A DNA stretch of 64,000 nucleotides, from positions 496,001 to 560,000 of the forward strand of contig NZ_CAHJXL010000001.1 of the NCBI RefSeq assembly GCF_903645315.1. Reading direction: 5' to 3'. This document shows, one piece after another, positions 1 to 64,000 of the stretch (its first letter is position 1; every line of letters starts with the position of its first letter). This DNA is from Victivallis sp. Marseille-Q1083. GTDB taxonomy: Bacteria > Verrucomicrobiota > Lentisphaeria > Victivallales > Victivallaceae. The position numbers and the translations under genes are program-made. The notes beneath the pieces are model-generated. The model worked only from the letters and a program-made list of their open reading frames with translations, had not been told where the DNA came from and did no database searches.

Positions 1-2
1 AC

Positions 3-1007
3 GCCTGGCTGTTCGGCGGCAGTTATGCCAACCAGGCCGGCGCCAGCGATCTCATCCGCGGCGGAGTTGTGCTCAACATCGCCAAAAGCAAACTTGATTA
101 CGTGCTGGCCGGCGGCCGCAGCGGTTACGGCGGCAAAACTGAAATCCAATCGGTGGACATCACCGTCAGCGGCAGCCGGATCGCCAGGAATCTCTACGGC
201 GGCGGGTTCAGCAACAACGGTCAGGCCGACGTGCTCGGCAACGTTCACATCACCATCGATTCCAGCGCCAGCAGCAATTCGCTGCTGGGGTCGATCTTCC
301 TGGCCGGTTACGCGGTCGGCGCCGGCAATACCGCCAACGTTTACGGCGACGCCACTCTGACTTTGATCAACAGCACCATTTTCAACGGCTATATCTATGG
401 CGGCGGTCATGAAATTTCCGGCGGCCAAGCCCAGGTCAGCGGGGCGACCACGCTGGAAATGGCCAATTACCGGGGAACATTCAACGGCGTGATCATCGAT
501 TTCGACCGTCTGGTCCTCCGCGGCAACAGCCGGGTGGAGTTCGGCAAGGAACAGGCCGGCAATGGTTTTTCGGCATACTGCTTCGATCTTTCCGACCGCC
601 AGATTTCCCAGAGTACCTGGGCAATGCTGACCCAGACCAACGGCATCGATTTTTCGCTGGCCGCCGCCGATACGCAGCGGAGCATCACCATCTCTTCCGC
701 TGCGCTCGACGGCCGGAGCGCCGGCAGTTATTTCCTGGTGGATTCCGAATATTCACTGTTGAAAAAACTGACCGGCCAGACTTTCGAACTGAATTTTGAA
801 GACGCGCTGGCTTCGCTGAAAGTCGACGGCGATGCCGTGGAGCTGGGCGGTTATCAGTGGGAACTGAAACTGGCCGACGGCGACTTGACGCTGTATTGGC
901 GGAACTTCGCCGCGGCTCCGCTGGAAACGGCAGCCAATCTGGCGCCGTCGGAAGCCGACCTGATCGGCTGGAGCGAGTCGCGCAACCATCAAGGTTTTCT
1001 GGCCTGA
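3..1007 (+). CDS. large glycine-rich surface/adhesin-like protein, 3' part only
   Basis: The reading frame is already open at base 3 and runs to a TGA at 1005-1007, so about 334 residues of C-terminus are present and the start lies upstream of the window. The visible part has repeated short beta-strand units rich in Gly, Asn and Ser (GGG, GGRSGYGG, YGGGFSNNG, YGGGHE), as in secreted beta-helix or autotransporter-passenger proteins. The last ~150 residues are less repetitive and end in charged sequence. No outer-membrane barrel, PEP-CTERM or LPXTG-like anchor is visible at the end. A small peptide gene starts 21 bp downstream on the same strand. The extracellular role is inferred from composition only and the ligand is unknown. 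An internal GTG at 69 could be mistaken for the start, but there is no reason to begin there. Confidence 0.7.
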   Translation, partial: AWLFGGSYANQAGASDLIRGGVVLNIAKSKLDYVLAGGRSGYGGKTEIQSVDITVSGSRIARNLYGGGFSNNGQADVLGNVHITIDSSASSNSLLGSIFLAGYAVGAGNTANVYGDATLTLINSTIFNGYIYGGGHEISGGQAQVSGATTLEMANYRGTFNGVIIDFDRLVLRGNSRVEFGKEQAGNGFSAYCFDLSDRQISQSTWAMLTQTNGIDFSLAAADTQRSITISSAALDGRSAGSYFLVDSEYSLLKKLTGQTFELNFEDALASLKVDGDAVELGGYQWELKLADGDLTLYWRNFAAAPLETAANLAPSEADLIGWSESRNHQGFLA

Positions 1008-1028
1008 ACCAAATAAGGAACCAATCAG

Positions 1029-1232
1029 ATGAAAAAAACCCTCTTCCCGTACGAAAAACCGCAATTGACCAGTTTCTCGCTGTCCGCCACCGTCCGGGGC
1101 AACGATGTACCGCCGGAGCCGGGCGAAGGCGGCGGCGGCAGCGGCGTGGAGCCCAACAGCATCGGCAAAATCTGGCTGCTTGACGAGAACGGCAATCCGG
1201 TCGACGAATTCGGCAACCCGATCCGTTATTGA
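1029..1232 (+). CDS. small peptide of 67 aa with a KPQL-type leader and Gly-rich linker
   Basis: The ATG at 1029 is preceded by AAGGA with workable spacing, and the ORF ends at TGA 1230-1232. The protein starts MKKTLFPYEKPQLTSFSLSA, has a Pro/Gly-rich middle (PPEPGEGGGGSG) and ends DEFGNPIRY. There is no signal peptide, TM segment or recognised domain. The YEKPQL-type opening resembles the short leader-like peptides seen in gut Bacteroidota and Clostridia, some of which are peptide-modification substrates. No radical-SAM or other modifying enzyme is visible within the window. Its 21-bp distance from the surface-protein gene suggests co-transcription. The last 7 bp overlap the 3' end of the convergent trmO gene. 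Function is unknown. It could also be a small structural or chaperone-like partner of the upstream protein. Confidence 0.6.
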   Translation: MKKTLFPYEKPQLTSFSLSATVRGNDVPPEPGEGGGGSGVEPNSIGKIWLLDENGNPVDEFGNPIRY

Positions 1233-2065
1233 ACAAATTCAGCGTCCGGCCCGGCTATTCCGGCCGGACGGATGCCGAAAACCCGCCGGAACGCCCGGTG
1301 CAGCGCTTTGTCGCAATAGCGGTCATCGGCAGCCGGTTCCAACTCTTCGGCGGTATAATTGGAAGTGACCTGCAGCACTTCGATCCGTTGCGCTTCCTCG
1401 TCCAGAGCGAAGCGGATCCGCCAGGTCCGGCAGCCGATCTCCCACTGTCCCGCCGGCAAATGTTCGCACGACAACCGTTTTCGCCGCCGGTCCAGCGGCG
1501 AAAAGGCAAGCTGGACCCGGCAGAAGTTCGCCAGATCCGGTCCGCCGTGCTCCAACAGCCAGTCGGCGGTGCTCCGGAATCCGGCGGTCAATATCACGTC
1601 GTAACGCCGCCGGTCCGCCTCTTCCAGCCAGCCGCAGGCGGCCCCGGCAAAGGCATCGACGGCCGGAATATATGGCTTGATATCCAGAACCGGCGTCCCG
1701 TCCAGCAAATCGAAATTGCGGATGAACAACCGCCGGCCCTCCACTTTTTCCAACTCGACGGCGCTGATGCCGATCGGATTCGGCCGGTAAGGCGCCCGGG
1801 TGGCGAACACGCCGACTTTACGGCCCGGCGGCGCCACCGGCGGCTTGACCTTCGGCCTCCAGTTGCCGTTCAAATGAAACACATAGATCAGCCAGATCCG
1901 TTCAAAGCCGGCCAGATCGGCCAATGCCGCCTCGTAATTGCAATGCTCGTCCAATTCGACCCAGCCGCTTCCGGCGGCGAAAACGGCCTGACGCGGCGCT
2001 TCAAAGCGGTATTTCCGGTCACAATGCAGCACGCCGACCGGCCGGAACGTGAACGAACCGGCCAA
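1226..2065 (-). CDS. trmO: tRNA (N6-threonylcarbamoyladenosine(37)-N6)-methyltransferase TrmO
   Basis: This 279-aa protein has the TrmO/YaeB hallmarks: PVGVLH near the N-terminus, a RAPYRPNPIGIS motif in the SAM-binding core, and DLLDGTPVLDIKPY. TrmO proteins methylate N6 of t6A at position 37 of some ANN-decoding tRNAs, using SAM, in the cytoplasm. The length matches the longer bacterial form with a C-terminal extension. The start is a TTG one base after the zwf stop codon, with a GGGAG ribosome site about 7 bases upstream inside the end of zwf, so translation is probably coupled to zwf. The stop is TAA at 1226-1228. The only uncertainty is the exact start codon. Confidence 0.9.
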   Translation of the reverse strand: MAGSFTFRPVGVLHCDRKYRFEAPRQAVFAAGSGWVELDEHCNYEAALADLAGFERIWLIYVFHLNGNWRPKVKPPVAPPGRKVGVFATRAPYRPNPIGISAVELEKVEGRRLFIRNFDLLDGTPVLDIKPYIPAVDAFAGAACGWLEEADRRRYDVILTAGFRSTADWLLEHGGPDLANFCRVQLAFSPLDRRRKRLSCEHLPAGQWEIGCRTWRIRFALDEEAQRIEVLQVTSNYTAEELEPAADDRYCDKALHRAFRRVFGIRPAGIAGPDAEFVQ

Positions 2066-2066
2066 C

Positions 2067-3563
2067 TTACAACTCCCGCCATTCGGTCAGCCGATCGGCG
2101 CCGGACGGACCGGACGAACCGGCCGGATAAAGCTCCAGCGGACAACATTCCGGATTCCGCCAGGCTTCCAGAACCGGCGTGAACAACCTCCAACTGGCGG
2201 CAATGATGTCGCTGCGGATGAACAAAGTCTGGTCGCCGAGCATCGCGTCGAGCAACAACCGTTCATACGCTTCGAAGCTTTCCCCGCCGGCCAGTTCGGC
2301 ATAATTGAAGTGCATCATCAAACCGCCCATGCACAATTTCGGACCGGGTTGTTTGGCCTGGATGGTCAGCGACATGCCCTCTTCCGGCTGCACGCTCAAA
2401 ACCAGCGTATCCGGCGTCATGTCCTGCGCCCGGATCGGCTGGAAAATCGAATGCGGAACCGCTTTGAAGGTGATGGCGATTTCGCTGAGACGCCGTTTCA
2501 GCCGTTTGCCGGAACGCAGGAAAAACGGCACGCCGCGCCAACGCCAGTTGTCGATCAGCAACTTGGCCGCCACGAACGTTTCGGTCGTCGAGCCGGCCGC
2601 GACCCCCTCCTCCTGGCGGTAACCGGCCAAGTCGCCGGCCGCGGCATACTGCCCCCGCACCAGTACCGTTTCCAGATTCTTCTGCGGAAACGGCCGGATC
2701 GCCCGGATCAGTTTCAATTTTTCATCGCGAATCGCATCCGCCGAGAACTCCCCGGGCATCTCCATCGCCACCATCGACAGCATTTCCAGCATGTGATTCT
2801 GGAACATGTCGCGCAGCAGGCCGGCCGATTCGAAATAACCGGCCCGGCGGCCGATGCCGATCTCCTCGGCGGCAGTGATCTCCACTTTGGCGATGTAATG
2901 CTGGTTCCAGATCGGTTCGAAAATGATGTTGGCAAACCGCAGCATCAGGATATTCTGCACCGTCTCCTTGCCGAGATAATGGTCGATCCGGTAAATCTGC
3001 CGCTCTTTCAAATAGCGGTGCAGTTCCAAATCCAATTCCTGCGCCGAAGCGGTATCCCGGCCGAACGGCTTCTCCATGACGACATGGCGCCACGGCGTCC
3101 CCTCGAAATCCTCTTTCAGCAGACCGGCGGCCGACAGCTGCGGCACGATCGTCAGATAAAGGCTCGACGGCGTCGCCAGATAAAAGGTGTAATTCAGCGG
3201 CATCGCCGCATCCAGCTTGCCGAGTTCCTCCAGCTTCGCCCCCAGTTGCCGATACGACTCCGGATCACCGTAATCGCCGCGCAGGTAATGAATCCGCTGC
3301 AGGAATGCCTCCAATTGTTCCGGCTCCGCCGGCGGCAACACGCCGCGCAGCAGTTCACGGAACGAGGCCGTGTCGTAATCGTGCCGGGCGCAGCCGACAA
3401 TGTGGGAATCCCCATGCAGCAGCTCGCGGCGAAACAAATTGTAAATCGCCGGCAGCAGCTTCCGCCTGGCCAGATCGCCGGAAGCACCGAAAATCACCAG
3501 GATATCCGGCGTCGGGCTGACCTCCAGACAGAAATTGCCACGCCAGTAATTGCCGTTTTCCAT
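2067..3563 (-). CDS. zwf: glucose-6-phosphate 1-dehydrogenase
   Basis: Zwf oxidises glucose 6-phosphate to 6-phosphogluconolactone with NADP+ (or NAD+), the entry to the oxidative pentose phosphate pathway in the cytoplasm. The 498-aa length is standard. Near the N-terminus is the coenzyme-binding GASGDLARRKLLPA, and near residue 190 the active-site signature RIDHYLGKETVQN, with the substrate-binding His and Lys in place. The ATG at 3563 follows a GAGGAG ribosome site. The next pathway enzyme, pgl, is about 53 kb away in this window, so the oxidative branch is not a single operon here. trmO follows with a one-base gap. The peroxiredoxin terminator lies just upstream, so zwf should have its own promoter, but I could not pick one out convincingly. 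Confidence 0.96.
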   Translation of the reverse strand: MENGNYWRGNFCLEVSPTPDILVIFGASGDLARRKLLPAIYNLFRRELLHGDSHIVGCARHDYDTASFRELLRGVLPPAEPEQLEAFLQRIHYLRGDYGDPESYRQLGAKLEELGKLDAAMPLNYTFYLATPSSLYLTIVPQLSAAGLLKEDFEGTPWRHVVMEKPFGRDTASAQELDLELHRYLKERQIYRIDHYLGKETVQNILMLRFANIIFEPIWNQHYIAKVEITAAEEIGIGRRAGYFESAGLLRDMFQNHMLEMLSMVAMEMPGEFSADAIRDEKLKLIRAIRPFPQKNLETVLVRGQYAAAGDLAGYRQEEGVAAGSTTETFVAAKLLIDNWRWRGVPFFLRSGKRLKRRLSEIAITFKAVPHSIFQPIRAQDMTPDTLVLSVQPEEGMSLTIQAKQPGPKLCMGGLMMHFNYAELAGGESFEAYERLLLDAMLGDQTLFIRSDIIAASWRLFTPVLEAWRNPECCPLELYPAGSSGPSGADRLTEWREL

Positions 3564-3611
3564 AACCTCACACTCTCCTCAAAAAATTTGACCGGACTGC
3601 AACACGGGAAC

Positions 3612-3645
3612 AAAACGGCCGGTATTTCGCTTGAAATACCGGCCG
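3612..3645 (-). terminator. intrinsic terminator of the peroxiredoxin gene
   Basis: A perfect 13-bp stem (3616-3628 with 3633-3645) closes a 4-nt loop. Read on the minus strand it is followed by TTTTG. It lies 13 bp beyond the peroxiredoxin stop codon and separates that gene from zwf. Confidence 0.85.
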
Positions 3646-3658
3646 CTTCGTTCCGGAC

Positions 3659-4240
3659 TCAATGCTTGGCCAGATAGTCGGCGATACCCCGGGCATCGGC
3701 CACGACGCCGTCTTCGCCCTGCTGCCAGTTGGCCGGACAGACATCGCCGTGCTCTTCAAAGAACCGCAGGGCTTCCACCATCCGCAGCGCCTCGCCGATA
3801 TTGCGGCCCAGCGGCAGATCGTTGACCACCTGATGACGGATCACCCCGCCCTTGTCGATCAGGAACAACCCGCGCAGCGCGACCGAATCATCGAGCAGCA
3901 CGTCATAATCCCGGGAAATCTTTTTGCTGATGTCGCCGACGATCGGATATTTGACATTGCCGATACCGCCCTCTTTCGGCTCCATCGACTTCCAGGCGAA
4001 GTGCGAATAAACCGAATCCACCGATACGGCAATCACTTCGGCATTCAATTTTTTAAACGCTTCGAACTGCCGGTCGAAGGCAATCAGTTCAGTCGGACAG
4101 ACAAAAGTGAAGTCCATCGGATAGAAAAACAACACGACGTATTTGCCGCGATAATCGCTCAGACTGATTTTCGCAAACGTATTGTCCGGCATAACCGCAT
4201 CCGCCGTGAAATCCGGCGCCAGTTTCGTCACCATAGCCAT
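3659..4240 (-). CDS. 2-Cys peroxiredoxin (AhpC/Prx1 family)
   Basis: This is a 193-aa typical 2-Cys peroxiredoxin that reduces H2O2 and organic peroxides in the cytoplasm. The peroxidatic Cys48 sits in FTFVCPTE after a YPMDFTFVCP segment. The resolving Cys168 sits in DVCPANW near the C-terminus. The length matches the AhpC/Prx1 group. The ATG at 4240 follows a strong GGGGAGGA ribosome site. The gene is a single unit, with a promoter at 4279-4307 and a strong terminator at 3612-3645. A Fur/PerR-like palindrome at 4319-4337 is the likely peroxide- or iron-responsive input, although it lies upstream of the -35 box. No AhpF-like reductase is nearby, so the electron donor (thioredoxin or a distant AhpF) is unknown. 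Confidence 0.95.
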   Translation of the reverse strand: MAMVTKLAPDFTADAVMPDNTFAKISLSDYRGKYVVLFFYPMDFTFVCPTELIAFDRQFEAFKKLNAEVIAVSVDSVYSHFAWKSMEPKEGGIGNVKYPIVGDISKKISRDYDVLLDDSVALRGLFLIDKGGVIRHQVVNDLPLGRNIGEALRMVEALRFFEEHGDVCPANWQQGEDGVVADARGIADYLAKH

Positions 4241-4278
4241 GATAACATCCTCCCCAGAATTTAAGTTATCGATTCTTC

Positions 4279-4307
4279 GTTATAAAACAATAAACGCAAA
4301 TTTACAA
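4279..4307 (-). promoter_or_regulatory. sigma70-type promoter of the peroxiredoxin gene
   Basis: On the minus strand, TTGTAA (4302-4307) and TATAAC (4279-4284) are 17 bp apart. The expected transcription start leaves a leader of about 30 nt before the strong ribosome site. Confidence 0.65.
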
Positions 4308-4318
4308 TTTTTCAAATC

Positions 4319-4337
4319 GATAATGATTATTATTTTT
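4319..4337. promoter_or_regulatory. candidate Fur/PerR-type operator
   Basis: GATAATGATTATTATTTTT agrees with the 19-bp Fur consensus at 15 of 19 positions, and with the PerR consensus at 11 of 14 informative positions. It lies 12 bp upstream of the peroxiredoxin -35 box and runs into the stop codon of the neighbouring gene. Position and AT-rich context make this tentative. Confidence 0.4.
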
Positions 4338-5041
4338 TAATCTTTATCCAACTCCAACATCAGATTCTCATATAACTGGACCAGGTTCAGATCCGCCGTC
4401 TTGCCGGAATTCAAAGTCGTCCGGCGCAATTCGCGGGCCAGATCGCGCCGCCCCAAGTCGCGGAACAGTTCCGCGCCGTGCCGGAGCGCCAGCGCCAACT
4501 CCAACCGGGCTGAAGGCCGGGCCGCCGACAACGCCGGATCGTCATTTTCCAAAGCGGTTTTCAGCAGTTGAGCCGCCTGGGCCGACGCCGTGCCGACAAT
4601 TTCCGGAAATTTCCGTTTGAACTGATCCCGATACTGCCCGGCCGCCAGCAGGTAACTGGCCGCCGTGCCCGGCAACAGCTTCAACTCGCCTTCCGCCACA
4701 TAGCCGTCCAGCGTCCCCTGATAATGCTCCGCCACGCCCTGCCCGGTCGCCTGCGTCGCAAACCAGACCAGATAGGCCTCCGCCGGCGCCTGGACGACGC
4801 CGCGCAATTCTTCGTATTCATCGGCGGCTTCCAGCAACGCATAAACCGTCAGATTGGCGACATCCGGGATGACGGCAACTTCGTTTCCGGTCGTGGTCAT
4901 CCGCAACGCGCCGTCCGGCATCTGATGGCGGACAATCGCCGCAACCAACTCCTTCACCCGGGCCGGAGCCGGATCATCATCGGCCCGGCAGCCTGCCCAC
5001 AGACAACATAACAGCAACAACACCCAAGTCCATTTTTTCAT
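4337..5041 (-). CDS. exported protein of unknown function, probable lipoprotein
   Basis: The 234-aa product begins MKKWTWVLLLLCCLWAGC, a signal sequence ending in a Cys. The -3 residue is Trp, so the lipobox is not ideal, but lipidation is plausible. The ATG at 5041 follows GAGGAG with 7-nt spacing; an in-frame TTG further upstream lies inside that ribosome site and is not used here. The mature part is alpha-helical and acidic, with pairs of helices (MPDGALRM, LEAADEYEELRG, YLVWFATQATG, YLLAAGQYRDQF), which recalls alpha/alpha-toroid proteins, but no catalytic motif is recognised. The gene has its own promoter at 5087-5115. The product probably acts in the periplasm or on the outer membrane; substrate and role are unknown. 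Confidence 0.7.
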   Translation of the reverse strand: MKKWTWVLLLLCCLWAGCRADDDPAPARVKELVAAIVRHQMPDGALRMTTTGNEVAVIPDVANLTVYALLEAADEYEELRGVVQAPAEAYLVWFATQATGQGVAEHYQGTLDGYVAEGELKLLPGTAASYLLAAGQYRDQFKRKFPEIVGTASAQAAQLLKTALENDDPALSAARPSARLELALALRHGAELFRDLGRRDLARELRRTTLNSGKTADLNLVQLYENLMLELDKD

Positions 5042-5086
5042 TTTTTCACTCCTCAATAAAAAAGTTGAAAATCGGTTGCTACATTC

Positions 5087-5115
5087 ATTATAATGTAAAA
5101 AGAGCCGTTTTGCAA
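5087..5115 (-). promoter_or_regulatory. promoter of the exported-protein gene
   Basis: On the minus strand, TTGCAA (5110-5115) and a consensus TATAAT (5087-5092) are separated by 17 bp, about 45 bp upstream of the chosen start codon. Confidence 0.7.
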
Positions 5116-5157
5116 GAAAAAACCGGTAAAATGTTCACGCCCGGACGGCCGGAGAAG

Positions 5158-5196
5158 AAAAACGCCGGCCCGCCGGGAAATCTCCCCACGGGCCGG
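5158..5196 (-). terminator. intrinsic terminator of the sugar ABC operon
   Basis: CCGGCCCG (5165-5172) pairs perfectly with CGGGCCGG (5189-5196) around a 16-nt loop that can itself fold. On the minus strand the stem is followed by CGTTTTTC. It lies about 60 bp past the ATPase stop codon. Confidence 0.8.
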
Positions 5197-5254
5197 ACAC
5201 GCGACTTTATCGGGCCGCGTTGCATCGCACTTGTATGATTTCCGACCGGCCCGG

Positions 5255-6334
5255 TCACAGGGCGCGGCCGCTCTCCTGTTCAAACAGATGCGCTTTGGCG
5301 GTATCGAACCGGAATTTCACCGTGTCCCCGGCATGGAAACCGGTCTCCGGCGCCACCCGCGCCACAAAGGTATGCCCGCCGAGCCGCAGATGCAGATAGG
5401 TTTCCGCCCCCATCAGTTCCCGCACCTCGATGACCGCCGCCATGCCGTCATCGGCAATCACCAGATTCTCCGGCCGAATGCCGAACACCACGTCCGGCCC
5501 CGCCGCTTTGGCCGCCTTGTCCTTCCAGGCTTCCGGCAAAGTGAAAGTCATTCCCTCGGAAGCGAAACAGAGCCGTTCGCCGCTCTGTTCCAGCCGGCCG
5601 TTGAAAAAATTCATCGGCGGCGTGCCGATAAAGCCGCCGACAAACTGGTTGGCCGGCCGGCTGTAGAGGGTCAACGGATCGGCCACCTGCTGAATGACGC
5701 CGTCTTTCATCACGCAGATCCGGTCGCCCATCGTCATCGCTTCGGTCTGGTCGTGGGTAACGTAGATCATCGTACTCTCCAACTGGTGGTGGAGCTTGCT
5801 GATCTCGATGCGCATCTGAACGCGCATCTTGGCGTCGAGATTCGACAGCGGCTCGTCGAACAGGAACGCTTTCGGCTTGCGGACGATCGCCCGGCCGACC
5901 GCCACCCGCTGCCGCTGACCGCCGGAAAGCGCTTTCGGCCGCCGGTCCAGATATGGCTCCAGACCGAGAATCCGGGCCGCTTCCATCACCCGCTTCTGAA
6001 TCTCCGCCTTGGGGAACTTGCGCAGTTTCAGACCGAACGCCATATTGTCGAAAACCGACATGTGCGGATAAAGCGCGTAATTCTGGAACACCATCGCAAT
6101 ATCCCGCTGCTTCGGCGGAATGTCGTTGACCACCGTATCACCGATCCGGATCGTCCCCCGGCAAATATCCTCCAGGCCGGCAATCATCCGGAGCGTCGTC
6201 GACTTGCCGCAGCCGGACGGTCCGACCAGCACCATGAATTCCCGGTCACGAATATCCAACGAGACGCCCTTGACCGCCTGGTAACCGTCGTCCTCGTAAA
6301 TTTTCCACACATTTTCAAGAATCACTTCCGCCAT
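5255..6334 (-). CDS. carbohydrate ABC transporter ATP-binding protein (MalK/UgpC/MsmK type)
   Basis: This 359-aa cytoplasmic ATPase powers the two permeases encoded just upstream. The Walker A motif GPSGCGKST is near residue 40. It is followed by the Q-loop ([13 protein letters not shown]), the signature [14 protein letters not shown], Walker [13 protein letters not shown] and the switch histidine YVTHDQTEA. The C-terminal ~120 residues form the TOBE/OB domains typical of CUT1 sugar importers. Such subunits often serve several transporters. The start is ATG 6334, and the gene is the last of a tightly packed operon ending in the terminator at 5158-5196. Substrate specificity cannot be read from the ATPase; the flanking glycosidases point to oligosaccharides. 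Confidence 0.95.
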
Positions 6335-6340
6335 AATCCG

Positions 6341-7210
6341 TCACCCCTTTACACCGCCGAGCATAATGCCTTTGACCAGTTGCTTCTGCATGAATACGAA
6401 AATTAAAATCATCGGCACGACGCTCATCGTCACCGCCGCCATCAACAAATTGGTCACCTGCCCCTGGGTGCCGTCGAATGCCAGCAGTCCGATCGGCAAA
6501 GTGTATTTCTCCGGATTCTTGATCATCACCAACGGCCAGAACAACGCATTATAGGTGCCGATAAAGGTGAAGATCGACAACGTGATGATCGCCGGACGCG
6601 ACAGCGGCAGGATGACGTTCCAATAGAGCTGCCACTTGCTGGCGCCGTCGATTTCGGCCGCCTCGTCCAGCGATTTCGGAATGCTGAGCATGAACTGCCG
6701 CATCAGGAAAGTGCCGAACGCGGTGAAGGCCGCCGGCAGAATCAGACCGGTGTAGGTATCGACCAAGCCGAGCGAAATCATGATCTGGTAGTTCGGAATC
6801 ATCATCACCAGCCCCGGCAGCATCATCGTCCCCAGATACAGCAGAAATACTTTATCGCGCCCTTTCCAATGCAGCCGCGAGAAGCTGAACGCCGCCAAGC
6901 TGGAGGTGAATACCTGCAGGAAAGTCGTCCAGGCGGCCACCAGAATACTGTTCCAGTACCAGCGGCCGAACTGGATGCCCTCCATCGAGAAAACATCCGG
7001 ATAATTGCTCCACAGCAACACCTTCGGCAACCAGGTATCCAGGCCGGTTTCCGGCAGCGATTTCAGGCTGGTCAGGATCATCCAGGTGAACGGCAGCACC
7101 AGCGTCAGCGCCAACCCGCCCAGCACCAGATTGAGAAAAAACAGATTCAAGCCTTTTTTGAGTTTGACATTCATCGTTTGCCGATTCCTTTTTTCAATTT
7201 GTTCTGCCAT
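6341..7210 (-). CDS. carbohydrate ABC transporter permease (MalG-like)
   Basis: This 289-aa inner-membrane permease has about six TM helices and the cytoplasmic EAA loop EAAEIDGASKWQLYWNVILP that contacts the ATPase. Length and order match the MalG half of CUT1 importers. The ATG at 7210 overlaps the previous stop codon by one base (TGATG), which indicates translational coupling. A second ATG 36 bp further in (protein start MNVKLKK) follows an AAGGA at longer distance and is the main alternative start. The partner permease is upstream and the ATPase downstream. Confidence 0.93.
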   Translation of the reverse strand: MAEQIEKRNRQTMNVKLKKGLNLFFLNLVLGGLALTLVLPFTWMILTSLKSLPETGLDTWLPKVLLWSNYPDVFSMEGIQFGRWYWNSILVAAWTTFLQVFTSSLAAFSFSRLHWKGRDKVFLLYLGTMMLPGLVMMIPNYQIMISLGLVDTYTGLILPAAFTAFGTFLMRQFMLSIPKSLDEAAEIDGASKWQLYWNVILPLSRPAIITLSIFTFIGTYNALFWPLVMIKNPEKYTLPIGLLAFDGTQGQVTNLLMAAVTMSVVPMILIFVFMQKQLVKGIMLGGVKG

Positions 7211-8697
7211 CAATCATTGCTGTAGCGGTTGCCGAATTTCCAGTTGAAGAGCGTCACCACGAAAATCAAAGCGAACAGCATCCAGGAGATCGCCGAGGCA
7301 TATCCCAGCCGCCCGACATCGAAACCGGCGGTGTAAATGTAATAGCTCAGCGTCGTCGTCGCGCCGGCCGGCCCGCCGGCGGTCATCGCCCTGGCCATCT
7401 CAAAACCGCCCTGCAGACCGCCGATCACCGACATGACGAAGATGAAGAAGGTGACGCCGGAGAGCTGCGGCCAGGTGATATTCCAGAAGCGCTGCCAGCG
7501 GCCGGCGCCGTCGATGTCCGCCGCTTCGTAGAGCTCCTGCGGAATGCCAGTCAAGCCGGCCAGATAAAGCAACATGTTGTTCGAGCCGATCGCCGCCCAG
7601 AAGCCCATCAGCAGCAGGGCCGGTTTCGCCCAGTAAAAATCCACCAGCCATTTCGGCGCATTCAAACCGGCCCGGGCGTCGGCCGGCAACTGCAGCACGA
7701 CCAGCGCGAAGCCGATCAAAGTCAGTCCAACGATCATCGAAATGCCGTCCAGCAGCATCGAATCACCGATGCCGCGGTCCAGCGCGGTACGATATTCCCG
7801 TCCCCGCGCTACCGCTGCCGCGGCGCAGCACCAGCCGCCGGCGGCGACGATGCCGAAGACCACCCAGCGACAGCCGTAATCGGTCCAGCAGCAAGCCAGC
7901 ACCGGCGGCACGGTCAGGACCGCCAATCCCAATACCAGACTGACCGTACCGGCCTCGCCATCCTTCCACAACCGGATTTTACGCCGGAAACCGTAGACCG
8001 TCAGCAGAACGACGCCGGCGAGCAGCACCAGGCTGACCGCATTGGCCGCGCCGTCGGACAACCCGGCAAAAACCGGGCTGACCGCATCCAGCACCGGCTG
8101 CAATGCGCCGTTGATCGGACCGGTATCCGGACTGTACATCTTTTTCCAGAGGATGAATGTGGCCACGCCGCTGGTGAAACAGGGAAAGTAGAACAAAGTC
8201 CGGTACAACCCCTGCCCGACCGCGGTGCCGGCCACCAGGATGGTGCCGAACAGCGACAGCAGCAGGATGAACAGCGCACTTTTGCCCATGCCGAAGGCGA
8301 CCAGCACCAGACAGGCGGCGGTGAGGACGAAAGTCAGCAGCACGATCAGCCAGATCCGGCGCGAACCGGATTTGAAATCGCAGTTCAACAGCAAGGCGGC
8401 AAACAGGCTGCCGGCCATGCCGAAGGGAATGCCGATCATCAGAAAGAGCGTATTCCAGAGATACTGGTAAAAATCCGGTTCGGAAAACAACTCCAGAAAG
8501 TTGTCGAACCAGACGAATTTCACCGAAGCGTTCTGGAACATATTGTGAATCTCCAGATTCCAGTTGGTGAAAGCCATGATTATGCTGATGACCAGCGGGA
8601 TGGCGCTGAACACCAGAAAACCGAGCAGATTCGGCAGGATAAACGCCGTTCCGATTCCGAGTTCACGCCACTCTTTCCTTCGCATCCCCCACTTCAT
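7210..8697 (-). CDS. oversized carbohydrate ABC transporter permease (MalF-like, 495 aa)
   Basis: The C-terminal ~200 residues are a standard CUT1 permease core with the EAA loop EAADIDGAGRWQRFWNITWP, and the N-terminus (PNLLGFLVFSAIPLVISI, FTNWN) is MalF-like. The protein is about 200 residues longer than the usual ~290-aa form. Between residues ~120 and ~310 it carries additional hydrophobic stretches (WLIVLLTFVLTAACLVLVAF, ALFILLLSLFG, VSLVLLAGVVLLTVYGF, VSLVLGLAVLTVPPVLACCW), giving perhaps five extra TM helices. The insert is in frame, keeps normal codon use and has no stop, so it is not a sequencing join. The start ATG overlaps the binding-protein stop by 4 bp (ATGA). What the inserted membrane domain does is unknown. 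Confidence 0.9.
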   Translation of the reverse strand: MKWGMRRKEWRELGIGTAFILPNLLGFLVFSAIPLVISIIMAFTNWNLEIHNMFQNASVKFVWFDNFLELFSEPDFYQYLWNTLFLMIGIPFGMAGSLFAALLLNCDFKSGSRRIWLIVLLTFVLTAACLVLVAFGMGKSALFILLLSLFGTILVAGTAVGQGLYRTLFYFPCFTSGVATFILWKKMYSPDTGPINGALQPVLDAVSPVFAGLSDGAANAVSLVLLAGVVLLTVYGFRRKIRLWKDGEAGTVSLVLGLAVLTVPPVLACCWTDYGCRWVVFGIVAAGGWCCAAAAVARGREYRTALDRGIGDSMLLDGISMIVGLTLIGFALVVLQLPADARAGLNAPKWLVDFYWAKPALLLMGFWAAIGSNNMLLYLAGLTGIPQELYEAADIDGAGRWQRFWNITWPQLSGVTFFIFVMSVIGGLQGGFEMARAMTAGGPAGATTTLSYYIYTAGFDVGRLGYASAISWMLFALIFVVTLFNWKFGNRYSND

Positions 8698-10271
8698 TCC
8701 TGCAACATCCCTTTCGCTCGATAATAGGCTTTGAGAAAACTGTTTTTGATCCAGGCGGCCGGCAGTTTTTTGCCGGCCGCCTTATAGTCGTCGACCCGCT
8801 TCTGCAATTCGACATCCGCCTCATACTGCTTTTTCAACTCCGGATTGGCGGCGATGTTGGTCTGAATGTCCCTGGCGTAGCGCTCCTCGGCTTCCGCCAG
8901 CGCCGCCAGCGCCGACGGGCTGCGGTCGTTGCAGTATTTTTCATAAGCGGTTTTCATCCAGTCGATCGTCACGCCTTTGATATAAGGGGAAACCGGTTGG
9001 ATGAAACCGACCTCCTTGGCCCAGATCGTACTCTGCCGGGTGGTGTCGCCTTCGTTCGGAAACCTTTCCGGATGACCGAAATTCGGATCGGCCAGCGAAT
9101 AGGCCGGATTCGACGGCAGGCCGTCGCCGCCGAGCAGGATGTATTCGTTGTATTCGCGGCTGGCGATATATTTCAGAAAGGTTTTGGCTGCTTCCTGATT
9201 CCTGCCGCCCTTGTAGAGGCCGGCGGCGCGGGAATAAATGATCGTGTTGGGAAATTCATACATCGGATGCTGGGCGATCGCCAGCCTGGGCCGTTCCTCC
9301 TCCGGCAGCCCGCGCAGCCGGATCAGCAGATGGCGGCCGAAATAGACCGTCGCGTAATTGCCGATGCAGAACTGCGACAGATCGTTGCCGCCGTAGCCGG
9401 AGGAGGAGCTCATGCTCTGGACATCGGACGGCGACGGTGACAGCCGCAGCGGAATTTCCGGCCGGTAACCGGGAACCAGCCGGTCGAAATCGAGCGGTTC
9501 GCCCTCGGCGTCCCTGAACGACCAGACATCCTCGTAAGTCCAGCGTTTCAACATCTCCAGCGCGGCGACATGCCAGGGATCGGTCAGCGTCGCCGCCGTC
9601 AGCGTTTCGTTATAACGGTCGACGCCTTTGCTGCGGGCGATGACGTCGAGCTGCATGTTCGGTACCGCGGCGTTGGTGAAAAATACCTCCTGCCGCTTTT
9701 TGCCGGCATTGGCGCGGATGACGAATTCGGCGCCGATGCGCTCGAATTCTTCCGGCGTCCACTCCAATCCGGGCGGCGCCATGCCGACGCGTTCAAACGC
9801 ATCGACGTTGATCCAGAAGGAGATGTTGGCAACGTTGAACGGATAGGCGTACTGTTCGCCGCCGGCCATCAGCTCATCCTCCAGTCCCGGATAGGTGTCC
9901 GCCAGGCTGAAGCCATTCCGTTTCGCCTCCTCGGTAAAGGGCTGCATGACCCCGAACGGCTGATAAGTCCGGATGCCGTAAACATCGAACACGTCGCTGC
10001 CGACGCCGGAAACCAGTTGGATCAGCATGCTCTGGTTGGTGGCGGTGTCGAGGTGCAGTCTGATCTTCGGCTTGCCGGCTTCATCGACGATGCCGTTGGC
10101 CAGTTGCCACTGATAGAAAATATCCCGCTGGTCGTAACGCTGCTCGTTCGGGTCGGTCGCCCAACTGATCGCCACCCCGTCCCGGTCGCGTTCGCCGGTG
10201 TGCAAGGCGGTGACGATGGAGGCGAAGATCAGAAGCGCCAGGATCAGGAGAAAAATTTTCTGCGAATTCAT
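8694..10271 (-). CDS. ABC transporter extracellular sugar-binding protein, membrane-anchored
   Basis: This 525-aa family 1 type solute-binding protein is first in the transporter operon. The N-terminus MNSQKIFLLILALLIFASIV is a strongly hydrophobic segment with no lipobox Cys and no clear cleavage site, so it probably stays anchored in the inner membrane. The body contains typical features: QLVSGVGSDVFDVYG, YAYPFNVANISFWINVDAFE, TFLKYIASREYN and a PSNPAY segment. The C-terminal ~70 residues are charged and helical. It should capture oligosaccharide in the periplasm for the two permeases. A good promoter lies at 10451-10479, leaving a leader of about 180 nt. The substrate is inferred only from the neighbouring glycosidases. 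Confidence 0.9.
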   Translation of the reverse strand: MNSQKIFLLILALLIFASIVTALHTGERDRDGVAISWATDPNEQRYDQRDIFYQWQLANGIVDEAGKPKIRLHLDTATNQSMLIQLVSGVGSDVFDVYGIRTYQPFGVMQPFTEEAKRNGFSLADTYPGLEDELMAGGEQYAYPFNVANISFWINVDAFERVGMAPPGLEWTPEEFERIGAEFVIRANAGKKRQEVFFTNAAVPNMQLDVIARSKGVDRYNETLTAATLTDPWHVAALEMLKRWTYEDVWSFRDAEGEPLDFDRLVPGYRPEIPLRLSPSPSDVQSMSSSSGYGGNDLSQFCIGNYATVYFGRHLLIRLRGLPEEERPRLAIAQHPMYEFPNTIIYSRAAGLYKGGRNQEAAKTFLKYIASREYNEYILLGGDGLPSNPAYSLADPNFGHPERFPNEGDTTRQSTIWAKEVGFIQPVSPYIKGVTIDWMKTAYEKYCNDRSPSALAALAEAEERYARDIQTNIAANPELKKQYEADVELQKRVDDYKAAGKKLPAAWIKNSFLKAYYRAKGMLQE

Positions 10272-10450
10272 TGATGATGTCCCAATTTGATGACGTGGAT
10301 GGATTGTTTGACCAATCTGCCGACTCTTTCCTGTTTCGATACCGTTTCATTTCCGGAAATCAACCGCGGCGGGAACGCCTTCTGGCGGCCCGCGCCTGTG
10401 CTGGCCGGATTGCCCCGTCAGGAACCGGCGCTGAAAGCATGCCCTCTCAT

Positions 10451-10479
10451 ATTATAAATAAATCTTACGGTTTTGGCAA
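10451..10479 (-). promoter_or_regulatory. promoter of the sugar ABC operon
   Basis: On the minus strand, TTGCCA (10474-10479) and TATAAT (10451-10456) are 17 bp apart. The rest of the 290-bp gap between the glycosidase stop and the binding-protein start is AT-rich near the promoter and GC-rich in the leader, with no gene seen. Confidence 0.75.
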
Positions 10480-10561
10480 TCCCCGTTATTTTCAAAAACT
10501 ATCGCCAAATTATCAAAAAACCGTATTTTGAAAAAAATTGCCTCCTTCCTTCACCGCCCAA

Positions 10562-13500
10562 TCACTCAAGGGCGTCATCCGGCCGGGCGGCCGGATGCGT
10601 CTTGCCCCAGATCTGGATATCGTCGATGTGATAAGCGCCGCCGGGATTGCGGATGATGATTTTGACATATCTTGCATCAGGAGCGTCCGGCAGTTCGACG
10701 ACATTGTTCCAGCCGCCGCGCGGCACCGGCTGCAGTTTCCGGTCGGAAACGACCGGCGCGGTATAATGGACGCCGTCGGTGCTGCAACGGACTTCCAGCG
10801 ACTGATAGAAACGCTCTTCCTGCACGAAAACCCGAACGTCGTCGATCGTATAAACATCGTTCAGATCGAAGATGACCTCCACTTCCGGCGAACGGACGTC
10901 AACCCGGCGGGTCCACCAGCCGTAGTGGCCGTCGATCAGGCCGGGCAGCGGTTTTTCCCTGGTCGGCTCATCGTCGCAATCGGCCGGCGAACCGTCCGGA
11001 CGGACGATCCGATAAGTGGCGCCGGTGGTCTTGCGCAGGAAGTACCCCTCCGGAACGCTGTTGTTGTCGCTGAGCAACCGCGAAGCGCTTTCATAGATCT
11101 CTTCCGGAAAATCGATTTCGACGACCTGGTTGCAGACGGCCACCCGTTCACCATTCTCGAAATATTCGGCCAGCATCGGGAACGGCTGGTTGGGTTCCAG
11201 TCTGGTCAGGTCCTCGGTCACCTGCGCCTGCACTTCGAACTCCCGGAACTGGCCGGCTTCCAGCGGTCCGACGGCAATGGCCGACGGCGAAATGCTCCAG
11301 CCGTCCGGCAGCGTCAGGCGCAATTCCCCTCCGGTCGGGTTGACGGCGGCAAGCTGGATAATCCAGGTGAATTTCTCACCCGGCCGGAATTTCGGCGTCC
11401 GGCCGTCCACTGCCCGGACCGCGGACGCCGGCGTTTTCTGGCCCAGCAGCGGCGCGTGCTCCCGGAAGCAGTAAACGACGCCGGCGTTGCCGAGGCCGGG
11501 CAGCGTGAAATGAAACCGGCCGTCGGCCAGGCGGTCGAACTCCAGCGGGTACAACGCATATTCTTCCGCCGGCGCCCAGAAGGCCCGGGTGGCGGTATCC
11601 TCCGGCAGGGTCAGCGTGAACGCCACTTCACCGACGCCTTCTTCGACGTTGTTGCCGATCAGCAAAGCCAGGTTGCCGTCTTCATCCGCCTGCGGCGTTT
11701 CCACCCGGCCCTGCCGGTGAATTGCCGGCATCGTCCGGCCAGCGACGGCGGCGGGCGGCTCGACCTCGAGCCGGTCCAACAGATTCTGCAAGATTTCATC
11801 CGCTTCGGTTCCGGCGTCGATCCGCTTCGGATCGCCGGAAGCATTTTTGACCGCCGGGTTGCGCCAGGCGCCCAGTCCGGTGGCCAGCAGCAGGCTGCGG
11901 CCGTCGCCGTAACGGTGACAAGCGATCAGGCCGTCGGTAGACAGTTCCGCCCCGGCCGGCGTGTAAAACGCCCGGGTCCGGCTGCTGACCGCTTCGGACA
12001 GCGGCACTTTCTCGTGCCAGTTCTGCTTCGCCTGGAACCCGACGCCGAATACGGCGGCGGTTTCCGGGCGCACTTCCAGATTTTCATTGAAATAGCCGCA
12101 GCGCAAATCACCCAGCACCTTGCCGCCGTTTTCGATATATTCGGCGACGGCGGCAAATTCCGCGTCGGTGAGCAACTCCGCGTTGCAGAGGAACAACACC
12201 TGGTACTGCTTCAGGAACTCCGGCGTCAACTTGTGGTAAGGCAGCACGTCCACCCAGTAACCGAGATTGCGCAGCCGGGCATACAGCGCCTGGCGGCTGT
12301 TCTCGCCGGCATCCCAGACTCCGCCCGGATCGTCTTCCAGCAGATTGTCGCGGTGCGAATTGAGCAGCGCGACGCGCGGCACCTCCGCCGCCCGCGCCTG
12401 TTTCCAGAATTTCTCGCTGCGGTGCAGCATCGTCGCGAAACGCGGCACATAGAAATAACGCTCGCGGATGCGGCCGTTGCGGGCGATAAAGCCGAACACC
12501 TCCGGATCTTCGCTGGGATTGTCGCCGAAATCCCCCATACAGAAGAAATCGACCGCTTTCAGGCCATTGCCCAGGCTCCGCCAGAAGGTGTCGGCGAACT
12601 GCCAGCCGGGGCCACCGTGATTGTTGGTTTCAAACAGATTGACGCCATACCAGGAGGAATCGTCCGGGTCAGTCGGCCGGGCACAGTTGTCCAGAAAGCT
12701 GATTTCATACTCGAAGGCGTCGTTGTTGCCGTAAACATCGCAGCCGAGCCAGCCGCCGGTGAAGTCGCGCGTCTTTTCGGCCAGGTCGGAAAAGTTGTGC
12801 AGTTTGCGCTTCGTCCAATGTGAGAAATCGATGCAGCCCTGCACCGCTTTCAGGCCGACCGGCCGGTGCAGCGGATCGCCGCGGTGCATCGCCTCAAACC
12901 GTTCGCGGATGACGTCGCTGAAGTTTTCGCTCTGGAAATAGTACCAGTTCAGCCAGTTGACCGCCTCGGTTCCTTCCGGGCGCCGCCGCGGCACCTGCGG
13001 CGGCGGCTCGATTTCATCGAACGAGGCGTAGGCGCTGCGCCACACCCGGTTCAGTTCGTCGAGCGAACCGTAACGCTTTTCAAGCCACCGGCGATACAGT
13101 TCGATGACCAGCGGCTGATAATCGATCATCCCCTGCCATTCGTTGTCCAGCGACCACATATAGAGTTGGTCGCGGCCGTAGCGGCTGCCGTAAAGCCCGG
13201 CCAGTTCACCGTCGTAGGCGGCAATATAACGCCGGAAATTCGGATTGAACAAAGTGACATGGTACAAATTCTGCAACTTGCCGTCCTCGTCGAGAACATA
13301 GGTTACGTCGCCGAAATCCCTGGTCGAGGTCGTAAAAGCGAAGGTGTGCGCGCCCCAACTGCCCATATGGAACAGCGAACCGGAAGGCCGGGCCAAATCC
13401 AGCATGTGCATCGGAGAACCGTCTTTCCACTGGTAATCGCAAAGACTCTCCTCTCCCCAGTTCAAACCGCTCCGGGTTTTCTGGATATCGGTGCCGCGCA

Positions 13501-13654
13501 GGGTGCCGACCGGAAAATAGTTTTCGGTCGGACCGTCAGGCGTAATTTCCAGCGAATAACTTTCCACTTTATCCAATCTGGACGGCGAATCGGCGGCAGC
13601 CAGACACAGCAGGCCGGACAACAGGAAGGAGCAGGAGAGTAATTTTATCATCAT
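10562..13654 (-). CDS. secreted ~1030-aa glycosidase, GH42-like barrel plus discoidin-type C-terminus
   Basis: A signal peptide (MMIKLLSCSFLLSGLLCLAAA) is followed by a putative clan GH-A barrel. The probable acid/base is Glu172 in MWSLDNEWQG and the probable nucleophile Glu342 in FETNNHGGPG. Residues ~400-640 resemble the glutamine-amidotransferase-like domain that follows the barrel in GH42 enzymes (RVALLNSHRDNLL, YQVLFLCNAELLTDAEFAAV). Next comes a beta-sandwich region, and the last ~150 residues look like an F5/8 type C carbohydrate-binding domain (DVYTIDDVRVF, ARYVKIIIRN). The nucleophile motif is not the usual GH42 one. A paralogue of the same architecture lies at 18195-21293. The enzyme probably acts on a polysaccharide outside the cell or in the periplasm; substrate unknown. 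The ATG follows AGGA at 8-nt spacing. Confidence 0.8.
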   Translation of the reverse strand: MMIKLLSCSFLLSGLLCLAAADSPSRLDKVESYSLEITPDGPTENYFPVGTLRGTDIQKTRSGLNWGEESLCDYQWKDGSPMHMLDLARPSGSLFHMGSWGAHTFAFTTSTRDFGDVTYVLDEDGKLQNLYHVTLFNPNFRRYIAAYDGELAGLYGSRYGRDQLYMWSLDNEWQGMIDYQPLVIELYRRWLEKRYGSLDELNRVWRSAYASFDEIEPPPQVPRRRPEGTEAVNWLNWYYFQSENFSDVIRERFEAMHRGDPLHRPVGLKAVQGCIDFSHWTKRKLHNFSDLAEKTRDFTGGWLGCDVYGNNDAFEYEISFLDNCARPTDPDDSSWYGVNLFETNNHGGPGWQFADTFWRSLGNGLKAVDFFCMGDFGDNPSEDPEVFGFIARNGRIRERYFYVPRFATMLHRSEKFWKQARAAEVPRVALLNSHRDNLLEDDPGGVWDAGENSRQALYARLRNLGYWVDVLPYHKLTPEFLKQYQVLFLCNAELLTDAEFAAVAEYIENGGKVLGDLRCGYFNENLEVRPETAAVFGVGFQAKQNWHEKVPLSEAVSSRTRAFYTPAGAELSTDGLIACHRYGDGRSLLLATGLGAWRNPAVKNASGDPKRIDAGTEADEILQNLLDRLEVEPPAAVAGRTMPAIHRQGRVETPQADEDGNLALLIGNNVEEGVGEVAFTLTLPEDTATRAFWAPAEEYALYPLEFDRLADGRFHFTLPGLGNAGVVYCFREHAPLLGQKTPASAVRAVDGRTPKFRPGEKFTWIIQLAAVNPTGGELRLTLPDGWSISPSAIAVGPLEAGQFREFEVQAQVTEDLTRLEPNQPFPMLAEYFENGERVAVCNQVVEIDFPEEIYESASRLLSDNNSVPEGYFLRKTTGATYRIVRPDGSPADCDDEPTREKPLPGLIDGHYGWWTRRVDVRSPEVEVIFDLNDVYTIDDVRVFVQEERFYQSLEVRCSTDGVHYTAPVVSDRKLQPVPRGGWNNVVELPDAPDARYVKIIIRNPGGAYHIDDIQIWGKTHPAARPDDALE

Positions 13655-13681
13655 GACAAGATCCTGAGAAGTTGCGGGAAC

Positions 13682-13725
13682 AAAATACGTTTCCCGGAGG
13701 GTTGGGAAGCGGGAAACGTATTTTT
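13682..13725 (-). terminator. intrinsic terminator after the pseudopilin gene
   Basis: A perfect 15-bp stem (13682-13696 with 13710-13724) encloses a 13-nt loop and ends in T residues on both strands. It lies between the pseudopilin stop and the glycosidase start, so strong pseudopilin transcription would be attenuated before the glycosidase gene. Confidence 0.85.
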
Positions 13726-13751
13726 AAGAATGAGAACGGACCGGCAGAATT

Positions 13752-14513
13752 TTACGGCACATAGAAAAACGGACCGTAAAGCCAGCCATTGTCTTCCCAC
13801 AGATTGGTCTGTGGAATCAGATACATATTGATCGAACCGGCGCCGGGTTTGGCTTTCAGGACATGGCCGTCAACCCCGGAGAACAGACTGGCCTGGCCGC
13901 CGTGGTCGCGAAGCCAGTTGCCGTTGGTGCCGTATTTGGTAAGACATTCGTTGGAATAGTTGGACACACCGTCACTGCCTTCGGCGATGATGCTTTCAAA
14001 CATCAACACTGTTTGGGCCGGAGATTCCACTTTGGACAGTTTCCCCTGAACGCCCTGAAATCCCCATACCGGTACGGAGTTGATCAAACCACGTCCATTC
14101 AGAGCATAATTAACCTGCCCCTTGTCGGCGCCCCACTCCCAATGGTTGACGTAACCGATCTGGGCTTTATAAACGTCGGATTCTTCGACCTCCATCACCG
14201 TCGTATGGCTCGGACACTGCAATGAACCATAGCCAATGCCGTAATTTTCCACCAGTTCCCCCATCCAGAAACGGTCGGACCACATACTATCCCAGTCGTC
14301 CAGCCAGGAAGTTTTACGGATCGGCAGGGTATCATTGTAATCCGTCGTATAAAGAATATTGGCGAGCGACAACTGCTTTATATTGTTAGTGCATTTGATG
14401 ATCTGCGCCGCCTGCTTGGCTTTGCCGAGCGCCGGCAGCAACATGCTGGCCAGGATGGCGATAATAGCGATCACGACGAGCAGTTCGATCAGTGTGAATC
14501 TCTGTTTTCTCAT
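13752..14513 (-). CDS. prepilin-type N-terminal cleavage/methylation protein (H-X9-DG type pseudopilin)
   Basis: This 253-aa protein begins [14 protein letters not shown], the classic type IV/type II pseudopilin signal: prepilin peptidase cuts before Phe, and Glu follows at +5 within the hydrophobic helix. The globular part ends with a [16 protein letters not shown] segment, the H-X9-DG motif of the short pseudopilins that are greatly expanded in Lentisphaerota and Planctomycetota. The ATG is preceded by AGGAAGGAA. The promoter at 14617-14645 carries a candidate LacI-type operator, so expression is probably tied to the divergent regulator and to glycan supply. The role may be in a secretion pseudopilus or surface fibre that handles polysaccharide, but this is inference. 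Confidence 0.9.
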
Positions 14514-14565
14514 TTTCCAGTTCCTTCCTGTAAAGGTTGCTTTTCATCGACTGCCAGCATAGCCG

Positions 14566-14592
14566 GCGCAAACTTTTGAGTAATCGCGCAAA
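14566..14592. repeat. paired GCGCAAA repeats in the pseudopilin leader
   Basis: GCGCAAA occurs at 14566-14572 and 14586-14592, exactly 20 bp apart (two helical turns), just downstream of the predicted pseudopilin transcription start. They match one arm of the TTGCGCAA palindrome at 14630-14637 and may be auxiliary operator half-sites. Confidence 0.45.
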
Positions 14593-14616
14593 CATTTTTC
14601 GTTCGCTCTTAAGAAA

Positions 14617-14645
14617 ATTATAGCAAATTTTGCGCAATAAGTCAA
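14617..14645 (-). promoter_or_regulatory. pseudopilin promoter with embedded TTGCGCAA palindrome
   Basis: On the minus strand, TTGACT (14640-14645) and TATAAT (14617-14622) are 17 bp apart. The perfect 8-bp palindrome TTGCGCAA (14630-14637) lies within the spacer, a classic position for a repressor such as the divergently encoded LacI protein. Confidence 0.75.
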
Positions 14646-14836
14646 TATCCAAAATCAAAAAAATGTAAAAATTTTTGCCTCGACGTTGGAAGTTTTTGTA
14701 AAACCTTATCGCCACATTCAGTAAAAATAAAAAGTAAAACATTAAACACCAAACCATTAAGCCAAGCGGCAAACAATGCCGACCAAAGTGCAGGCTTGGC
14801 GAAAAATCAAAAAAATTGATTTTTTTCATTGGCCGG

Positions 14837-14865
14837 TTGACTTCTCACGAAAAATTTACTATAAT
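14837..14865 (+). promoter_or_regulatory. promoter of the LacI-type regulator and downstream glycosidases
   Basis: TTGACT (14837-14842) and TATAAT (14860-14865) are separated by 17 bp. The predicted start near 14872 is just before the operator-like palindrome at 14881-14894. Confidence 0.75.
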
Positions 14866-14880
14866 TATAAAAGAAATACA

Positions 14881-14894
14881 ACGCAAAATTGCGT
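14881..14894. promoter_or_regulatory. operator-like palindrome ACGCAAAATTGCGT
   Basis: Two perfect 6-bp arms (ACGCAA and TTGCGT) surround a 2-bp centre. The site lies directly downstream of the predicted transcription start of the LacI gene, a position suited to autorepression. The arms resemble the TTGCGCAA site in the divergent promoter. Confidence 0.5.
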
Positions 14895-14929
14895 AAATTG
14901 AAAACTCAACAACGAAAAACATTCCAATC

Positions 14930-15955
14930 ATGGTTGGCAGGATGAATCACAATCGCCCGGTTATCAATATCAGCACCATCGCGCAGGAGTTGAAAACGAC
15001 TGCCAGCACCGTATCGCGCGCCTTGAACGGCCAATCCGGCGTCAGCCGGAAGCGGGCGGAGGAAATCATCGCTTACGCCGCTCAGCGCGGTTATCGCCCC
15101 TCGCCTTATACCGGCAAACGGTCGAACTGCCTGGCGATGCTGTTCGACGACAATCCGGAATCGTCGTCGGACACCCATTTCCAGAGCCGCTTGATCTATG
15201 CGGCGGAACGCTACGCCTCCAAACTCGGCAAATTCCTTTTCATCAGTTCGATCGACTCCCGGCACAACCGACTGCCGGATTTGCTGCGCGAACACCGGAT
15301 CGACGGAGTGCTGCTTGCCTCCTTCCCGCCGGTTTCGCTGGTGGAGATGATCCGCCGCTATGAACTGCCGATGGTGGCGCTGGAGGATTTGACCTTGCGG
15401 CTGTCCTGCGACTGCGCGATCACCAACCCGCAGGCCGGCTCGGCGGAACTGATCCGCCGGCTGGTCGCCGCCGGCCACCGCCGCTTCGCCTTTGTCATCA
15501 CCAACCGGCATTTCCCGTCGGTCGACCGCCGTTTTCAAGTGATGGAATACGGCCTGCAGGCGGTCGGCCTGCTGCCGCCGCCGGCCTATATCCTCAATGA
15601 TACGCCATCCTCGATCAACGGCGGCATCGAAGCGGTTAAACGGCTGCTCGCCCTGCCGGAGCGCCCGGACGCGATCATCTTCACCAACGACCTGCTCGCC
15701 ATCGGCGGCATGACCGAATTGAACCGGGCCGGCGTCGCCGTGCCGCGGGAAATCAGCGTCGCCGCGTTCGACAATTCGGAATTCTGCGAGATGACCACCC
15801 CGCCGCTGACCAGCGTCGAACTGCACACCGAGGCGCTGGTCCACGCCGCCGTCGACCGGCTGCTGGATCTGGCCGATTCCGACCATGTTCCGGACCGCTA
15901 CGCGCAAATCGAAATCAAATCGGCCCTGGTCTGGCGGCAGAGCTGCCGGGGCTGA
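14930..15955 (+). CDS. LacI-family transcriptional regulator of the glycan locus
   Basis: This 341-aa protein opens with a LacI helix-turn-helix (INISTIAQELKTTASTVSRALNG, hinge near residue 60) and continues into a periplasmic-binding-protein-like effector domain (DGVLLASFPPVSLVEMI, DAIIFTNDLLAIGGMTELNR, SVAAFDNSEF). Regulators of this family usually bind palindromic operators and release them with a sugar ligand. It is divergent from the pseudopilin/transporter arm and heads the glycosidase arm, so it is the natural local regulator of both. Neither possible start (ATG 14930 or ATG 14942, four codons later) has a clear ribosome site; the first is used here. Operator candidates lie at 14566-14592, 14630-14637 and 14881-14894. 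Confidence 0.92.
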   Translation: MVGRMNHNRPVINISTIAQELKTTASTVSRALNGQSGVSRKRAEEIIAYAAQRGYRPSPYTGKRSNCLAMLFDDNPESSSDTHFQSRLIYAAERYASKLGKFLFISSIDSRHNRLPDLLREHRIDGVLLASFPPVSLVEMIRRYELPMVALEDLTLRLSCDCAITNPQAGSAELIRRLVAAGHRRFAFVITNRHFPSVDRRFQVMEYGLQAVGLLPPPAYILNDTPSSINGGIEAVKRLLALPERPDAIIFTNDLLAIGGMTELNRAGVAVPREISVAAFDNSEFCEMTTPPLTSVELHTEALVHAAVDRLLDLADSDHVPDRYAQIEIKSALVWRQSCRG

Positions 15956-16003
15956 CCGCTCCATATGTTTCATCAATCCAGTCGTCTAAAAAGGGAATCA
16001 GCT

Positions 16004-18175
16004 ATGAACATAGCCAAATGCCTTCCAGCCGTCCTGGCGCTGCTGACCGGCGCGGCAGTGTGGGGAAACTCTCCGACATTGCGGGGGAAAAACTTTCAAC
16101 TCACCGCTTCCGACCATCGGCAGTTGTTCCTGACCACGCCGGACGGCGAACGGCAACTGCTGGAATTCGGCGGCCTTCCCTTCGGCTGGTCGGACCACGC
16201 CGCCGAAATCGCCTCGATCAAACAATTGGACGACCGGACGCTGCAGGTCGATTACCGCATCACCAACGATCCCGGCCGCCAGATGACCGGTTCAGCCGTC
16301 TATACCGTCGACGGCGACCGGCTCAAGGTCGCTTATCAACTCGACGTGCCGCGCGACACCGAGGTCGGCGGGGTGATGTATGTCCGCATTCCGCGCGACG
16401 GCAAGCTCGGCGGGCTTGTCAAAAGCGGTTTCTGGACCCGCCATCCCGGCGGGGGCGTCCCGTATGAAGCCGTCGGGCCGGTGCTGCGCCGCATCGACGG
16501 CGGGGAGCTGACCGTCTGGGAAGAGATCAACGGCAACGCGTTATGGAGCGGCGACTGGAATCAGCATCTCTCCTTCCGCCGGCAGGACGACGGAGGGCAT
16601 TATACCGCGTCAAATTCTTTTCTGGTCACGCCGAAAGCAACCGACGGCGAACAGGCGGCGGCCCGGCTGGCCGGACGGCCGCTGGCCATCTCGTTCGCCG
16701 GCGGGCAGCCGAACCACCTGTTCCGACCGGGAGAAGCGATGACGGTGGATTACCGGATCGCCAACGTCTCGGACGATGAGATCGCCGGACGGCCGCTGGT
16801 TATCACCGTTCACGACCTGGACGGCGGAATCGTCCACTCCGAGACGGGCGCCGTCACGCTGGCGCCCGGCGAAACGCGGCAGAAAATGCTGACGCTGCCG
16901 GCGGCGGACGAACCGGCAATTTATTTCGTCGAAGTCGCTTCGCCGGGCGAACCGGAGATCTTCACCCGAACCACGCTGGCCTCCCTGGACGAAACGCCGC
17001 TCCGCCACCCGGACAGTTCAATCTTCGGCATGGCGGCAACCTTCCCGATCCCGGACCGGGAAGCAGTCTATCGGCTGCTGTCGAAGCTGGGCGTCCGTTA
17101 TCTGCGCAGCGGCGACAACAACGAATGCGCGCCTTACGGCCTGGTCGCCTTTTTCCACAGCCATTACAGCCCGGAAGAGTGGCGGCAACTGTCGCCGGCG
17201 GACCAGCGGCAGCACTTTGCCGATTTGATCGACCAGTGCGACCGGCAACGCAATCCGGTCTGGGAGTTCGGCAATGAAAACAGCTTCAAAACGGTCGAAG
17301 AGGCCGCCGAATACGTCGCTTATCTGAAGCTGATCCGGGAATTGATCCGGGAAAAGCAGTCTCCGCTGGAGCTTTGCAGCATCGGCTTCGCCAACGGCTT
17401 CGACGGCATCGGTTCGCTGCAAAACGTCCACGCCGCCGGCGGCTGGCCGCTGCTGGACAGCATCGCCTATCACCTCGGACGCGGCAATATGACTCCGGAC
17501 GACGAGAGCCTGTCGAGCACCTGGAACTATCTGCCGAGCTTGAAGGAGCTGCGTTCGCTGCTGCGGCAATACGGCGACAAACCGGTTTATTTAACCGAAG
17601 TCTACGCTTACACCCGGCCGAATTTCTGGTGGTGCGACACGATGCGCCGGGCCGCCGAAAACGTCGTGCTGAGTTACGCGCTGGCCAAAGCCGAACAGGT
17701 CAAAGTAGTCTTTTTCTATCAACTGATGGACAGCATCTGGGCTGACATCGGCGGCGTTTCGGAGACCGACGGCGAATATTTCTACGGCTTGTTCGACCGT
17801 TTCGGTGCGCCGAAAGCGTCGGCGCTGAGTTACGCAGCGACGGCGCGGCGGCTGGACGGCGCTGAATTCGTCCGCTATGTCGAACCGGCCGACGAGGTTC
17901 GCGGCATCGAGTTCAAAACCGCCGACGGCGCACCGCTGTTGCTGCTGTGGGACCGCGCCGAAGGCGGCATCCAGAGCGAGGATTCGCCCGGTTACGCCGG
18001 CCTGGAACCGTGGGAAAAACACTGGCGCCAAAGCCGCAAACTGTCGCTGCCGGCGACGGGGGCGGTGACCGTTTACGATTTCATCGGCCGGCAACGGCAA
18101 TTGACGCCGGCCGGCGGCCGGATTGAACTGGAACTGTCCGGCGAACCGGTCTGGGTGGCCGGCGCGACATTGTAA
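16004..18175 (+). CDS. secreted clan GH-A glycoside hydrolase, 723 aa
   Basis: The ATG at 16004 follows AGGGAA; an in-frame ATG at 15965 would only put 13 hydrophilic residues before the signal peptide MNIAKCLPAVLALLTGAAVWG. Residues ~25-330 are beta-sandwich-like. A TIM barrel follows, with probable acid/base Glu425 in WEFGNENS and probable nucleophile Glu532 in VYLTEVYAY at the ends of strands 4 and 7, the clan GH-A pattern. A short C-terminal beta domain closes the protein. The sequence recalls GH39-like or related families but I cannot assign a family. It is 48 bp downstream of the LacI gene and 19 bp upstream of the next glycosidase, so it is probably co-regulated. It likely acts extracytoplasmically on the same glycan as its neighbours. 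Confidence 0.82.
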   Translation: MNIAKCLPAVLALLTGAAVWGNSPTLRGKNFQLTASDHRQLFLTTPDGERQLLEFGGLPFGWSDHAAEIASIKQLDDRTLQVDYRITNDPGRQMTGSAVYTVDGDRLKVAYQLDVPRDTEVGGVMYVRIPRDGKLGGLVKSGFWTRHPGGGVPYEAVGPVLRRIDGGELTVWEEINGNALWSGDWNQHLSFRRQDDGGHYTASNSFLVTPKATDGEQAAARLAGRPLAISFAGGQPNHLFRPGEAMTVDYRIANVSDDEIAGRPLVITVHDLDGGIVHSETGAVTLAPGETRQKMLTLPAADEPAIYFVEVASPGEPEIFTRTTLASLDETPLRHPDSSIFGMAATFPIPDREAVYRLLSKLGVRYLRSGDNNECAPYGLVAFFHSHYSPEEWRQLSPADQRQHFADLIDQCDRQRNPVWEFGNENSFKTVEEAAEYVAYLKLIRELIREKQSPLELCSIGFANGFDGIGSLQNVHAAGGWPLLDSIAYHLGRGNMTPDDESLSSTWNYLPSLKELRSLLRQYGDKPVYLTEVYAYTRPNFWWCDTMRRAAENVVLSYALAKAEQVKVVFFYQLMDSIWADIGGVSETDGEYFYGLFDRFGAPKASALSYAATARRLDGAEFVRYVEPADEVRGIEFKTADGAPLLLLWDRAEGGIQSEDSPGYAGLEPWEKHWRQSRKLSLPATGAVTVYDFIGRQRQLTPAGGRIELELSGEPVWVAGATL

Positions 18176-18194
18176 CTGCAGGAGGGAAAAGGAG

Positions 18195-21100
18195 ATGTGG
18201 AAAGCGATGATCGTTTCAGGAGCGTTGTTGACGGCCGCCTGGCAGGAAGCGGCGGGCAAAGAAGCCGCCGCGATTGCCGATACGCCGTATTTTTCGACCG
18301 AATTGAGCAGCGACATGCAGCCGAGCCAGTTCTATTTCCCGCTCGGCATGCTCGGCGACCGCAACTTCGACCAGTTGCCGGCAATCGGCTTCAACCTGAC
18401 CGAAAACGCCCATTGCTGTTATGATTTCATCGAAGGACGCGACTGTCCCGGCGCCGGAAGTTCGGAGGCTGAAAACGGTCTGTTCTTCTACAACATCTGG
18501 GCGGCGCATTCGCTGTGGCATCACGGCAACAAACCGGGGGAGCCATTTCGGAAAGCCCAGCGGCCGGACGGCAGTTTCTACGGCGGACCGTGGATCAACT
18601 ATTTCCACCAGCCGACCCGGCAGCGGGTGCTGGAATGCGCCGCCGCCAGCGTCGAACATGTCCTGCGCGGCAATGCGAAAATCTGGAAATGGGGCATCGA
18701 CAACGAATACGAAGCGCAACTGGATTATTCGCCGGAAGCGCGCGCCGCCTTCCTCGCTTACCTGGCCGACGCCTACCAGCAGGATATCGCCAATTTGAAC
18801 CGGTGCTGGCAGAGCAATTACGCCGACTTCTCCGAAGTGGAACTGCCGCGGCCGGAAGAGCGGCTGGAAAAGCCGGCAGCCTGGCTGGATTTCCGGCAGT
18901 TCCACGAGGAGGCGTTCACCGACTTCCTGGTCGAATATTTCCAGGCGATCCGGAATGCCGATCCGTTGAAACGCGATGTCATCAGCAAATCGACCCAATG
19001 TTCGCTGGAGATGACCTACGTAGCGCGCAACCGGATCAACAACCAGGCGATGCTGGCCGAGAAAACCCGCCGGTTGAGCAATGGCTGGTACGGCATCGAC
19101 ATGTACGGCCACAACGACCGGGACATCTATGAAGTCAATTACCTTTTCAACGCGATGCGGCCGACCGATGCGCAGAAAGCTTCCGGCGCCCCGGAAGCGA
19201 AAATTTTCACCGCCGAATGCAACAACCACGCCGGGCCGGGCAGGCAGTTCGCCGAAACGTTCTGGCGCTATGCCGCCAACGGCGGCAAAGGCTTCAACTT
19301 TTTCGTCATGGGCAGCTTCCAGGCGGAGAACGACTATTCGACCTTCTCGTTCATCGACGCATCCGACGGCCAGCCGCGCGACCGGCTCTTCTACGCGGCG
19401 CGGCTGGCGACGATGATCCACCGGACCGAACCGTTCTGGTCGGAATGCCTGCCGGTGCAATCCGCCGCCGGCAAAGCCGCCATCCTGATGCCGCAGCGCG
19501 ACGTGCAGTTGTCGGCCGACACCAACCGCTCCTGGTGGGATTACGGCGTCAACAGCCGCCTGACGGTTTTCAGCCGGCTGCGCGACCTCGGCTATTTCGT
19601 CGATATCCTGCCCTACACCAAACTGGATCCCGCCTATCTGAAGCGTTATCAGGCGCTGCTGCTGGTCTCCGCCGACCATCTGACCCGAGCGGAATGCCAA
19701 GCGATCGAACAGTACGTCGCCGACGGCGGCGTGCTGCTGGCCGACACCCAGGCCGGTTATTTCGACGAGCGGCACCGGATTCAACACGGCCTGGACCGGG
19801 TGCTGGGCATCGATCTGCAGGGCGTTTACCAGGGCATTCACTTCTCGCCGGACGATGTCTGGTACGCCAATGAAAACGGTTTCGTCCTGCGCAGCGACGG
19901 CCGGATCAACGCGACGCTGGACGGCGCCGAACTGGTCAACGCCGTCGATGTCAAACGCAACGCCAAAAGCGCCTGGCTGACCCGCCACGATTACGGCAAA
20001 GGCCAAGCGTACTGGTTCAGCACCAAGCTCGGCGCCCTGCGCGCCGAGAGCACGCCGGACCGGGCGGTCAGCGATTTTCTCGGCGATATCCTCGCCGCCG
20101 CCGGCGTCCGGCCGGCTTATCAACTCGAAGGCGCTTCGGCGGAACAATTGCGCCTCGAAGCCCCCTTGGCCGATTCACAGGGCAACCTGATGCTGATCGC
20201 CGCTTCCAATTCCACCGAACCGGTACAGCCGTGCCGGTTGACGCTGGCGCTGCCGGAAACGCCGTTCGCCAGCGTCTGGCTGGCACCGGCCGACAACAAC
20301 TGGCTGCTGCCGGTAGCCTATACCCGCCGGCCCGACGGCCGGCTGACACTGGAACTGCCGGAAATTCAGAGCGCCGCGGCAATTTATCTTTTCTCGTCGG
20401 CCGCGCCGTTCCTCGGCATCCGGACGGAAAACAGCGGCTCCGCCGCCAAGAACGACCCGAATACACCGCGGCTCGCGCCGGGCCAACCGGCCACCGTCAC
20501 CGTGCAGATCGTCAATCCGGTCGCGACCGCCTGGCCGGGCGGCCGGCTGACGCTGGCGGCGGCGCCCGGCTGGCGCGTCGAGCCGCAGCAGCGCGAAATC
20601 AGGCAACTGGCGGCCGGGGAACAGACTTCGGTCAGTTTCACCGTGACGCCGCCGGCCGATCTGACCGGCCGCCCGCCGTTGAAGATCGACCCGCTGCTGG
20701 CCCAACTGGCCGGCCGCGACGGCAATGTCATCGCCACCGTCAACCAGACGGCCATGCTGCAATTCGATCCGGTCCGTTACGCCAGCCTGCTGTCCGACAA
20801 CAAACCGGCCGGCGCCCTGTCCGCCCACTATCTGGCGACCGGAGCGACTTATTCGGTCGAATGCAGCGGCGGTTGGACCGATGGACGCAGTTTCCGCGAT
20901 CCGCGCGACGGCGGCAAGCCCAATGTACCGGGACGCGGTTTGCTCAGCGGCGTCCGGAACGACTGGAACGTCATCAACGATATTCTGTTTGAAGGCGTCC
21001 CGGAAGCGACCGTGCAGTTCGACCTGCAGCGCGATTATCTGTTGACCGAACTGAAAATCGGCCGGGGCAGCTCGGACGGACTGGCCGCCGTCGAAATTTC

Positions 21101-21293
21101 ATTCAGCCGGGACGGCCAAACCTTCGCCGACGCGATGACGCTGGACGGTTCCAAGCTCGGCACGAAACCGCAGGCCGTTTCACTGGCCGATATCGACGCC
21201 CGGTTCGTCAAGCTCAAACTGACTTTTCCCGGTCAAACCGGCACCCTCGGCGCCGTCGAAATTTACGGAAAAGCCAAATCGGCGGACAAGTAA
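18195..21293 (+). CDS. secreted ~1032-aa glycosidase, paralogue of the 10562-13654 product
   Basis: The ATG at 18195 follows an AGGAGG...GGAG ribosome site. The N-terminus (MWKAMIVSGALLTAAWQEAAG) is a short putative signal peptide. Domain order equals that of the minus-strand paralogue: a barrel with Glu171 in WGIDNEYEAQ and Glu341 in TAECNNHAGPG, an amidotransferase-like domain (YQALLLVSADHLTRAECQAI), beta-sandwich modules, and a C-terminal discoidin-like domain (DARFVKLKLTFPGQTG). Both catalytic candidates are in the same positions as in the paralogue (172 and 342). The sequences are clearly related but well diverged outside the motifs, which suggests an old duplication with different linkage specificity. 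It is the last gene of the LacI operon. Confidence 0.82.
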   Translation: MWKAMIVSGALLTAAWQEAAGKEAAAIADTPYFSTELSSDMQPSQFYFPLGMLGDRNFDQLPAIGFNLTENAHCCYDFIEGRDCPGAGSSEAENGLFFYNIWAAHSLWHHGNKPGEPFRKAQRPDGSFYGGPWINYFHQPTRQRVLECAAASVEHVLRGNAKIWKWGIDNEYEAQLDYSPEARAAFLAYLADAYQQDIANLNRCWQSNYADFSEVELPRPEERLEKPAAWLDFRQFHEEAFTDFLVEYFQAIRNADPLKRDVISKSTQCSLEMTYVARNRINNQAMLAEKTRRLSNGWYGIDMYGHNDRDIYEVNYLFNAMRPTDAQKASGAPEAKIFTAECNNHAGPGRQFAETFWRYAANGGKGFNFFVMGSFQAENDYSTFSFIDASDGQPRDRLFYAARLATMIHRTEPFWSECLPVQSAAGKAAILMPQRDVQLSADTNRSWWDYGVNSRLTVFSRLRDLGYFVDILPYTKLDPAYLKRYQALLLVSADHLTRAECQAIEQYVADGGVLLADTQAGYFDERHRIQHGLDRVLGIDLQGVYQGIHFSPDDVWYANENGFVLRSDGRINATLDGAELVNAVDVKRNAKSAWLTRHDYGKGQAYWFSTKLGALRAESTPDRAVSDFLGDILAAAGVRPAYQLEGASAEQLRLEAPLADSQGNLMLIAASNSTEPVQPCRLTLALPETPFASVWLAPADNNWLLPVAYTRRPDGRLTLELPEIQSAAAIYLFSSAAPFLGIRTENSGSAAKNDPNTPRLAPGQPATVTVQIVNPVATAWPGGRLTLAAAPGWRVEPQQREIRQLAAGEQTSVSFTVTPPADLTGRPPLKIDPLLAQLAGRDGNVIATVNQTAMLQFDPVRYASLLSDNKPAGALSAHYLATGATYSVECSGGWTDGRSFRDPRDGGKPNVPGRGLLSGVRNDWNVINDILFEGVPEATVQFDLQRDYLLTELKIGRGSSDGLAAVEISFSRDGQTFADAMTLDGSKLGTKPQAVSLADIDARFVKLKLTFPGQTGTLGAVEIYGKAKSADK

Positions 21294-21353
21294 ACCGGTT
21301 CCCGGGAAAGCGGGCAGGAGGATTTTTGCGGGAAACGCTTCTTCCGGCAACCG

Positions 21354-21839
21354 TTATTGCCGGAAGCGGTCGCCGGGTTGCGCGGTGTGCAGCCAGCGCT
21401 CCACTTCTTCCATGCCCGGTTCTTTCTCCGCCGGCGCCCAGGCGGCCATATCTTCCGCCGGCGGCCGGTGATACGGGCCGCGCTTGATTTCCATGACGAC
21501 GCTGCCGGGTTCCTCGGCGACAAAGGTATGCCAGGTCTCACAACCGAATTCCACCGCCACGCATTCACCGCCCGGCGTCATTTCGTGGACTTCCTCGACC
21601 ACTCCAGCATCATCGAAAGTCACCAGCCGCACCCGGCCGGCCAGCACGATGAAAAGCTCCCAGCGGCGGCAATCGAAATGCCGGTGCGGCCGGATATACG
21701 TTCCCGGCTCGGCGGCGATGCACAGCCGGTGAAACTCGTCTTCGAGCGTCTCGTGCAGGTTGTAATGGGTGCGCCGGCGGTCCGAGGCCGCCGCCCCGGC
21801 GCTCAATTCATTCAGCAATGTTCCGGAAATGACTTTCAT
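21354..21839 (-). CDS. wbuC: WbuC-family cupin metalloprotein
   Basis: This 161-aa single-domain cupin has the WbuC arrangement: THYNLHETLEDEFHRLC near the N-terminus, the first cupin motif EPGTYIRPHRHFDCRRWELF with two His and a Glu as metal ligands, GETWHTF-like GCETWHTFVAEEPGSVVMEIKRGPY for the second motif, and a C-terminal WAPAEKEPG. WbuC proteins are often found in O-antigen or surface-polysaccharide clusters, and their exact reaction is not settled. Here the gene is alone, convergent with the glycosidase operon, and has its own promoter at 21888-21916. Cytoplasmic; function beyond family is unknown. Confidence 0.88.
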   Translation of the reverse strand: MKVISGTLLNELSAGAAASDRRRTHYNLHETLEDEFHRLCIAAEPGTYIRPHRHFDCRRWELFIVLAGRVRLVTFDDAGVVEEVHEMTPGGECVAVEFGCETWHTFVAEEPGSVVMEIKRGPYHRPPAEDMAAWAPAEKEPGMEEVERWLHTAQPGDRFRQ

Positions 21840-21887
21840 GAAAACCTTCTCCCAGCCTTGTCGTTCGTTTCAGAAAAATATCCTGTT

Positions 21888-21916
21888 ACTATACCACCGG
21901 GGCACCGGGATTGCAA
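21888..21916 (-). promoter_or_regulatory. wbuC promoter
   Basis: On the minus strand, TTGCAA (21911-21916) and TATAGT (21888-21893) are 17 bp apart, about 50 bp upstream of the wbuC start. Confidence 0.65.
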
Positions 21917-21978
21917 TATAAACTTTACCCATTCAGACAAAATAACTTATCGACACCTCAGTTGACGGCTTCCCTTCC

Positions 21979-21995
21979 GGTTGGAAAATCCAACC
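21979..21995. promoter_or_regulatory. short hairpin before the phage-tail-like cassette
   Basis: GGTTGG and CCAACC flank AAAAT, and the hairpin ends four bases before the AAGGAGGG ribosome site of the first cassette gene. It could be a translational control hairpin or an operator. No T-run follows, so it is not a terminator. Confidence 0.35.
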
Positions 21996-22010
21996 AGCAA
22001 GGAGGGCATC

Positions 22011-23519
22011 ATGCAACTGAAATATCTGAACAATCTGGCTTTCGCCGTCGCCGCCGACGGCCGCTGGAGCCGGCGGAACGGCTGGCGGCTGTTTCCGGAT
22101 TCCTCCATCGCCACCGAGGCCGAACAACTGGCGTTTCGCAGCGAAGTCGAAGCCTGGGCCGGAGCGGCCGGAGAAGCATTCCGGCTGCCGGCGGCCGACG
22201 GCGGCGGCTTTGAATATGACACCGGCTGGCAAGTGACTGCCATCCACTGCCACCCCGGCGAAGACAATTCCTATGAAATCACTTACGAAGCGATTCCGGT
22301 CGGCCTGACCGGGGAGTTGCTGCACAATCGGCAACTGTCGAGCAATATCTTCGGCGAACGCGAGCGTCAGGCCGTCTGGCTGGTCAAAACGGAACAACTC
22401 GACGGTTTCCTGCCGGATATCGGCCAGGAGCTGGATTGGGCCGGAGAGCATTTCCGCTGCGAATCGGTCGACTGCCGCAACACCGGCGTCAATCTCTGGG
22501 AAGTGACCGTCCGGGCCAAGGATATGCAACTGCTGCTGCTCGGCGAACCGTCCTATCACTGCAGCGACAGCTTCGAACAGCTCAAAGAGGGCCGCTGGCA
22601 GGTCGCGTCGGCGCTCTATGCCGAATTTCTGGCCGCCAACGCCGTCAATCAGCCGGCCGACTGGGCCGGAAAAGATTATTTCGTCATCCGGTTGTCCGCC
22701 GAGCCGCTCGGCAAACTCGGATTTCTGGTCGCCGTCACCGCCCGGCATATCAGCGTCCGGCAGTTGGAGGTCCGCCGTCTGGAGACCTTCAGCGGTTTCG
22801 ATGCGTTTGGCCAGCCCAAGCGCAACCTCCGCTGGCTCGGCCGCTGGCGGGTCCGCGCCGACGCCAGAGAACAGTTCGAAAACATCACCGCGCTGGCGCC
22901 GGCCGACTGGGCCAGCAGCGACTGCATCGTCACATCAGTGACGCCGCGCCGGATCAACGACCTTGAATCGGAGTACCTGCTGGAAGCCTGCAGCCGCAAC
23001 AATGTCCTGAATATCCTCAACGGCAACCGCCGCAACGACGACGACCGTTCCGACCTGGCCCGGCGGGAGGATGTCCGCATCCGCGGCGTCCGCGAATACC
23101 GCATGTCCGCCAAAGACTGCGGTTATATCCGTTCCAATCAGGGATATCTGAAAATCCGCGACTACGATCCCTACGGCTGGGATTTCGAATACAATTCTCC
23201 GCTGCGGCCGCCGAACGGCGTAACCTCCGAATGGCCGACCTACCAGATCGAACGGACGATTTTGTGCATCGAGCTTGAAATCGTCAATTTCCTGCCGGGC
23301 GGCCCGGCCGGCAATGTCGCCGACGCCATCGCCTTTTATTCGGCCAACGTCGTTTTCAACGGCGCCCTGGCCGGTTATGAAGGCTCCTGGCGCTGCGCCG
23401 ACCGGCAGTTGGAGGCAATCAGCAACTCGGCCGGCGAACTCTGGTCGAAATTGACGGAACGCTGGCTGCTGGCGCCGGCCGGTTATCAGTGGAATTCCCA
23501 ATACTGGCAGAAATTGTAA
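22011..23519 (+). CDS. phage-like cassette protein 1, 502 aa, unknown
   Basis: The ATG at 22011 follows AAGGAGGG. There is no signal peptide or TM segment. Three internal segments share a pattern of paired beta strands: GWQVTAIHCHPGEDNSYEIT near residue 75, EHFRCESVDCRNTGVNLWEV near 150, and DCIVTSVTPRRINDLESEYL near 305. This suggests a repeated structural unit as in tail, baseplate or adaptor proteins. No enzyme motif is seen. It opens a run of six same-strand genes with gaps of at most 21 bp, and the fourth encodes a receptor-binding-like protein. A structural role in a tail or in presentation of that protein is inference. I do not recognise the family. Confidence 0.65.
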   Translation: MQLKYLNNLAFAVAADGRWSRRNGWRLFPDSSIATEAEQLAFRSEVEAWAGAAGEAFRLPAADGGGFEYDTGWQVTAIHCHPGEDNSYEITYEAIPVGLTGELLHNRQLSSNIFGERERQAVWLVKTEQLDGFLPDIGQELDWAGEHFRCESVDCRNTGVNLWEVTVRAKDMQLLLLGEPSYHCSDSFEQLKEGRWQVASALYAEFLAANAVNQPADWAGKDYFVIRLSAEPLGKLGFLVAVTARHISVRQLEVRRLETFSGFDAFGQPKRNLRWLGRWRVRADAREQFENITALAPADWASSDCIVTSVTPRRINDLESEYLLEACSRNNVLNILNGNRRNDDDRSDLARREDVRIRGVREYRMSAKDCGYIRSNQGYLKIRDYDPYGWDFEYNSPLRPPNGVTSEWPTYQIERTILCIELEIVNFLPGGPAGNVADAIAFYSANVVFNGALAGYEGSWRCADRQLEAISNSAGELWSKLTERWLLAPAGYQWNSQYWQKL

Positions 23520-23531
23520 AGGAGCCCGATC

Positions 23532-24098
23532 ATGGATTTTTTCTACCGCTGGCAGGACGCCGTCAGCCATCTGGCCGGTCTGCTGGAGCGCCGCCGGCCG
23601 ATTCCCGGCCGCAACCTGTCGATCGAAGAATCGCCCCACGGCCTGATCTTCAACGCCGAACTGGAACTGCTCGACGACGCGGCCTATTACGGTTACTTCA
23701 AAGTTCTCGACGTCACCGACGCCGAAAGCGCCAAAATTCAGGTAATCGACGGACGATGCCGGCAGCATTGGCCGGCCAACCACGCCGCCAACCGGAATGC
23801 CGGCTACGTCACCCTCGGCAAACGGCGGCTGGCGGTTCCGCAGAGCGCGGCGCTGGCAGTCACCGGTACCGAAATGCCCGGCCTGGTTCTGCTGGATGTC
23901 CGGTTCGACGCCGGCAATGTCTCGTTTCAGTATGCCATCGAGCAGACCCTGACCGGAGAAGACGCCGACAACGCCGCCGTCATGCAGCCGAGCGCCGACC
24001 GCGAACGTCTGGTCCTCGGCCGTTTCCATTTCCGGCAGCGCCACCTCATTCTGCAGCAAACTCAATTCGGCGAAATCCGCCTCAACCGCTGGGGGTGA
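23532..24098 (+). CDS. phage-like cassette protein 2, 188 aa, unknown
   Basis: The ATG at 23532 follows AAAGGAG, 12 bp after the previous stop. The protein is soluble and predicted mainly beta (IFNAELELLDDAAYYGYFKVLDV, MPGLVLLDVRFDAGNVSFQY), ends in FGEIRLNRWG and has no signal peptide. No motif is recognised. Size and position between two larger structural-looking proteins fit a tail connector or chaperone-like protein, but that rests only on context. Confidence 0.65.
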   Translation: MDFFYRWQDAVSHLAGLLERRRPIPGRNLSIEESPHGLIFNAELELLDDAAYYGYFKVLDVTDAESAKIQVIDGRCRQHWPANHAANRNAGYVTLGKRRLAVPQSAALAVTGTEMPGLVLLDVRFDAGNVSFQYAIEQTLTGEDADNAAVMQPSADRERLVLGRFHFRQRHLILQQTQFGEIRLNRWG

Positions 24099-24102
24099 AC
24101 CA

Positions 24103-25026
24103 TTGAACGATCCGCTGAAATACTGGCCGGAAATCGGCCGCCGCCGCGGCATCGGCCTGCCGGCGGCGGCCGGATTGAATGCCGTCATCGCCGCCGTCAA
24201 CGAACGCAACAAGGTACTGTCGCTGCCGCCACTGCCATATCTCGGGCTGGGCGACAATCTGGAATTTTCTTTGCTGGCGGCAGTTCACCAGGCGATTTCC
24301 AGCCTGTTCGATTTTTTCCTGCCGCGCGCCCTGACGCCGGCGGAGCTGGAATACCGGGAAACCTTTCCGCATTGGACGGAAAGCGAATTGCTGGCCGCCA
24401 TCGGCGAACCGGCGCGCCTCGTACCGGTTTACGGTTTCCCGGCCGATGCCGCCTGGCTGTATCAGGCCTGGAAGATGCTCAACCTTCTGACGCTGGTCGA
24501 GATCCCCGGTTTCCGTTATGAATATCGTCCGCCGGAAACCGTCCGCGCCCGGCGCTCGTGCAACATTTCCGAGACCAAAACCGTCGAACGCATCCTGGAA
24601 GACCTGCGCGCCGATACCACCGGGAGCAATGAAAGCGACACCTTCTCCAGTTGCGTCATCCGGGAAAAAAACTGCCGCTGCCAAATCGGCGCCCCATTGT
24701 GGGATTTCTCCGAGGCGCCGTCTTTTCAATGCCGGCAGTGGAGCTATATCCAGGCAGTTTATTATTCGGACATTCCCATTGCCTATCCCGGTTTGACCGC
24801 CGGCCGATTGCGCCTGGTCGGACAGACCGACGCCACACTGGCCCCGCAGCTCGGCGCCGTCCCCTTCCCCGCCGCCGACGCCCTCGGCTGGCTGGATTAT
24901 GCCGAACAGATCCTCCGCCGGCAATTCAATCAATTTTTCTCGCTGGAACTGCATCAGTTCATCGCCTGGGATTTTGCCGTCGCCGGCGGCTTCCGCAGTT
25001 GCGATACCGGTTCCGAAACGCTTTAA
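24103..25026 (+). CDS. phage-like cassette protein 3, 307 aa, unknown
   Basis: Translation appears to start at TTG 24103, since GGGGTGA lies just upstream and no ATG is close. The protein starts MNDPLKYWPEIGRRRGIGLP and contains helical segments (LNAVIAAVNERNKVL, AEQILRRQFNQFFSLELHQF) with a central beta-rich part bearing several Cys (VIREKNCRCQIG). There is no signal peptide. Not recognised; by position, four bp after gene 2 and 21 bp before the receptor-binding-like gene, it is part of the same unit. Confidence 0.6.
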   Translation: MNDPLKYWPEIGRRRGIGLPAAAGLNAVIAAVNERNKVLSLPPLPYLGLGDNLEFSLLAAVHQAISSLFDFFLPRALTPAELEYRETFPHWTESELLAAIGEPARLVPVYGFPADAAWLYQAWKMLNLLTLVEIPGFRYEYRPPETVRARRSCNISETKTVERILEDLRADTTGSNESDTFSSCVIREKNCRCQIGAPLWDFSEAPSFQCRQWSYIQAVYYSDIPIAYPGLTAGRLRLVGQTDATLAPQLGAVPFPAADALGWLDYAEQILRRQFNQFFSLELHQFIAWDFAVAGGFRSCDTGSETL

Positions 25027-25047
25027 CCAAGTGAAAGGAATTTTCCC

Positions 25048-27318
25048 ATGTACGAATTGAATTTAAATTTACGACTCGGCGGCCAACCGGCCGCCATCGT
25101 CGACGACGCCCTGCAGCCGCTGGCCGATCCGCCAACTCTGCTGCGCGACGTGCCGACCCGCCTGAACCTGCGGCTTTTCCAGCCGGACGGCACGCCCTGG
25201 CCGGCCGAAACACTGCAAGAACGCAACTGGGAACTGGTGCTGGCCGACGACTGGAACACCGCCACACCGCCGCAACTGCGCGCCAGCCGGATTACCGCCG
25301 CCGCGGACCGGCTGCTCATCGAACTGACCGAAATGAACAGCCGGGAATTGGCGGCCGTCATCGCGGCCAAGCCCGGCATCTTCCTCGGCGCCGAACTGGC
25401 CGGGTTCTCCGCCGGAGAAAGCGAACCGGACCGGATCATCCAGTTCGATCTTTATGTGCGCAACCGCCGGGCGCTTGACGGCGACGCGGAACCGGTCCCG
25501 CTGCCCAAACCCTACTATACCGCTTCCCAGGTCGATTCCCTGCTGCGGGGCTGCGACGCCCGGGCCGCCGGAGCGCTGACCGCCCATGACGGCGCGCCGG
25601 ATGCCCACCTCGGCCAACTGGCGACGCTGGCGGCGGCGCTGGATCCGTTCGAGCCTCCGTATGTTTACGGCATCCTGTACAATCCGAACGACCCGAGCCC
25701 GGACTGCCAGCGCATCCGCCTGATCAACAACCAGATCGTCAATGTCGATTCGTTCGATCAGACCCCGGCGCACGGTTTCCGACGCTGCGTCATCGACGAC
25801 CTCGCCGGCCGCCATATCAACTATTACCTTGACCCGGACGACAGCACCAGGAAAGCCGACGGCTCCGACGCGGTATTGACCGGCGCCGATGGAGACGTGA
25901 TGGTCGAAGTGCCGGTCACCTACTGGCGCTGCAAAACGCTGGCCGACGGCAAAGTCGCCTATCTGGTCAGCGACCGGCCGTTCCCGCTGGCCGAACCGCA
26001 TCCGTATTTTTACGTCAGTCCGGGCGGGAACCGGCTGCGCACCCAGTATGTCGGCGCATTTTCCGGCGTGCTGTGCGACGCCGACGGCAGGCCGAAAGCG
26101 CTGGCCAACGCTTACCGCGGCAACCTCCATATGCCGGAGCTGAGCGGCCAAACAGTCGGCAGCACGGACTGGACAGCCACCTTCCGGCAGGCCGAACTGG
26201 CCGCGGACGGCAATTTTTTCTGGCTGGACCCGAAAACCAACCTGCGCGGCACCGTACTGTCGAGCAACGCCGACGGCGTAACGCTGCAGCTCATCGATTC
26301 GACCAAGACCGTCGGGTTGACGCTGACCCAGCCCGACAATGCCGCCAGCCGGACCATCGTTCTGAACAAAACCGGCAGCCTCTATACGCTGACGGTCAAC
26401 GGCCGGAGCGTTTCCGGCAGCACGCCGGCAAATTTCAGTCCGCAACTCGGCACGGCCGGCTATTACCTCGACAGTTCGGTCGGCATTGCCGAGTTCAGTT
26501 TCGCAGGCCCGACTTCGGTACATTTCGGCCCCGAGCTGCTCTATCCGGCCGAAGGCACGTCCCCGGCATACGCTGACGGCGACCGGCTGCGCAGCATCGC
26601 CGGCGGCAAACAGGCATCCCGGCTGACGATAACGCAATTCCGGACGGCGGCGGCCGCCGGCGGCGCTTATCTGCAAAATTCGCTGGCGCTGCAATTTTTT
26701 TATCTGATGGCGGTCATCGATGCCGGCAGTTTCGCCGTCCAGCGCAAAATCAATTCCGGTTTCGTCGGACTGCGGACCAACTCCGCCGCCCTTTTCCGGC
26801 CGACCGGCTTGACCGCTTCCTGCGGCAACGCCACCGGTGAAATTCTGCACGATCCGAACGCCCATCCCGATTTGCGCCCGGCGGACTGGGACGCCTCGAC
26901 GCCGAAACACGTGATCGCCTTCAGCTTCCACGGCATCGAAAACCTCTGGGGCGAAAGCTGGAAATACGAAGACGGCCTGATCAAGCTGCGGAACGGTTAT
27001 TACCACACCGCCGATTGTTCACTCTATACCGACGAAGTGCCGCCGCCGGGCTGGCAATGGCAAGACCACCCGTGGCCGCCGCGCGGCTACGCGACCGGCT
27101 GGGCCCCGGAAACCTTCCTGCCGCTTTCGGTCGGAGGCTCTTCAACGACCTATTCGTGTTCGTACTTTTACAACAACGAAAACGACCAGGCTTATTTCCT
27201 CTATCGCGGCGGCGGCGTCGGCAACGGTTCCGGCAATACCGGACCGGGGTCGGCTTCCCCGCTGGTCCTGATCCCGAATTACACCACCAAAATCAGCGGC
27301 TGCCGGATCGCCGTTTAG
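25048..27318 (+). CDS. tail-fibre/receptor-binding protein with DGR-target-like C-type-lectin domain, 756 aa
   Basis: The ATG at 25048 follows AAAGGAA. The N-terminal ~170 residues contain beta structure and an ASQVDSLLRG helix that may be a collar. From about residue 210 the sequence follows the phage tropism-determinant layout: YVYGILYNPNDPSP, GDVMVEVPVTYWR, YFYVSPGG, LQFFYLMAVIDAGS, then HGIENLWGESWKYEDGL, the FGE-sulfatase/C-type-lectin signature. The last ~65 residues (VGGSSTTYSCSYFYNNEND, YRGGGVGNGSG, ISGCRIAV at the very end) match the variable region of diversity-generating-retroelement targets. Residues ~345-500 are an inserted concanavalin-like segment (WTATFRQAEL, FSFAGPTSVHFG). 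No reverse transcriptase or template repeat was found in the window. A binding role at a cell surface is likely. Confidence 0.75.
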   Translation: MYELNLNLRLGGQPAAIVDDALQPLADPPTLLRDVPTRLNLRLFQPDGTPWPAETLQERNWELVLADDWNTATPPQLRASRITAAADRLLIELTEMNSRELAAVIAAKPGIFLGAELAGFSAGESEPDRIIQFDLYVRNRRALDGDAEPVPLPKPYYTASQVDSLLRGCDARAAGALTAHDGAPDAHLGQLATLAAALDPFEPPYVYGILYNPNDPSPDCQRIRLINNQIVNVDSFDQTPAHGFRRCVIDDLAGRHINYYLDPDDSTRKADGSDAVLTGADGDVMVEVPVTYWRCKTLADGKVAYLVSDRPFPLAEPHPYFYVSPGGNRLRTQYVGAFSGVLCDADGRPKALANAYRGNLHMPELSGQTVGSTDWTATFRQAELAADGNFFWLDPKTNLRGTVLSSNADGVTLQLIDSTKTVGLTLTQPDNAASRTIVLNKTGSLYTLTVNGRSVSGSTPANFSPQLGTAGYYLDSSVGIAEFSFAGPTSVHFGPELLYPAEGTSPAYADGDRLRSIAGGKQASRLTITQFRTAAAAGGAYLQNSLALQFFYLMAVIDAGSFAVQRKINSGFVGLRTNSAALFRPTGLTASCGNATGEILHDPNAHPDLRPADWDASTPKHVIAFSFHGIENLWGESWKYEDGLIKLRNGYYHTADCSLYTDEVPPPGWQWQDHPWPPRGYATGWAPETFLPLSVGGSSTTYSCSYFYNNENDQAYFLYRGGGVGNGSGNTGPGSASPLVLIPNYTTKISGCRIAV
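27130..27318 (+). other. variable-region-like 3' end of the tail-fibre gene
   Basis: This is the final coding stretch, where DGR targets carry their variable repeat. It is rich in AAC/AAT and TAC/TAT codons (27163-27190, 27221-27238, 27276-27286), the residues that adenine-directed mutagenesis alters, and ends at the stop codon. No second, template-like copy was seen in the window. Confidence 0.45.
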
Positions 27319-27329
27319 GAGAAAAGACG

Positions 27330-27734
27330 ATGCAATACGATGATGAAACGATACAACGGCAGGCGGAACGGCTGAATTTGACCGGCCGGGAAAAATTGCA
27401 GCAGCGCTTTCGAACGGAAACCGTCTGCAACGGCATCGGCGCGGCCTGGTTTCCGGCCTGGCTGCGCCGGCTGCTGGACCGGCGGCATCCCACCCTGGTG
27501 CCGGTCGCCTGGATTCACGATCTGGAATATGATGAAGGCGGTTCCCGGCTCGACCGGCTGAAAGCGGACTGGCATTTTCTGACCAACGGCTTCCGGGCGG
27601 CGGCCGGCACCTATGCGGCCGACCAGTTGCGGAGATATGCGGTCATGTTCGACGCGCTGCGTTTCTTCGTGCTGCTGCGGATCGGCGGCGCCCCGGCCTT
27701 CCGGTTCACCGGAGCGAAAGCGGGGAAAAGATGA
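27330..27734 (+). CDS. phage-associated small protein with PLA2-like HDLEY motif, 134 aa
   Basis: The ATG at 27330 follows AGGAGAAAA, 11 bp after the tail-fibre stop. The protein has TVCNGIGAAWFP, then WIHDLEYDEGGSRLDRLKADWHF, which resembles the His-Asp dyad and following Asp of phospholipase-A2-like domains found in some viral and phage proteins. The glycine-containing segment before it could be a calcium loop, although it lacks the usual Cys framework. The C-terminal third is helical and basic. If active it would hydrolyse phospholipids during entry or lysis, but the match is short and family assignment is tentative. Its stop codon overlaps the start of the next gene by 4 bp. Confidence 0.65.
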   Translation: MQYDDETIQRQAERLNLTGREKLQQRFRTETVCNGIGAAWFPAWLRRLLDRRHPTLVPVAWIHDLEYDEGGSRLDRLKADWHFLTNGFRAAAGTYAADQLRRYAVMFDALRFFVLLRIGGAPAFRFTGAKAGKR

Positions 27735-27901
27735 GCTTTTACGAAGTTTTCTGCATCGCCGGGACGATGGTCTGCTGCACTTACGTCATCTGCAACAAAT
27801 TGAACACCTTCGTCACCCATGAAGTGTGCACCCGCCGACGCGAAAATTGCACCTGCGTCGAAGAAATCGAACGAATCAAAAGGGAATTGAAGGAGCGCTG
27901 A
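27731..27901 (+). CDS. small Cys-rich membrane protein, 56 aa
   Basis: ATG 27731 overlaps the previous stop codon (ATGA). The 56 residues start MSFYEVFCIAGTMVCCTYVI, a single hydrophobic helix carrying several Cys. A short loop with further Cys (EVCTRR, ENCTC) and a charged C-terminal helix (EEIERIKRELKER) follow. The design (one TM plus a short coiled coil) resembles small phage lysis-module proteins such as holin- or spanin-like peptides, but nothing proves that role. It closes the six-gene cassette, and a terminator follows 14 bp later. Confidence 0.65.
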   Translation: MSFYEVFCIAGTMVCCTYVICNKLNTFVTHEVCTRRRENCTCVEEIERIKRELKER

Positions 27902-27914
27902 ACCGCTTTAACCG

Positions 27915-27957
27915 GCAAGGCGGTACCGGAATTTCACCGATACCGCTTGCATTTTTT
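27915..27957 (+). terminator. intrinsic terminator of the phage-like cassette
   Basis: An imperfect GC-rich stem formed by GCAAGGCGGTACCGG (from 27915) and CCGATACCGCTTGC (ending 27950) is followed by T6 at 27952-27957. It marks the end of the cassette transcript. Confidence 0.8.
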
Positions 27958-28012
27958 CCATCCCGGGAGTAAAGTCCTTCCGGCTCAGACATTCATCCGG
28001 AGTGTGGTAAAA

Positions 28013-28768
28013 ATGAGAAATATCCCGGTTTTTTTTCGCTTCAGCACCCCGCTTCCGCTGACAGTTCGATTCCCGGAACTGGCGATTCTTTTCGCCGTCG
28101 TCCTTTTTTCACTCTCGATTTCGCCCGTATGCGCAACCAGTTACTGCATCAGCAAAGCGGAAAGCGCAAAAATCCGCGCAACGGAACTGGGCATCTATGC
28201 CTCGCAAGGATATGTCGTTGCCAAATTGTTGCAGCAGGAGAAGTTGAACCATCAAAAAATCCTGATCCTGACCGACAAAGAATATGAGGGCGATGTACGC
28301 TTCCAGAGCCTGATACAAATGCTGCTCGACTGCGGCATTCCCCAAGCCAATCTGGTTTTCGATCCGGTGCTGGCGCCATCCCCCCTCTCTGGCCCGGACG
28401 GCCAGCGGACGAATCCGTCAATGCCGATGAGGATGCGGATGACGGCGGAGGACTTCGACCGTGCGGTGCAGAGGCATTCCGATTGTACCGTCGTCATCAC
28501 TCTTTTCGGCATTCCGCTGAAGGACGGCAGAGAAATTTCCTTTCTTCGCAAGGCCTATGATCCGGCCGCTCCGCAACTGATCATGATGGGCGCGATCACC
28601 GACCATGATTTGATCCGGGACGGCCTGCAGAACGGCAATATCTTCGCGGTCGTCATCCCGCGAGAGGATGCCAATTACGAGGTGACCGAGCTTCCGCTCA
28701 CCCAGGAGGAAATTTTCCGACTGCGCTATCGGCTCATCACCAAAGCCAACGCCGCCGAACTGCAATAG
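28013..28768 (+). CDS. exported protein of unknown function, 251 aa
   Basis: The ATG at 28013 follows GGAG at 10-nt spacing; an earlier in-frame ATG at 27947 lies inside the preceding terminator and is unlikely. The N-terminus has a long hydrophobic stretch (ELAILFAVVLFSLSISPVCA), a late signal peptide or anchor. The mature part alternates helices and strands (GYVVAKLLQQEK, QKILILTDKEYEGDVRFQSL, CTVVITLFGIPL, APQLIMMGAITDHDLIRDGL), in the manner of a type 1 periplasmic-binding fold, and contains a short Met/Arg run (MPMRMRM). No relatives are recognised and no partner gene is adjacent. It lies between the cassette terminator and a minus-strand terminator. Confidence 0.6.
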   Translation: MRNIPVFFRFSTPLPLTVRFPELAILFAVVLFSLSISPVCATSYCISKAESAKIRATELGIYASQGYVVAKLLQQEKLNHQKILILTDKEYEGDVRFQSLIQMLLDCGIPQANLVFDPVLAPSPLSGPDGQRTNPSMPMRMRMTAEDFDRAVQRHSDCTVVITLFGIPLKDGREISFLRKAYDPAAPQLIMMGAITDHDLIRDGLQNGNIFAVVIPREDANYEVTELPLTQEEIFRLRYRLITKANAAELQ

Positions 28769-28776
28769 CTGCTCAG

Positions 28777-28810
28777 GAAAAAAACGGCTGTCCCGCCTTC
28801 CGGGACAGCC
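28777..28810 (-). terminator. strong minus-strand intrinsic terminator without an assigned gene
   Basis: GGCTGTCCCG (28786-28795) pairs perfectly with CGGGACAGCC (28801-28810) around a 5-nt loop. The T-run follows only on the minus strand (an A-rich run on the plus strand at 28777-28784). The plus-strand side has no T-run, so it faces a transcript coming from 28811 upward. Confidence 0.7.
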
Positions 28811-28935
28811 CGTCCGATCCGGTCATTGTTTTTCTCTCTTGCCCTGCACCGTCATCCGGTCCGTTTCGACCAGCCGTTCGCCGCCGCCATCGATTCTTCG
28901 CTGGTTTCAGCCGGAAGCTACTATAACAAATTCCT
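28786..28935 (-). ncRNA. possible small RNA ending at the 28.8-kb terminator
   Basis: On the minus strand, a -10-like TATAAA (28942-28947) with TTGATT at 28967-28972 (19-bp spacing, weak) would start RNA near 28935, which would end about 150 nt later at the strong terminator. No open frame with a ribosome site lies between; the longest minus-strand frame here lacks coding character. The boundaries are guesses. The rest of the 298-bp gap to the GntR gene shows only AT-rich promoter-like sequence. Confidence 0.25.
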
Positions 28936-29066
28936 GTCCGTTTTATAATCCCCCCCGCCAAAAAAAAATCAATCCGCACTCCGGCTTCCTTTGGCAATCG
29001 GCCCAAACGATATTATGTTATACCACGAAGTAAAAAACAGCCAGTAAAATATGGAATGGAATACAT

Positions 29067-29753
29067 ATGCCCTCACGCCCCCTTACGCTGTCGGAGCGCA
29101 CCGCCGCCGGAATCCTGTCGATGCTGAACGGCGACAAACCGTTTTCGCCGGGCGACAAACTGCCGAACGAAAATGAACTCTCCCGACGGCTCAACGTCAG
29201 CCGCACCACGCTGCGCGAAGCGATCCGGATGCTGATTTCCCGGCAGATTCTGGAAATCCGCCGCGGCCAGGGCACCTTCGTCACCCCGCGCGCCGCCCAG
29301 GAACAGCCGTTGACGCTCGATGAATTATCCTACGCCCGGATCGATCTGCAGGACCTTTACGAAATCCGGCTGATGTTCGAACCGCAGTCGGCCTTTTACG
29401 CCGCCAAACGGGCGACACCGGAAGAACTCGCCGCCATCCTCCGCTGCGGCCGGGAGGAGGAAGCGCTGGTTCTGGCCGGCCGGGACCGGACCGAAGCCGA
29501 ACAGGCGTTTCACCAGGCGATCGCCGCCGCCACCCACAACGAGTTCGTCGAACGGCTGGTGCCGGTTCTCCATCGGGCCATCCGCCACGGCGTCCTGCTC
29601 TCCGCCGCCCGGGAAGAGATGATCCGGGAAACCGTCGCCGACCATCGGATGATCATGGATTTCCTCGAAAAACGCGATCCGCTCGGCGCCGAAACGGCGA
29701 TGAAGCTGCACATCATCCACGCGATGCGCGGCTTCGGCATCGACGAACCGTAA
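29067..29753 (+). CDS. GntR-family regulator with FCD effector domain
   Basis: This 228-aa protein has an N-terminal winged helix (GDKLPNENELSRRLNVSRTTLREAIRMLISRQILEIRRGQGTFV, residues ~30-75) and a C-terminal all-helical FCD domain with metal-ligand-type residues (YEIRLMFEPQSAF, FHQAIAAATHNEF, DHRMIMDFLEKRD). FCD regulators of the FadR subfamily usually sense small organic acids. It lies about 100 bp upstream of ilvD, on the same strand, and an inverted repeat in the ilvD promoter is its probable target. The 11-base string GAATACATATG covers its own start codon (29059-29069) and recurs in the ilvD promoter (29792-29802), which suggests autoregulation. Confidence 0.9.
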   Translation: MPSRPLTLSERTAAGILSMLNGDKPFSPGDKLPNENELSRRLNVSRTTLREAIRMLISRQILEIRRGQGTFVTPRAAQEQPLTLDELSYARIDLQDLYEIRLMFEPQSAFYAAKRATPEELAAILRCGREEEALVLAGRDRTEAEQAFHQAIAAATHNEFVERLVPVLHRAIRHGVLLSAAREEMIRETVADHRMIMDFLEKRDPLGAETAMKLHIIHAMRGFGIDEP

Positions 29754-29785
29754 AACGTTCCGGAATTTTTCAATGCGAATCGGAT

Positions 29786-29814
29786 TTGACAGAATACATA
29801 TGATGTCTTATATT
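29786..29814 (+). promoter_or_regulatory. near-consensus ilvD promoter
   Basis: TTGACA (29786-29791) and TATATT (29809-29814) are separated by exactly 17 bp. The leader to the ATG at 29852 is about 30 nt and contains GGAG. Confidence 0.85.
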
Positions 29815-29831
29815 ATCATCATACATCATAT
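29798..29831. promoter_or_regulatory. 9-bp inverted repeat over the ilvD promoter, candidate GntR operator
   Basis: ATATGATGT (29798-29806) and its exact complement ACATCATAT (29823-29831) are spaced 25 bp centre to centre and bracket the -10 box. A protein bound here would block initiation. The adjacent GntR gene is the obvious candidate. Confidence 0.55.
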
Positions 29832-29851
29832 TAATATATTCGGAGATTTTC

Positions 29852-31516
29852 ATGCAAAGTCAAACCGTCACCCGGGGAATCGACCGGGCGCCGCAACGGG
29901 CGCTCTTTCACGCGTTGGGACTGACCGACGAGGAGCTGGCCCGGCCGTTGATCGGCATCGTCAATTCACAAAGCGACGTTGTGCCCGGTCACTGTCATCT
30001 GGATAAAATCACCGCCGCGGTCAAAACCGGCGTCACCCTGGCCGGCGGTACGGCGCTGGCATTTCCGGCCATCGCCGTCTGCGACGGCATCGCCATGGGC
30101 CACGCCGGCATGCGCTATTCCCTGGTCAGTCGCGAATTGATCGCCGACTCGACCGAAGCGATGGCGATCGCACACGGTTTCGACGCGCTGGTCATGGTGC
30201 CGAACTGCGACAAAAACGTTCCCGGTCTGCTGATGGCGGCGGCTCGGTTGAATTTACCGGCCATTTTCGTCAGCGGCGGACCGATGCTGGCCGGTCGTCT
30301 GGACGGCGAAACAATCAGTTACTCCCGCATTGCCGAAGCGGTCGGAGAATACCGCGCCGGCAAAATCACGCTGGAAAAGTTGCGGGAATTCGAACTGGCC
30401 GCCTGCCCCGGCTGCGGCTCCTGCGCCGGAATGTTCACCGCCAATTCAATGAACTGCCTGACCGAAGTGCTCGGCCTGGCGCTGCCGGGCAACGGCACCA
30501 TCCCGGCGGTTCACGCCGCCCGGCTGCGGCTGGCCAAACAGGCCGGAATGAAGATCGTCGAGTTGCTGCGGCACAATCTCCGGCCGCGCGATTTGCTGAC
30601 GCCGGAAGCGTTCCACAACGCCGTCACCGTCGATATGGCGCTCGGCTGCAGCACCAACAGCCTGCTGCACCTGCCGGCCATCGCCCATGAAGCCGGCGTC
30701 GATTTTGCCGCCATCGACATCAATGCGATCAGCCGCCGGACCCCGAATCTCTGCCGCCTGGCTCCGGCCGGAGAACATTACATCGAGGAGCTCGACGCCG
30801 CCGGCGGCATTGCGGCCGTGATGAAAGAACTCTCGAAACACCGGCTGCTGAACACCGACTTGCCCACCTGCACCGGCCGGAGCGTCGCCGCCAATCTGGC
30901 CGACGCCGTCAACCGGAATCCGAACCTGATCCGATCGGTCGAACGGGCTTTCGCGCCGAACGGCGGCCTGGCCGTCCTGTACGGCAATCTGGCGCCGGAC
31001 GGCAGTGTCGTCAAACGTTCGGCGGTGGCGCCGGAAATGATGAAGCATCGCGGCCCGGCCCGGATTTTCGACGGCGAGGAAGCGGCGCTCGAAGCAATTC
31101 ACGCCGGCCGGATCGCCGCCGGCGATGTCATCGTCATCCGATATGAAGGACCGAAGGGCGGACCGGGCATGCGGGAAATGCTCAATGCCACCTCGGCAAT
31201 CGTCGGCCGCGGCCTGGGCGGCAGCGTCGCATTGCTGACCGACGGGCGTTTCTCCGGAGCGACCCGCGGCGCCGCCATCGGCCATATTTCCCCGGAAGCG
31301 GCGCTCGGCGGACCGATCGCCCTGGTCCGCGACGGCGACTGGATTCAAATCGACCTTGAGGCATGCCGGCTTCAGCTCGAAATTGCCGACGAAGAGTTGA
31401 CCGCGCGACGGGCCGCCTGGCGGCCGCGGCCGGCAAACCTCCGAGGCTACCTTGCCCGTTATGCGGCAATGGTCACCTCCGCCAGCCACGGCGCGGTTCT
31501 GAAGCCCGTTTCATAA
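29852..31516 (+). CDS. ilvD: dihydroxy-acid dehydratase
   Basis: IlvD dehydrates 2,3-dihydroxy-isovalerate and 2,3-dihydroxy-methylvalerate to the 2-oxo acids of valine and isoleucine synthesis, using an Fe-S cluster and Mg2+. The 554-aa length is normal. Cluster-binding Cys occur in [10 protein letters not shown] and [18 protein letters not shown], and other family blocks are [33 protein letters not shown] and [19 protein letters not shown]. The sequence fits IlvD better than the related sugar-acid dehydratases (Edd and pentonate types). The neighbouring GntR gene and operator suggest local control, unusual for a biosynthetic ilvD. The acetolactate synthase gene of the same pathway is at 48614-50317. 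Confidence 0.93.
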
Positions 31517-31556
31517 ACAACCAACCGTTCCGGGTACGCCCCGGGACAGTCACTTT

Positions 31557-32249
31557 TTATTGATCACTTTGGAAGCGCCAGCGCAGATAGGCGAGGTCTT
31601 CCGGATAGGTGATTTTCAGGTTGTCCGACGCATGAGTCACCACCTCCACCGGGAACCCGGCAAATTCCATCACCGCCGCATCGTCGGTAAATTCCATTCC
31701 GGCCTCCCCGGCCCGCCGCCAGGCCTCCCGAAGCAATTCGAACTGAAACACCTGCGGCGTCTCCACCCGACGCAACCGGCCGCGGTCGACCGTCTCCACC
31801 ACATGGCCGCTTTCATCGACCGCTTTCAGCGTATCGACAACCGGCCGGCCCGGCACCGCGCCGCCGCAACGCCGGGCCGCTTCGACACAGCGCGCCAACA
31901 ACGCCGGCGTCGCCAACGGCCGGGCGGCATCGTGACCCGCCACCAGGGAAAGCCCCGGCGGCAAGGCGTTCAAACCATTGCGCACCGATTCCGACCGCAC
32001 CGCACCGCCGGTGACCAGTTTGACCGCCCGGCCCGGCAAATCACGCCGCAACCAATCGGCAAAGCACTCCTGCTCCGCTTCCGGCGTCACCAGCACCAGC
32101 CCCCCGGCAGCACAACACGGCGAAAATTGCCGTACCGAATGCAGAAACAGCGGTATACCATCGAGGTTTTCCAGCAATTTGTTGCCGGAACCATACCGCC
32201 GGCTGCTGCCGCCGGCGACAATCACCATTCCCAGGTCCGGAAAATTCAT
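31557..32249 (-). CDS. ispD: 2-C-methyl-D-erythritol 4-phosphate cytidylyltransferase
   Basis: IspD couples CTP to MEP in the non-mevalonate isoprenoid pathway (cytoplasm). The 230-aa protein has the nucleotidyltransferase start VIVAGGSSRRYGSGNK, then VTGGAVRSESVRNGLNAL, GHDAARPLAT, RRVETPQVFQFELL, FTDDAAVMEFAGFPVEVV and NLKITYPEDL, all diagnostic blocks with the catalytic Arg and Lys present. It starts at ATG 32249, two bp after the stop of an exported-protein gene, so the two are probably co-transcribed. No IspF is fused or adjacent. The pathway supplies undecaprenyl phosphate for the cell-wall genes that follow on the other strand. Confidence 0.95.
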   Translation of the reverse strand: MNFPDLGMVIVAGGSSRRYGSGNKLLENLDGIPLFLHSVRQFSPCCAAGGLVLVTPEAEQECFADWLRRDLPGRAVKLVTGGAVRSESVRNGLNALPPGLSLVAGHDAARPLATPALLARCVEAARRCGGAVPGRPVVDTLKAVDESGHVVETVDRGRLRRVETPQVFQFELLREAWRRAGEAGMEFTDDAAVMEFAGFPVEVVTHASDNLKITYPEDLAYLRWRFQSDQ

Positions 32250-32251
32250 CG

Positions 32252-32812
32252 CTATTTCGCCTGGCCGGCGGCGGCTTCAACCTGATCGAGCGTCGCGGCG
32301 ACCGCTTCAAAATTCCCCTGCGACTCCCGGTCGGCAATCAGCAGCACCCGGATGAATGCCGCCTTCGGATACTTCCGCAGCGACAACATTACGTCGAAAA
32401 CGACGCCGCTGTCATCGGCAAATTTGGCGCTTTTCGTCACGCTGCCGAGATAATTCCGGTCCTGGTCATAGACATAAACGCCGATGCCGACTGTCCCGTA
32501 CCCGAACACCTTCGCCTGGAGCCGGCAAGCGTCATATTCGCCGACCGGATAATAATCGTTGGTCACAAAATGGGTCGGCGCCAGCTTCGTCGAACGCAGC
32601 CGGATCGCATTGCCGGTGCTGGCCGGATCCTTGATTTTGAACAGTTCGGTATGGCCGATCGGTTCCAGCTTCTTGTCGGTATCGACCGACCAGGTCTGCG
32701 ATTTCGCATCACGCACCTTCAAAAAAGTACCGTCGATCGGCAGCGGCTCCGCCGCCACCGCACCCAAGCACACTGCCGCCAGCAAACTGCCGATTCCGAT
32801 GAATTTCTGCAT
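32252..32812 (-). CDS. exported beta-sandwich protein of unknown function, 186 aa
   Basis: A clear signal peptide (MQKFIGIGSLLAAVCLGAVAAE) precedes ~165 residues of predicted beta structure (FVTNDYYPVGEYDACRLQAK, GIGVYVYDQDRNYLGSV, VVFDVMLSLRKYPKAAFIRVL), the pattern of a carbohydrate-binding-module-like jelly roll. It ends in a short helix rich in Ala and Gln. No catalytic residues are seen. It is the first gene before ispD, and a large hairpin (32849-32891) lies 37 bp upstream of its start, in its presumed leader. The product is probably periplasmic or surface-exposed; the binding partner is unknown. Confidence 0.65.
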   Translation of the reverse strand: MQKFIGIGSLLAAVCLGAVAAEPLPIDGTFLKVRDAKSQTWSVDTDKKLEPIGHTELFKIKDPASTGNAIRLRSTKLAPTHFVTNDYYPVGEYDACRLQAKVFGYGTVGIGVYVYDQDRNYLGSVTKSAKFADDSGVVFDVMLSLRKYPKAAFIRVLLIADRESQGNFEAVAATLDQVEAAAGQAK

Positions 32813-32848
32813 GATATCCTCCGTCCTGCTGCAAATTTGTTCAGAACA

Positions 32849-32891
32849 TCCTTGACGACAAAATACCGCCGCAAGTCGGTTTTGTCAAGGA
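32849..32891. promoter_or_regulatory. long inverted repeat in the divergent gap before mraZ
   Basis: TCCTT-GAC-GACAAAA pairs with TTTTGTC-AAGGA (3-nt bulge), with CCG/CGG pairing inside. There is no T-run on either side, so it is not a terminator. It could be a leader structure of the exported-protein gene or an operator. The rest of the 382-bp gap 32813-33194 holds the mraZ promoter and repeats; 32892-33107 shows nothing else clear. Confidence 0.4.
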
Positions 32892-33107
32892 TTCCGCCTT
32901 CCGGAAACGCCGGAAAACCATACCACGGCGACGCCGGCACCATCAGCTTTGCCGTCAAAAAAACAAACTTATAAGTATTACCAATAATTCAAATGCCGAC
33001 TGCCGGTGCTCTCCCTTGCTAAGTTCAGCTTTTTTCAATCGGTTGCCGTAAAAAATCGTTCCGGCTGGAAAAAGTTCGGAAAAATGCCGATTTGCCGGAG
33101 AAAAAAT

Positions 33108-33136
33108 TTGTAAAAAGGAATGAAATGTATTAAAAT
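33108..33136 (+). promoter_or_regulatory. mraZ/dcw promoter
   Basis: TTGTAA (33108-33113) and TAAAAT (33131-33136) are separated by 17 bp. The last base of the -10 box is the first base of the MraZ repeat array, so repressor and polymerase sites overlap. Confidence 0.65.
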
Positions 33137-33170
33137 AGGGAGAGATAGGGATAGTTAGGGGAAAATAGGG
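33136..33170 (+). repeat. four TAGGG repeats with 10-bp period, probable MraZ operator
   Basis: TAGGG occurs at 33136, 33146, 33156 and 33166, one per helical turn, immediately downstream of the -10 box. MraZ proteins are known to bind tandem TGGG-type boxes spaced 10 bp in dcw promoters, so this is a natural variant of the box. Confidence 0.75.
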
Positions 33171-33194
33171 ATTCCGAGGATTGCGAGCGAAATC

Positions 33195-33677
33195 ATGGAA
33201 GAGCTAATATTTTTTGGAGAAAAACAACATGCGCTGGATGCCCAGTGCCGTCTCTCCATTCCCGGCGAATGGCGGCGGCGTGAAGGCGAGACCAGGCTGA
33301 TTCTGATCCCGACGCCGGGCGAATCGCTGTTGCTCTTCCCGTTTGAATCGTTCCAGGATTTTCTGGTCAAAGCGCGGAGCATCTCGTTTTCCGACCCGGC
33401 CGCCCAGAAAGCGCTGGCCCGGCTTGGCGCCCGGTCGCGCGATTGCCGCTGCGACAAACAGGGGCGGATCAAACTGGAGCGGGAAATGCTCAACCGGATC
33501 GGCATTCAAACCCAGGTCTGTCTGATCGGCGCGGTGACCCATATCCGGCTCTGCGCGCCGGAAATCTGGGAAAAATTACAATACGAAGACGAAGAGAGCT
33601 GTTTCGCCGAATTGCAGAAAATCGGTGAAAACAATCCGGACCTGGCCCGGCTCTTCCAGGGGACGATCGGCCGATGA
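33195..33677 (+). CDS. mraZ: transcriptional regulator MraZ
   Basis: This 160-aa MraZ has two AbrB-like swapped-hairpin repeats: GEKQHALDAQCRLSIPGEWR near the N-terminus and DCRCDKQGRIKLEREML near residue 95. MraZ assembles into ring oligomers that bind tandem promoter boxes and repress the dcw operon. The box is present at 33136-33170. The ribosome site is weak (GAGGA 15 nt upstream, GCGAG nearer), perhaps to keep the repressor low. The stop overlaps the start of rsmH by 4 bp. Confidence 0.93.
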   Translation: MEELIFFGEKQHALDAQCRLSIPGEWRRREGETRLILIPTPGESLLLFPFESFQDFLVKARSISFSDPAAQKALARLGARSRDCRCDKQGRIKLEREMLNRIGIQTQVCLIGAVTHIRLCAPEIWEKLQYEDEESCFAELQKIGENNPDLARLFQGTIGR

Positions 33678-34642
33678 AATCCTATTGCCCCGACGATTAT
33701 GTCAATCCGGCCGAGCCGTGGCAGCACGTGCCGGTACTGCCGCGCGAGGTGGCCGACCTGCTGCATTTTGAAGGCGCGGCCCGAATCGTCGACGGAACGC
33801 TCGGCAACGGCGGGCACAGCGCGATTCTGCTGCAGGCAAATCCGCAACTGGAACTGCTGGGAATCGACCGCGACGGCGCGGCGCTGGGCAGAGCCGAAAA
33901 ACGGCTGGCTTTCGCCGCCGGCCGGGTGCAATTGCAGCGGGGCGCATTTTCGGAGCTCAAAGCAATCGCGGCAATGGCGGGCTGGCCGAACGCCGACGGC
34001 ATTCTGCTGGACATCGGGGTTTCGTCGCCGCAACTGGACGACGGCGGCCGGGGGTTTTCCTGGCGGAGCAACGGACCGCTGGATATGCGGATGGACAACC
34101 GGAGCGAATTGACGGCCAGCCGGATCGTCAATCGCTGGACAGAAGCGGAATTGGCCCGGATTTTCCGGGAATACGGCGAAGTCCGCAGCGCCGGCAAACT
34201 GGCGGCGCGCCTCGTCGAACGGCGGAATCGGCAACCGTTTGCCACCACTGGCGAACTGGCCGCTTTCGTCGAGGAGGTACTGGGGCGTTCGCGGCCGGGC
34301 GTGCTACCGACCCCGACGCTGGTGTTTCAGGCGTTGCGTATCGCCGTCAACGACGAATTGAATGAATTGGGCAAGGCGCTGGAAGCGGCGCTGGAATTGT
34401 TGCGGCCGGGCGGACGGCTGGTAGTGATCAGCTTTCACTCGCTGGAGGACCGGCTGGTCAAGAATTTTTTCCGGGAACGGGCCAGAGGCTGTATCTGTCC
34501 GCCGCAGTTGCCGGTGTGCGTTTGCGGCCACCGGCCGGAACTGAAACTGCTGACCCGTCATGTGGTGACGGTGGCGGAAGACGAATTGGCGGCCAACCGC
34601 CGGGCAGCGTCGGCCAAATTGCGGGCGGCGGAAAAATGTTGA
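33674..34642 (+). CDS. rsmH: 16S rRNA (cytosine(1402)-N4)-methyltransferase RsmH
   Basis: This 322-aa SAM-dependent methyltransferase (formerly MraW) acts on C1402 of 16S rRNA. Motifs: HVPVLPREVADLL, the SAM site IVDGTLGNGGHSAILL, GIDRDGAALGRAEKRL, DGILLDIGVSSPQLDDGGRGFSW, PLDMRMDN, PTLVFQALRIAVNDELNELGKAL and VISFHSLEDRLVKNFFRE. The length and complete motif set indicate a functional enzyme. It overlaps mraZ by 4 bp and is followed by ftsL after 46 bp, the common dcw order. Confidence 0.97.
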   Translation: MKSYCPDDYVNPAEPWQHVPVLPREVADLLHFEGAARIVDGTLGNGGHSAILLQANPQLELLGIDRDGAALGRAEKRLAFAAGRVQLQRGAFSELKAIAAMAGWPNADGILLDIGVSSPQLDDGGRGFSWRSNGPLDMRMDNRSELTASRIVNRWTEAELARIFREYGEVRSAGKLAARLVERRNRQPFATTGELAAFVEEVLGRSRPGVLPTPTLVFQALRIAVNDELNELGKALEAALELLRPGGRLVVISFHSLEDRLVKNFFRERARGCICPPQLPVCVCGHRPELKLLTRHVVTVAEDELAANRRAASAKLRAAEKC

Positions 34643-34688
34643 ATAAAATTTTGAACGGAAATCGGATCGATCAGGAGGCGGATGCGAT

Positions 34689-35114
34689 ATGAATATTCAA
34701 GCAAGAACGATACAGAGCCGGAAAAGCCGGCCGCGCGGCGGCGCGAAGGGTTCCCTCGCGGTAAAATTGTGGATGCTGTTCAACGTGATCCTGTTGCTGG
34801 GAGCGGCCTTTGTCATCGTCAACTACCGGATCGCCCTCAACCAGAAGATCGCCGACGTGCAGAAGGAAACCACGGCGCTGCAGAACAAACTGCACACGAC
34901 GGACCGGGAAATCGAAGCGTTGCGGATCAAACGGGAGAAATTGACCAGTTGGGACCAGATCCGTGCCCGGATCACCGCCTATCAACTGCCGCTGATCCAG
35001 CCGGAGCCCCATCAGGTGCAGCAGCTGGTGCTGCGCAATCCGACGCCTTATACGCCGGAACCGCAAATTCTGTTTCCGTCGCAGCCGCAGAATCGCTATG
35101 CCGTCGTTGAATAA
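34689..35114 (+). CDS. ftsL: FtsL-like septum protein
   Basis: This 141-aa bitopic protein has a basic N-terminus (RKSRPRGGAKGS), one TM helix at ~25-46 (VKLWMLFNVILLLGAAFVIV) and a periplasmic coiled coil (LNQKIADVQKETTALQNKLH, DREIEALRIKREKL), then a Pro-rich tail. Sequence conservation of FtsL is low, so the assignment rests on topology and on the position between rsmH and ftsI. FtsL would join FtsB and FtsQ in the divisome and activate septal wall synthesis. The ATG follows AGGAGG within normal distance. Confidence 0.75.
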   Translation: MNIQARTIQSRKSRPRGGAKGSLAVKLWMLFNVILLLGAAFVIVNYRIALNQKIADVQKETTALQNKLHTTDREIEALRIKREKLTSWDQIRARITAYQLPLIQPEPHQVQQLVLRNPTPYTPEPQILFPSQPQNRYAVVE

Positions 35115-35137
35115 TCAGAAACGGATTTGAGTTTCCC

Positions 35138-36940
35138 ATGGCGATACAGAGCAGCAACGAGGCGATTCGCGGCCGGATCAAGCTGGCGGTGCTTTGCTTT
35201 GTTCTATTGTTCGCCTTCCTGGCCTGGCATCTCTACGGCGTGCAGGTGGTCCGGCACGAGGAACTGTTCGAGAAAGCCAAACGGCAGTATACGACGGTCA
35301 AGACTTCCAAAACCAAGCGCGGCGAAATCTTCGACGCCTCCGGCAACCTGCTGGTCGGCAACACGCCGTGCGAAAATATTACCGTCGACCCGACGATCGT
35401 TCCGGCCAAACAGGAACAGGCGATGGCCGCCATGCTGGCCAATCACCTGAAGCTGGATTACCGGGAAGTGCTGCGCAAGCTGAATACGAAATTCCGCGAA
35501 GTCAAGGACGAAAAAACCGGACAAACGACCAAACGCGCCATCCGTTACGCGGTCATCGCCCGCAATGTGCCGCACGATGTCGCCTTGAAAATCCGCGAAG
35601 CGGACAAACGGCTGAACCTGACCGGCCTTTTCTTCGAAGAGACCTACATGCGCGAGTATCCGAAAAGCCGGCTGCTGTCCAACGTGCTCGGCTTCACCAA
35701 TATGGAACATGACAAGATCATCGCGGTCATGGGGGTCGAAAAATTCTACAACCAGGAAATGCAGGCCGTTTCCGGCAAGATCATCTACGAACGCGCCCTC
35801 GACGGCAATGTGCTGCCCTACGGCAACTCAACCGAAATCGCCGGACGCGACGGTTTGAACGTCTACCTGACGATTCACGAGCCGATCCAGGCTATCCTGG
35901 AGGAGGAACTCGATAAAGTCATGCAGGAGTGGAAGCCGAACGCCGCCTATGCGGTGATGGCCGATCCCAGGACCGGCAACATCATGGCGATGGCGCAGCG
36001 GCCGAGTTTCGACCCGAACGACCGCAGCAGCCTGAAACCGGAAGCCTACCGGATCCGGATCATCGAAGACACTTTCGAACCCGGTTCGGTGATGAAACCG
36101 CTGGCGATTTCCGGCGCGCTGGATTGCGGGCTGATCACGCCGGACACCATATTCGACTGCGAAAAAGGCCGCTGGGTTTATTTGAACCGTCCCCTCTCCG
36201 ACTCCTCCCGGCTCGGATTGGTGCCGGTCCGGGAGATCGTCAAAAAATCCAGCAATATCGGCACCGCCAAAATCGGGCTGATGATGGGCGAGGACCGGCT
36301 GAACGCCACGCTCCACCGCTTCGGCCTCGGGGAACGCACCGGGCTGCCGCTCAAACCGGAATCGACCGGAATTTTCGTCGACGCCAATCCGCGCCGCGAC
36401 AAACTGGCGGTCACCCGATACCCGATCGGTTACGGCGTCGGCGTCACGCCGGTGCAGATGGTCCGCGCTTATTGTGCGCTGGCCAACTACGGCAACCTGC
36501 GGGAACTGCGGCTGGTCGACCGGGTGGAAAATCCGGAAACCGGCGAAGTCATCCACAATCCGCTGCTGCAGCCGCGGGTGGTTTTCGACAACCCGAATAC
36601 CTGGCATCAGATCGTCGACATGATGGTCGGCGTCACCGCCAAAGACGGCACCGGCCGCCGGGCAGGCATTCCCGGTTACCGGGTCGCCGGCAAAAGCGGC
36701 ACCAGCCGGAAATTCGTCAACGGCCGTTATGATTCGGGAAAATATTACGCCTCATTCACCGGCTTCGTCCCGGCCGATGACGCCGCCTTCGTGCTGATGG
36801 TCGTCGTCGACGAACCGCACGGCTCCAGCTATTTCGGCGGCACGGTGTCGGCGCCGGTATTCAAAGCGATCGCCGAACGCACCCTGCGTTACCTGGACAT
36901 CAAGCCGGACCCGGCGCTGCTGGAAGAGACCAAGAAATAA
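35138..36940 (+). CDS. ftsI: septal transpeptidase, penicillin-binding protein FtsI (PBP3-like)
   Basis: This 600-aa class B penicillin-binding protein has a TM anchor at ~13-35 (LAVLCFVLLFAFLAWHLYGV), a pedestal domain and a C-terminal transpeptidase domain. Catalytic motifs are intact: Ser317-Val-Met-Lys320 (EPGSVMKP), Ser371-Ser-Asn373 and Lys519-Ser-Gly-Thr (GKSGTS). It cross-links septal peptidoglycan in the periplasm. It lies 23 bp after ftsL and 15 bp before the Mur ligase gene. It contrasts with the 838-aa protein at 59367-61883, whose matching motifs are destroyed. Being directly after ftsL favours FtsI over Spo/PBP2 type. Confidence 0.93.
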   Translation: MAIQSSNEAIRGRIKLAVLCFVLLFAFLAWHLYGVQVVRHEELFEKAKRQYTTVKTSKTKRGEIFDASGNLLVGNTPCENITVDPTIVPAKQEQAMAAMLANHLKLDYREVLRKLNTKFREVKDEKTGQTTKRAIRYAVIARNVPHDVALKIREADKRLNLTGLFFEETYMREYPKSRLLSNVLGFTNMEHDKIIAVMGVEKFYNQEMQAVSGKIIYERALDGNVLPYGNSTEIAGRDGLNVYLTIHEPIQAILEEELDKVMQEWKPNAAYAVMADPRTGNIMAMAQRPSFDPNDRSSLKPEAYRIRIIEDTFEPGSVMKPLAISGALDCGLITPDTIFDCEKGRWVYLNRPLSDSSRLGLVPVREIVKKSSNIGTAKIGLMMGEDRLNATLHRFGLGERTGLPLKPESTGIFVDANPRRDKLAVTRYPIGYGVGVTPVQMVRAYCALANYGNLRELRLVDRVENPETGEVIHNPLLQPRVVFDNPNTWHQIVDMMVGVTAKDGTGRRAGIPGYRVAGKSGTSRKFVNGRYDSGKYYASFTGFVPADDAAFVLMVVVDEPHGSSYFGGTVSAPVFKAIAERTLRYLDIKPDPALLEETKK

Positions 36941-36955
36941 AAGAGAGGGCAAGAG

Positions 36956-38380
36956 ATGAAATCTTCGGACCATTTGCATTTCATCGGCATCGGCGGCATC
37001 GGCATGAGCGGGGTAGCCCAGTTCTGCCGTTCGCTCGGCTGCCGGGTGACCGGCAGCGACCGCGACGCCGACAAACCGGAAAACCGGCATATCTTCGCCG
37101 CGCTGCGCCATCAGGGCATCCGCATCTACCCGCAGGACGGTTCTTTCCGGCGGGACGGCAAGCCGGACTGGCTGATTTATTCGACCGCGGTGGAGGAAGG
37201 CAATCCGGATTTCAAAGCGGACCCGACCATTCCGCGGCTGCACCGGGCCACGGCGCTGGCGGCAGCGCTGGAATTAAACGGCGATGTCTGCCAAATCGCC
37301 GTCAGCGGCAGTTGCGGCAAAACGACGGTGACGGCCTACCTGGCCGAAGCGCTGCGGCTGCTCGGACTGGATGCCGGCTGTTTGGACGGCGGGCTGGTCA
37401 AGGCCTTCCGCAACGACACCTATTGCGGCAACTTCCATCCCGGCAAAACCTTTTTCGTCTACGAAGCGGACGAAAGCGACAAAAGCCTGGTGGCCTTTTC
37501 GCCGGCTTTCGCCCTGGTGCTCAACATCGGCACCGACCATTACGACCGGGAGGAACTGATCCGGGTATTCGGCGAATTCCTGAAAAAAGTCGGGACCGGC
37601 GTCGTTTTGAGCCGGGAGGTTTACCAGGCGCTCGCGCCGGTATTGCCGCCGGCCTTGACGGTCAGCGTCTTCGATACGGCCATCCTGAACGAACCGCGGG
37701 AAAACGTGCCCCATTTCATTTCCAATTATCAAGCCGGCGACGGCGGCGCCGAAGCCGAATACGACGGCGCTTTCACCGTTCAGCTGCCGCAACCGGGTTT
37801 TCATACCGCCTTGAATCTGCTGGCCGCCGGACTGCTGCTGGAGCTGTTGAATATTCCGTTCCGCGACGCCGTAAAAACGTTAGCCCAAGTCCACGGCGTG
37901 GCCCGCCGTTTCGACTGCCGGGGCCGAACCGCCACGGGCGCTTTCGTCTATGACGACTATGCTCACAATCCCGAAAAAATCGCCTGCTGCATCCGGGCAG
38001 CGCAGGAAATGGCCGGCAACCACAGCGTCCGGGTCGCCTTTCAGCCGCACGGTTACCGGCCGCTGGGTTTCATGCGCGATGAAATTTTCGCCGAACTGCG
38101 GCAAACCCTGCGCCCCCGGGACCGTTTTGTGCTGCTGGAACCGTTTTATGCCGGCGGCACCAGCGCCTTTCGCCCGACCGCCGCCGAAGTGGTCGCCGAC
38201 TGGCAAAGCCGTCAGTTGGCCGGGGTCAGCGCCGCCGCCGACCGGCCGGCGGCGGAACGGATTTTATCGGACGGCTCGGCCGAAGGCGACGTGATCGTCG
38301 TCATGGGAGCGCGGGACAACTCGCTGACCGTCTGGGCAGACTCCCTGACCCAACAGCCGGCCGCCGGTTCGAAAAAATAA
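36956..38380 (+). CDS. murC: MurC-type Mur ligase, divergent
   Basis: This 474-aa Mur ligase starts with the UDP-binding HFIGIGGIGMSGVAQF block typical of MurC and Mpl. The ATP loop reads GSCGKTTV at residues 118-124 instead of the usual GTHGKTTT. The C-terminal block reads AFQPHGYRPLGFM where standard MurC has QPHRYSRT. The middle domain keeps YEADESD and LNIGTDHYDRE. MurC adds L-Ala to UDP-MurNAc in the cytoplasm; these changes leave open whether this protein does so or ligates a different amino acid or peptide. It is the last gene of a shortened dcw cluster with no murE, murF, mraY, murD, ftsW or murG. Gene symbol given by closest family. Confidence 0.75.
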   Translation: MKSSDHLHFIGIGGIGMSGVAQFCRSLGCRVTGSDRDADKPENRHIFAALRHQGIRIYPQDGSFRRDGKPDWLIYSTAVEEGNPDFKADPTIPRLHRATALAAALELNGDVCQIAVSGSCGKTTVTAYLAEALRLLGLDAGCLDGGLVKAFRNDTYCGNFHPGKTFFVYEADESDKSLVAFSPAFALVLNIGTDHYDREELIRVFGEFLKKVGTGVVLSREVYQALAPVLPPALTVSVFDTAILNEPRENVPHFISNYQAGDGGAEAEYDGAFTVQLPQPGFHTALNLLAAGLLLELLNIPFRDAVKTLAQVHGVARRFDCRGRTATGAFVYDDYAHNPEKIACCIRAAQEMAGNHSVRVAFQPHGYRPLGFMRDEIFAELRQTLRPRDRFVLLEPFYAGGTSAFRPTAAEVVADWQSRQLAGVSAAADRPAAERILSDGSAEGDVIVVMGARDNSLTVWADSLTQQPAAGSKK

Positions 38381-38512
38381 TTTCTCCCGCGGTTGCCTTC
38401 CGGGCCGGGAATCCGTCGACCGGAAAACGCCGGCCGGCACTCCGTCGGCGCGTTTCGGCCCGGTTTTCCGGAAAGATTTGCGGTAAAAACGCTTGAAAAA
38501 TCGCCTTTGGCA

Positions 38513-38541
38513 TTTACAGCGGTTCAAAGATGGTATATATT
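38513..38541 (+). promoter_or_regulatory. promoter of the Ser/Thr kinase gene
   Basis: TTTACA (38513-38518) and TATATT (38536-38541) are separated by 17 bp. The leader to the ATG at 38605 is ~58 nt. The 38381-38510 stretch contains GC-rich partial repeats but no clear terminator. Confidence 0.6.
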
Positions 38542-38604
38542 GCTTCATTATAGTGGAAAATCCGGCAGAAATTCAAATTAACGAAAAAGCAGCGATCGGT
38601 TACT

Positions 38605-40713
38605 ATGCGTTTTCAATGTCCAAAATGTAACGGAATTGTGGATGTCGACCCGACTCTGGCCGGCAGTCAGGTACAATGCGGACACTGCAACCAGGCAGTT
38701 TCGGTACCGTCTGACCGTTTGGCTCCGGGAGTTGTGGTCGGCGACTTCGTCATCAAGAAAGAACTGAGCCGGGGCGGCATGGGAATCGTCTTCCTTGCCC
38801 ACCAGATTTCACTCGACCGGCCGGCCGCTTTGAAAATTCTCAACGACGCCTATACCGACAATGAAGAGTTCGTCACCGGCCTGGTCCGGGAAGCGCGGGC
38901 CGCCGCCAAACTGAATCACCCCAATATCGTTCAGGCCTATGCGGTCGGCGAAGACGAAGGGTTGTTCTATTTCGCGATGGAATACATCGACGGCGAAACG
39001 ATGAAGAGCGTCCTCAAGCGGGAAAAAACCATCAAGCCGGAACGGGCCGCCGAAGTGATCGAGCAGATTGCCGAAGCGTTGAAATGCGCCTGGAACGAGC
39101 AGAAGCTGGTACACCACGACATCAAACCGGAAAATATCATGCTGACCAGTTCCGGCCAGGCCAAGCTGGCCGACCTCGGTTTGTCGCAGGTCGCCGGCGA
39201 GAGCACCGAAGACGACGATTCCGACGAAGTGATGGGAACGCCGCAGTACATCAGTCCGGAACAGTTGACCGGCGAACCGTCGGACAACCGCAGCGACCTT
39301 TACAGCCTCGGCGCCACCTTTTACCACCTGGTGACCGGCCGTTTCCCCTATGAAGGCGCCGAGATCACCGACATCACCCGGCAGCATGTCGAGGGCAACC
39401 TGACGCCTCCCAAGAAAATCAATCCGCTGCTGCCGGACGCCCTGGACCGCATCATCGTCAAAATGATGAAACGGCCTATCGACGAACGTTATCAGAGCGC
39501 GGAAGATTTGATCACCGATTTGAAACAATTTCTCGGCGGCAAGATGGCTCCCGGCGGCAATTTGGACCACGGTCTGCACGCCGGCGCCGCGCCGCTGGCC
39601 GGCGGCCTGCGTCAAGGCGGCATGCGGACCATCGAAGCGCCGGGCCACGCATCCGGCGAAGGACCGAAAATCAGCATGATCCAGCCGAAACCGGTGCAGC
39701 CGCCGATTCAGGATGAGGCGCCGGCCGAAGAAGCCGCCGGGGAACCGGAAGAGGCGCCGGCAATGCTCTCCGCTGAGACGGAGCAGCCGGCCGGTCCGCA
39801 TTTCACGCTGACGCCGGAAGAAGAACCGGTCCGCAAAAAATCGGCACTGCCGGCAGTCCTGCTGGTGTTGCTGCTGCTGGCCGTCCTCGGCGGCGGCGGT
39901 TTCTGGTTCTGGCAGCAGCAAAGCAAAAAACCGGCGGAACCGGCGGCCGCCCCTTCCCCGGAACCGGCGGAACCGGCCGTACCGGTGGTGGAACCGGTTG
40001 AAGAAACCGAGCCGGTCTCAAAATTCGCGCCGCCGGAACTGCCGGACGATCCGCAGGCCGCGACGGAGGAATACCGGAAGAACCTGACGCCGCGCTGGCG
40101 GAACCTGATCGCCAATATGATGCAGTTCGCCAGTGAGAACGATGCGGCGGGCGCCAAGGAAATGTTCCAGACCACCCTGGCCGAGCGGCCGAAACTGACG
40201 CCGGAAGGACTGAAGGAGGCGGCGACGTTCCGTGCTTCGGTTTCCGAATTGCAGAAAGCGTTCGACACCGGCTACCGGCTGACGATGCTGATCACCGACA
40301 GCGGCAGCGAACTGAAAGACACGCCGATCGAAATCGGCCGCGGCGAACTGGTCTACATCGAATCCATCGCCAACGGGGTCATGACGGTCCGGCACAACGA
40401 CGGCGCGTTGTCCCAGGAGGCGTTCCAGGCGATCCGGCCCGCTTATCAGGAAGGCTTTTTCAAACGGTTGGACAAACGGCTCCATATCGATTACTGTTAT
40501 TTCTTTTACCTGTTGTACCATGCCGAATTCAACGCCGATCTGACGAGGCTGCCGATGCCGGCGTTCTGGAAACGCCAATTGCCGACTTTCGAAGGCATTT
40601 ACTACCAGGAACGCTGGAAAAATGCCGACGAGACGGAAAAACAGCAGCTGCATCAGCAATACGGACGGCTGCGTTCCTTCGCGCAAGCCATCAACAGCAT
40701 ATCCTATCAGTGA
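38605..40713 (+). CDS. membrane Ser/Thr protein kinase with N-terminal zinc ribbon, 702 aa
   Basis: A four-Cys zinc ribbon (Cys5-x2-Cys8, Cys25-x2-Cys28) precedes a Hanks-type kinase domain at ~45-310. It has a Gly-rich loop LSRGGMGIVF, AALKIL with the ATP-binding Lys, a catalytic loop HHDIKPEN around Asp172 (HHD in place of HRD) and DLG in place of DFG. An acidic, Pro-rich linker leads to one TM helix at ~415-436 (AVLLVLLLLAVLGGGGF), and a ~250-residue outer domain of unknown fold follows. It probably relays a periplasmic or cell-wall signal by phosphorylation. It follows the dcw cluster, with its own promoter, and its stop overlaps or nearly overlaps the next gene. Confidence 0.88.
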   Translation: MRFQCPKCNGIVDVDPTLAGSQVQCGHCNQAVSVPSDRLAPGVVVGDFVIKKELSRGGMGIVFLAHQISLDRPAALKILNDAYTDNEEFVTGLVREARAAAKLNHPNIVQAYAVGEDEGLFYFAMEYIDGETMKSVLKREKTIKPERAAEVIEQIAEALKCAWNEQKLVHHDIKPENIMLTSSGQAKLADLGLSQVAGESTEDDDSDEVMGTPQYISPEQLTGEPSDNRSDLYSLGATFYHLVTGRFPYEGAEITDITRQHVEGNLTPPKKINPLLPDALDRIIVKMMKRPIDERYQSAEDLITDLKQFLGGKMAPGGNLDHGLHAGAAPLAGGLRQGGMRTIEAPGHASGEGPKISMIQPKPVQPPIQDEAPAEEAAGEPEEAPAMLSAETEQPAGPHFTLTPEEEPVRKKSALPAVLLVLLLLAVLGGGGFWFWQQQSKKPAEPAAAPSPEPAEPAVPVVEPVEETEPVSKFAPPELPDDPQAATEEYRKNLTPRWRNLIANMMQFASENDAAGAKEMFQTTLAERPKLTPEGLKEAATFRASVSELQKAFDTGYRLTMLITDSGSELKDTPIEIGRGELVYIESIANGVMTVRHNDGALSQEAFQAIRPAYQEGFFKRLDKRLHIDYCYFFYLLYHAEFNADLTRLPMPAFWKRQLPTFEGIYYQERWKNADETEKQQLHQQYGRLRSFAQAINSISYQ

Positions 40714-40715
40714 CC

Positions 40716-41528
40716 ATGAGAATTTTTCATTTTTCCGATCCGCACGCAGGAGGGCCCGCCGAAGATTGGCGGGCTTATTTCGATAAACGCTGGGTCGGCG
40801 TATTCAACTACCGGTTCCGCCGCCGGTTCCGGCATGACCTGGGCATGCTGCGCAATGCGGTCGACTACCTCATGGCCCACCGGGCGGATGTGGCGGTCTG
40901 CACCGGCGACTTGACCTCCACCGGCCAGCCGGGCGAATTCGCCCAGGTGCGGGAAATTCTCCGGCCGCTGCGCGACTCCGCCATCCCGATCATCTATCTG
41001 CCGGGCAATCACGACTGCTACGTCAAACGTCCCGCCTGCGTGGCGGCGATGACCGATATGGTGCATTGGCTGACGCGCGGCGATTACGAATTCGCCGCGC
41101 TGCCGCAGGTACGCACCATCGGCGGCTGCGATTTTCTGCTGCTCAACACCAGCCGGCCGTCCAATCTGCTGTGCTCCTGGGGATTCGTCAGCCGGGCGGA
41201 CAGTCGTTATATCGAGGAATTCTGCCGGACGCCGAAGCAGCGGCCCCGCATTCTGGTCGGCCATTATCCGTTGTACGAAGAGCACCCGTTTCTGCGCATC
41301 CGCCACCGGCTGTTCGGCCAGCGGAAGCTGCAAGAGCTGTTGGAAAACGGCGCCATCGACCTGGCCCTCTGCGGCCATGTCCACCGCCCCTATCGCCATT
41401 TGACGCCGAAAGGCTACGGCGAGAATTGCGCCGGCAGCGTGACGCTGAACGGTTCCATGACCCAGATCGACTGCGATCCGGCCGGCGGCCGGTTTCAATT
41501 TGAACAAATCCATCTCGTCCGGGCCTGA
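40716..41528 (+). CDS. calcineurin-like metallophosphoesterase
   Basis: This 270-aa protein has the complete dimetal site: FSDPHAGG (Asp-x-His), CTGDLTSTG, LPGNHDCY, VGHYPLYEEH and GHVHRPYRH. There is no signal peptide, so it is cytoplasmic. Possible substrates include cyclic nucleotides or phosphodiesters of the UDP-sugar type; the sequence does not decide. ATG 40716 is chosen. A GTG at 40710, overlapping the kinase stop codon, is a possible coupled start adding two residues. It sits between the kinase and potassium-uptake genes in one transcription direction, two bp before ktrB. Confidence 0.88.
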   Translation: MRIFHFSDPHAGGPAEDWRAYFDKRWVGVFNYRFRRRFRHDLGMLRNAVDYLMAHRADVAVCTGDLTSTGQPGEFAQVREILRPLRDSAIPIIYLPGNHDCYVKRPACVAAMTDMVHWLTRGDYEFAALPQVRTIGGCDFLLLNTSRPSNLLCSWGFVSRADSRYIEEFCRTPKQRPRILVGHYPLYEEHPFLRIRHRLFGQRKLQELLENGAIDLALCGHVHRPYRHLTPKGYGENCAGSVTLNGSMTQIDCDPAGGRFQFEQIHLVRA

Positions 41529-41530
41529 TC

Positions 41531-42832
41531 ATGGTTATCCGCATCATCAAAAAGAGCCAGCTCTACTTCATCTTCTCCTTTGCGCTGCTGATCGTCCTCG
41601 GCGCGCTGCTGCTGAAAACGCCGTGGGTGATGAATTCCCGGGTGGCGCTGGACTGGAGCGACGCGTTGTTCACCGCCACCAGCGCGGTCTGTGTCACCGG
41701 CCTGACCGTCGTGCCGACCTCGGAATTCAACCTGGGCGGCCAACTGATCATCCTGCTGCTGATCCAATTAGGCGGCCTCGGCATCATGACGCTGAGCGCT
41801 ACCATCCTGCTGGCGCTGGGCCGCAATATGAGTCTCGGCAGCACGCTGATTTATTCGACATTGAACGAGAGCGTCCCGCGCCGGACCGAAGAGCTGCTGC
41901 GGACCATCACCTATTATACGCTGGTCATCGAGGCGGTCGGTTCGGTCGTGCTGATCATCGGTTTCCTGCTCAGCGGCCAGCCGTTTTTCCAGGCGCTCTA
42001 CCTGGGAATCTTTCATGCGATTTCCGCATTTTGCAACGCCGGATTCAGTCCGTTCGACGACAGCCTGACCGGAGTCAGCAGTTACATCAAAATCGCCGTG
42101 GCGGCGCTGATCATTGCCGGCGGCCTGGGAATGTACGTCATTTACGACCTGGTCCACTTCCGCCGGCAGTCCCGGGTGCTCAGCATCAATACCCGGCTGA
42201 TTTTAACGGCGACGGTCATTCTGATCATCGGCGGCAGCATCGGCATCAAGTTCAGTGAAAATTTCGCCAGCGTCGAACCGATCAGTTGGCTGGACGCTTT
42301 TTTTCAGGCCGTTTCCGCCCGGACCGCCGGTTTCAATTCGGTCGATCTGTCGGCATTGAGCCAAAGCAGCATCACGCTGCTGATCATTCTGATGCTGATC
42401 GGCGCGGCGCCGGGTTCCACTGCCGGCGGCATGAAACTGACCGGCGTCTCGCTGGCGGCGATCTCCATTGTCAACACATTTTTCGGCAACCAGAAGGTTC
42501 TGCTGTTCAAGCGGGAAATTCCGATCAGCAACGTACTGAAATCCTACACGATCATCTGTACTTACATCCTGCTGACCCTGATCGGAGCGTTGACGCTGGC
42601 CGGCTGTTGCGGCGATGTGATGATCGCGTCCTTTTTCGAAGCGGCTTCGGCGGTCGGCACGGTCGGACTGACGGTCGGCACAACCGAAAAATTGACGCTG
42701 GCGGGAAAATTGACCGTTATCGCGTTGATGTTCATCGGCCGGATCGGGCCGTTCACCATGTTCCTGTTCCTGCTCGGGCGGGAAAAGAAAAGCGCATTGA
42801 CCTACCCGGAAGAACGGGTCGTCATCGGTTAA
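41531..42832 (+). CDS. ktrB: potassium uptake channel subunit (KtrB/TrkH family)
   Basis: This 433-aa inner-membrane protein has the four M1-P-M2 repeats, and each filter region is visible with its conserved Gly: SAVCVTGLTVV, HAISAFCNAGFS, SARTAGFNSV and SAVGTVGLTVG. The third-repeat hinge GAAPGSTAGGMK (gating loop) is intact. Length and the soluble partner next door match Na+/K+-type Ktr systems. It moves K+ inward, gated by the RCK partner encoded 22 bp downstream. Two bp separate it from the phosphoesterase stop, so the genes are translationally close. Confidence 0.93.
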   Translation: MVIRIIKKSQLYFIFSFALLIVLGALLLKTPWVMNSRVALDWSDALFTATSAVCVTGLTVVPTSEFNLGGQLIILLLIQLGGLGIMTLSATILLALGRNMSLGSTLIYSTLNESVPRRTEELLRTITYYTLVIEAVGSVVLIIGFLLSGQPFFQALYLGIFHAISAFCNAGFSPFDDSLTGVSSYIKIAVAALIIAGGLGMYVIYDLVHFRRQSRVLSINTRLILTATVILIIGGSIGIKFSENFASVEPISWLDAFFQAVSARTAGFNSVDLSALSQSSITLLIILMLIGAAPGSTAGGMKLTGVSLAAISIVNTFFGNQKVLLFKREIPISNVLKSYTIICTYILLTLIGALTLAGCCGDVMIASFFEAASAVGTVGLTVGTTEKLTLAGKLTVIALMFIGRIGPFTMFLFLLGREKKSALTYPEERVVIG

Positions 42833-42854
42833 AAAACGAGGAGAATCAGCGATT

Positions 42855-43505
42855 ATGCGAGGAAATTATGCGGTACTTGGTTTGGGTTCCTTCGGATCCA
42901 AACTGGCGTTGGAACTGAGCAATGCCGGCAACAATGTCGTCGTCGTCGACCGCGACAAGGAGCAGATCAACGCGCTGAAGGACAAAGTTTCGGAAGCGAT
43001 CATCGCCGACGTCAGCAATCCGGACGTCATCAAGGAACTGGACATCAAAAAATTCGACGCCACGATCATCGCGATGAGCTCACATTTCGAGGATCTGATC
43101 CTGGCGCTGACGCTGTTGAAGCAGGAAGGCGCCGGCAAAGTCATCGTCAAGACCAATACGTCGATTCAGAAGCGTATTCTGCTGCGGCTCGGCGCCGATG
43201 AGGTCATTCAGCCGGATCAGGATGTCGCGGAGCGGCTGTCCAAACGGCTGTCGATGACCAATATCACCGACATGTTTGAATTCAAAGGCTCCTATATCGC
43301 CGAGGTCAACGTGCCGGATTCGATGGACGGCAAGACGATCCGCGAGCTGGATTTGCGCAACCGTTTCAACATCATCGTCCTGTTGATCAAAAAGCCGGGC
43401 AAGCACATCGAAACGGTCTGGAACCCGGATATCGAGCTGGCCAAAGGCGATCAGCTGACCGTCATCGGCCAGGAAAAAGCGATCATCGACGTCTTCAAAA
43501 AGTAG
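42855..43505 (+). CDS. ktrA: RCK regulatory subunit of the potassium system (KtrA/TrkA family)
   Basis: This 216-aa cytoplasmic protein has an RCK-N Rossmann domain (YAVLGLGSFGSKLALELSNAG, VVVVDRDKEQINAL) that binds ATP/ADP or NAD(H), and an RCK-C domain in the second half (GKTIRELDLRNRFNIIVLLI, DQLTVIGQEKAI). Such subunits form octameric rings that gate the KtrB dimer. The ATG follows GAGGAG. The single RCK pair, half the size of E. coli TrkA, fits KtrA. There is no strong terminator in the 284-bp convergent gap that follows. Confidence 0.93.
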   Translation: MRGNYAVLGLGSFGSKLALELSNAGNNVVVVDRDKEQINALKDKVSEAIIADVSNPDVIKELDIKKFDATIIAMSSHFEDLILALTLLKQEGAGKVIVKTNTSIQKRILLRLGADEVIQPDQDVAERLSKRLSMTNITDMFEFKGSYIAEVNVPDSMDGKTIRELDLRNRFNIIVLLIKKPGKHIETVWNPDIELAKGDQLTVIGQEKAIIDVFKK

Positions 43506-43789
43506 CTCAGCGGAACCGCAAAGCGCGTAATCGGCGACAGGCCGTCACCCCGATAAGACGATTTCATTTTTCTCGCGACATCGGGGAAACTTAACTTTTC
43601 CGCCGGCGGCCGGCTTGTTTTGCTTGCAATTCGCTCAATTTATGATAGAAAATTTCCGGCCGAAGGCCCCAAAACGATTCCGGAGCCGGAAGAACGCGCC
43701 GGCAATTTATCACAACAGTCATCATTGCGATAACGGCCTGTCTCCCTTGTCCCTCCAGCTATCCGACGAAACGATTCGATATGCCCGGA

Positions 43790-44860
43790 TTATTTATCAA
43801 AGCCGGTCAGGAAGCGGATGATGCGGTTGCGCCCGGTGATGATTTCCGCTTCGCCGGTCGAACCCAGCCGCAACGGGTACGGTTCGTCTTCGATCAGGAT
43901 GCGCACCCGGTAATAAGTGCGGTCGCCGCGCGTTTCCGGCAGCTCTTCGATCAGGTACACTTTTCCTTTGAAATAACCGTAATCGAAATAGTTGTACTGG
44001 CTGCTGGAAATCCGCACCGCCTGATTTTCACGCACCTTGTGAATCTGCTGTTCGTCGATGAAGGCGATGAACTTTTTCGGGCCGGCCGCCGCCATCGAAA
44101 TCAACGTCTCGCCCGGTTCGACGTAACTGCCCAGCTTGGTCGGAATATAGGAAATCGTGCCGTCTTCCGGCGCCAGGAAACGGTACTCGTTCTCGGCGGC
44201 CTCCTTGATCTTCAATTCACTCTGCCGCCCCTTGAGCCGCAATTTCAGCAATTCAAGCTCATTTTCAGCCTGGGCGATGATTTTTTCCGCCAGGCCGTCC
44301 TGCAGTTTGGCATAATCGGTTTCCAGTTTCTGCAATTCGCTGGTGTTCTTCAAATGCTCCATTTCCTTTTTCTGGAGCTCCATCAACGAAATCACCCCTT
44401 TTTCATAGAGGCCGCGGAACGTTTCCAGTTCGAACTTGCTCTTTTCCACCCGTTCGCGACACTCTTCCAGCGTGATGGTCGTATAGCGGTACTCCGGCGG
44501 CAGCGGATCGTGCTTCAGCACCGCCAGCGACCAGGTTTTGACGACGATCTCGACTTCCAATTCGCTGATCGCATTGCGCAGCATCTCGATTTCACCCTGC
44601 AGATCCCGGTCTTCCAGTTCGAGCAGCAATTCACCGGCTTTGACCGGGTCGCCGTTTTTCTTGTGAATGCGTTTGATCCGGCTCTGCACCGAAGATTTCA
44701 ATTCGTATTCCCGCATTCCTTCGACCACGCCGCGGCCTTCCACCGTCTCTTCCATCGTACAGAATACCACCAGCGCGAAGCCGGAGAGAATCAGCAACAG
44801 CAATACGACAATCAGGATTCGAAACGTTCGCAATTGCGTCCGGAAATTGCTTCTGGCCAT
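43790..44860 (-). CDS. HlyD-type membrane fusion protein without adjacent partner
   Basis: This 356-aa periplasmic adaptor has an N-terminal TM at ~14-36 (ILIVVLLLLILSGFALVVF), then the split lipoyl-like domain (GRGVVEGMREYELKSSVQSR with KNGDPVKAGELLLELED), a long coiled coil (~95-240) and the beta-barrel part (RFLAPEDGTISYIPTKLGSY, YFKGKVYLIEELPE). Such adaptors connect an inner-membrane ABC, RND or MFS pump with an outer-membrane channel. No pump gene is next to it in the window, so the exported substrate is unknown. The ATG follows AAGGA at long spacing (11 nt). It is convergent with ktrA. Confidence 0.85.
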   Translation of the reverse strand: MARSNFRTQLRTFRILIVVLLLLILSGFALVVFCTMEETVEGRGVVEGMREYELKSSVQSRIKRIHKKNGDPVKAGELLLELEDRDLQGEIEMLRNAISELEVEIVVKTWSLAVLKHDPLPPEYRYTTITLEECRERVEKSKFELETFRGLYEKGVISLMELQKKEMEHLKNTSELQKLETDYAKLQDGLAEKIIAQAENELELLKLRLKGRQSELKIKEAAENEYRFLAPEDGTISYIPTKLGSYVEPGETLISMAAAGPKKFIAFIDEQQIHKVRENQAVRISSSQYNYFDYGYFKGKVYLIEELPETRGDRTYYRVRILIEDEPYPLRLGSTGEAEIITGRNRIIRFLTGFDK

Positions 44861-45096
44861 AAGATGATAATTCCTTGGTTGTTTTTGAATCGACCGGCTC
44901 TTCTACACAATTCGGCGAGGAATATACATCAGTAAAAAATCAAAACAACCGCGGGTTTCAAATAAATCGTCAAAAAAACAGCGGACGCCATTTCCCGTCC
45001 CGGCGTATGGCGCCATCCCCGGCGCTGGCGTCTTGATTCCAGACGGGCAATTTAATTTTACCGCCGGTGTACGCCGGGTCCGGCGAAGCGGTTTGG

Positions 45097-46101
45097 CTAT
45101 TGTTTATCTTTGGGCCTGGCGTAGAATTTATCCGGCGCCACCATCGCATAAAACGGATAGCGGGCCTGCAATTCCGGCGACGCGTCCCGCGGAATATAGC
45201 GGAAGCGCTTATAGAACCAGAGGTACTGATCCGGAAACCGCCGGATATAAGATTCGGAAATATCCATCAATTCCTGAATCAGCTCCGTTTCGTCGGCATA
45301 TGCTTCAAACGGCTTGGACAGCCATTCGGCATGGGCGGTCACCACCCCATTTTCCAGCCGCACCGACGTTCCGTAAACGATGACCGCCGGAAGGCGATTG
45401 ACCCGGCAATAATGCATCAAACTGGCCGGCGCTTTGCTGCTCGGCACCGGCAGGCCGAAAAAGTCGACGAAAGTTCCTCCGTCGCGAAGCCGGGTATTCT
45501 GGTCGATCAGCGTTCCACCCCCCAACCCCCGCCGCAAAGCCTTCAACGACTCCTTGATCGCCCCTTTGGAAAAAATGATCTTCAAGCCCTGCTCCCTCTC
45601 CCGGCTGCCGTGATTGAGAAAGCGGTTCAAATAAGGATTGCGCATCGGCTTGGCGATCGCCACCATCTTGACGCCGGCGTAATACGGCGCCATCAGCCCG
45701 GAAGCCTCCCAACTGCCCAGGTGGGGATTGACAAAGATAATCCGTTCGCCGGCGGCGACGTGCGCTTTCAACCGTTCGGTCACCTCCGGCAGCAATAAAG
45801 TCCAACGCTCGATTCGCGCCGGTTTGCCGGCCATCCAGGTGAATTCCAGCATATTATACAGCAAATTGAAAATACTGCGGCGTCCGATCTCTTCCACTTT
45901 GCCGGCCGGCCATTCCGGAAACGCCACCCGGATATTGGCTTCGACAATTTTTCGCACCGCCGGCAGGCCATACATGACCCGCCCCAGACCGGCGGCAAGG
46001 CTTTTCACCCCGCCGTGCGGCAACAACCGGATCATGCCGTACAAAAGCATGACGATCAGATATTCCAGCAGATAACGGATCTTCAAAAACAGTTTCTTCA
46101 T
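45097..46101 (-). CDS. lipid A acyltransferase of the LpxL/HtrB family
   Basis: This 334-aa inner-membrane enzyme transfers an acyl chain from acyl-ACP to a lipid A precursor. It has an N-terminal hydrophobic helix (YLLEYLIVMLLYGMIRLLP), the catalytic VNPHLGSWE motif near residue 120 (His and Glu of the HX4D/E class), AKPMRNPYLNRFL and a QYLWFYKRFRY end block. It implies a lipid-A-bearing outer membrane. Its start overlaps the preceding gene by 4 bp (ATGA). Which acyl position it modifies cannot be read from sequence. Confidence 0.9.
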   Translation of the reverse strand: MKKLFLKIRYLLEYLIVMLLYGMIRLLPHGGVKSLAAGLGRVMYGLPAVRKIVEANIRVAFPEWPAGKVEEIGRRSIFNLLYNMLEFTWMAGKPARIERWTLLLPEVTERLKAHVAAGERIIFVNPHLGSWEASGLMAPYYAGVKMVAIAKPMRNPYLNRFLNHGSREREQGLKIIFSKGAIKESLKALRRGLGGGTLIDQNTRLRDGGTFVDFFGLPVPSSKAPASLMHYCRVNRLPAVIVYGTSVRLENGVVTAHAEWLSKPFEAYADETELIQELMDISESYIRRFPDQYLWFYKRFRYIPRDASPELQARYPFYAMVAPDKFYARPKDKQ

Positions 46102-47000
46102 AACCTCTTGCGCCGCCGCCGCGGCGGCGGCTGAAACGAAACGCGCAAGTGTTCGTCGACCGCCACCCCGTTGGCGAACAACACGCTTTTGAGAGAAGTC
46201 GCCGCAATATTCAGCGCCAGGTGGCGCCGCCCCTCCTCATTGCACTGCTGGCGGGAAGCGACTTTCACCACTTTCACCTGACGGTCCGGAAAGACATGCA
46301 GCAGCCCCCAGCCATCAGCCAATTCCTCCGGCGCCAACTCGCCGGCCGGCACCGCCAGATAAAGGTAATCCGCCACCGCCGCCTGCCGGATCAGCTCCAT
46401 CCGGCTGCCCTTGTAGATCACATGCTGCAAACGGCTGATTTGCTTGAGCAGTTTGTGATAGGCGGTATTGCGGCTGGCACTGTAATCATAAGATTGAAAC
46501 TCTTCGAAAAGGTCATCGGAATCCTTCAATTCCGGCTCGTTCTCGCGAATGACTTTCTCCAATTTCAATTTTTCCAATTTCAGCGTCTTGAGCGTCGCCA
46601 GCAATTCTTCCCGCTCCGCGCAATCCGGCAAACAGTGTTCCCGCCGGTCAAAAATATCGATCGCCACCACCTTCTCAATGTGGTTCTGTTTGCTCTGCGG
46701 CGCAATCCAGCAGGCCGCCATGCTGACCTGGAATTTTTTCACCCGGGTCGGCACCCGGATCCCGACTGCGGTCGGCTGCTGGCCGGCCAGATATCCCAGC
46801 ACGGCCTGCCGCAGGACGAAAGGAGTGACGCCGCGTTCCGTTTCCGGCGATGACTCCGCTTTCGCTGCCGCTTCGGACAACGCCGCCGGTTCCACCGATA
46901 TTTCATCGGCTCCGTCAACGTTCTCCTTCACCGGCGCCGGTTCCGGAACCGGTTCGGAGAGTTCCGCAAAAAAATCAAAATTGAGCTGTTCTTCTGACAT
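46098..47000 (-). CDS. cytoplasmic protein of unknown function, 300 aa
   Basis: The acidic, low-complexity N-terminus (to ~55) is followed by a compact core with predicted beta-alpha pattern: QAVLGYLAGQQPTAVGIRVP, KVVAIDIFDRREHC, a helical hairpin (~125-190, KTLKLEKLKLEKVI), and VADYLYLAVPAGELAPEELADGWGLLHVFPDRQVKVVKVA. The last block resembles the end of restriction-endonuclease-like (PD-D/E-x-K) domains such as MmcB, but the acidic catalytic set is not clear enough to claim a nuclease. It ends in PPPRRRRKRL, a basic tail. It overlaps the lipid A acyltransferase start by 4 bp, so the two share a transcript although no functional link is evident. Confidence 0.6.
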   Translation of the reverse strand: MSEEQLNFDFFAELSEPVPEPAPVKENVDGADEISVEPAALSEAAAKAESSPETERGVTPFVLRQAVLGYLAGQQPTAVGIRVPTRVKKFQVSMAACWIAPQSKQNHIEKVVAIDIFDRREHCLPDCAEREELLATLKTLKLEKLKLEKVIRENEPELKDSDDLFEEFQSYDYSASRNTAYHKLLKQISRLQHVIYKGSRMELIRQAAVADYLYLAVPAGELAPEELADGWGLLHVFPDRQVKVVKVASRQQCNEEGRRHLALNIAATSLKSVLFANGVAVDEHLRVSFQPPPRRRRKRL

Positions 47001-47128
47001 GATATCGCATTCTTAAAAATAAATCTGGCCTTTACCTCATTCTCCGCCGGCCATAAAATATCACCATCCCGCGAAACATTCAAACCCCTCCCCCCGGAAA
47101 AGTGACGGAACTATCGTAAAATCCCAAT

Positions 47129-47170
47129 AAAAAAAATTCCTTTCCGCCCTATCTTGACGAAAAGGAATTT
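47129..47170 (-). terminator. intrinsic terminator of the RRM gene
   Basis: On the minus strand an AT-rich stem (47158-47170 with 47134-47146, one mismatch) is followed by a T8 run (47129-47136). It lies ~60 bp past the RRM stop codon. The remaining 47001-47128 gap is AT-rich with no gene seen. Confidence 0.75.
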
Positions 47171-47231
47171 CCCATCCGGATATTCACGATCCGGTGTTCA
47201 GCACAACCCCGGCTGCCGCCGGTAAGCGCTG

Positions 47232-47540
47232 TCAGTAACGACGATGTCCGCCGCCGAAACCGCCGCGGCTGCCGCCACCCTGACGCGGCGGGCGCTCTTC
47301 CCGCGGCCGGGCTTCATTGACGACGATGGTGCGGCTGTCCAGGCTGCTGCCGTTCAACGCTTCGATCGCCGCCTGGGCTTCTCCGGCATTGTCCATCTCG
47401 ACAAAACCGAATCCTTTGGCGCGGCCGCTGTCACGATCCATGACCAGACGGACGCTGGAGACGTCGCCATAAGCCGAGAAAGTGTTCTTCAGCGTTTCTT
47501 CCGTGGTCGAATAGGCCATATTTCCGACGTAGATATTCAT
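47232..47540 (-). CDS. RRM-type RNA-binding protein with Gly/Arg tail
   Basis: This 102-aa protein is one RNA recognition motif: RNP2 IYVGNM at residues 3-8 and RNP1 KGFGFVEM near 43-50, followed by an arginine/glycine-rich tail (PRQGGGSRGGFGGGHRRY). Such proteins bind single-stranded RNA and in several bacteria are induced by cold. The ATG follows AAAAGG. The predicted promoter lies ~260 bp upstream, so a long leader RNA may control translation as in cold-shock genes. A terminator follows at 47129-47170. Confidence 0.93.
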   Translation of the reverse strand: MNIYVGNMAYSTTEETLKNTFSAYGDVSSVRLVMDRDSGRAKGFGFVEMDNAGEAQAAIEALNGSSLDSRTIVVNEARPREERPPRQGGGSRGGFGGGHRRY

Positions 47541-47961
47541 TTTCTACCTTTTCCGGGCTGCTTCCCAGCCCTGCTAACCAACCCTCGTTACAAAATAATA
47601 ATCGGTACCACACTAAAATCTTCGCCGGCAATACAGGAGGGCATCACTGAATCATACGGTAGTAATAGTGGAATCCAGAGAACCCCGCCTGGGTTTCCCC
47701 GGAAAAGATCCGCCCGCCGATAACCACACGGCCGAAGGATCAGGAGAGATAAAAAAAATTAAATCACACTCAACCCAATCAAAATAAATAAACTATTTTG
47801 ATATAATATCGTTCATTCCAATAAATGCAAGGCAGTTTTTCGTAAAATTGACTTTTTTCTTCAATTTTTTTCTGCCACCGCGCCGCGACAGCCGGGAGTC
47901 CCCGTTTCCCGGTCGAGCCGAAGCGGCAATCGGAAGCGAAACAATCGTCCGGCACCGGCCT
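47541..47961. other. 421-bp gap with RRM leader and promoter candidate
   Basis: No coding gene is supported here. The RRM-proximal part holds two small stem-loops on the minus strand (GGGCTG...CAGCCC near 47550-47570, AACCC...GGGTT near 47680-47697). The 47750-47870 part is very AT-rich and holds a promoter candidate. The remainder up to the glycosylase stop shows nothing clear. Confidence 0.5.
47803..47830 (-). promoter_or_regulatory. candidate promoter of the RRM gene
   Basis: On the minus strand, TTGCAT (47825-47830) and TATTAT (47803-47808) are 16 bp apart. It would give a leader of ~255 nt. The surrounding AT-richness makes alternative positions possible. Confidence 0.4.
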
Positions 47962-48594
47962 TCACTTGAGCCCTTTATCGCCATCGGCCGCCAAAGCCCA
48001 GAGGTACAAGGAAGCGGTCGTGCCGTAAGGAGTATAACGCCGCCGGAATATTTCGAAGGCCGACCGGTCAAGCTGTTCCAGCCGGTGCAGCCGCATCAGG
48101 CCGCGCCGGATGCCGAAATCATGGAAACTGAGCACATCCGGCCGGGCAAAAGTGAAAATCAGCATCATTTCCGCCGTCCAGACGCCGACACCTTTCAAAG
48201 CGGAAAGCCGGCGAATGATTTCAGCATCGTCCAACTGCTCCAGGGCGGCGAAATCCACCGCGCCGTCCAGCGCCGCCTGCGCGGCGGCGCAGATATATTC
48301 CACCTTGCGGTGCGACATGCCGCACTGCTGCATCGCCGCACGATCGGCCCGGACGACGTTCTCCGGCCTCACCCCGCCGACCAGCGCGGCGAAACGCTGC
48401 CCGACCGTTTCGGCCGCCTTGCCGGAAATCTGCTGGCTGATGATGCCGCCGACCAGCGCGGCGAACGGTTCCGGCGTCAATTCGCGGGACAGGATGCCAT
48501 AGCGTTCGACCAGTTTGCCGAACCGTTCATCCCGGCGGCAAAGCCGGTCAAGCGCCTCCTCGGAACAGGTAAAACAGCCGGCGGCCATTTTCAC
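47962..48594 (-). CDS. HhH-GPD DNA glycosylase (AlkA-type 3-methyladenine glycosylase)
   Basis: This 210-aa base-excision repair enzyme removes alkylated bases. It has AALVGGIISQQISGKAAETV, the helix-hairpin-helix LSALKGVGVWTAEMM, and the catalytic Asp in FARPDVLSFHDFGIRRG. No Fe-S cluster Cys set is present, which separates it from the MutY/Nth group. Short AlkA forms of ~200 residues lacking the N-terminal domain of E. coli AlkA are common. It starts 19 bp beyond the ilvB stop on the same strand, so it may be co-transcribed with ilvB. A second Met six bp in is a possible alternative start. Confidence 0.9.
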   Translation of the reverse strand: MKMAAGCFTCSEEALDRLCRRDERFGKLVERYGILSRELTPEPFAALVGGIISQQISGKAAETVGQRFAALVGGVRPENVVRADRAAMQQCGMSHRKVEYICAAAQAALDGAVDFAALEQLDDAEIIRRLSALKGVGVWTAEMMLIFTFARPDVLSFHDFGIRRGLMRLHRLEQLDRSAFEIFRRRYTPYGTTASLYLWALAADGDKGLK

Positions 48595-48613
48595 TGCCCT
48601 CTGCCGAACTGCC

Positions 48614-50317
48614 TCATTCGGTGATGATCGAATGATAGTCTTTGCCGGCCGGGATCATCGGCAATACATGTTCATCATAGCCGGTATGGACGTCGAGCAG
48701 GAACGGGCCGTCGGTAGCGAGCATTTCCTCAAGGGCCGGAATCAGCTCTTCGCGGCTGTAAACCTCGCGGCCCGGAATATTGTATCCTCTGGCGATCGTC
48801 ACGAAATCCGGATAGGGCCGTTCGTCCTGCTCGCTGCCCAGCACCGTGTTGCCGCGGCGGCTGCCGTAGAAACGGTCTTCCCACTGCGCCACCATGCCGA
48901 GATACTGATTGTTCAGGATAATCATCTTGACGCCAATGTTTTCGACATGCAGCGTCCCCAGTTCCTGAATGTTCATCTGAAAGCTGCCGTCGCCGTCGAT
49001 GTTGATGACCAACTGATCGGGCCGGGCCACTTTGGCCCCCATCGCCGCCGGCAGACCGAAGCCCATCGAACCGAGACCGCCGGAAGTCAGGTGCTGGCGC
49101 GGAAAACTGTATTTGTAATACTGCGCCGCCCACATCTGATGCTGGCCGACCCCCGGCACGATGATCGCCCGCCCCCCGGTCAGCTCGTACAGCGTCTCGA
49201 TGACGTACTGCGGCTGCACCCGGTGCGGTTTGACTTTGTAATGCAGCGGAAACTGCCGCTTCCAGGCGGCGATCTGCGCCATCCAGGCGGCATATTCCCG
49301 ATACAGCGGCTCCTTGTTCAATTCGACCAGCACCTCCCGGATATCGGCGACGATGCCGTACCGGGCCGGTTTGTTCTTGTTGATTTCCGATTCGTCGATA
49401 TCGACGTGAACGATCGTCGCGTCGACGGCAAAATTGGCCGGGTTGCCAGTGACCCGGTCATCGAACCGCGCCCCGAAAGTCAACAGCAAATCCGCTTCAT
49501 TGACGGCATAGTTGGCGTAAACGGTGCCATGCATGCCGAGCAGCCGCAGGCTGAGCGGATGCTCGTCCGGAAAGGCGCCGAGCCCCATCAGCGTCGTCGC
49601 CACCGGAATATGGTAGCCTTCGGCAAACTTGCGCAGTTCTTCGGCCGCATTGGCGGTGATGATGCCGCCGCCGATGTAGAGGCAGGGACGTTCGGCTTTC
49701 GCGATCAACGCCTTCAGCGTCGCGATATCCTCGCTTTTGACCGGCCGTTTCGGATCATAGGAGCGGATATTCGCTTCGGCGTCCAGATCGATCAGGCATT
49801 TTTCCTGCTGGACATTTTTCGGAATATCGATCAGCACCGGGCCGGGCCGGCCGCTGGCGGCCAGATAAAACGCCTCGCTGATGATCTGCGGCAGGTCGGC
49901 CGCCTTCAACACCAGGTAACTGTGTTTGACGATCGGCCGGGTCATCCCGATGATGTCGGTCTCCTGAAAGGCATTCTTGCCGATCAGCGAAGCCGGCACC
50001 TGCCCGGTGATGATCACCACCGGGATGGAATCCATATAAGCGTCGGCGATGCCGGTCAACAAATTCGTCGCCCCCGGACCGCTGGTGGCCATGCAGACGC
50101 CGACTTTGCCGGTCGCCCGCGCATAGCCGTCCGCCGCAAAGGCGCCGCCCTGCTCATGCCGCGGCAGAATCACCCGGATTGTCGAATCCTGCAGCGCCTG
50201 ATGCAATTCGATGGCCTGCCCGCCCGGATAGGCGAATACTACCTCGACACCGTGCTTTTCCAGGCATCTTATCGTGATATCGCGTCCCATCAGCAGTTGC
50301 TTGTTTTCATCATTCAT
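48614..50317 (-). CDS. ilvB: acetolactate synthase large subunit
   Basis: This 567-aa ThDP enzyme condenses pyruvate (or pyruvate with 2-oxobutyrate) to acetohydroxy acids, the first committed step of branched-chain amino acid synthesis. It has the active-site Glu region GVEVVFAYPGGQAIE, RHEQGGAFAADGYARA, FAD-binding segments, and the ThDP motif GDGSFQMNIQELGT ending in NNQYLGM. The ATG at 50317 follows GGGAGAG; in-frame upstream ATG sites lie in non-coding-like sequence. No small regulatory subunit (ilvN) is adjacent in the window. The alkA-type gene follows 19 bp later. Confidence 0.94.
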   Translation of the reverse strand: MNDENKQLLMGRDITIRCLEKHGVEVVFAYPGGQAIELHQALQDSTIRVILPRHEQGGAFAADGYARATGKVGVCMATSGPGATNLLTGIADAYMDSIPVVIITGQVPASLIGKNAFQETDIIGMTRPIVKHSYLVLKAADLPQIISEAFYLAASGRPGPVLIDIPKNVQQEKCLIDLDAEANIRSYDPKRPVKSEDIATLKALIAKAERPCLYIGGGIITANAAEELRKFAEGYHIPVATTLMGLGAFPDEHPLSLRLLGMHGTVYANYAVNEADLLLTFGARFDDRVTGNPANFAVDATIVHVDIDESEINKNKPARYGIVADIREVLVELNKEPLYREYAAWMAQIAAWKRQFPLHYKVKPHRVQPQYVIETLYELTGGRAIIVPGVGQHQMWAAQYYKYSFPRQHLTSGGLGSMGFGLPAAMGAKVARPDQLVINIDGDGSFQMNIQELGTLHVENIGVKMIILNNQYLGMVAQWEDRFYGSRRGNTVLGSEQDERPYPDFVTIARGYNIPGREVYSREELIPALEEMLATDGPFLLDVHTGYDEHVLPMIPAGKDYHSIITE

Positions 50318-50392
50318 CGAAATACTCTCCCAAAAGAATTGCATCGCGCCCCGTCCGTCGGATCGGCGCCGCGCCTTTTTCAACCGTTTACG

Positions 50393-50422
50393 ATTATAAT
50401 ATTAATCGGTAATATATGCCAT
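50393..50422 (-). promoter_or_regulatory. candidate ilvB promoter
   Basis: On the minus strand, ATGGCA (50417-50422) and a perfect TATAAT (50393-50398) are 18 bp apart, ~75 bp upstream of the start. A 6-bp inverted repeat (TTGCCT, AGGCAA at 50424-50439) adjoins the -35 side and could be a regulator site. Confidence 0.55.
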
Positions 50423-50481
50423 ATTGCCTCAAAAGGCAAATGATTCCGGACGACTTTTTCATCTTCCGCCTGCTCCGCCGC

Positions 50482-50510
50482 TTGCGTTCGCCGTCCGCAA
50501 GCGGTATATT
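50482..50510 (+). promoter_or_regulatory. promoter of the HIT gene
   Basis: TTGCGT (50482-50487) and TATATT (50505-50510) are 17 bp apart. The 12-base context CGGTATATTGAC is shared with the beta-lactamase-like gene promoter at 57867. Confidence 0.65.
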
Positions 50511-50555
50511 GACCGAGATACGGAAACTTTCACATATCGACACAGGAATTCAATC

Positions 50556-50978
50556 ATGAGCAGCAACTGTATTTTCTGTAAAATCATTGCCGGAGAAATT
50601 CCGTCCGTCAAGATTTATGAAGATGAACTCGTCTACGCGTTTCTGGACATCAGCCCGATCAACCTCGGCCATGTGCTGGTCATTCCCAAAGAACACCACC
50701 AGAGCAGTTCGACGGTGCCGGAAGCGACCGCCGGCCGAATGTTCCGGGTCGGCAGCCGCATCGGCATCGCCCTCAAGCGGGCGTTGGATTACGACGCCTT
50801 CAATCTGCATCTGGCCGACGGCGCGGCGGCCGGACAGGTGGTCATGCACGTCCACCTGCATGTCGTGCCGCGCGGCGCCGAAGACAATTTCCGCTGGAAC
50901 TGGCGGCAGCTGAGCTATGCCAGCGACGCCGAACGCGCCGAGATCGCCGAAGCGATCAGAACCAGGCTCAAACCCTGA
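50556..50978 (+). CDS. HIT-family nucleotide-binding protein
   Basis: This 140-aa histidine-triad protein starts [17 protein letters not shown], a typical HINT-like N-terminus, and ends its fold with [13 protein letters not shown] (His-x-His-x-His triad). HIT proteins hydrolyse purine nucleoside phosphoramidates or dinucleotides. The ATG at 50556 follows AGGAA at 8-nt spacing; a longer frame upstream crosses the promoter and is not coding. It is 8 bp upstream of the NifA-like gene, so the two form an operon. Confidence 0.92.
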
Positions 50979-50986
50979 CGCGCTTC

Positions 50987-52531
50987 ATGGTTCCGACCAG
51001 AGCCAGAAATCAGCATACCGCCGTCGCGGTGCTCAATCAGATCAGCCACGTCCTGGTCCATCACAAAGACGTCTCCAAACTGCTGAAGGAGGTGCTGGAC
51101 ATTCTGTACCGCGAAATGGGGCTGCAGCGCGGCACGCTGACCATGCGCCAGGGCGACATCCTGTCGATCGAAGCGTCGCACGGCCTGAGCGAAGCGGAGA
51201 TGAAACGCGGCATTTATCATCTCGGCGAAGGCATCACCGGCCGAGTGGCGCAAACCGGCAAGCCGCAGATCATCCCGGACATCTCCCGCGAGCCGGAATT
51301 TCTCGACCGGACCCAGGCGCGGGCCGACGCCCGCCACACCGCCTTCATCTGCGTGCCGATCATTCACGAGGAAGAGGTCATCGGCACGTTGAGCATCGAC
51401 CGGGAAAAAGCCGTCGGCGTCGATCTCGAACAGGATTGCAACCTGCTCGAAACGGTCGCCAACATCATGGCGGACGCCGTGTCGGTCAGCTTCCGGGAAC
51501 ATGAGGAGCGGGAAAAATTGCTTGAGGAAAACCGCCGGTTGAAACAGGAGCTCCACAAAGGCCTGCGCCCGGACAACATCATCGGCAACTGCAATGCGAT
51601 GCGCAACGTCTATGCGATGATTCACCAGGTGGCGAAAAGCAACGCCACCGTGATGATCCGCGGCAGTTCCGGCACCGGCAAAGAACTGGTCGCCCGGGCC
51701 ATCCAGAGCGCCAGCAACCGCCGCGACCGGCCGTTTGTCGTCGTCAACTGCGCCGCCCTGCCGGAGAACCTGATCGAAAGCGAACTCTTCGGCCATGAAA
51801 AAGGCGCCTTCACCGGTGCGGTCAGCCGGCGGACCGGGCGGGTGGAAGCCGCCGACGGCGGCACTATTTTTCTGGATGAGATCGGCGACCTGAGCCAACC
51901 GATGCAGGTCAAGCTGCTGCGTTTCATCCAGGAGCGCACTTTCCAGCGGGTCGGCAGCAATGAAGAACGCAAAGTCGATGTCCGGATTCTGGCCGCCACC
52001 AGCCGGGACCTGGAAGCGCTGATGGGACGGGGCGAATTCCGGGAGGACTTGTATTACCGGCTGAACGTTTTCCCGATCCATCTGCCCGATTTGCAGAACC
52101 GGCGATCCGACATCGTGCTGCTGGCCGATTATTTTCTCGACAAGTACAACAAAATTCACGGCAAAGCCATCAAACGCATTTCCACGCCGGCAATCAACAT
52201 GATGATGGCCTATCACTGGCCCGGCAATGTCCGGGAACTGGAAAACTGCATGGAACGCGCCGTGTTGACCGCCGACCACGACGTCATTCACGGTTACCAC
52301 CTGCCGCCGTCGCTGCAGACCGGCCAGGCGACCGGCACCGCCAAGCTGTCCACCGGCAGCAACGCCGATTTCCAGACGATGGTCGCCTCTTTCGAACGGG
52401 AATTGATCGTCGAGGCGCTGAAACTGCGGCACGGCAACGTGGCGGCGGCGGCGCGCCACCTCGGCACGACCCCGCGCATTCTTCACTACAAGATCCGGAA
52501 ACTCGGCGTCACGCCGGAATGGTATCATTGA
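50987..52531 (+). CDS. NifA-like sigma54-dependent activator with GAF domain
   Basis: This 514-aa regulator has an N-terminal GAF sensor (~15-165, [41 protein letters not shown]), a central AAA+ domain with Walker [16 protein letters not shown], the sigma54-contact loop GAFTGA and Walker [12 protein letters not shown], then a Fis-type helix-turn-helix ([20 protein letters not shown]). It hydrolyses ATP to open sigma54 promoters. The architecture matches NifA but no nitrogen-fixation genes are in the window. It follows the HIT gene after 8 bp and is convergent with the motor-like operon. Confidence 0.93.
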
Positions 52532-52641
52532 GCACTTCTTACGATCATCGCCCAGGGAAACGAACCAATGACAGGATTGAAAACGATACTGCCGGCCGGA
52601 ATGGCCGCGACCGCCATCAACGCGGCAACCGGCCCGCCGGC

Positions 52642-54768
52642 TCAGTTGAGCTGGTCGCGAATCTCAAGCCGCAGCATCGGATTGTCCAGCTTGCGCATGA
52701 CCTCTTCGATCTTGTTGCGCAGCCGGGCGATGAACTGGTAATAAATCCGGCCGTTTCGCACCTGGATGACCACCTGCAGCCTGCTCTCCCGGTCGGTCGG
52801 CAGGTCCTGCAGCAGATTACCGAGCCAGACCGCCGCCTTCGAAACGGTGTCCGCTTCCTGCTTCAGATAGTCCCGGGTCACCGGGCAACGGAAAAAACGC
52901 TTGGCGCCGGACGGCATCAAGCCGGCGGAGACCACGATATCCCGGCCGGAAACATCGATCGTGTAGGTCGCCGTCAATTGGTTGGCGTTCGGGTTGGCCG
53001 CCTCGCGGGCCGCGTCCGGATCGCGCAAATCGCGAAGCAGCGCCTGCGTTCTCAAAGCGATATCCTGCTTGACCACGTCGAACAACTGGTGGTAGCGCGT
53101 CGCCGCGTCGGCCGGACGGGTGGCAGCATCCGGCCACAAGGTGGCCAGGCGGATTTTCTGCCATTCCGATTCCAGCATTTTAACATAAGCGTTGTACAGG
53201 AAACTCTCGGTAAAACGGTCGCTGGAGGAAACCCGGTCGGCCGACGGCACATTCAGAATCTCCTGGATGGCGTTGCCGAGCTGCTGCGGGTCCTGTTTCG
53301 GCAGCAACTCCAGCACTTTCTGATTCAGGCGGTTGTAGGAGTCCTCCAGCAACCGGTCCTGGGTGGTCAGCGCCGTGTCGGCGGGGGTGAACAACTGCAG
53401 CATCTGATCCTGCGCCTGCTTGATCGTCTCATCGAACAGCCGCTTGAAATCGACCATGCCGTTGCCGAGATCAAATGCGTTGAGATTGTAAAGCGTCGCT
53501 TCCGGCCCTTCCCGCCGGAATTCCAGCAACTGCTGCTCCGTCGGCCGGAACGTATTGTTATGGAGATTGGGAAAGAACAGTTTGAACTGATCGGCGATGA
53601 TCTGCTTGCGCAAATCGCGGACCGCCGGCTGAATATTGGCATCGTAATACTGGTTCAGAATCTCATCCGCCGCCGGCGCGGTCGGCACCGTCGCCTCCAG
53701 GAAATGGACCAGCTCGGCATGCGGCGCCCCGCTGAGCAAACTGCAATAACGATTGATCGCATTCTCCAGCGTCCGGCTGCGGAAACGCTGGTAAAGCGTC
53801 TGCCGGCTGCTCTCATCGGTTTTAAAATTGTCCGGGGCGAACTGCATCGCCTCCTTGACTTCTTCGAGTTGTAACGGCAGGACATACTCGGTCAGGTGCT
53901 TGAAAAATTTATCCAACGTCAACGCCTGCGCCCGGCTGGTGACGCCCGGCAGCAGGGACGGAAACAACTGATAGAATTTCCTGTTGGGCTCCGCCTCCCG
54001 CCGTTCCTCCACCGCCGCCGCCAGCGCCTTCTCCAGATAGGTGCGAAATTCGTTGACGGTCGTCGGCTCACTGGATGCCGCTCCGTTGATGAAATCCTTC
54101 TGCCACTGCCGTTGCGCCAGGGCGTCCTCCACCAGCGGCGTAACCAGCGTATCGCGAACGAAAGGACGATTTTCCTCCAAAATATTCTTGCCGGCCGCCT
54201 CCAGCAAACGCTGCTCCATCAGCTTGACCAGATCGGCCTGCTTGTACTGATCGACTTCGGACTCGCTCGGAAACACCATGCTGACCAACCCGGCGCGCTG
54301 CTCTTCGGCCAGACGCTGCCGCGCCTGCTGAAACGCCGGTTCGAACTGCTGTTCGACATTCTTCTGAACCGCCTCCGGCGGCAGGACTTTGGCCTGGTCG
54401 ACGAACGCCGGATCGAACAACGCCGCACTGCCGGCCGGCTGGCTGGCGGTAATCGAGGCGAGCAGCGCATCCACCTCATCCCGGTAGGCCTTCTGCAAAG
54501 CGGTATTGTGCTGCTGCAGCAACTGCTCGCGGGCGGTCTTCAAAAAGACGAACTTGGCCGGGTCCTGTTTCATCGTCTCATAAAAAGCATTGGCGTCGGC
54601 CGCCTGCCGGCTGACGGTATCCTGCAATTGGCTGAGCAGCAGCTTCGCCGACAACAGCGCCGTTTCCCGGTCCAGCCGGCTGCCGGCCGACGCCGTCTCT
54701 TCCGCGCCGAAACACGGCAGCCGGACAGCCCCCAACAACAACAGACAACATACAACAATTCTGATCAT
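52642..54768 (-). CDS. large exported helical protein of a motor-like operon, 708 aa
   Basis: ATG 54768 overlaps the previous stop by 4 bp and opens a signal peptide (MIRIVVCCLLLLGAVRLPCF). Upstream in-frame sequence is Arg/Gly-rich shadow and not used. The mature ~685 residues are almost all charged alpha-helix with Gln/Leu/Glu-rich repeats (LLSQLQDTVSRQ, AEEQRAGLVSMVF, LKQEADTVSKAAVWL) and a short beta stretch (~565-600, LTATYTIDVSGRDIVVSAGL). No enzyme motif or known fold is recognised. As the third gene of a unit with a proton-channel-like and a one-pass partner, it is likely the periplasmic effector that is moved or energised. Confidence 0.65.
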   Translation of the reverse strand: MIRIVVCCLLLLGAVRLPCFGAEETASAGSRLDRETALLSAKLLLSQLQDTVSRQAADANAFYETMKQDPAKFVFLKTAREQLLQQHNTALQKAYRDEVDALLASITASQPAGSAALFDPAFVDQAKVLPPEAVQKNVEQQFEPAFQQARQRLAEEQRAGLVSMVFPSESEVDQYKQADLVKLMEQRLLEAAGKNILEENRPFVRDTLVTPLVEDALAQRQWQKDFINGAASSEPTTVNEFRTYLEKALAAAVEERREAEPNRKFYQLFPSLLPGVTSRAQALTLDKFFKHLTEYVLPLQLEEVKEAMQFAPDNFKTDESSRQTLYQRFRSRTLENAINRYCSLLSGAPHAELVHFLEATVPTAPAADEILNQYYDANIQPAVRDLRKQIIADQFKLFFPNLHNNTFRPTEQQLLEFRREGPEATLYNLNAFDLGNGMVDFKRLFDETIKQAQDQMLQLFTPADTALTTQDRLLEDSYNRLNQKVLELLPKQDPQQLGNAIQEILNVPSADRVSSSDRFTESFLYNAYVKMLESEWQKIRLATLWPDAATRPADAATRYHQLFDVVKQDIALRTQALLRDLRDPDAAREAANPNANQLTATYTIDVSGRDIVVSAGLMPSGAKRFFRCPVTRDYLKQEADTVSKAAVWLGNLLQDLPTDRESRLQVVIQVRNGRIYYQFIARLRNKIEEVMRKLDNPMLRLEIRDQLN

Positions 54769-55559
54769 GGCAATTCTTCCAGCATCGGACATTGGGTTTG
54801 CGTTTTCAGATATTCGAAAGCATAACGTTTCAGGACGCCGTTCAGTTCGGTCAGCAGGATTTTGCGCTGCTCCTCCGGCGCCTGGACATATTGATCGAGC
54901 AGACTCTTGACCCGGTCGCTGCGCGCTTCCGCCGGATGGTCGGCCAGATAATTCTGTACCGCAACGGCCGCCTGGGTCTGCACTTCGCGGCAGGCGGCGA
55001 GCACCGCGTTGATCTTGCCGTCCATCTGGGCGGACAGCCACTCCCGGTTGCCGGACTGCAGGGCGGCGACATCGAGCTGGGAAATCTGAGCGACCTGCTG
55101 CCGCCACTGCTCCAGCAAGGCATTCCGGTCGGAGTAATCGGCATAAACGTTGGCAGCCCCCTGCACGAAAGCATTGCGCAGCACCGCATTCGCGCTGAGC
55201 TGGCCGTTGTCGATCACCATGCCGCCGTTATAGACCAGCTTGGACTCCGGCGTGATTTCCGCCATCACCTTCAAGCCGTAACGGGTCAGAAAGAAATCCT
55301 CGGTCTTCTCCAGCGCCATGATCAACTGCTGCCGCTGCTCGGTCAACAACTGCTCCTGCCGCTGCTCCTCGGCCGCCCGCATCACCTGGTTGGTATTCAA
55401 CCGGAACAGGCAGAAGCCGATCATGAAGATCATCATCAGCGCCAGCGACAACTGCAGCATCAAACCGAGCAACTCATCGATATCGGCATCGGAATTGTTG
55501 CGCAAACCGGCAATCTGCGACAGTTGGCGTTTGGCATGGGAAGAAAGACGATATTTCAT
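54765..55559 (-). CDS. ExbD/TolR/MotB/ZorB-like one-pass membrane protein, 264 aa
   Basis: A short cytoplasmic N-terminus with acidic residues DADIDELL (Asp24, 26, 28) leads directly to one TM helix at ~29-52 (LGLMLQLSLALMMIFMIGF). That is the position of the functional Asp in ExbD, TolR and MotB, although the sequence around it is not a standard match. The ~210-residue periplasmic part is helical (EEQRQEQLLTEQRQQL, DQYVQAPEEQRKILLTELNG) with no OmpA-like peptidoglycan-binding motif. It lies 12 bp after the TolQ-like gene and overlaps the exported-protein gene by 4 bp. It should be the B partner of an ion-driven motor unit. Confidence 0.65.
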   Translation of the reverse strand: MKYRLSSHAKRQLSQIAGLRNNSDADIDELLGLMLQLSLALMMIFMIGFCLFRLNTNQVMRAAEEQRQEQLLTEQRQQLIMALEKTEDFFLTRYGLKVMAEITPESKLVYNGGMVIDNGQLSANAVLRNAFVQGAANVYADYSDRNALLEQWRQQVAQISQLDVAALQSGNREWLSAQMDGKINAVLAACREVQTQAAVAVQNYLADHPAEARSDRVKSLLDQYVQAPEEQRKILLTELNGVLKRYAFEYLKTQTQCPMLEELP

Positions 55560-55571
55560 GGCAACCCGGTC

Positions 55572-56666
55572 TTATGATTCACTGTTCTGGGAATTCGCCG
55601 CCTCGTGCAGCGCATCGTTGAGGGTGGTCAACTCCTTGTTTTTGGTCCGGAGCGCGGCATTCTCCTTCTGCAGCCCCTCCAGCTGCTCGAACAGCGACTG
55701 CTGGCCGGCATTGACCTTGTCGACGATCGCCACGCATTTGTGGAACAATTGCTCCTGCGCCTCCGACAACTGCTTGACCAACGCGTTGTTCTGTTCCTGA
55801 AATTCCTCCTGGATGACGTTCAGCCGTTCCACCGCCGCCGTGCTGCGGCGCAACTGCGACTCCTGCTCCTGCCCGAGTTTTTCAAGAAAAGCGGTATTGG
55901 TCTGCAACATGGAGCTCTGCTGCCGGCCGATTTCATCGAGATTGCCCAGCACCAGTTGAATCTTGTCCAGCAGCGTATCCAAGCCGCTGGGAAATTCATT
56001 CAAGGTATTGCCGGCATCGGCCAGCGTCGAATTGAATCGGCTGAGCTGCTCGGCGCCGACTTCGAACTTCTTGCCGGTCGCGGCGGCCGAATGGCCAAGC
56101 TGGTCGACCAGGTCCAACAGGCTGCCGGCCTCGGTGCCGCGCGAGCCGATCGCCAACTGCGCCAGCTTCAGCATCAGCGGCCGCAGGGAGATCGGCAGCA
56201 GCACCGCCACCCAGGCGACGGCAACCAATGTGGAAAAAAGCGCCGTGTGAAGGCACTGCATCAGCGTGCCGACGCTGATCTTGTCCGCCGGAAAGAAGCC
56301 GATGATGATGATTCCCCAGACCGTACCGATCAACCCCAGCGACACGTTGACCCGGTCGTAACTCTGGAAAAACGGAAAATCATCGCTGACCTGCCGGATG
56401 CCGCGGTAGAGCCGCAGACAACCGACCAGCGTGCACAGCAGGCCGAAAAACGGGATGAACGTACTGATGGTCGACACGTCCAGCGTCGACCAGTCCAGCG
56501 CTTTGAGGTAACCGCTCGGCGGCTCCAGCAGGATGTCGACCCCGCGGAACATCGCCTGGTAGCTGTGGATGGCGCAATAGATATTGTTCACCCACAACAA
56601 TCCGGTAAACAGCGTCAGAATGGCAACGGCAATCAGAATCGGCAGCAGCAAAATTTTCTTTTTCAT
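55572..56666 (-). CDS. MotA/TolQ/ExbB/ZorA-like membrane protein with coiled-coil tail, 364 aa
   Basis: Four TM helices are visible: ~5-27, ~64-86, ~106-125 and ~138-161. TM3 carries LGLIGTVWGI at 110-119, the family's most conserved signature (LGLxGTVxG), and TM4 has LHTALFSTLVAVAWVAVLLP. After residue ~165 comes a long coiled coil (~200-355) that ends KNKELTTLNDALHEAANSQN, which recalls the cytoplasmic tail of ZorA. It probably forms the pentameric ion channel around the 264-aa partner. It is first in the three-gene unit and 101 bp downstream of pgl. Function of the unit is unknown. Confidence 0.72.
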   Translation of the reverse strand: MKKKILLLPILIAVAILTLFTGLLWVNNIYCAIHSYQAMFRGVDILLEPPSGYLKALDWSTLDVSTISTFIPFFGLLCTLVGCLRLYRGIRQVSDDFPFFQSYDRVNVSLGLIGTVWGIIIIGFFPADKISVGTLMQCLHTALFSTLVAVAWVAVLLPISLRPLMLKLAQLAIGSRGTEAGSLLDLVDQLGHSAAATGKKFEVGAEQLSRFNSTLADAGNTLNEFPSGLDTLLDKIQLVLGNLDEIGRQQSSMLQTNTAFLEKLGQEQESQLRRSTAAVERLNVIQEEFQEQNNALVKQLSEAQEQLFHKCVAIVDKVNAGQQSLFEQLEGLQKENAALRTKNKELTTLNDALHEAANSQNSES

Positions 56667-56767
56667 AAGCGTCTTCGGGTATCCAAACCAATTTACTCAA
56701 GATGATTGTATTGTCTAAATTAAACGCCAATCGGACCATTTTTCAAGTTGCAATTCCGCGATTTGAC

Positions 56768-57478
56768 TCACAAAGCAGTCAGAAATTCAATTGCGGCGTG
56801 TTCCGGCCGCAGCAAACTGACCGGCCGGGCCGGTGAAGGCTCAAGCGACAGGGTCTCCTCCAGCTTCCGCAATTTTTCCGCTCCGGCGATCAGGAACAAC
56901 AGGCGCGCACCGCGATTGAGCACCGGCAGCGTCAGAGTGACGCGGGCGACGGCCGGCAGCGCGGTCACCGGCGGCGGCACCTGCAGCACCCACGCCGTAT
57001 CCTCCTCCAACGCCGGCGACCCGGGAAAAAGCGAGGCGAAATGACCATCCGGCCCCATGCCCAACTGAATAAAATCAAAGACCGGCACCGCGTTTTCCGT
57101 CAACTCGAAACGCTGCGCCAGCAGCCGGGCGTATCTCTCCGCCGCCAGCGGCTCCCCGGCCGCAATCCGGTAGAAATTGGCGGCCGGCAGCTCAAGCAGG
57201 CGCAAATACCGCCAAGCGCGGGCGAAATTATTGTCCGGCGAATCCGGCGCCACACAGCGCTCGTCGACCCAGAACCACTCGATCCGCCGCCAGGCCGGCG
57301 TGACGAATCGCTTCAATGCCGCAAACCAGCCGTCCGGCAGCGACCCGCCGGAAACGGCGACCCGGCAAATTTCGCCGCGTTCCAGCTTCGGCGCCACCGC
57401 ATCGGCAAAGCGCCCGGCGGCACTCTGAAACAGCGCGTCGCGATCTTCGAAACGGCAGACTTCGACTCTTTCTCTCAT
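56768..57478 (-). CDS. pgl: 6-phosphogluconolactonase
   Basis: Pgl hydrolyses 6-phosphogluconolactone to 6-phosphogluconate, the second step of the oxidative pentose phosphate pathway (product of zwf at 2067-3563). The 236-aa protein has RVAVSGGSLPDGWFAAL, WFWVDERCVAPDSPDNNF, FDFIQLGMGPDGHFASLFPG, the DevB-type motifs. ATG 57478 follows AGGA at 8-nt spacing and is preferred over ATG 57493. It lies between smr and the motor-like operon. Confidence 0.95.
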   Translation of the reverse strand: MRERVEVCRFEDRDALFQSAAGRFADAVAPKLERGEICRVAVSGGSLPDGWFAALKRFVTPAWRRIEWFWVDERCVAPDSPDNNFARAWRYLRLLELPAANFYRIAAGEPLAAERYARLLAQRFELTENAVPVFDFIQLGMGPDGHFASLFPGSPALEEDTAWVLQVPPPVTALPAVARVTLTLPVLNRGARLLFLIAGAEKLRKLEETLSLEPSPARPVSLLRPEHAAIEFLTAL

Positions 57479-57527
57479 CGTTCGCGTCCTCATTTCAAGT
57501 TTAAACCGGAATTACGAATCCGTCGCA

Positions 57528-57782
57528 TTACAGAAAAATGGCGGTGACGCCGCTGCCGCCCGGCAGGTTGTACTCTTCGCCGAACCAGATTTCCCGGACC
57601 AGCGGGCAGCCGGCGGCCAGCTCCCGGACCGCCTGGCGCAGAACGCCGTTGCCGCAGCCGTGAACCACCAGCAGCGAACGCCCCCGGTTGCGGGCGGAAT
57701 AAAGCTGGCTGCCGACCAGGCGCAACGCCTCCTCGCGGCGGCGGCCATGCAAATCCAGCGTCAAGTGATAATTCGTTTTCAT
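57528..57782 (-). CDS. stand-alone Smr-domain protein, 84 aa
   Basis: The short protein has LDLHGRRREEALRLV and SLLVVHGCGNGVLRQAV, the LDLHG and HGxG motifs of the Smr (MutS2 C-terminal) domain, a nuclease-like or nucleic-acid-binding fold. Single-domain forms occur widely; some cleave RNA or branched DNA, others are uncharacterised. ATG 57782 begins the domain; upstream sequence in frame crosses the promoter. It is first of a minus-strand run with pgl. Confidence 0.85.
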   Translation of the reverse strand: MKTNYHLTLDLHGRRREEALRLVGSQLYSARNRGRSLLVVHGCGNGVLRQAVRELAAGCPLVREIWFGEEYNLPGGSGVTAIFL

Positions 57783-57792
57783 CTTATTGAAT

Positions 57793-57821
57793 AATAGACC
57801 GGAATTTCCGGCTTTTTGCAA
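57793..57821 (-). promoter_or_regulatory. candidate promoter of smr-pgl
   Basis: On the minus strand, TTGCAA (57816-57821) and TCTATT (57793-57798) are 17 bp apart. It may also feed the motor-like operon further down. Confidence 0.5.
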
Positions 57822-57866
57822 CCTGAAATGCAAGTTTTTTCCGGTTTTATCGGCCTGGGCGGCGCC

Positions 57867-57895
57867 TTGACAGAGCGGGAAAGCGACGGTATATT
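57867..57895 (+). promoter_or_regulatory. promoter of the beta-lactamase-like gene
   Basis: TTGACA (57867-57872) and TATATT (57890-57895) are separated by 17 bp, ~45 bp upstream of the ATG. Confidence 0.8.
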
Positions 57896-57941
57896 GACAG
57901 GAATCGACAGGCAAACGGAAAGTCACAGGAACAGTGTTAAG

Positions 57942-58811
57942 ATGAAACGATGGACAGGTTGGCTGAATGGAGTGGTGATGATGGCGGCATTGACCGGCTG
58001 CATCGAGTGGCCCGGCGCGGGGAACGGGGAAATTCCCGACCTATTGGCCGGGGAGATCGCCCGGGCGCCCGGCAAAGTCAGCGTGATGGTCACCCGGGTC
58101 GACGACGGAACGGTGCAGTTCGACTGCGACGCCGCCCGGCAGGTGCCGTCGGCCAGCACGATTAAAGTGTTGATCATGGCCGAAGTGATGCGCCAGGTCG
58201 AAGCCGGCAAACTGTCGCTGGATGACATCGTGCCGGTGCCGGACGACGCCAAACTGGCGGACAGCCAGATCGGCTTGCTGGACGCCGGGGAATATACGTT
58301 GCGCGACCTGGTGACGTTGATGATCATTGTCAGCGACAACACCGCGACCAACGTGTTGATCGACCTGGTCGGATTCGAACCGGTCAACCGGCTGGCGGCG
58401 GAGCTCGGTCTGAAGGCGACCGCGTTGCAGCGCAAGATGCTCGATTTCGCCGCCGCCAAGGCCGGGCGGCAGAATTATACCAGCGCGGCGGACATGAGCA
58501 GGCTGTTCGTGCTGCTCGGCCGGCGGCAGCTGGTCTCGCCGGAAGCCAGCGACATCATGGTCGGCATTCTGAAGAACCAGAAGGACACCCAGTCGTTCAA
58601 GCGTTTCCTGCCGGAAGAGCTGGTGGTGGCGCACAAATCCGGCTGGCTGGACAATCTGGAACACGAAGTCGGCATCTTCTATCTGCCGGACGGCGATTAC
58701 GTGCTGGCGGTTTTCACCAACGAGTGCACCAGCAACGCCGCGGCACGGGATTTCATCGGCCATCTGACCAGAGCCTGGTACGAGGCGATGGGCGGCGAAC
58801 TGCCGCGCTGA
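57942..58811 (+). CDS. class A beta-lactamase-like serine hydrolase lipoprotein
   Basis: The 289-aa product has a good lipobox (AALTGC, Cys20) and a Beta-lactamase2-type fold: Ser72-Thr-Ile-Lys75 (PSASTIK), Ser131-Asp-Asn133 (SDNTATN) and Lys232-Ser-Gly234 (HKSG). In the omega-loop region related proteins read MMDxEAxxxGxEN with conserved Glu; here it is MLDFAAAKAGRQN (residues 166-178), with Ala and Gln in those places, so the general base for deacylation seems missing. It may therefore be a penicillin-binding or peptidoglycan-related protein and not a resistance enzyme. It has its own promoter and is 12 bp before rnhA. Confidence 0.82.
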   Translation: MKRWTGWLNGVVMMAALTGCIEWPGAGNGEIPDLLAGEIARAPGKVSVMVTRVDDGTVQFDCDAARQVPSASTIKVLIMAEVMRQVEAGKLSLDDIVPVPDDAKLADSQIGLLDAGEYTLRDLVTLMIIVSDNTATNVLIDLVGFEPVNRLAAELGLKATALQRKMLDFAAAKAGRQNYTSAADMSRLFVLLGRRQLVSPEASDIMVGILKNQKDTQSFKRFLPEELVVAHKSGWLDNLEHEVGIFYLPDGDYVLAVFTNECTSNAAARDFIGHLTRAWYEAMGGELPR

Positions 58812-58823
58812 ACGACCGCCGGA

Positions 58824-59297
58824 ATGAAAGATTGGAAGCAGGTGACGGTCTACACCGACGGTGCCTGCCGCGGCAATCCCGGCCGGGGCGGTTACGGCGT
58901 CGTGCTGAAATACGGCCGGCATCGCAAAGAGCTGTCGGCCGGTTTCCGGCGGACGACCAACAACCGCATGGAACTGCTGGCCGCCGTCGTCGCCCTGGAA
59001 AGCCTGAAGGAGCCGTGTGCGGTAACGCTCTATTCCGATTCGCGTTATCTGGTCAACGCCGTCACCAGACACTGGCTGCAATTCTGGCAGCGCAACGGCT
59101 GGAAAAAAGCGGACAAACAACCGGTGGTCAATGTCGATTTGTGGCAGCGTTACCTGGCGGCCGCCGCCCCGCACCGCCTGGAGCTGCTCTGGCTGAAAGG
59201 CCATGCCGGCCAACTGGAAAACACCCGCTGCGACCAGTTGGCGACCCGGGCGGCAGACGGCGGGGAATGGAACGAGGACGACGGCTTTTCCGGCTGA
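58824..59297 (+). CDS. rnhA: ribonuclease HI
   Basis: RNase HI cleaves RNA in RNA-DNA hybrids in the cytoplasm. The 157-aa protein has the four acidic residues Asp12 (YTDGAC), Glu50 (NNRMEL), Asp72 (YSDSRY) and Asp137 (NTRCDQLA) plus His127 (KGHAG), the full active site. Length is close to the E. coli enzyme. It follows the beta-lactamase-like gene after 12 bp and probably shares its transcript. Confidence 0.96.
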   Translation: MKDWKQVTVYTDGACRGNPGRGGYGVVLKYGRHRKELSAGFRRTTNNRMELLAAVVALESLKEPCAVTLYSDSRYLVNAVTRHWLQFWQRNGWKKADKQPVVNVDLWQRYLAAAAPHRLELLWLKGHAGQLENTRCDQLATRAADGGEWNEDDGFSG

Positions 59298-59366
59298 ACC
59301 GGCCGGCGGCGCCGCGATGATAATCCGGGATGATTTTCCCGACAACTTTTCCGGAGGAATTCAGCG

Positions 59367-61883
59367 ATGTTTTGTAATACCAATCGCCTGCAGCTCGCCT
59401 TGCCGGCCGCCGCCCTGACGCTGGCCGGCTGGCTGACGGCCGGCAGCAGCCAACCGGCGCTCACCCTGACCACGCTGGCGGCCGGAGCCGGTTTGCTGAC
59501 CTCGGCCTGCCTTTTCCGGCCCGGCCAACTGGCCGGCCAGGCCACCCGGCTGGCGGCCGCGCTGTTCGGGGCCGCGCTGGTCGCCGCGATAATCTGGCGC
59601 CTGACGCAGCCGGCAAGCGGCTGGTGGCAGGCGATCATTCCCGCCCTGATTGCCGTCGGTTTCGTCATCGCGTTCGCCGTATTGGCCGGCAAACTGGCCA
59701 ACGGCAGTTATCCGCGGCTGCTGTTGTTGTACGCCGCGGCGCTGCTCGTCGTTTTCGGCGTTTTTTCCGCCGGGACATTCGGCCTGGGCCTGGTGACGGC
59801 AATCACGCTGGCGGCGATCGGCGCCGCCACGCTGCTGCGTCCCTCTTATCCGGGCAAAGGCGGGCGGGACGGCGCCCTGGTGCTGCTGCTGATCGCCCTG
59901 ACCATCGCCGCCTGGACGCTCCTCGAAAGCAACCCGGCCCGCTGGACGCAACTGCGGCTGCTGCTGTCCAGCCGGTTGCAGCAGGAAAATATCGCTTATT
60001 ACATGAACACCGAGCTGCGTTCGATGGCCGCCTGGCTCGGCAGCGCCGATTGCGACGGCATCCCGCTGAAGGAAGTACTGCCGTACTGGTGGAACGAATT
60101 GTGGCCGACGCTGCTGATCGCCGGTTACGGGCGGCTGGCGCTGCTGGCGTTCCTGCTGGTCGCCGGCGTGCTGTTCTGGCAGTTGTTCCAGGGGTTCCGG
60201 CAGTGTCGCGGCACCGTCGCCCCATTGCTGGCGGTCGGTATTTTCGCCTTCCTGTCGAGTCAGTTCCTGATCAATTTTTTATGGTTCGTCGGACTGTTTC
60301 CGCTGTTCGACGCCGCCATGCCGCTGCTGGTCACCAGCCCGGCGTGGTTCATCGCCGACGCGCTGCTGCTGGGAATTTTCTTCCGGCTGATGCCGCGCCG
60401 CTGCCGGCCGTGGCCGCAGTTGCCATTGACGCTGCTGCCGTCGCTGGCACTGTTGCTGCTGCTGGGCCTTGCGGCGCACCTCGACCGCAACCGGGAACCC
60501 GACTGGCAGGCGGTTTCCCGCACGGCCATCTACGACCATGCCAACCGGCCGCTGGCCGGCAGCGGATTGACCGGCGTCGTCGGAATCGACCCTTCACGCC
60601 TGACCGGCGCAACCGCGCCGCAGCGACTGGCGCAACTCGGCCGGCAATTTTTCGGCCTGTCGCCGCAAGCCTTGCGGCAACGCCTCGAAACGGCCCGCCA
60701 CGGAACGGAAAAATATCTCCGGCTGGCTACCGACATACCGCTTGACAAGCTGCCGGAATTGCGGCGCGCACTGCTGCGGAACGGTATTTTCCCGGCAGCG
60801 GTGATCGGCCCGTGGCAGAGCCGGACTTACCCGCAGGGGAATTACCTGGGCAATGTGCTGGGGCTGGTGTCGCGGGAACGCGATCAACTCTATGGCCTGA
60901 GCGGAGTGGAAAAACAGTGCGACGGCGATTGGCAGAGCATCCGGCTGACCATCGATCTCGACTGGCAGAAACGCTGTGAAAACGACCTGGCCCGTCTGGC
61001 CGGCCGGCCGGGCTGGTCGATGCTGCAACTGATTCTCGTCGATCCGACCGACGGCCGGATGCTCGCGCTGGCCCAGCGGCCGGCAACCAATCTGCTCGAC
61101 CGCCGGACGGTTCCGGTCACCGGCAACCTGGCCGCCGAAACGGTTTGGGAACCGGGCGAACTGCTGGCGCCGTTGTGGCTGGCCGACTGGCTGGCCAGCG
61201 GCAAAGTCGCCGCGGACGAAACAATCGACTTGAAAACCCGGCCGGCCGCAGTGATTCTGGACGGTACCGGTTTGCGGGAAAACGCCGGGCTGGCCGCCGG
61301 CACCCCGGCGGAACTGGTGGCCGGCGGTTCCGCCACCGGCCTGGCGCTGTTGGCGGACCGTTTCAGCAACCGTGAACTGCTGGAACAACTGGCCAATCGG
61401 GGACTGACCGAAATTCCGACCGCCGACCTGCAGCCGGCCAGCGGCGGCTTGCTGGAACATTTCACCGACCTGGACCTGGCGCTGCGTTCCCGGCTGGCCA
61501 ACGGCCGCGGCATCGCGGTCAGTTCGCTGCAACTGCTGCGCGCCTATTGCCCGCAGCTCAACGGCGGCTGGCTGCCGCCGTTGTATCTGATTCAGGAATG
61601 GACCGAAGCGGACGGCACGGTCAAGACCGTCCGCCGGGAGTGGCGTCCGCTCCACCCGAACGGCGAAACGCCGGAAATCGCCTGGCCGGCGACGGGATAT
61701 TTCACGCAACTGCGCCAGGCCGACGGCACGACACTGGCGGCCCGCCTCGGCCGCATCGGTTCTGCCGAACAACCGCTGCTGCTGCTTTTCGTCGCCCGGG
61801 TTCCGGCCGACGACGGCCAGGCGGAAGCCGTTTCCGCCGAACTGTTTCAAAAGCTGGCCGCCTGGCACCGCCAGAACCGCTGA
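59367..61883 (+). CDS. degenerate SEDS-PBP fusion protein, 838 aa
   Basis: Residues ~10-370 are ten or so TM helices in RodA/FtsW (SEDS) style, ending with SSQFLINFLWFVGLFPLFDAA and FIADALLLGIFFRLM, the place of ALINIGMxLGLLP and the final SEDS helix. From ~385 on follows a class B PBP pattern: a pedestal (RTAIYDHANRPLAG, YPQGNYLGNVLGLVS, LYGLSGVEKQ), then the transpeptidase fold. The active-site EPGSxxKP is EPGELLAP, with Glu598 for Ser and Ala601 for Lys; the SxN and KTG motifs are also gone (GGSATG, WPATGY). The SEDS loop Asp seems absent (LPYWWNELW). It is probably a pseudo-enzyme that regulates or scaffolds wall synthesis. The ATG follows GGAGGA. Confidence 0.8.
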   Translation: MFCNTNRLQLALPAAALTLAGWLTAGSSQPALTLTTLAAGAGLLTSACLFRPGQLAGQATRLAAALFGAALVAAIIWRLTQPASGWWQAIIPALIAVGFVIAFAVLAGKLANGSYPRLLLLYAAALLVVFGVFSAGTFGLGLVTAITLAAIGAATLLRPSYPGKGGRDGALVLLLIALTIAAWTLLESNPARWTQLRLLLSSRLQQENIAYYMNTELRSMAAWLGSADCDGIPLKEVLPYWWNELWPTLLIAGYGRLALLAFLLVAGVLFWQLFQGFRQCRGTVAPLLAVGIFAFLSSQFLINFLWFVGLFPLFDAAMPLLVTSPAWFIADALLLGIFFRLMPRRCRPWPQLPLTLLPSLALLLLLGLAAHLDRNREPDWQAVSRTAIYDHANRPLAGSGLTGVVGIDPSRLTGATAPQRLAQLGRQFFGLSPQALRQRLETARHGTEKYLRLATDIPLDKLPELRRALLRNGIFPAAVIGPWQSRTYPQGNYLGNVLGLVSRERDQLYGLSGVEKQCDGDWQSIRLTIDLDWQKRCENDLARLAGRPGWSMLQLILVDPTDGRMLALAQRPATNLLDRRTVPVTGNLAAETVWEPGELLAPLWLADWLASGKVAADETIDLKTRPAAVILDGTGLRENAGLAAGTPAELVAGGSATGLALLADRFSNRELLEQLANRGLTEIPTADLQPASGGLLEHFTDLDLALRSRLANGRGIAVSSLQLLRAYCPQLNGGWLPPLYLIQEWTEADGTVKTVRREWRPLHPNGETPEIAWPATGYFTQLRQADGTTLAARLGRIGSAEQPLLLLFVARVPADDGQAEAVSAELFQKLAAWHRQNR

Positions 61884-62247
61884 CGCAAGAAATCATCGGG
61901 GCAGGAAAGCCGCCGGCCAATTTTCCACGGGCATCGCACTCCAGGGGCCGTCTGCCGCAGATATTTCCGGAATTGACGGACAGCCCTGATGATGAAGTGT
62001 ATCTATTCGGGATTTCAATCGACCGCCGCCGTCCACCATCAGGAAATATTTCTTATTTTACAATATATTTTTCACAAAACATGATTAGATTTTTACTCTT
62101 TCCGAACCGACCGGCCAACCAGCAAGTTCGACATATTATATTAATTAAAAATAAGTTATATAAAAACAACCGTTAAATCGACGCATTTCTCAGAGGAAAC
62201 ATAATATTTTCAAAATAGAAATAATTACAATTTCTTTCCTGAAAATA
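61884..62247. other. AT-rich gap with no gene
   Basis: The first ~100 bp still look like GC-rich frame remnants of the preceding gene. From about 62030 the sequence becomes very AT-rich, with no ribosome site, stem-loop with T-run or open frame of coding character. It is probably promoter-upstream DNA of the LacI gene. Confidence 0.6.
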
Positions 62248-62276
62248 TTGACATTCCGTAAAAATTTTGCTATACT
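62248..62276 (+). promoter_or_regulatory. promoter of the second LacI gene
   Basis: TTGACA (62248-62253) and TATACT (62271-62276) are separated by exactly 17 bp. Transcription would start near 62283, giving a short ~23-nt leader. Confidence 0.85.
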
Positions 62277-62305
62277 ATAGGAAATGATAAAAAAACGGAT
62301 GATCA

Positions 62306-63412
62306 ATGGCAAATATTAGAAAGAAAGTGACTCAGCAGCGGATCGCCGAACTTACCGGCGTAAGCCAGGGGATCGTTTCGGCGGTGCTGCGCCAAGCGCC
62401 GTTGAGCGACCGTATTCCGGGCCCCACCAAACGCCGGATTCTTCAGGTCGCCCGGCAGAACAATTACCCCATCGGGACGCCGGTGGAACGGCCGCGGGGC
62501 TGCCGGAATAATATCATCGGCATTCTGCTGCGCAAGGAGAATTCGCAATTCCAGCAGGATCTGGCCACCGGTCTCAACGACGCGCTGGAAGCGCTGCATT
62601 ACCGCTGCGTATTTTCCCGCATCAACCTGGACGGGGATCCCGCCGAGGCGGAGATTTTTCTCGACCGGATCATTGATTACGACCACGCCGGAATTATCTG
62701 CCTCGGGCATTTTTCGGCGCGGATGCCGGATGTCGTGCCGCGCAAGCTGGAACGTTGCCCCAATGTGGTCTATCTGAATCCGCCGCGCGGCATCGGCGCC
62801 GCCCCCTGCGTGCGCATCGATTACGGCGCCGGAGTAATTGAAGCGGTGCGGGCGCTGAAGGCCCGGGGACGCAAGCGCATCGCCCTGTGCCTGAACGACA
62901 TCAACTGCGATGCGACCAAGGGGCGCTTCGCCGGATACTGTGCCGGCATTCTCGAAGCAGGTTACCCGATGCGCCCTGAATTATGCTGGACGGCGGAGGA
63001 TTACCAGCTGTGCGGCTGGGAAGGAGCCGACCCGGCGCCGGTGGTCGAACGGATCATGGCAACCGTGGTCAAGGATCGTCAGCCGGACGCCATCATCGCC
63101 GCCAACGATCCCTGGGCGGTCGAACTGATCCAGGCGCTGAAGCAGAACAAGTTCCGGGTGCCCGAGGATATCGCGGTGATCGGCTTCGGCGATTATGCCG
63201 GCTATTGCCAGAGCAGCACTCCCCGGCTGACCAGCATCAGCCACGGGAACGACGCCATCATCGCCGCTCTGGTCGAACTGGTCGACGGGCTGGTCACCAA
63301 CCGGCTCACCGGCAGCGAAGCCGACCTGACCGATCGTGAAGTCAAGTCATTCCTGGTCGAACGCGAGTCGATCGGGAGGTTAACAGAAGAGTCAAACGTC
63401 AACCAACCCTAA
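62306..63412 (+). CDS. LacI-family transcriptional regulator
   Basis: This 368-aa LacI protein has its DNA-binding part at the N-terminus ([22 protein letters not shown], then [17 protein letters not shown]) and a sugar-binding-protein-like domain ([78 protein letters not shown]). The ribosome site is weak. It is 22 bp upstream of a pseudopilin gene on the same strand, a pairing also seen (divergent) at 14 kb. The target sugar and operator are not visible; no palindrome like those at 14.6-14.9 kb was noted here. Confidence 0.9.
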
Positions 63413-63434
63413 AAAAATACAAGAAAGGATTCGG

Positions 63435-64000
63435 GTGAAACAGATGAAACAAACATTCACATTGATAGAATTGCTGGTTGTTATCGCTATCATAGCCATA
63501 CTTGCCAGCATGCTGCTGCCGGCGCTGTCCAAAGCGCGAGCCAAAGCACATCAGATTTCATGTATCAGCAAACTCAAGCAGATGGGACTTGCGACCGTCC
63601 TTTACGCCCAGGATAACGACGACCGGGTCCTTCCGGCCCTGCAGGGCGGCGATACCTCGAAGCCGTGGACAACCTTGATGGAAGATTACGCGACGCAGTG
63701 GGACTCCGGCTTCTTCAGCTGCCCCGCCGACAGCGAACCCCTCTATGGAGAATACAGTTATGCGATGAACGCCTTTATCGGACACCGGGACGGCTCTTCG
63801 CGCCGGCTCAGCAACTTTCGCAACCCGACCCAGGCCAGCTACCTCACCGACGCGGTTTACGACGGCAAAAACGATTACACCTATGCCAATGCCGAAACCA
63901 CCGAAATCGCTTACCGGCACAGCCTGAAAAGCAATACGCTTTTCTGCGACTGGCACGCGGCGTCCCAGACCAGAGAACAAATCGGCTGGGAAGATGGCTA
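63435..64000 (+). CDS. prepilin-type N-terminal cleavage/methylation protein, cut by the window edge
   Basis: The protein starts [16 protein letters not shown] (GTG 63435, six bases after AAAGGA) or [11 protein letters not shown] (ATG 63444); the GTG is favoured by ribosome-site spacing. The signal, Glu5 and hydrophobic helix are those of pseudopilins. The globular part (~150 residues) has [19 protein letters not shown] and ends with [18 protein letters not shown], an H-X9-DG-like end with Trp for Gly. The window ends after EDG with two bases TA, so the stop codon may be the next base. About 187 residues are present. It pairs with the LacI gene just upstream. Confidence 0.88.

Follow-up and report, generated by a model that had tools for sequence, protein, structure and literature searches.

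A TolQR/ExbBD-like gene trio of Victivallis and its relatives in which the axle aspartate appears to be replaced by glutamine

The window analysed here is a stretch of 64,000 nucleotides from Victivallis sp. Marseille-Q1083, the genome of which comprises 4.82 Mb in 5 contigs. On its minus strand lie three adjacent genes, referred to below as A, B and C (Table 1), with 12 bp between A and B and an overlap of 4 bp between B and C. A first-pass annotation, made from the sequence letters, had described this three-gene layout, and its positions and spacing were all confirmed. Gene calling based on codon usage recovered the same three genes, with the start of C placed 9 codons later.

Table 1. Genes and residues of the trio, in window coordinates
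Feature	Position	Strand	Basis or conservation
A: MotA/TolQ/ExbB-family membrane protein, 364 aa, long tail	55572..56666	-	four predicted TMs, PF01618, hhalign
A tail, residues 190-364, polar, cytoplasmic, presumably coiled-coil	55575..56099	-	weak coiled-coil-type matches
A Asp63, just ahead of TM2	56478..56480	-	invariant 33/33, sole invariant acid of A
A Thr115, pore-Thr position in TM3	56322..56324	-	33/33
A Thr146, pore-Thr position in TM4	56229..56231	-	Thr or Ser in 33/33
B: one-TM protein, 264 aa, helical periplasmic domain	54765..55559	-	structure model
B Gln36, aligned to the ion-carrying Asp of ExbD	55452..55454	-	invariant 33/33
B Glu29, acid at Q-7	55473..55475	-	acidic in 25/25 main-clade B proteins
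C: exported protein, 708 aa, mostly helical	52642..54768	-	ATG at 54768, hydropathy
C residues 1-21, signal-peptide-like start	54706..54768	-	hydropathy
C residues 597-708, alpha/beta domain at the C-terminus, arranged as in RNase H	52645..52980	-	structure comparison

The seven flanking proteins scanned in the window are unremarkable: a GAF/sigma-54 regulator, a HIT protein, a 6-phosphogluconolactonase-type protein, an Smr protein, a beta-lactamase-family protein, an RNase H and one protein bearing a PBP dimerisation domain. An 838-aa protein at 59367-61883 carries the latter domain at 383-519 and gave no transpeptidase match at E 1e-5. Neither tolA, tolB nor pal was found among the seven proteins, and the other loci were inspected by eye; by the same inspection, no neighbour was constant across loci, near relatives aside. 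In two genomes (loci L066 and L067), the trio lies downstream of genes that we take, from the starts of their sequences, to be LpxD-like and Skp-like, a possible hint of an outer-membrane role.

A, B and C travel together. The A core profile matched at least 10 of 137 genomes of the order and at least 27 of 387 genomes sampled from the phylum, a distant clade among them, and a profile built on the A proteins of this distant clade matched at least 19 of the 387, 11 of these through main-clade A genes. The C profiles of the two clades matched at least 17 and at least 21 of the 387 genomes, and their union, at least 25 genomes, fell entirely within the 27 A-positive genomes. Since up to 9 candidates per genome were scored for A and 2 for C, these counts are lower bounds. 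Among the matches listed for the 387 genomes, none had C without A (Fisher P 2e-37, a guide only, as the genomes are related), and A without C was seen in G008, which is 83% complete, and in G211, where A runs to the contig end. The first-pass annotation had made its proposal depend on the trio recurring in other genomes; in 30 of the 34 loci compared (after leaving out, from 12 named loci, five that duplicate other genomes and L059, a near-copy of L053), A, B and C lay on one strand and in this order, so that the grouping is not due to chance. The exceptions were two contig ends, one of them (G290) with C on another contig, locus L023 of G008 with A-B, and L076 (G275) with A-B and C on another contig.

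By the family labels of the genomes, seven families within the phylum carry the trio. In the tree of A, the ten rows from the host family formed one group (98/93), as did those of families f60, f28 and f51, each on its own; f39 and f42 were split, partly by interspersed rows of unknown family, and 8 of the 30 inner branches were weak. This grouping by family suggests an old and mostly vertical inheritance of the trio, with many losses.

Protein A is a homologue of MotA, TolQ and ExbB. It matched PF01618 (MotA_ExbB) with 27.2 bits, above the curated cut-off of 22.9, as did the A proteins of G004 and G008, and the membership in this family that had been proposed at first pass was borne out by hhalign: 33 A proteins aligned with 30 local TolQ/ExbB-type proteins, most of them taken from further genomes of the order, with a probability of 94% and an E-value of 1.2e-7 over a region spanning TM3-TM4. 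When the A cores of the distant clade were scanned singly (n = 8), no Pfam family was matched at E 0.01. The TM core of A gave six PDB matches, of which four were TolQ and one was ExbB, all of them weak (E 0.02-0.9). Hydropathy peaks at residues 5-23, 66-84, 108-126 and 143-161 correspond to four TMs, and the LGLIGTVWGI motif occupies residues 110-119, in agreement with the four-TM protein with a TolQ/ExbB-type TM3 signature that had been described earlier; the tail is polar. The alignment of A was reduced from 37 rows to 33 by dropping L026 (a canonical-type ExbB with a weak match), a second L061 match and the two L075 rows. Residues found in all 33 include N28, D63, T69, G111, G114, T115, G118, G123, T141 and S145. 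At the pore positions of A, located by alignment with local TolQ/ExbB proteins, Ser/Thr is kept.

Protein B has a single hydrophobic peak, at residues 33-51, with D24, D26, D28 and E29 just before it. The first-pass annotation had described a one-pass protein with Asp residues at the cytoplasmic edge of its helix; this description stood, but the acids lie about two helix turns away from the position of the motor Asp, which in the profile alignment is Gln36. The TM helix of B aligns with the transpore helix of ExbD, and hhalign against local ExbD proteins placed Gln36 on the ion-carrying Asp (LLQI..LALMMIFMIA versus LIDLTFLLLIIFMIT), with E-values of 2.7e-4 for the main clade and 0.02, in the same register, for the distant clade, where this register is the weakest link. 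Main-clade B and ExbD also have IFM in common at equal spacing. The alignment of B comprised 30 of the 33 proteins, all but L053, L080 and L082; Gln36 was its sole invariant column, and all 33 proteins carry Gln. Where the axle of known motors has its ion-carrying Asp, B thus appears to have an invariant Gln.

As a control on this comparison, 10 out of 14 ExbD segments outscored all 402 other TM-like segments from the called genes of the loci examined, and the remaining four were beaten or equalled by 29 to 236 controls. These 14 segments had been picked by a pattern that requires Asp, and the retention of Asp was therefore counted separately, by profile: it was present in 33 of the 36 local ExbD rows, some from overlapping loci, with Gly in two and Ala in one. 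The ExbD-type genes with Ala or Gly (L091, L105 and L106) belong to other genomes of the host family, so the axle Asp may have been lost more than once here.

The AlphaFold2 model of B (mean pLDDT of 91.5) is almost wholly helical, with one helix at residues 26-93 followed by a helical domain, and had no clear relative in the PDB. The window B had no convincing match to any family model, and at E 0.01 none of the 30 B proteins matched any Pfam family, an OmpA-like peptidoglycan-binding domain included. Of the MotA_ExbB, ExbD and Zor profiles that the first-pass annotation had suggested searching, the first was matched by A, whereas PF02472 (ExbD/TolR) was absent from the matches of the window B at E up to 1, and no Zor model was listed for the three proteins at the same limit.

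Protein C, described at first pass as a helical protein with a signal peptide, indeed starts with a signal-like hydrophobic segment and is mostly helical. The claim that the trio has none of the known effectors was also upheld, as the scans of B and C turned up no known effector domain, and C had no Pfam match to TonB or TolA. Its C-terminal alpha/beta domain was missing in 10 of the 31 rows of C relatives (L053, L054, L055, L056, L058, L059, L060, L061, L070 and L072, one of them titled Kiritimatiellia) and is therefore not the core of the protein. An ExbD/TolR-like domain had been suspected at this end from the strand pattern, and was rejected after hhalign lent it no support (P 0.52 and P 0.11), with ExbD sets that contained wrong-frame rows; a Foldseek/VIA comparison listed RNase H-like and S11-like arrangements and did not list ExbD, which is no proof of absence. 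In G196 (L070, 4213-6068), the C gene is split over two overlapping frames, by a frameshift or a sequencing error. In G021, C is followed, with an overlap of 4 bp, by a fourth gene (L022, 11618-13528) that encodes a 636-aa protein with a lipoprotein-like start; at the other loci, inspection by eye showed no such gene behind C.

A differs in topology from TolQ and ExbB, which have three TMs, and from GldL, which has two: it has four predicted TMs, with a short TM2-TM3 loop and the long tail. The likeness to TolQR/ExbBD consists of the PF01618 match of A, its alignment over TM3-TM4, the kept pore Thr/Ser residues and the alignment of the B helix with ExbD; the differences are the Gln of B at the ion-carrying Asp, its helical domain, the lack of a PF02472 match, and a partner, C, that matches neither TonB nor TolA. 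The sequence data support a TolQR/ExbBD-type A/B pair, and we regard the trio as similar to, and probably descended from, such pairs; two of the features tested for membership, an axle Asp and an ExbD/TolR match, are absent from B.

In the parts of the literature consulted, an axle Asp within a Ser/Thr ring is treated as the core of such motors (PMC9389320, PMC11890865, PMC12204202), and the available portion of PMC12505986 describes very diverse non-flagellar relatives, with no mention of aspartate found in that portion. The GldLM motor differs in this respect, as its essential acid is a TM2 glutamate of GldL, the ring protein, and not an acid of the axle, according to a passage in PMC8986121; the only invariant ring acid of the trio, A Asp63, is at the start of TM2. 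GldM, as described in part of PMC9389320, has four periplasmic domains, a difference from the trio, and the possible likeness to GldLM lies in the position of the acid. The vWA motor transducers of PVC bacteria are presented in a section of PMC12204202 as uncharacterised TolQ-based systems that also occur in Verrucomicrobia, one family being reported with the Asp kept; they differ from the trio by their vWA domains, for which no match was obtained in the B and C proteins scanned. Another cluster of the Victivallis genome (L028, 3412-8370) encodes in a row a MotA_ExbB protein, a DUF2149 (PF09919) protein and a 1333-aa CobN/Mg-chelatase. Like the trio, it places a small partner after a PF01618 protein, but the partner is DUF2149 and the large protein is CobN; it is probably another non-standard ring/partner/effector set. 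In the PMC open-access subset, no paper was found with TolQ, ExbB and Lentisphaerae together, nor with TolQ, Verrucomicrobi and Kiritimatiell.

Taken as a whole, the trio would be a complex derived from TolQR/ExbBD, with an ion coupling that either uses another acid or has been lost. Because the trio retains the ring residues but not the Asp, we favour, at a probability of about 45%, a cell-envelope complex that arose from TolQR/ExbBD-type motors and retains their ring and axle, the ion step passing through another carboxylate; an uncoupled complex follows close behind. A would form an inner-membrane ring, presumably in the 5:2 stoichiometry with B, with its tails extending, and perhaps bundling, in the cytoplasm. 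One helix of B would run through this ring and extend as a periplasmic rod ending in the helical domain, and C would be secreted as a dedicated periplasmic partner in contact with B. For the ion step, Asp63 of A would be the first candidate, lying where TM2 begins on the periplasmic side, in the manner of the GldL glutamate; the acids immediately beneath Gln36 of B would come second. By moving, B could then turn C or pull on it in the service of some task of the envelope. One genome with A and B in which C was not found, the 83% complete G008, counts against this scheme.

In the uncoupled alternative, which we hold to be a tentative but serious one, A and B would keep the ring-and-axle plan as a trans-envelope scaffold that is fixed or free to turn, or as a tension sensor, and Gln36 would hold the pore permanently neutral and protonated-like. 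Gln is unable to cycle a proton and occurs in 33 out of 33 B proteins, and for the same reason the claim of the first-pass annotation that the machine is ion-powered, which was not borne out, is doubtful. The protonation-mimetic MotB D22N is reported, in a passage of PMC9389320, to give very limited changes, and a neutral amide may therefore fit the site; energised work could also be done by the PF01618 and ExbD genes present elsewhere in the genome. Against a passive complex stands the strict conservation of the pore Thr/Ser residues and of A Asp63, seemingly beyond what a scaffold needs, and the GldLM example indicates that an axle Asp is not obligatory (PMC8986121, in part). A conventional TolQR/ExbBD-type motor is unlikely in our estimation. 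It would imply a shifted register, with the acid at Q-4 or Q-7 acting as the usual ion-carrying Asp, and such an acid does lie one to two turns below Gln36 in all 33 B proteins (25/25 main-clade proteins have it at -7, and 8/8 distant-clade proteins at -4). In the distant clade, SPND moreover resembles the TPxxD of ExbD, and a register shift of one turn could make the D at Q-4 of this clade the motor Asp. However, Gln falls on the ExbD Asp in the alignments of both clades, with IFM at the same spacing in the main clade, and many local ExbD proteins have an acid pair at a similar place ahead of their Asp (DEIN before TPLID), so that the acids of B are not necessarily a motor Asp that has shifted.

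The defence role considered at first pass found no support, and we think it very improbable that the trio is an anti-phage system of the ZorAB kind with a new effector. The long cytoplasmic tail of A recalls that of ZorA (described in part of PMC11890865), and the presence of A in at least 27 of 387 genomes is patchy. ZorB, on the other hand, binds peptidoglycan and requires D24 according to the same part of that source, where B has a helical domain and Gln. PADLOC returned four weak matches for the trio, the best being DruC on the A tail (E 1.2e-4), with no Zor model among the matches of the three proteins up to E 1, and of nine window neighbours scanned against PADLOC, one protein alone gave matches, all to sigma-54-regulator models. 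The third gene looks exported and not cytoplasmic, A had no match in phage or plasmid records, and its tree clusters by host family.

We consider it an even bet that, across a family descended from TolQR/ExbBD, the axle Asp has been replaced by Gln, and that the complex either runs on a ring carboxylate (A Asp63) or serves as an unpowered joint or tension sensor, with a previously undescribed exported partner that is driven or held. In the mechanism accepted for MotAB, ExbBD, TolQR and ZorAB, the Asp of the axle helix is a shared element; if it is replaced throughout the family, the complex would be powered differently or would no longer be a motor. The envelope machines of Verrucomicrobiota would also gain an exported third component, for which no Pfam match was found. 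A conserved family with the ring, the polar pore and one other residue in place of the Asp would be a natural mutant experiment, and the trio thus asks whether such rings need the axle acid, and whether their architecture can be re-used without ion flow.
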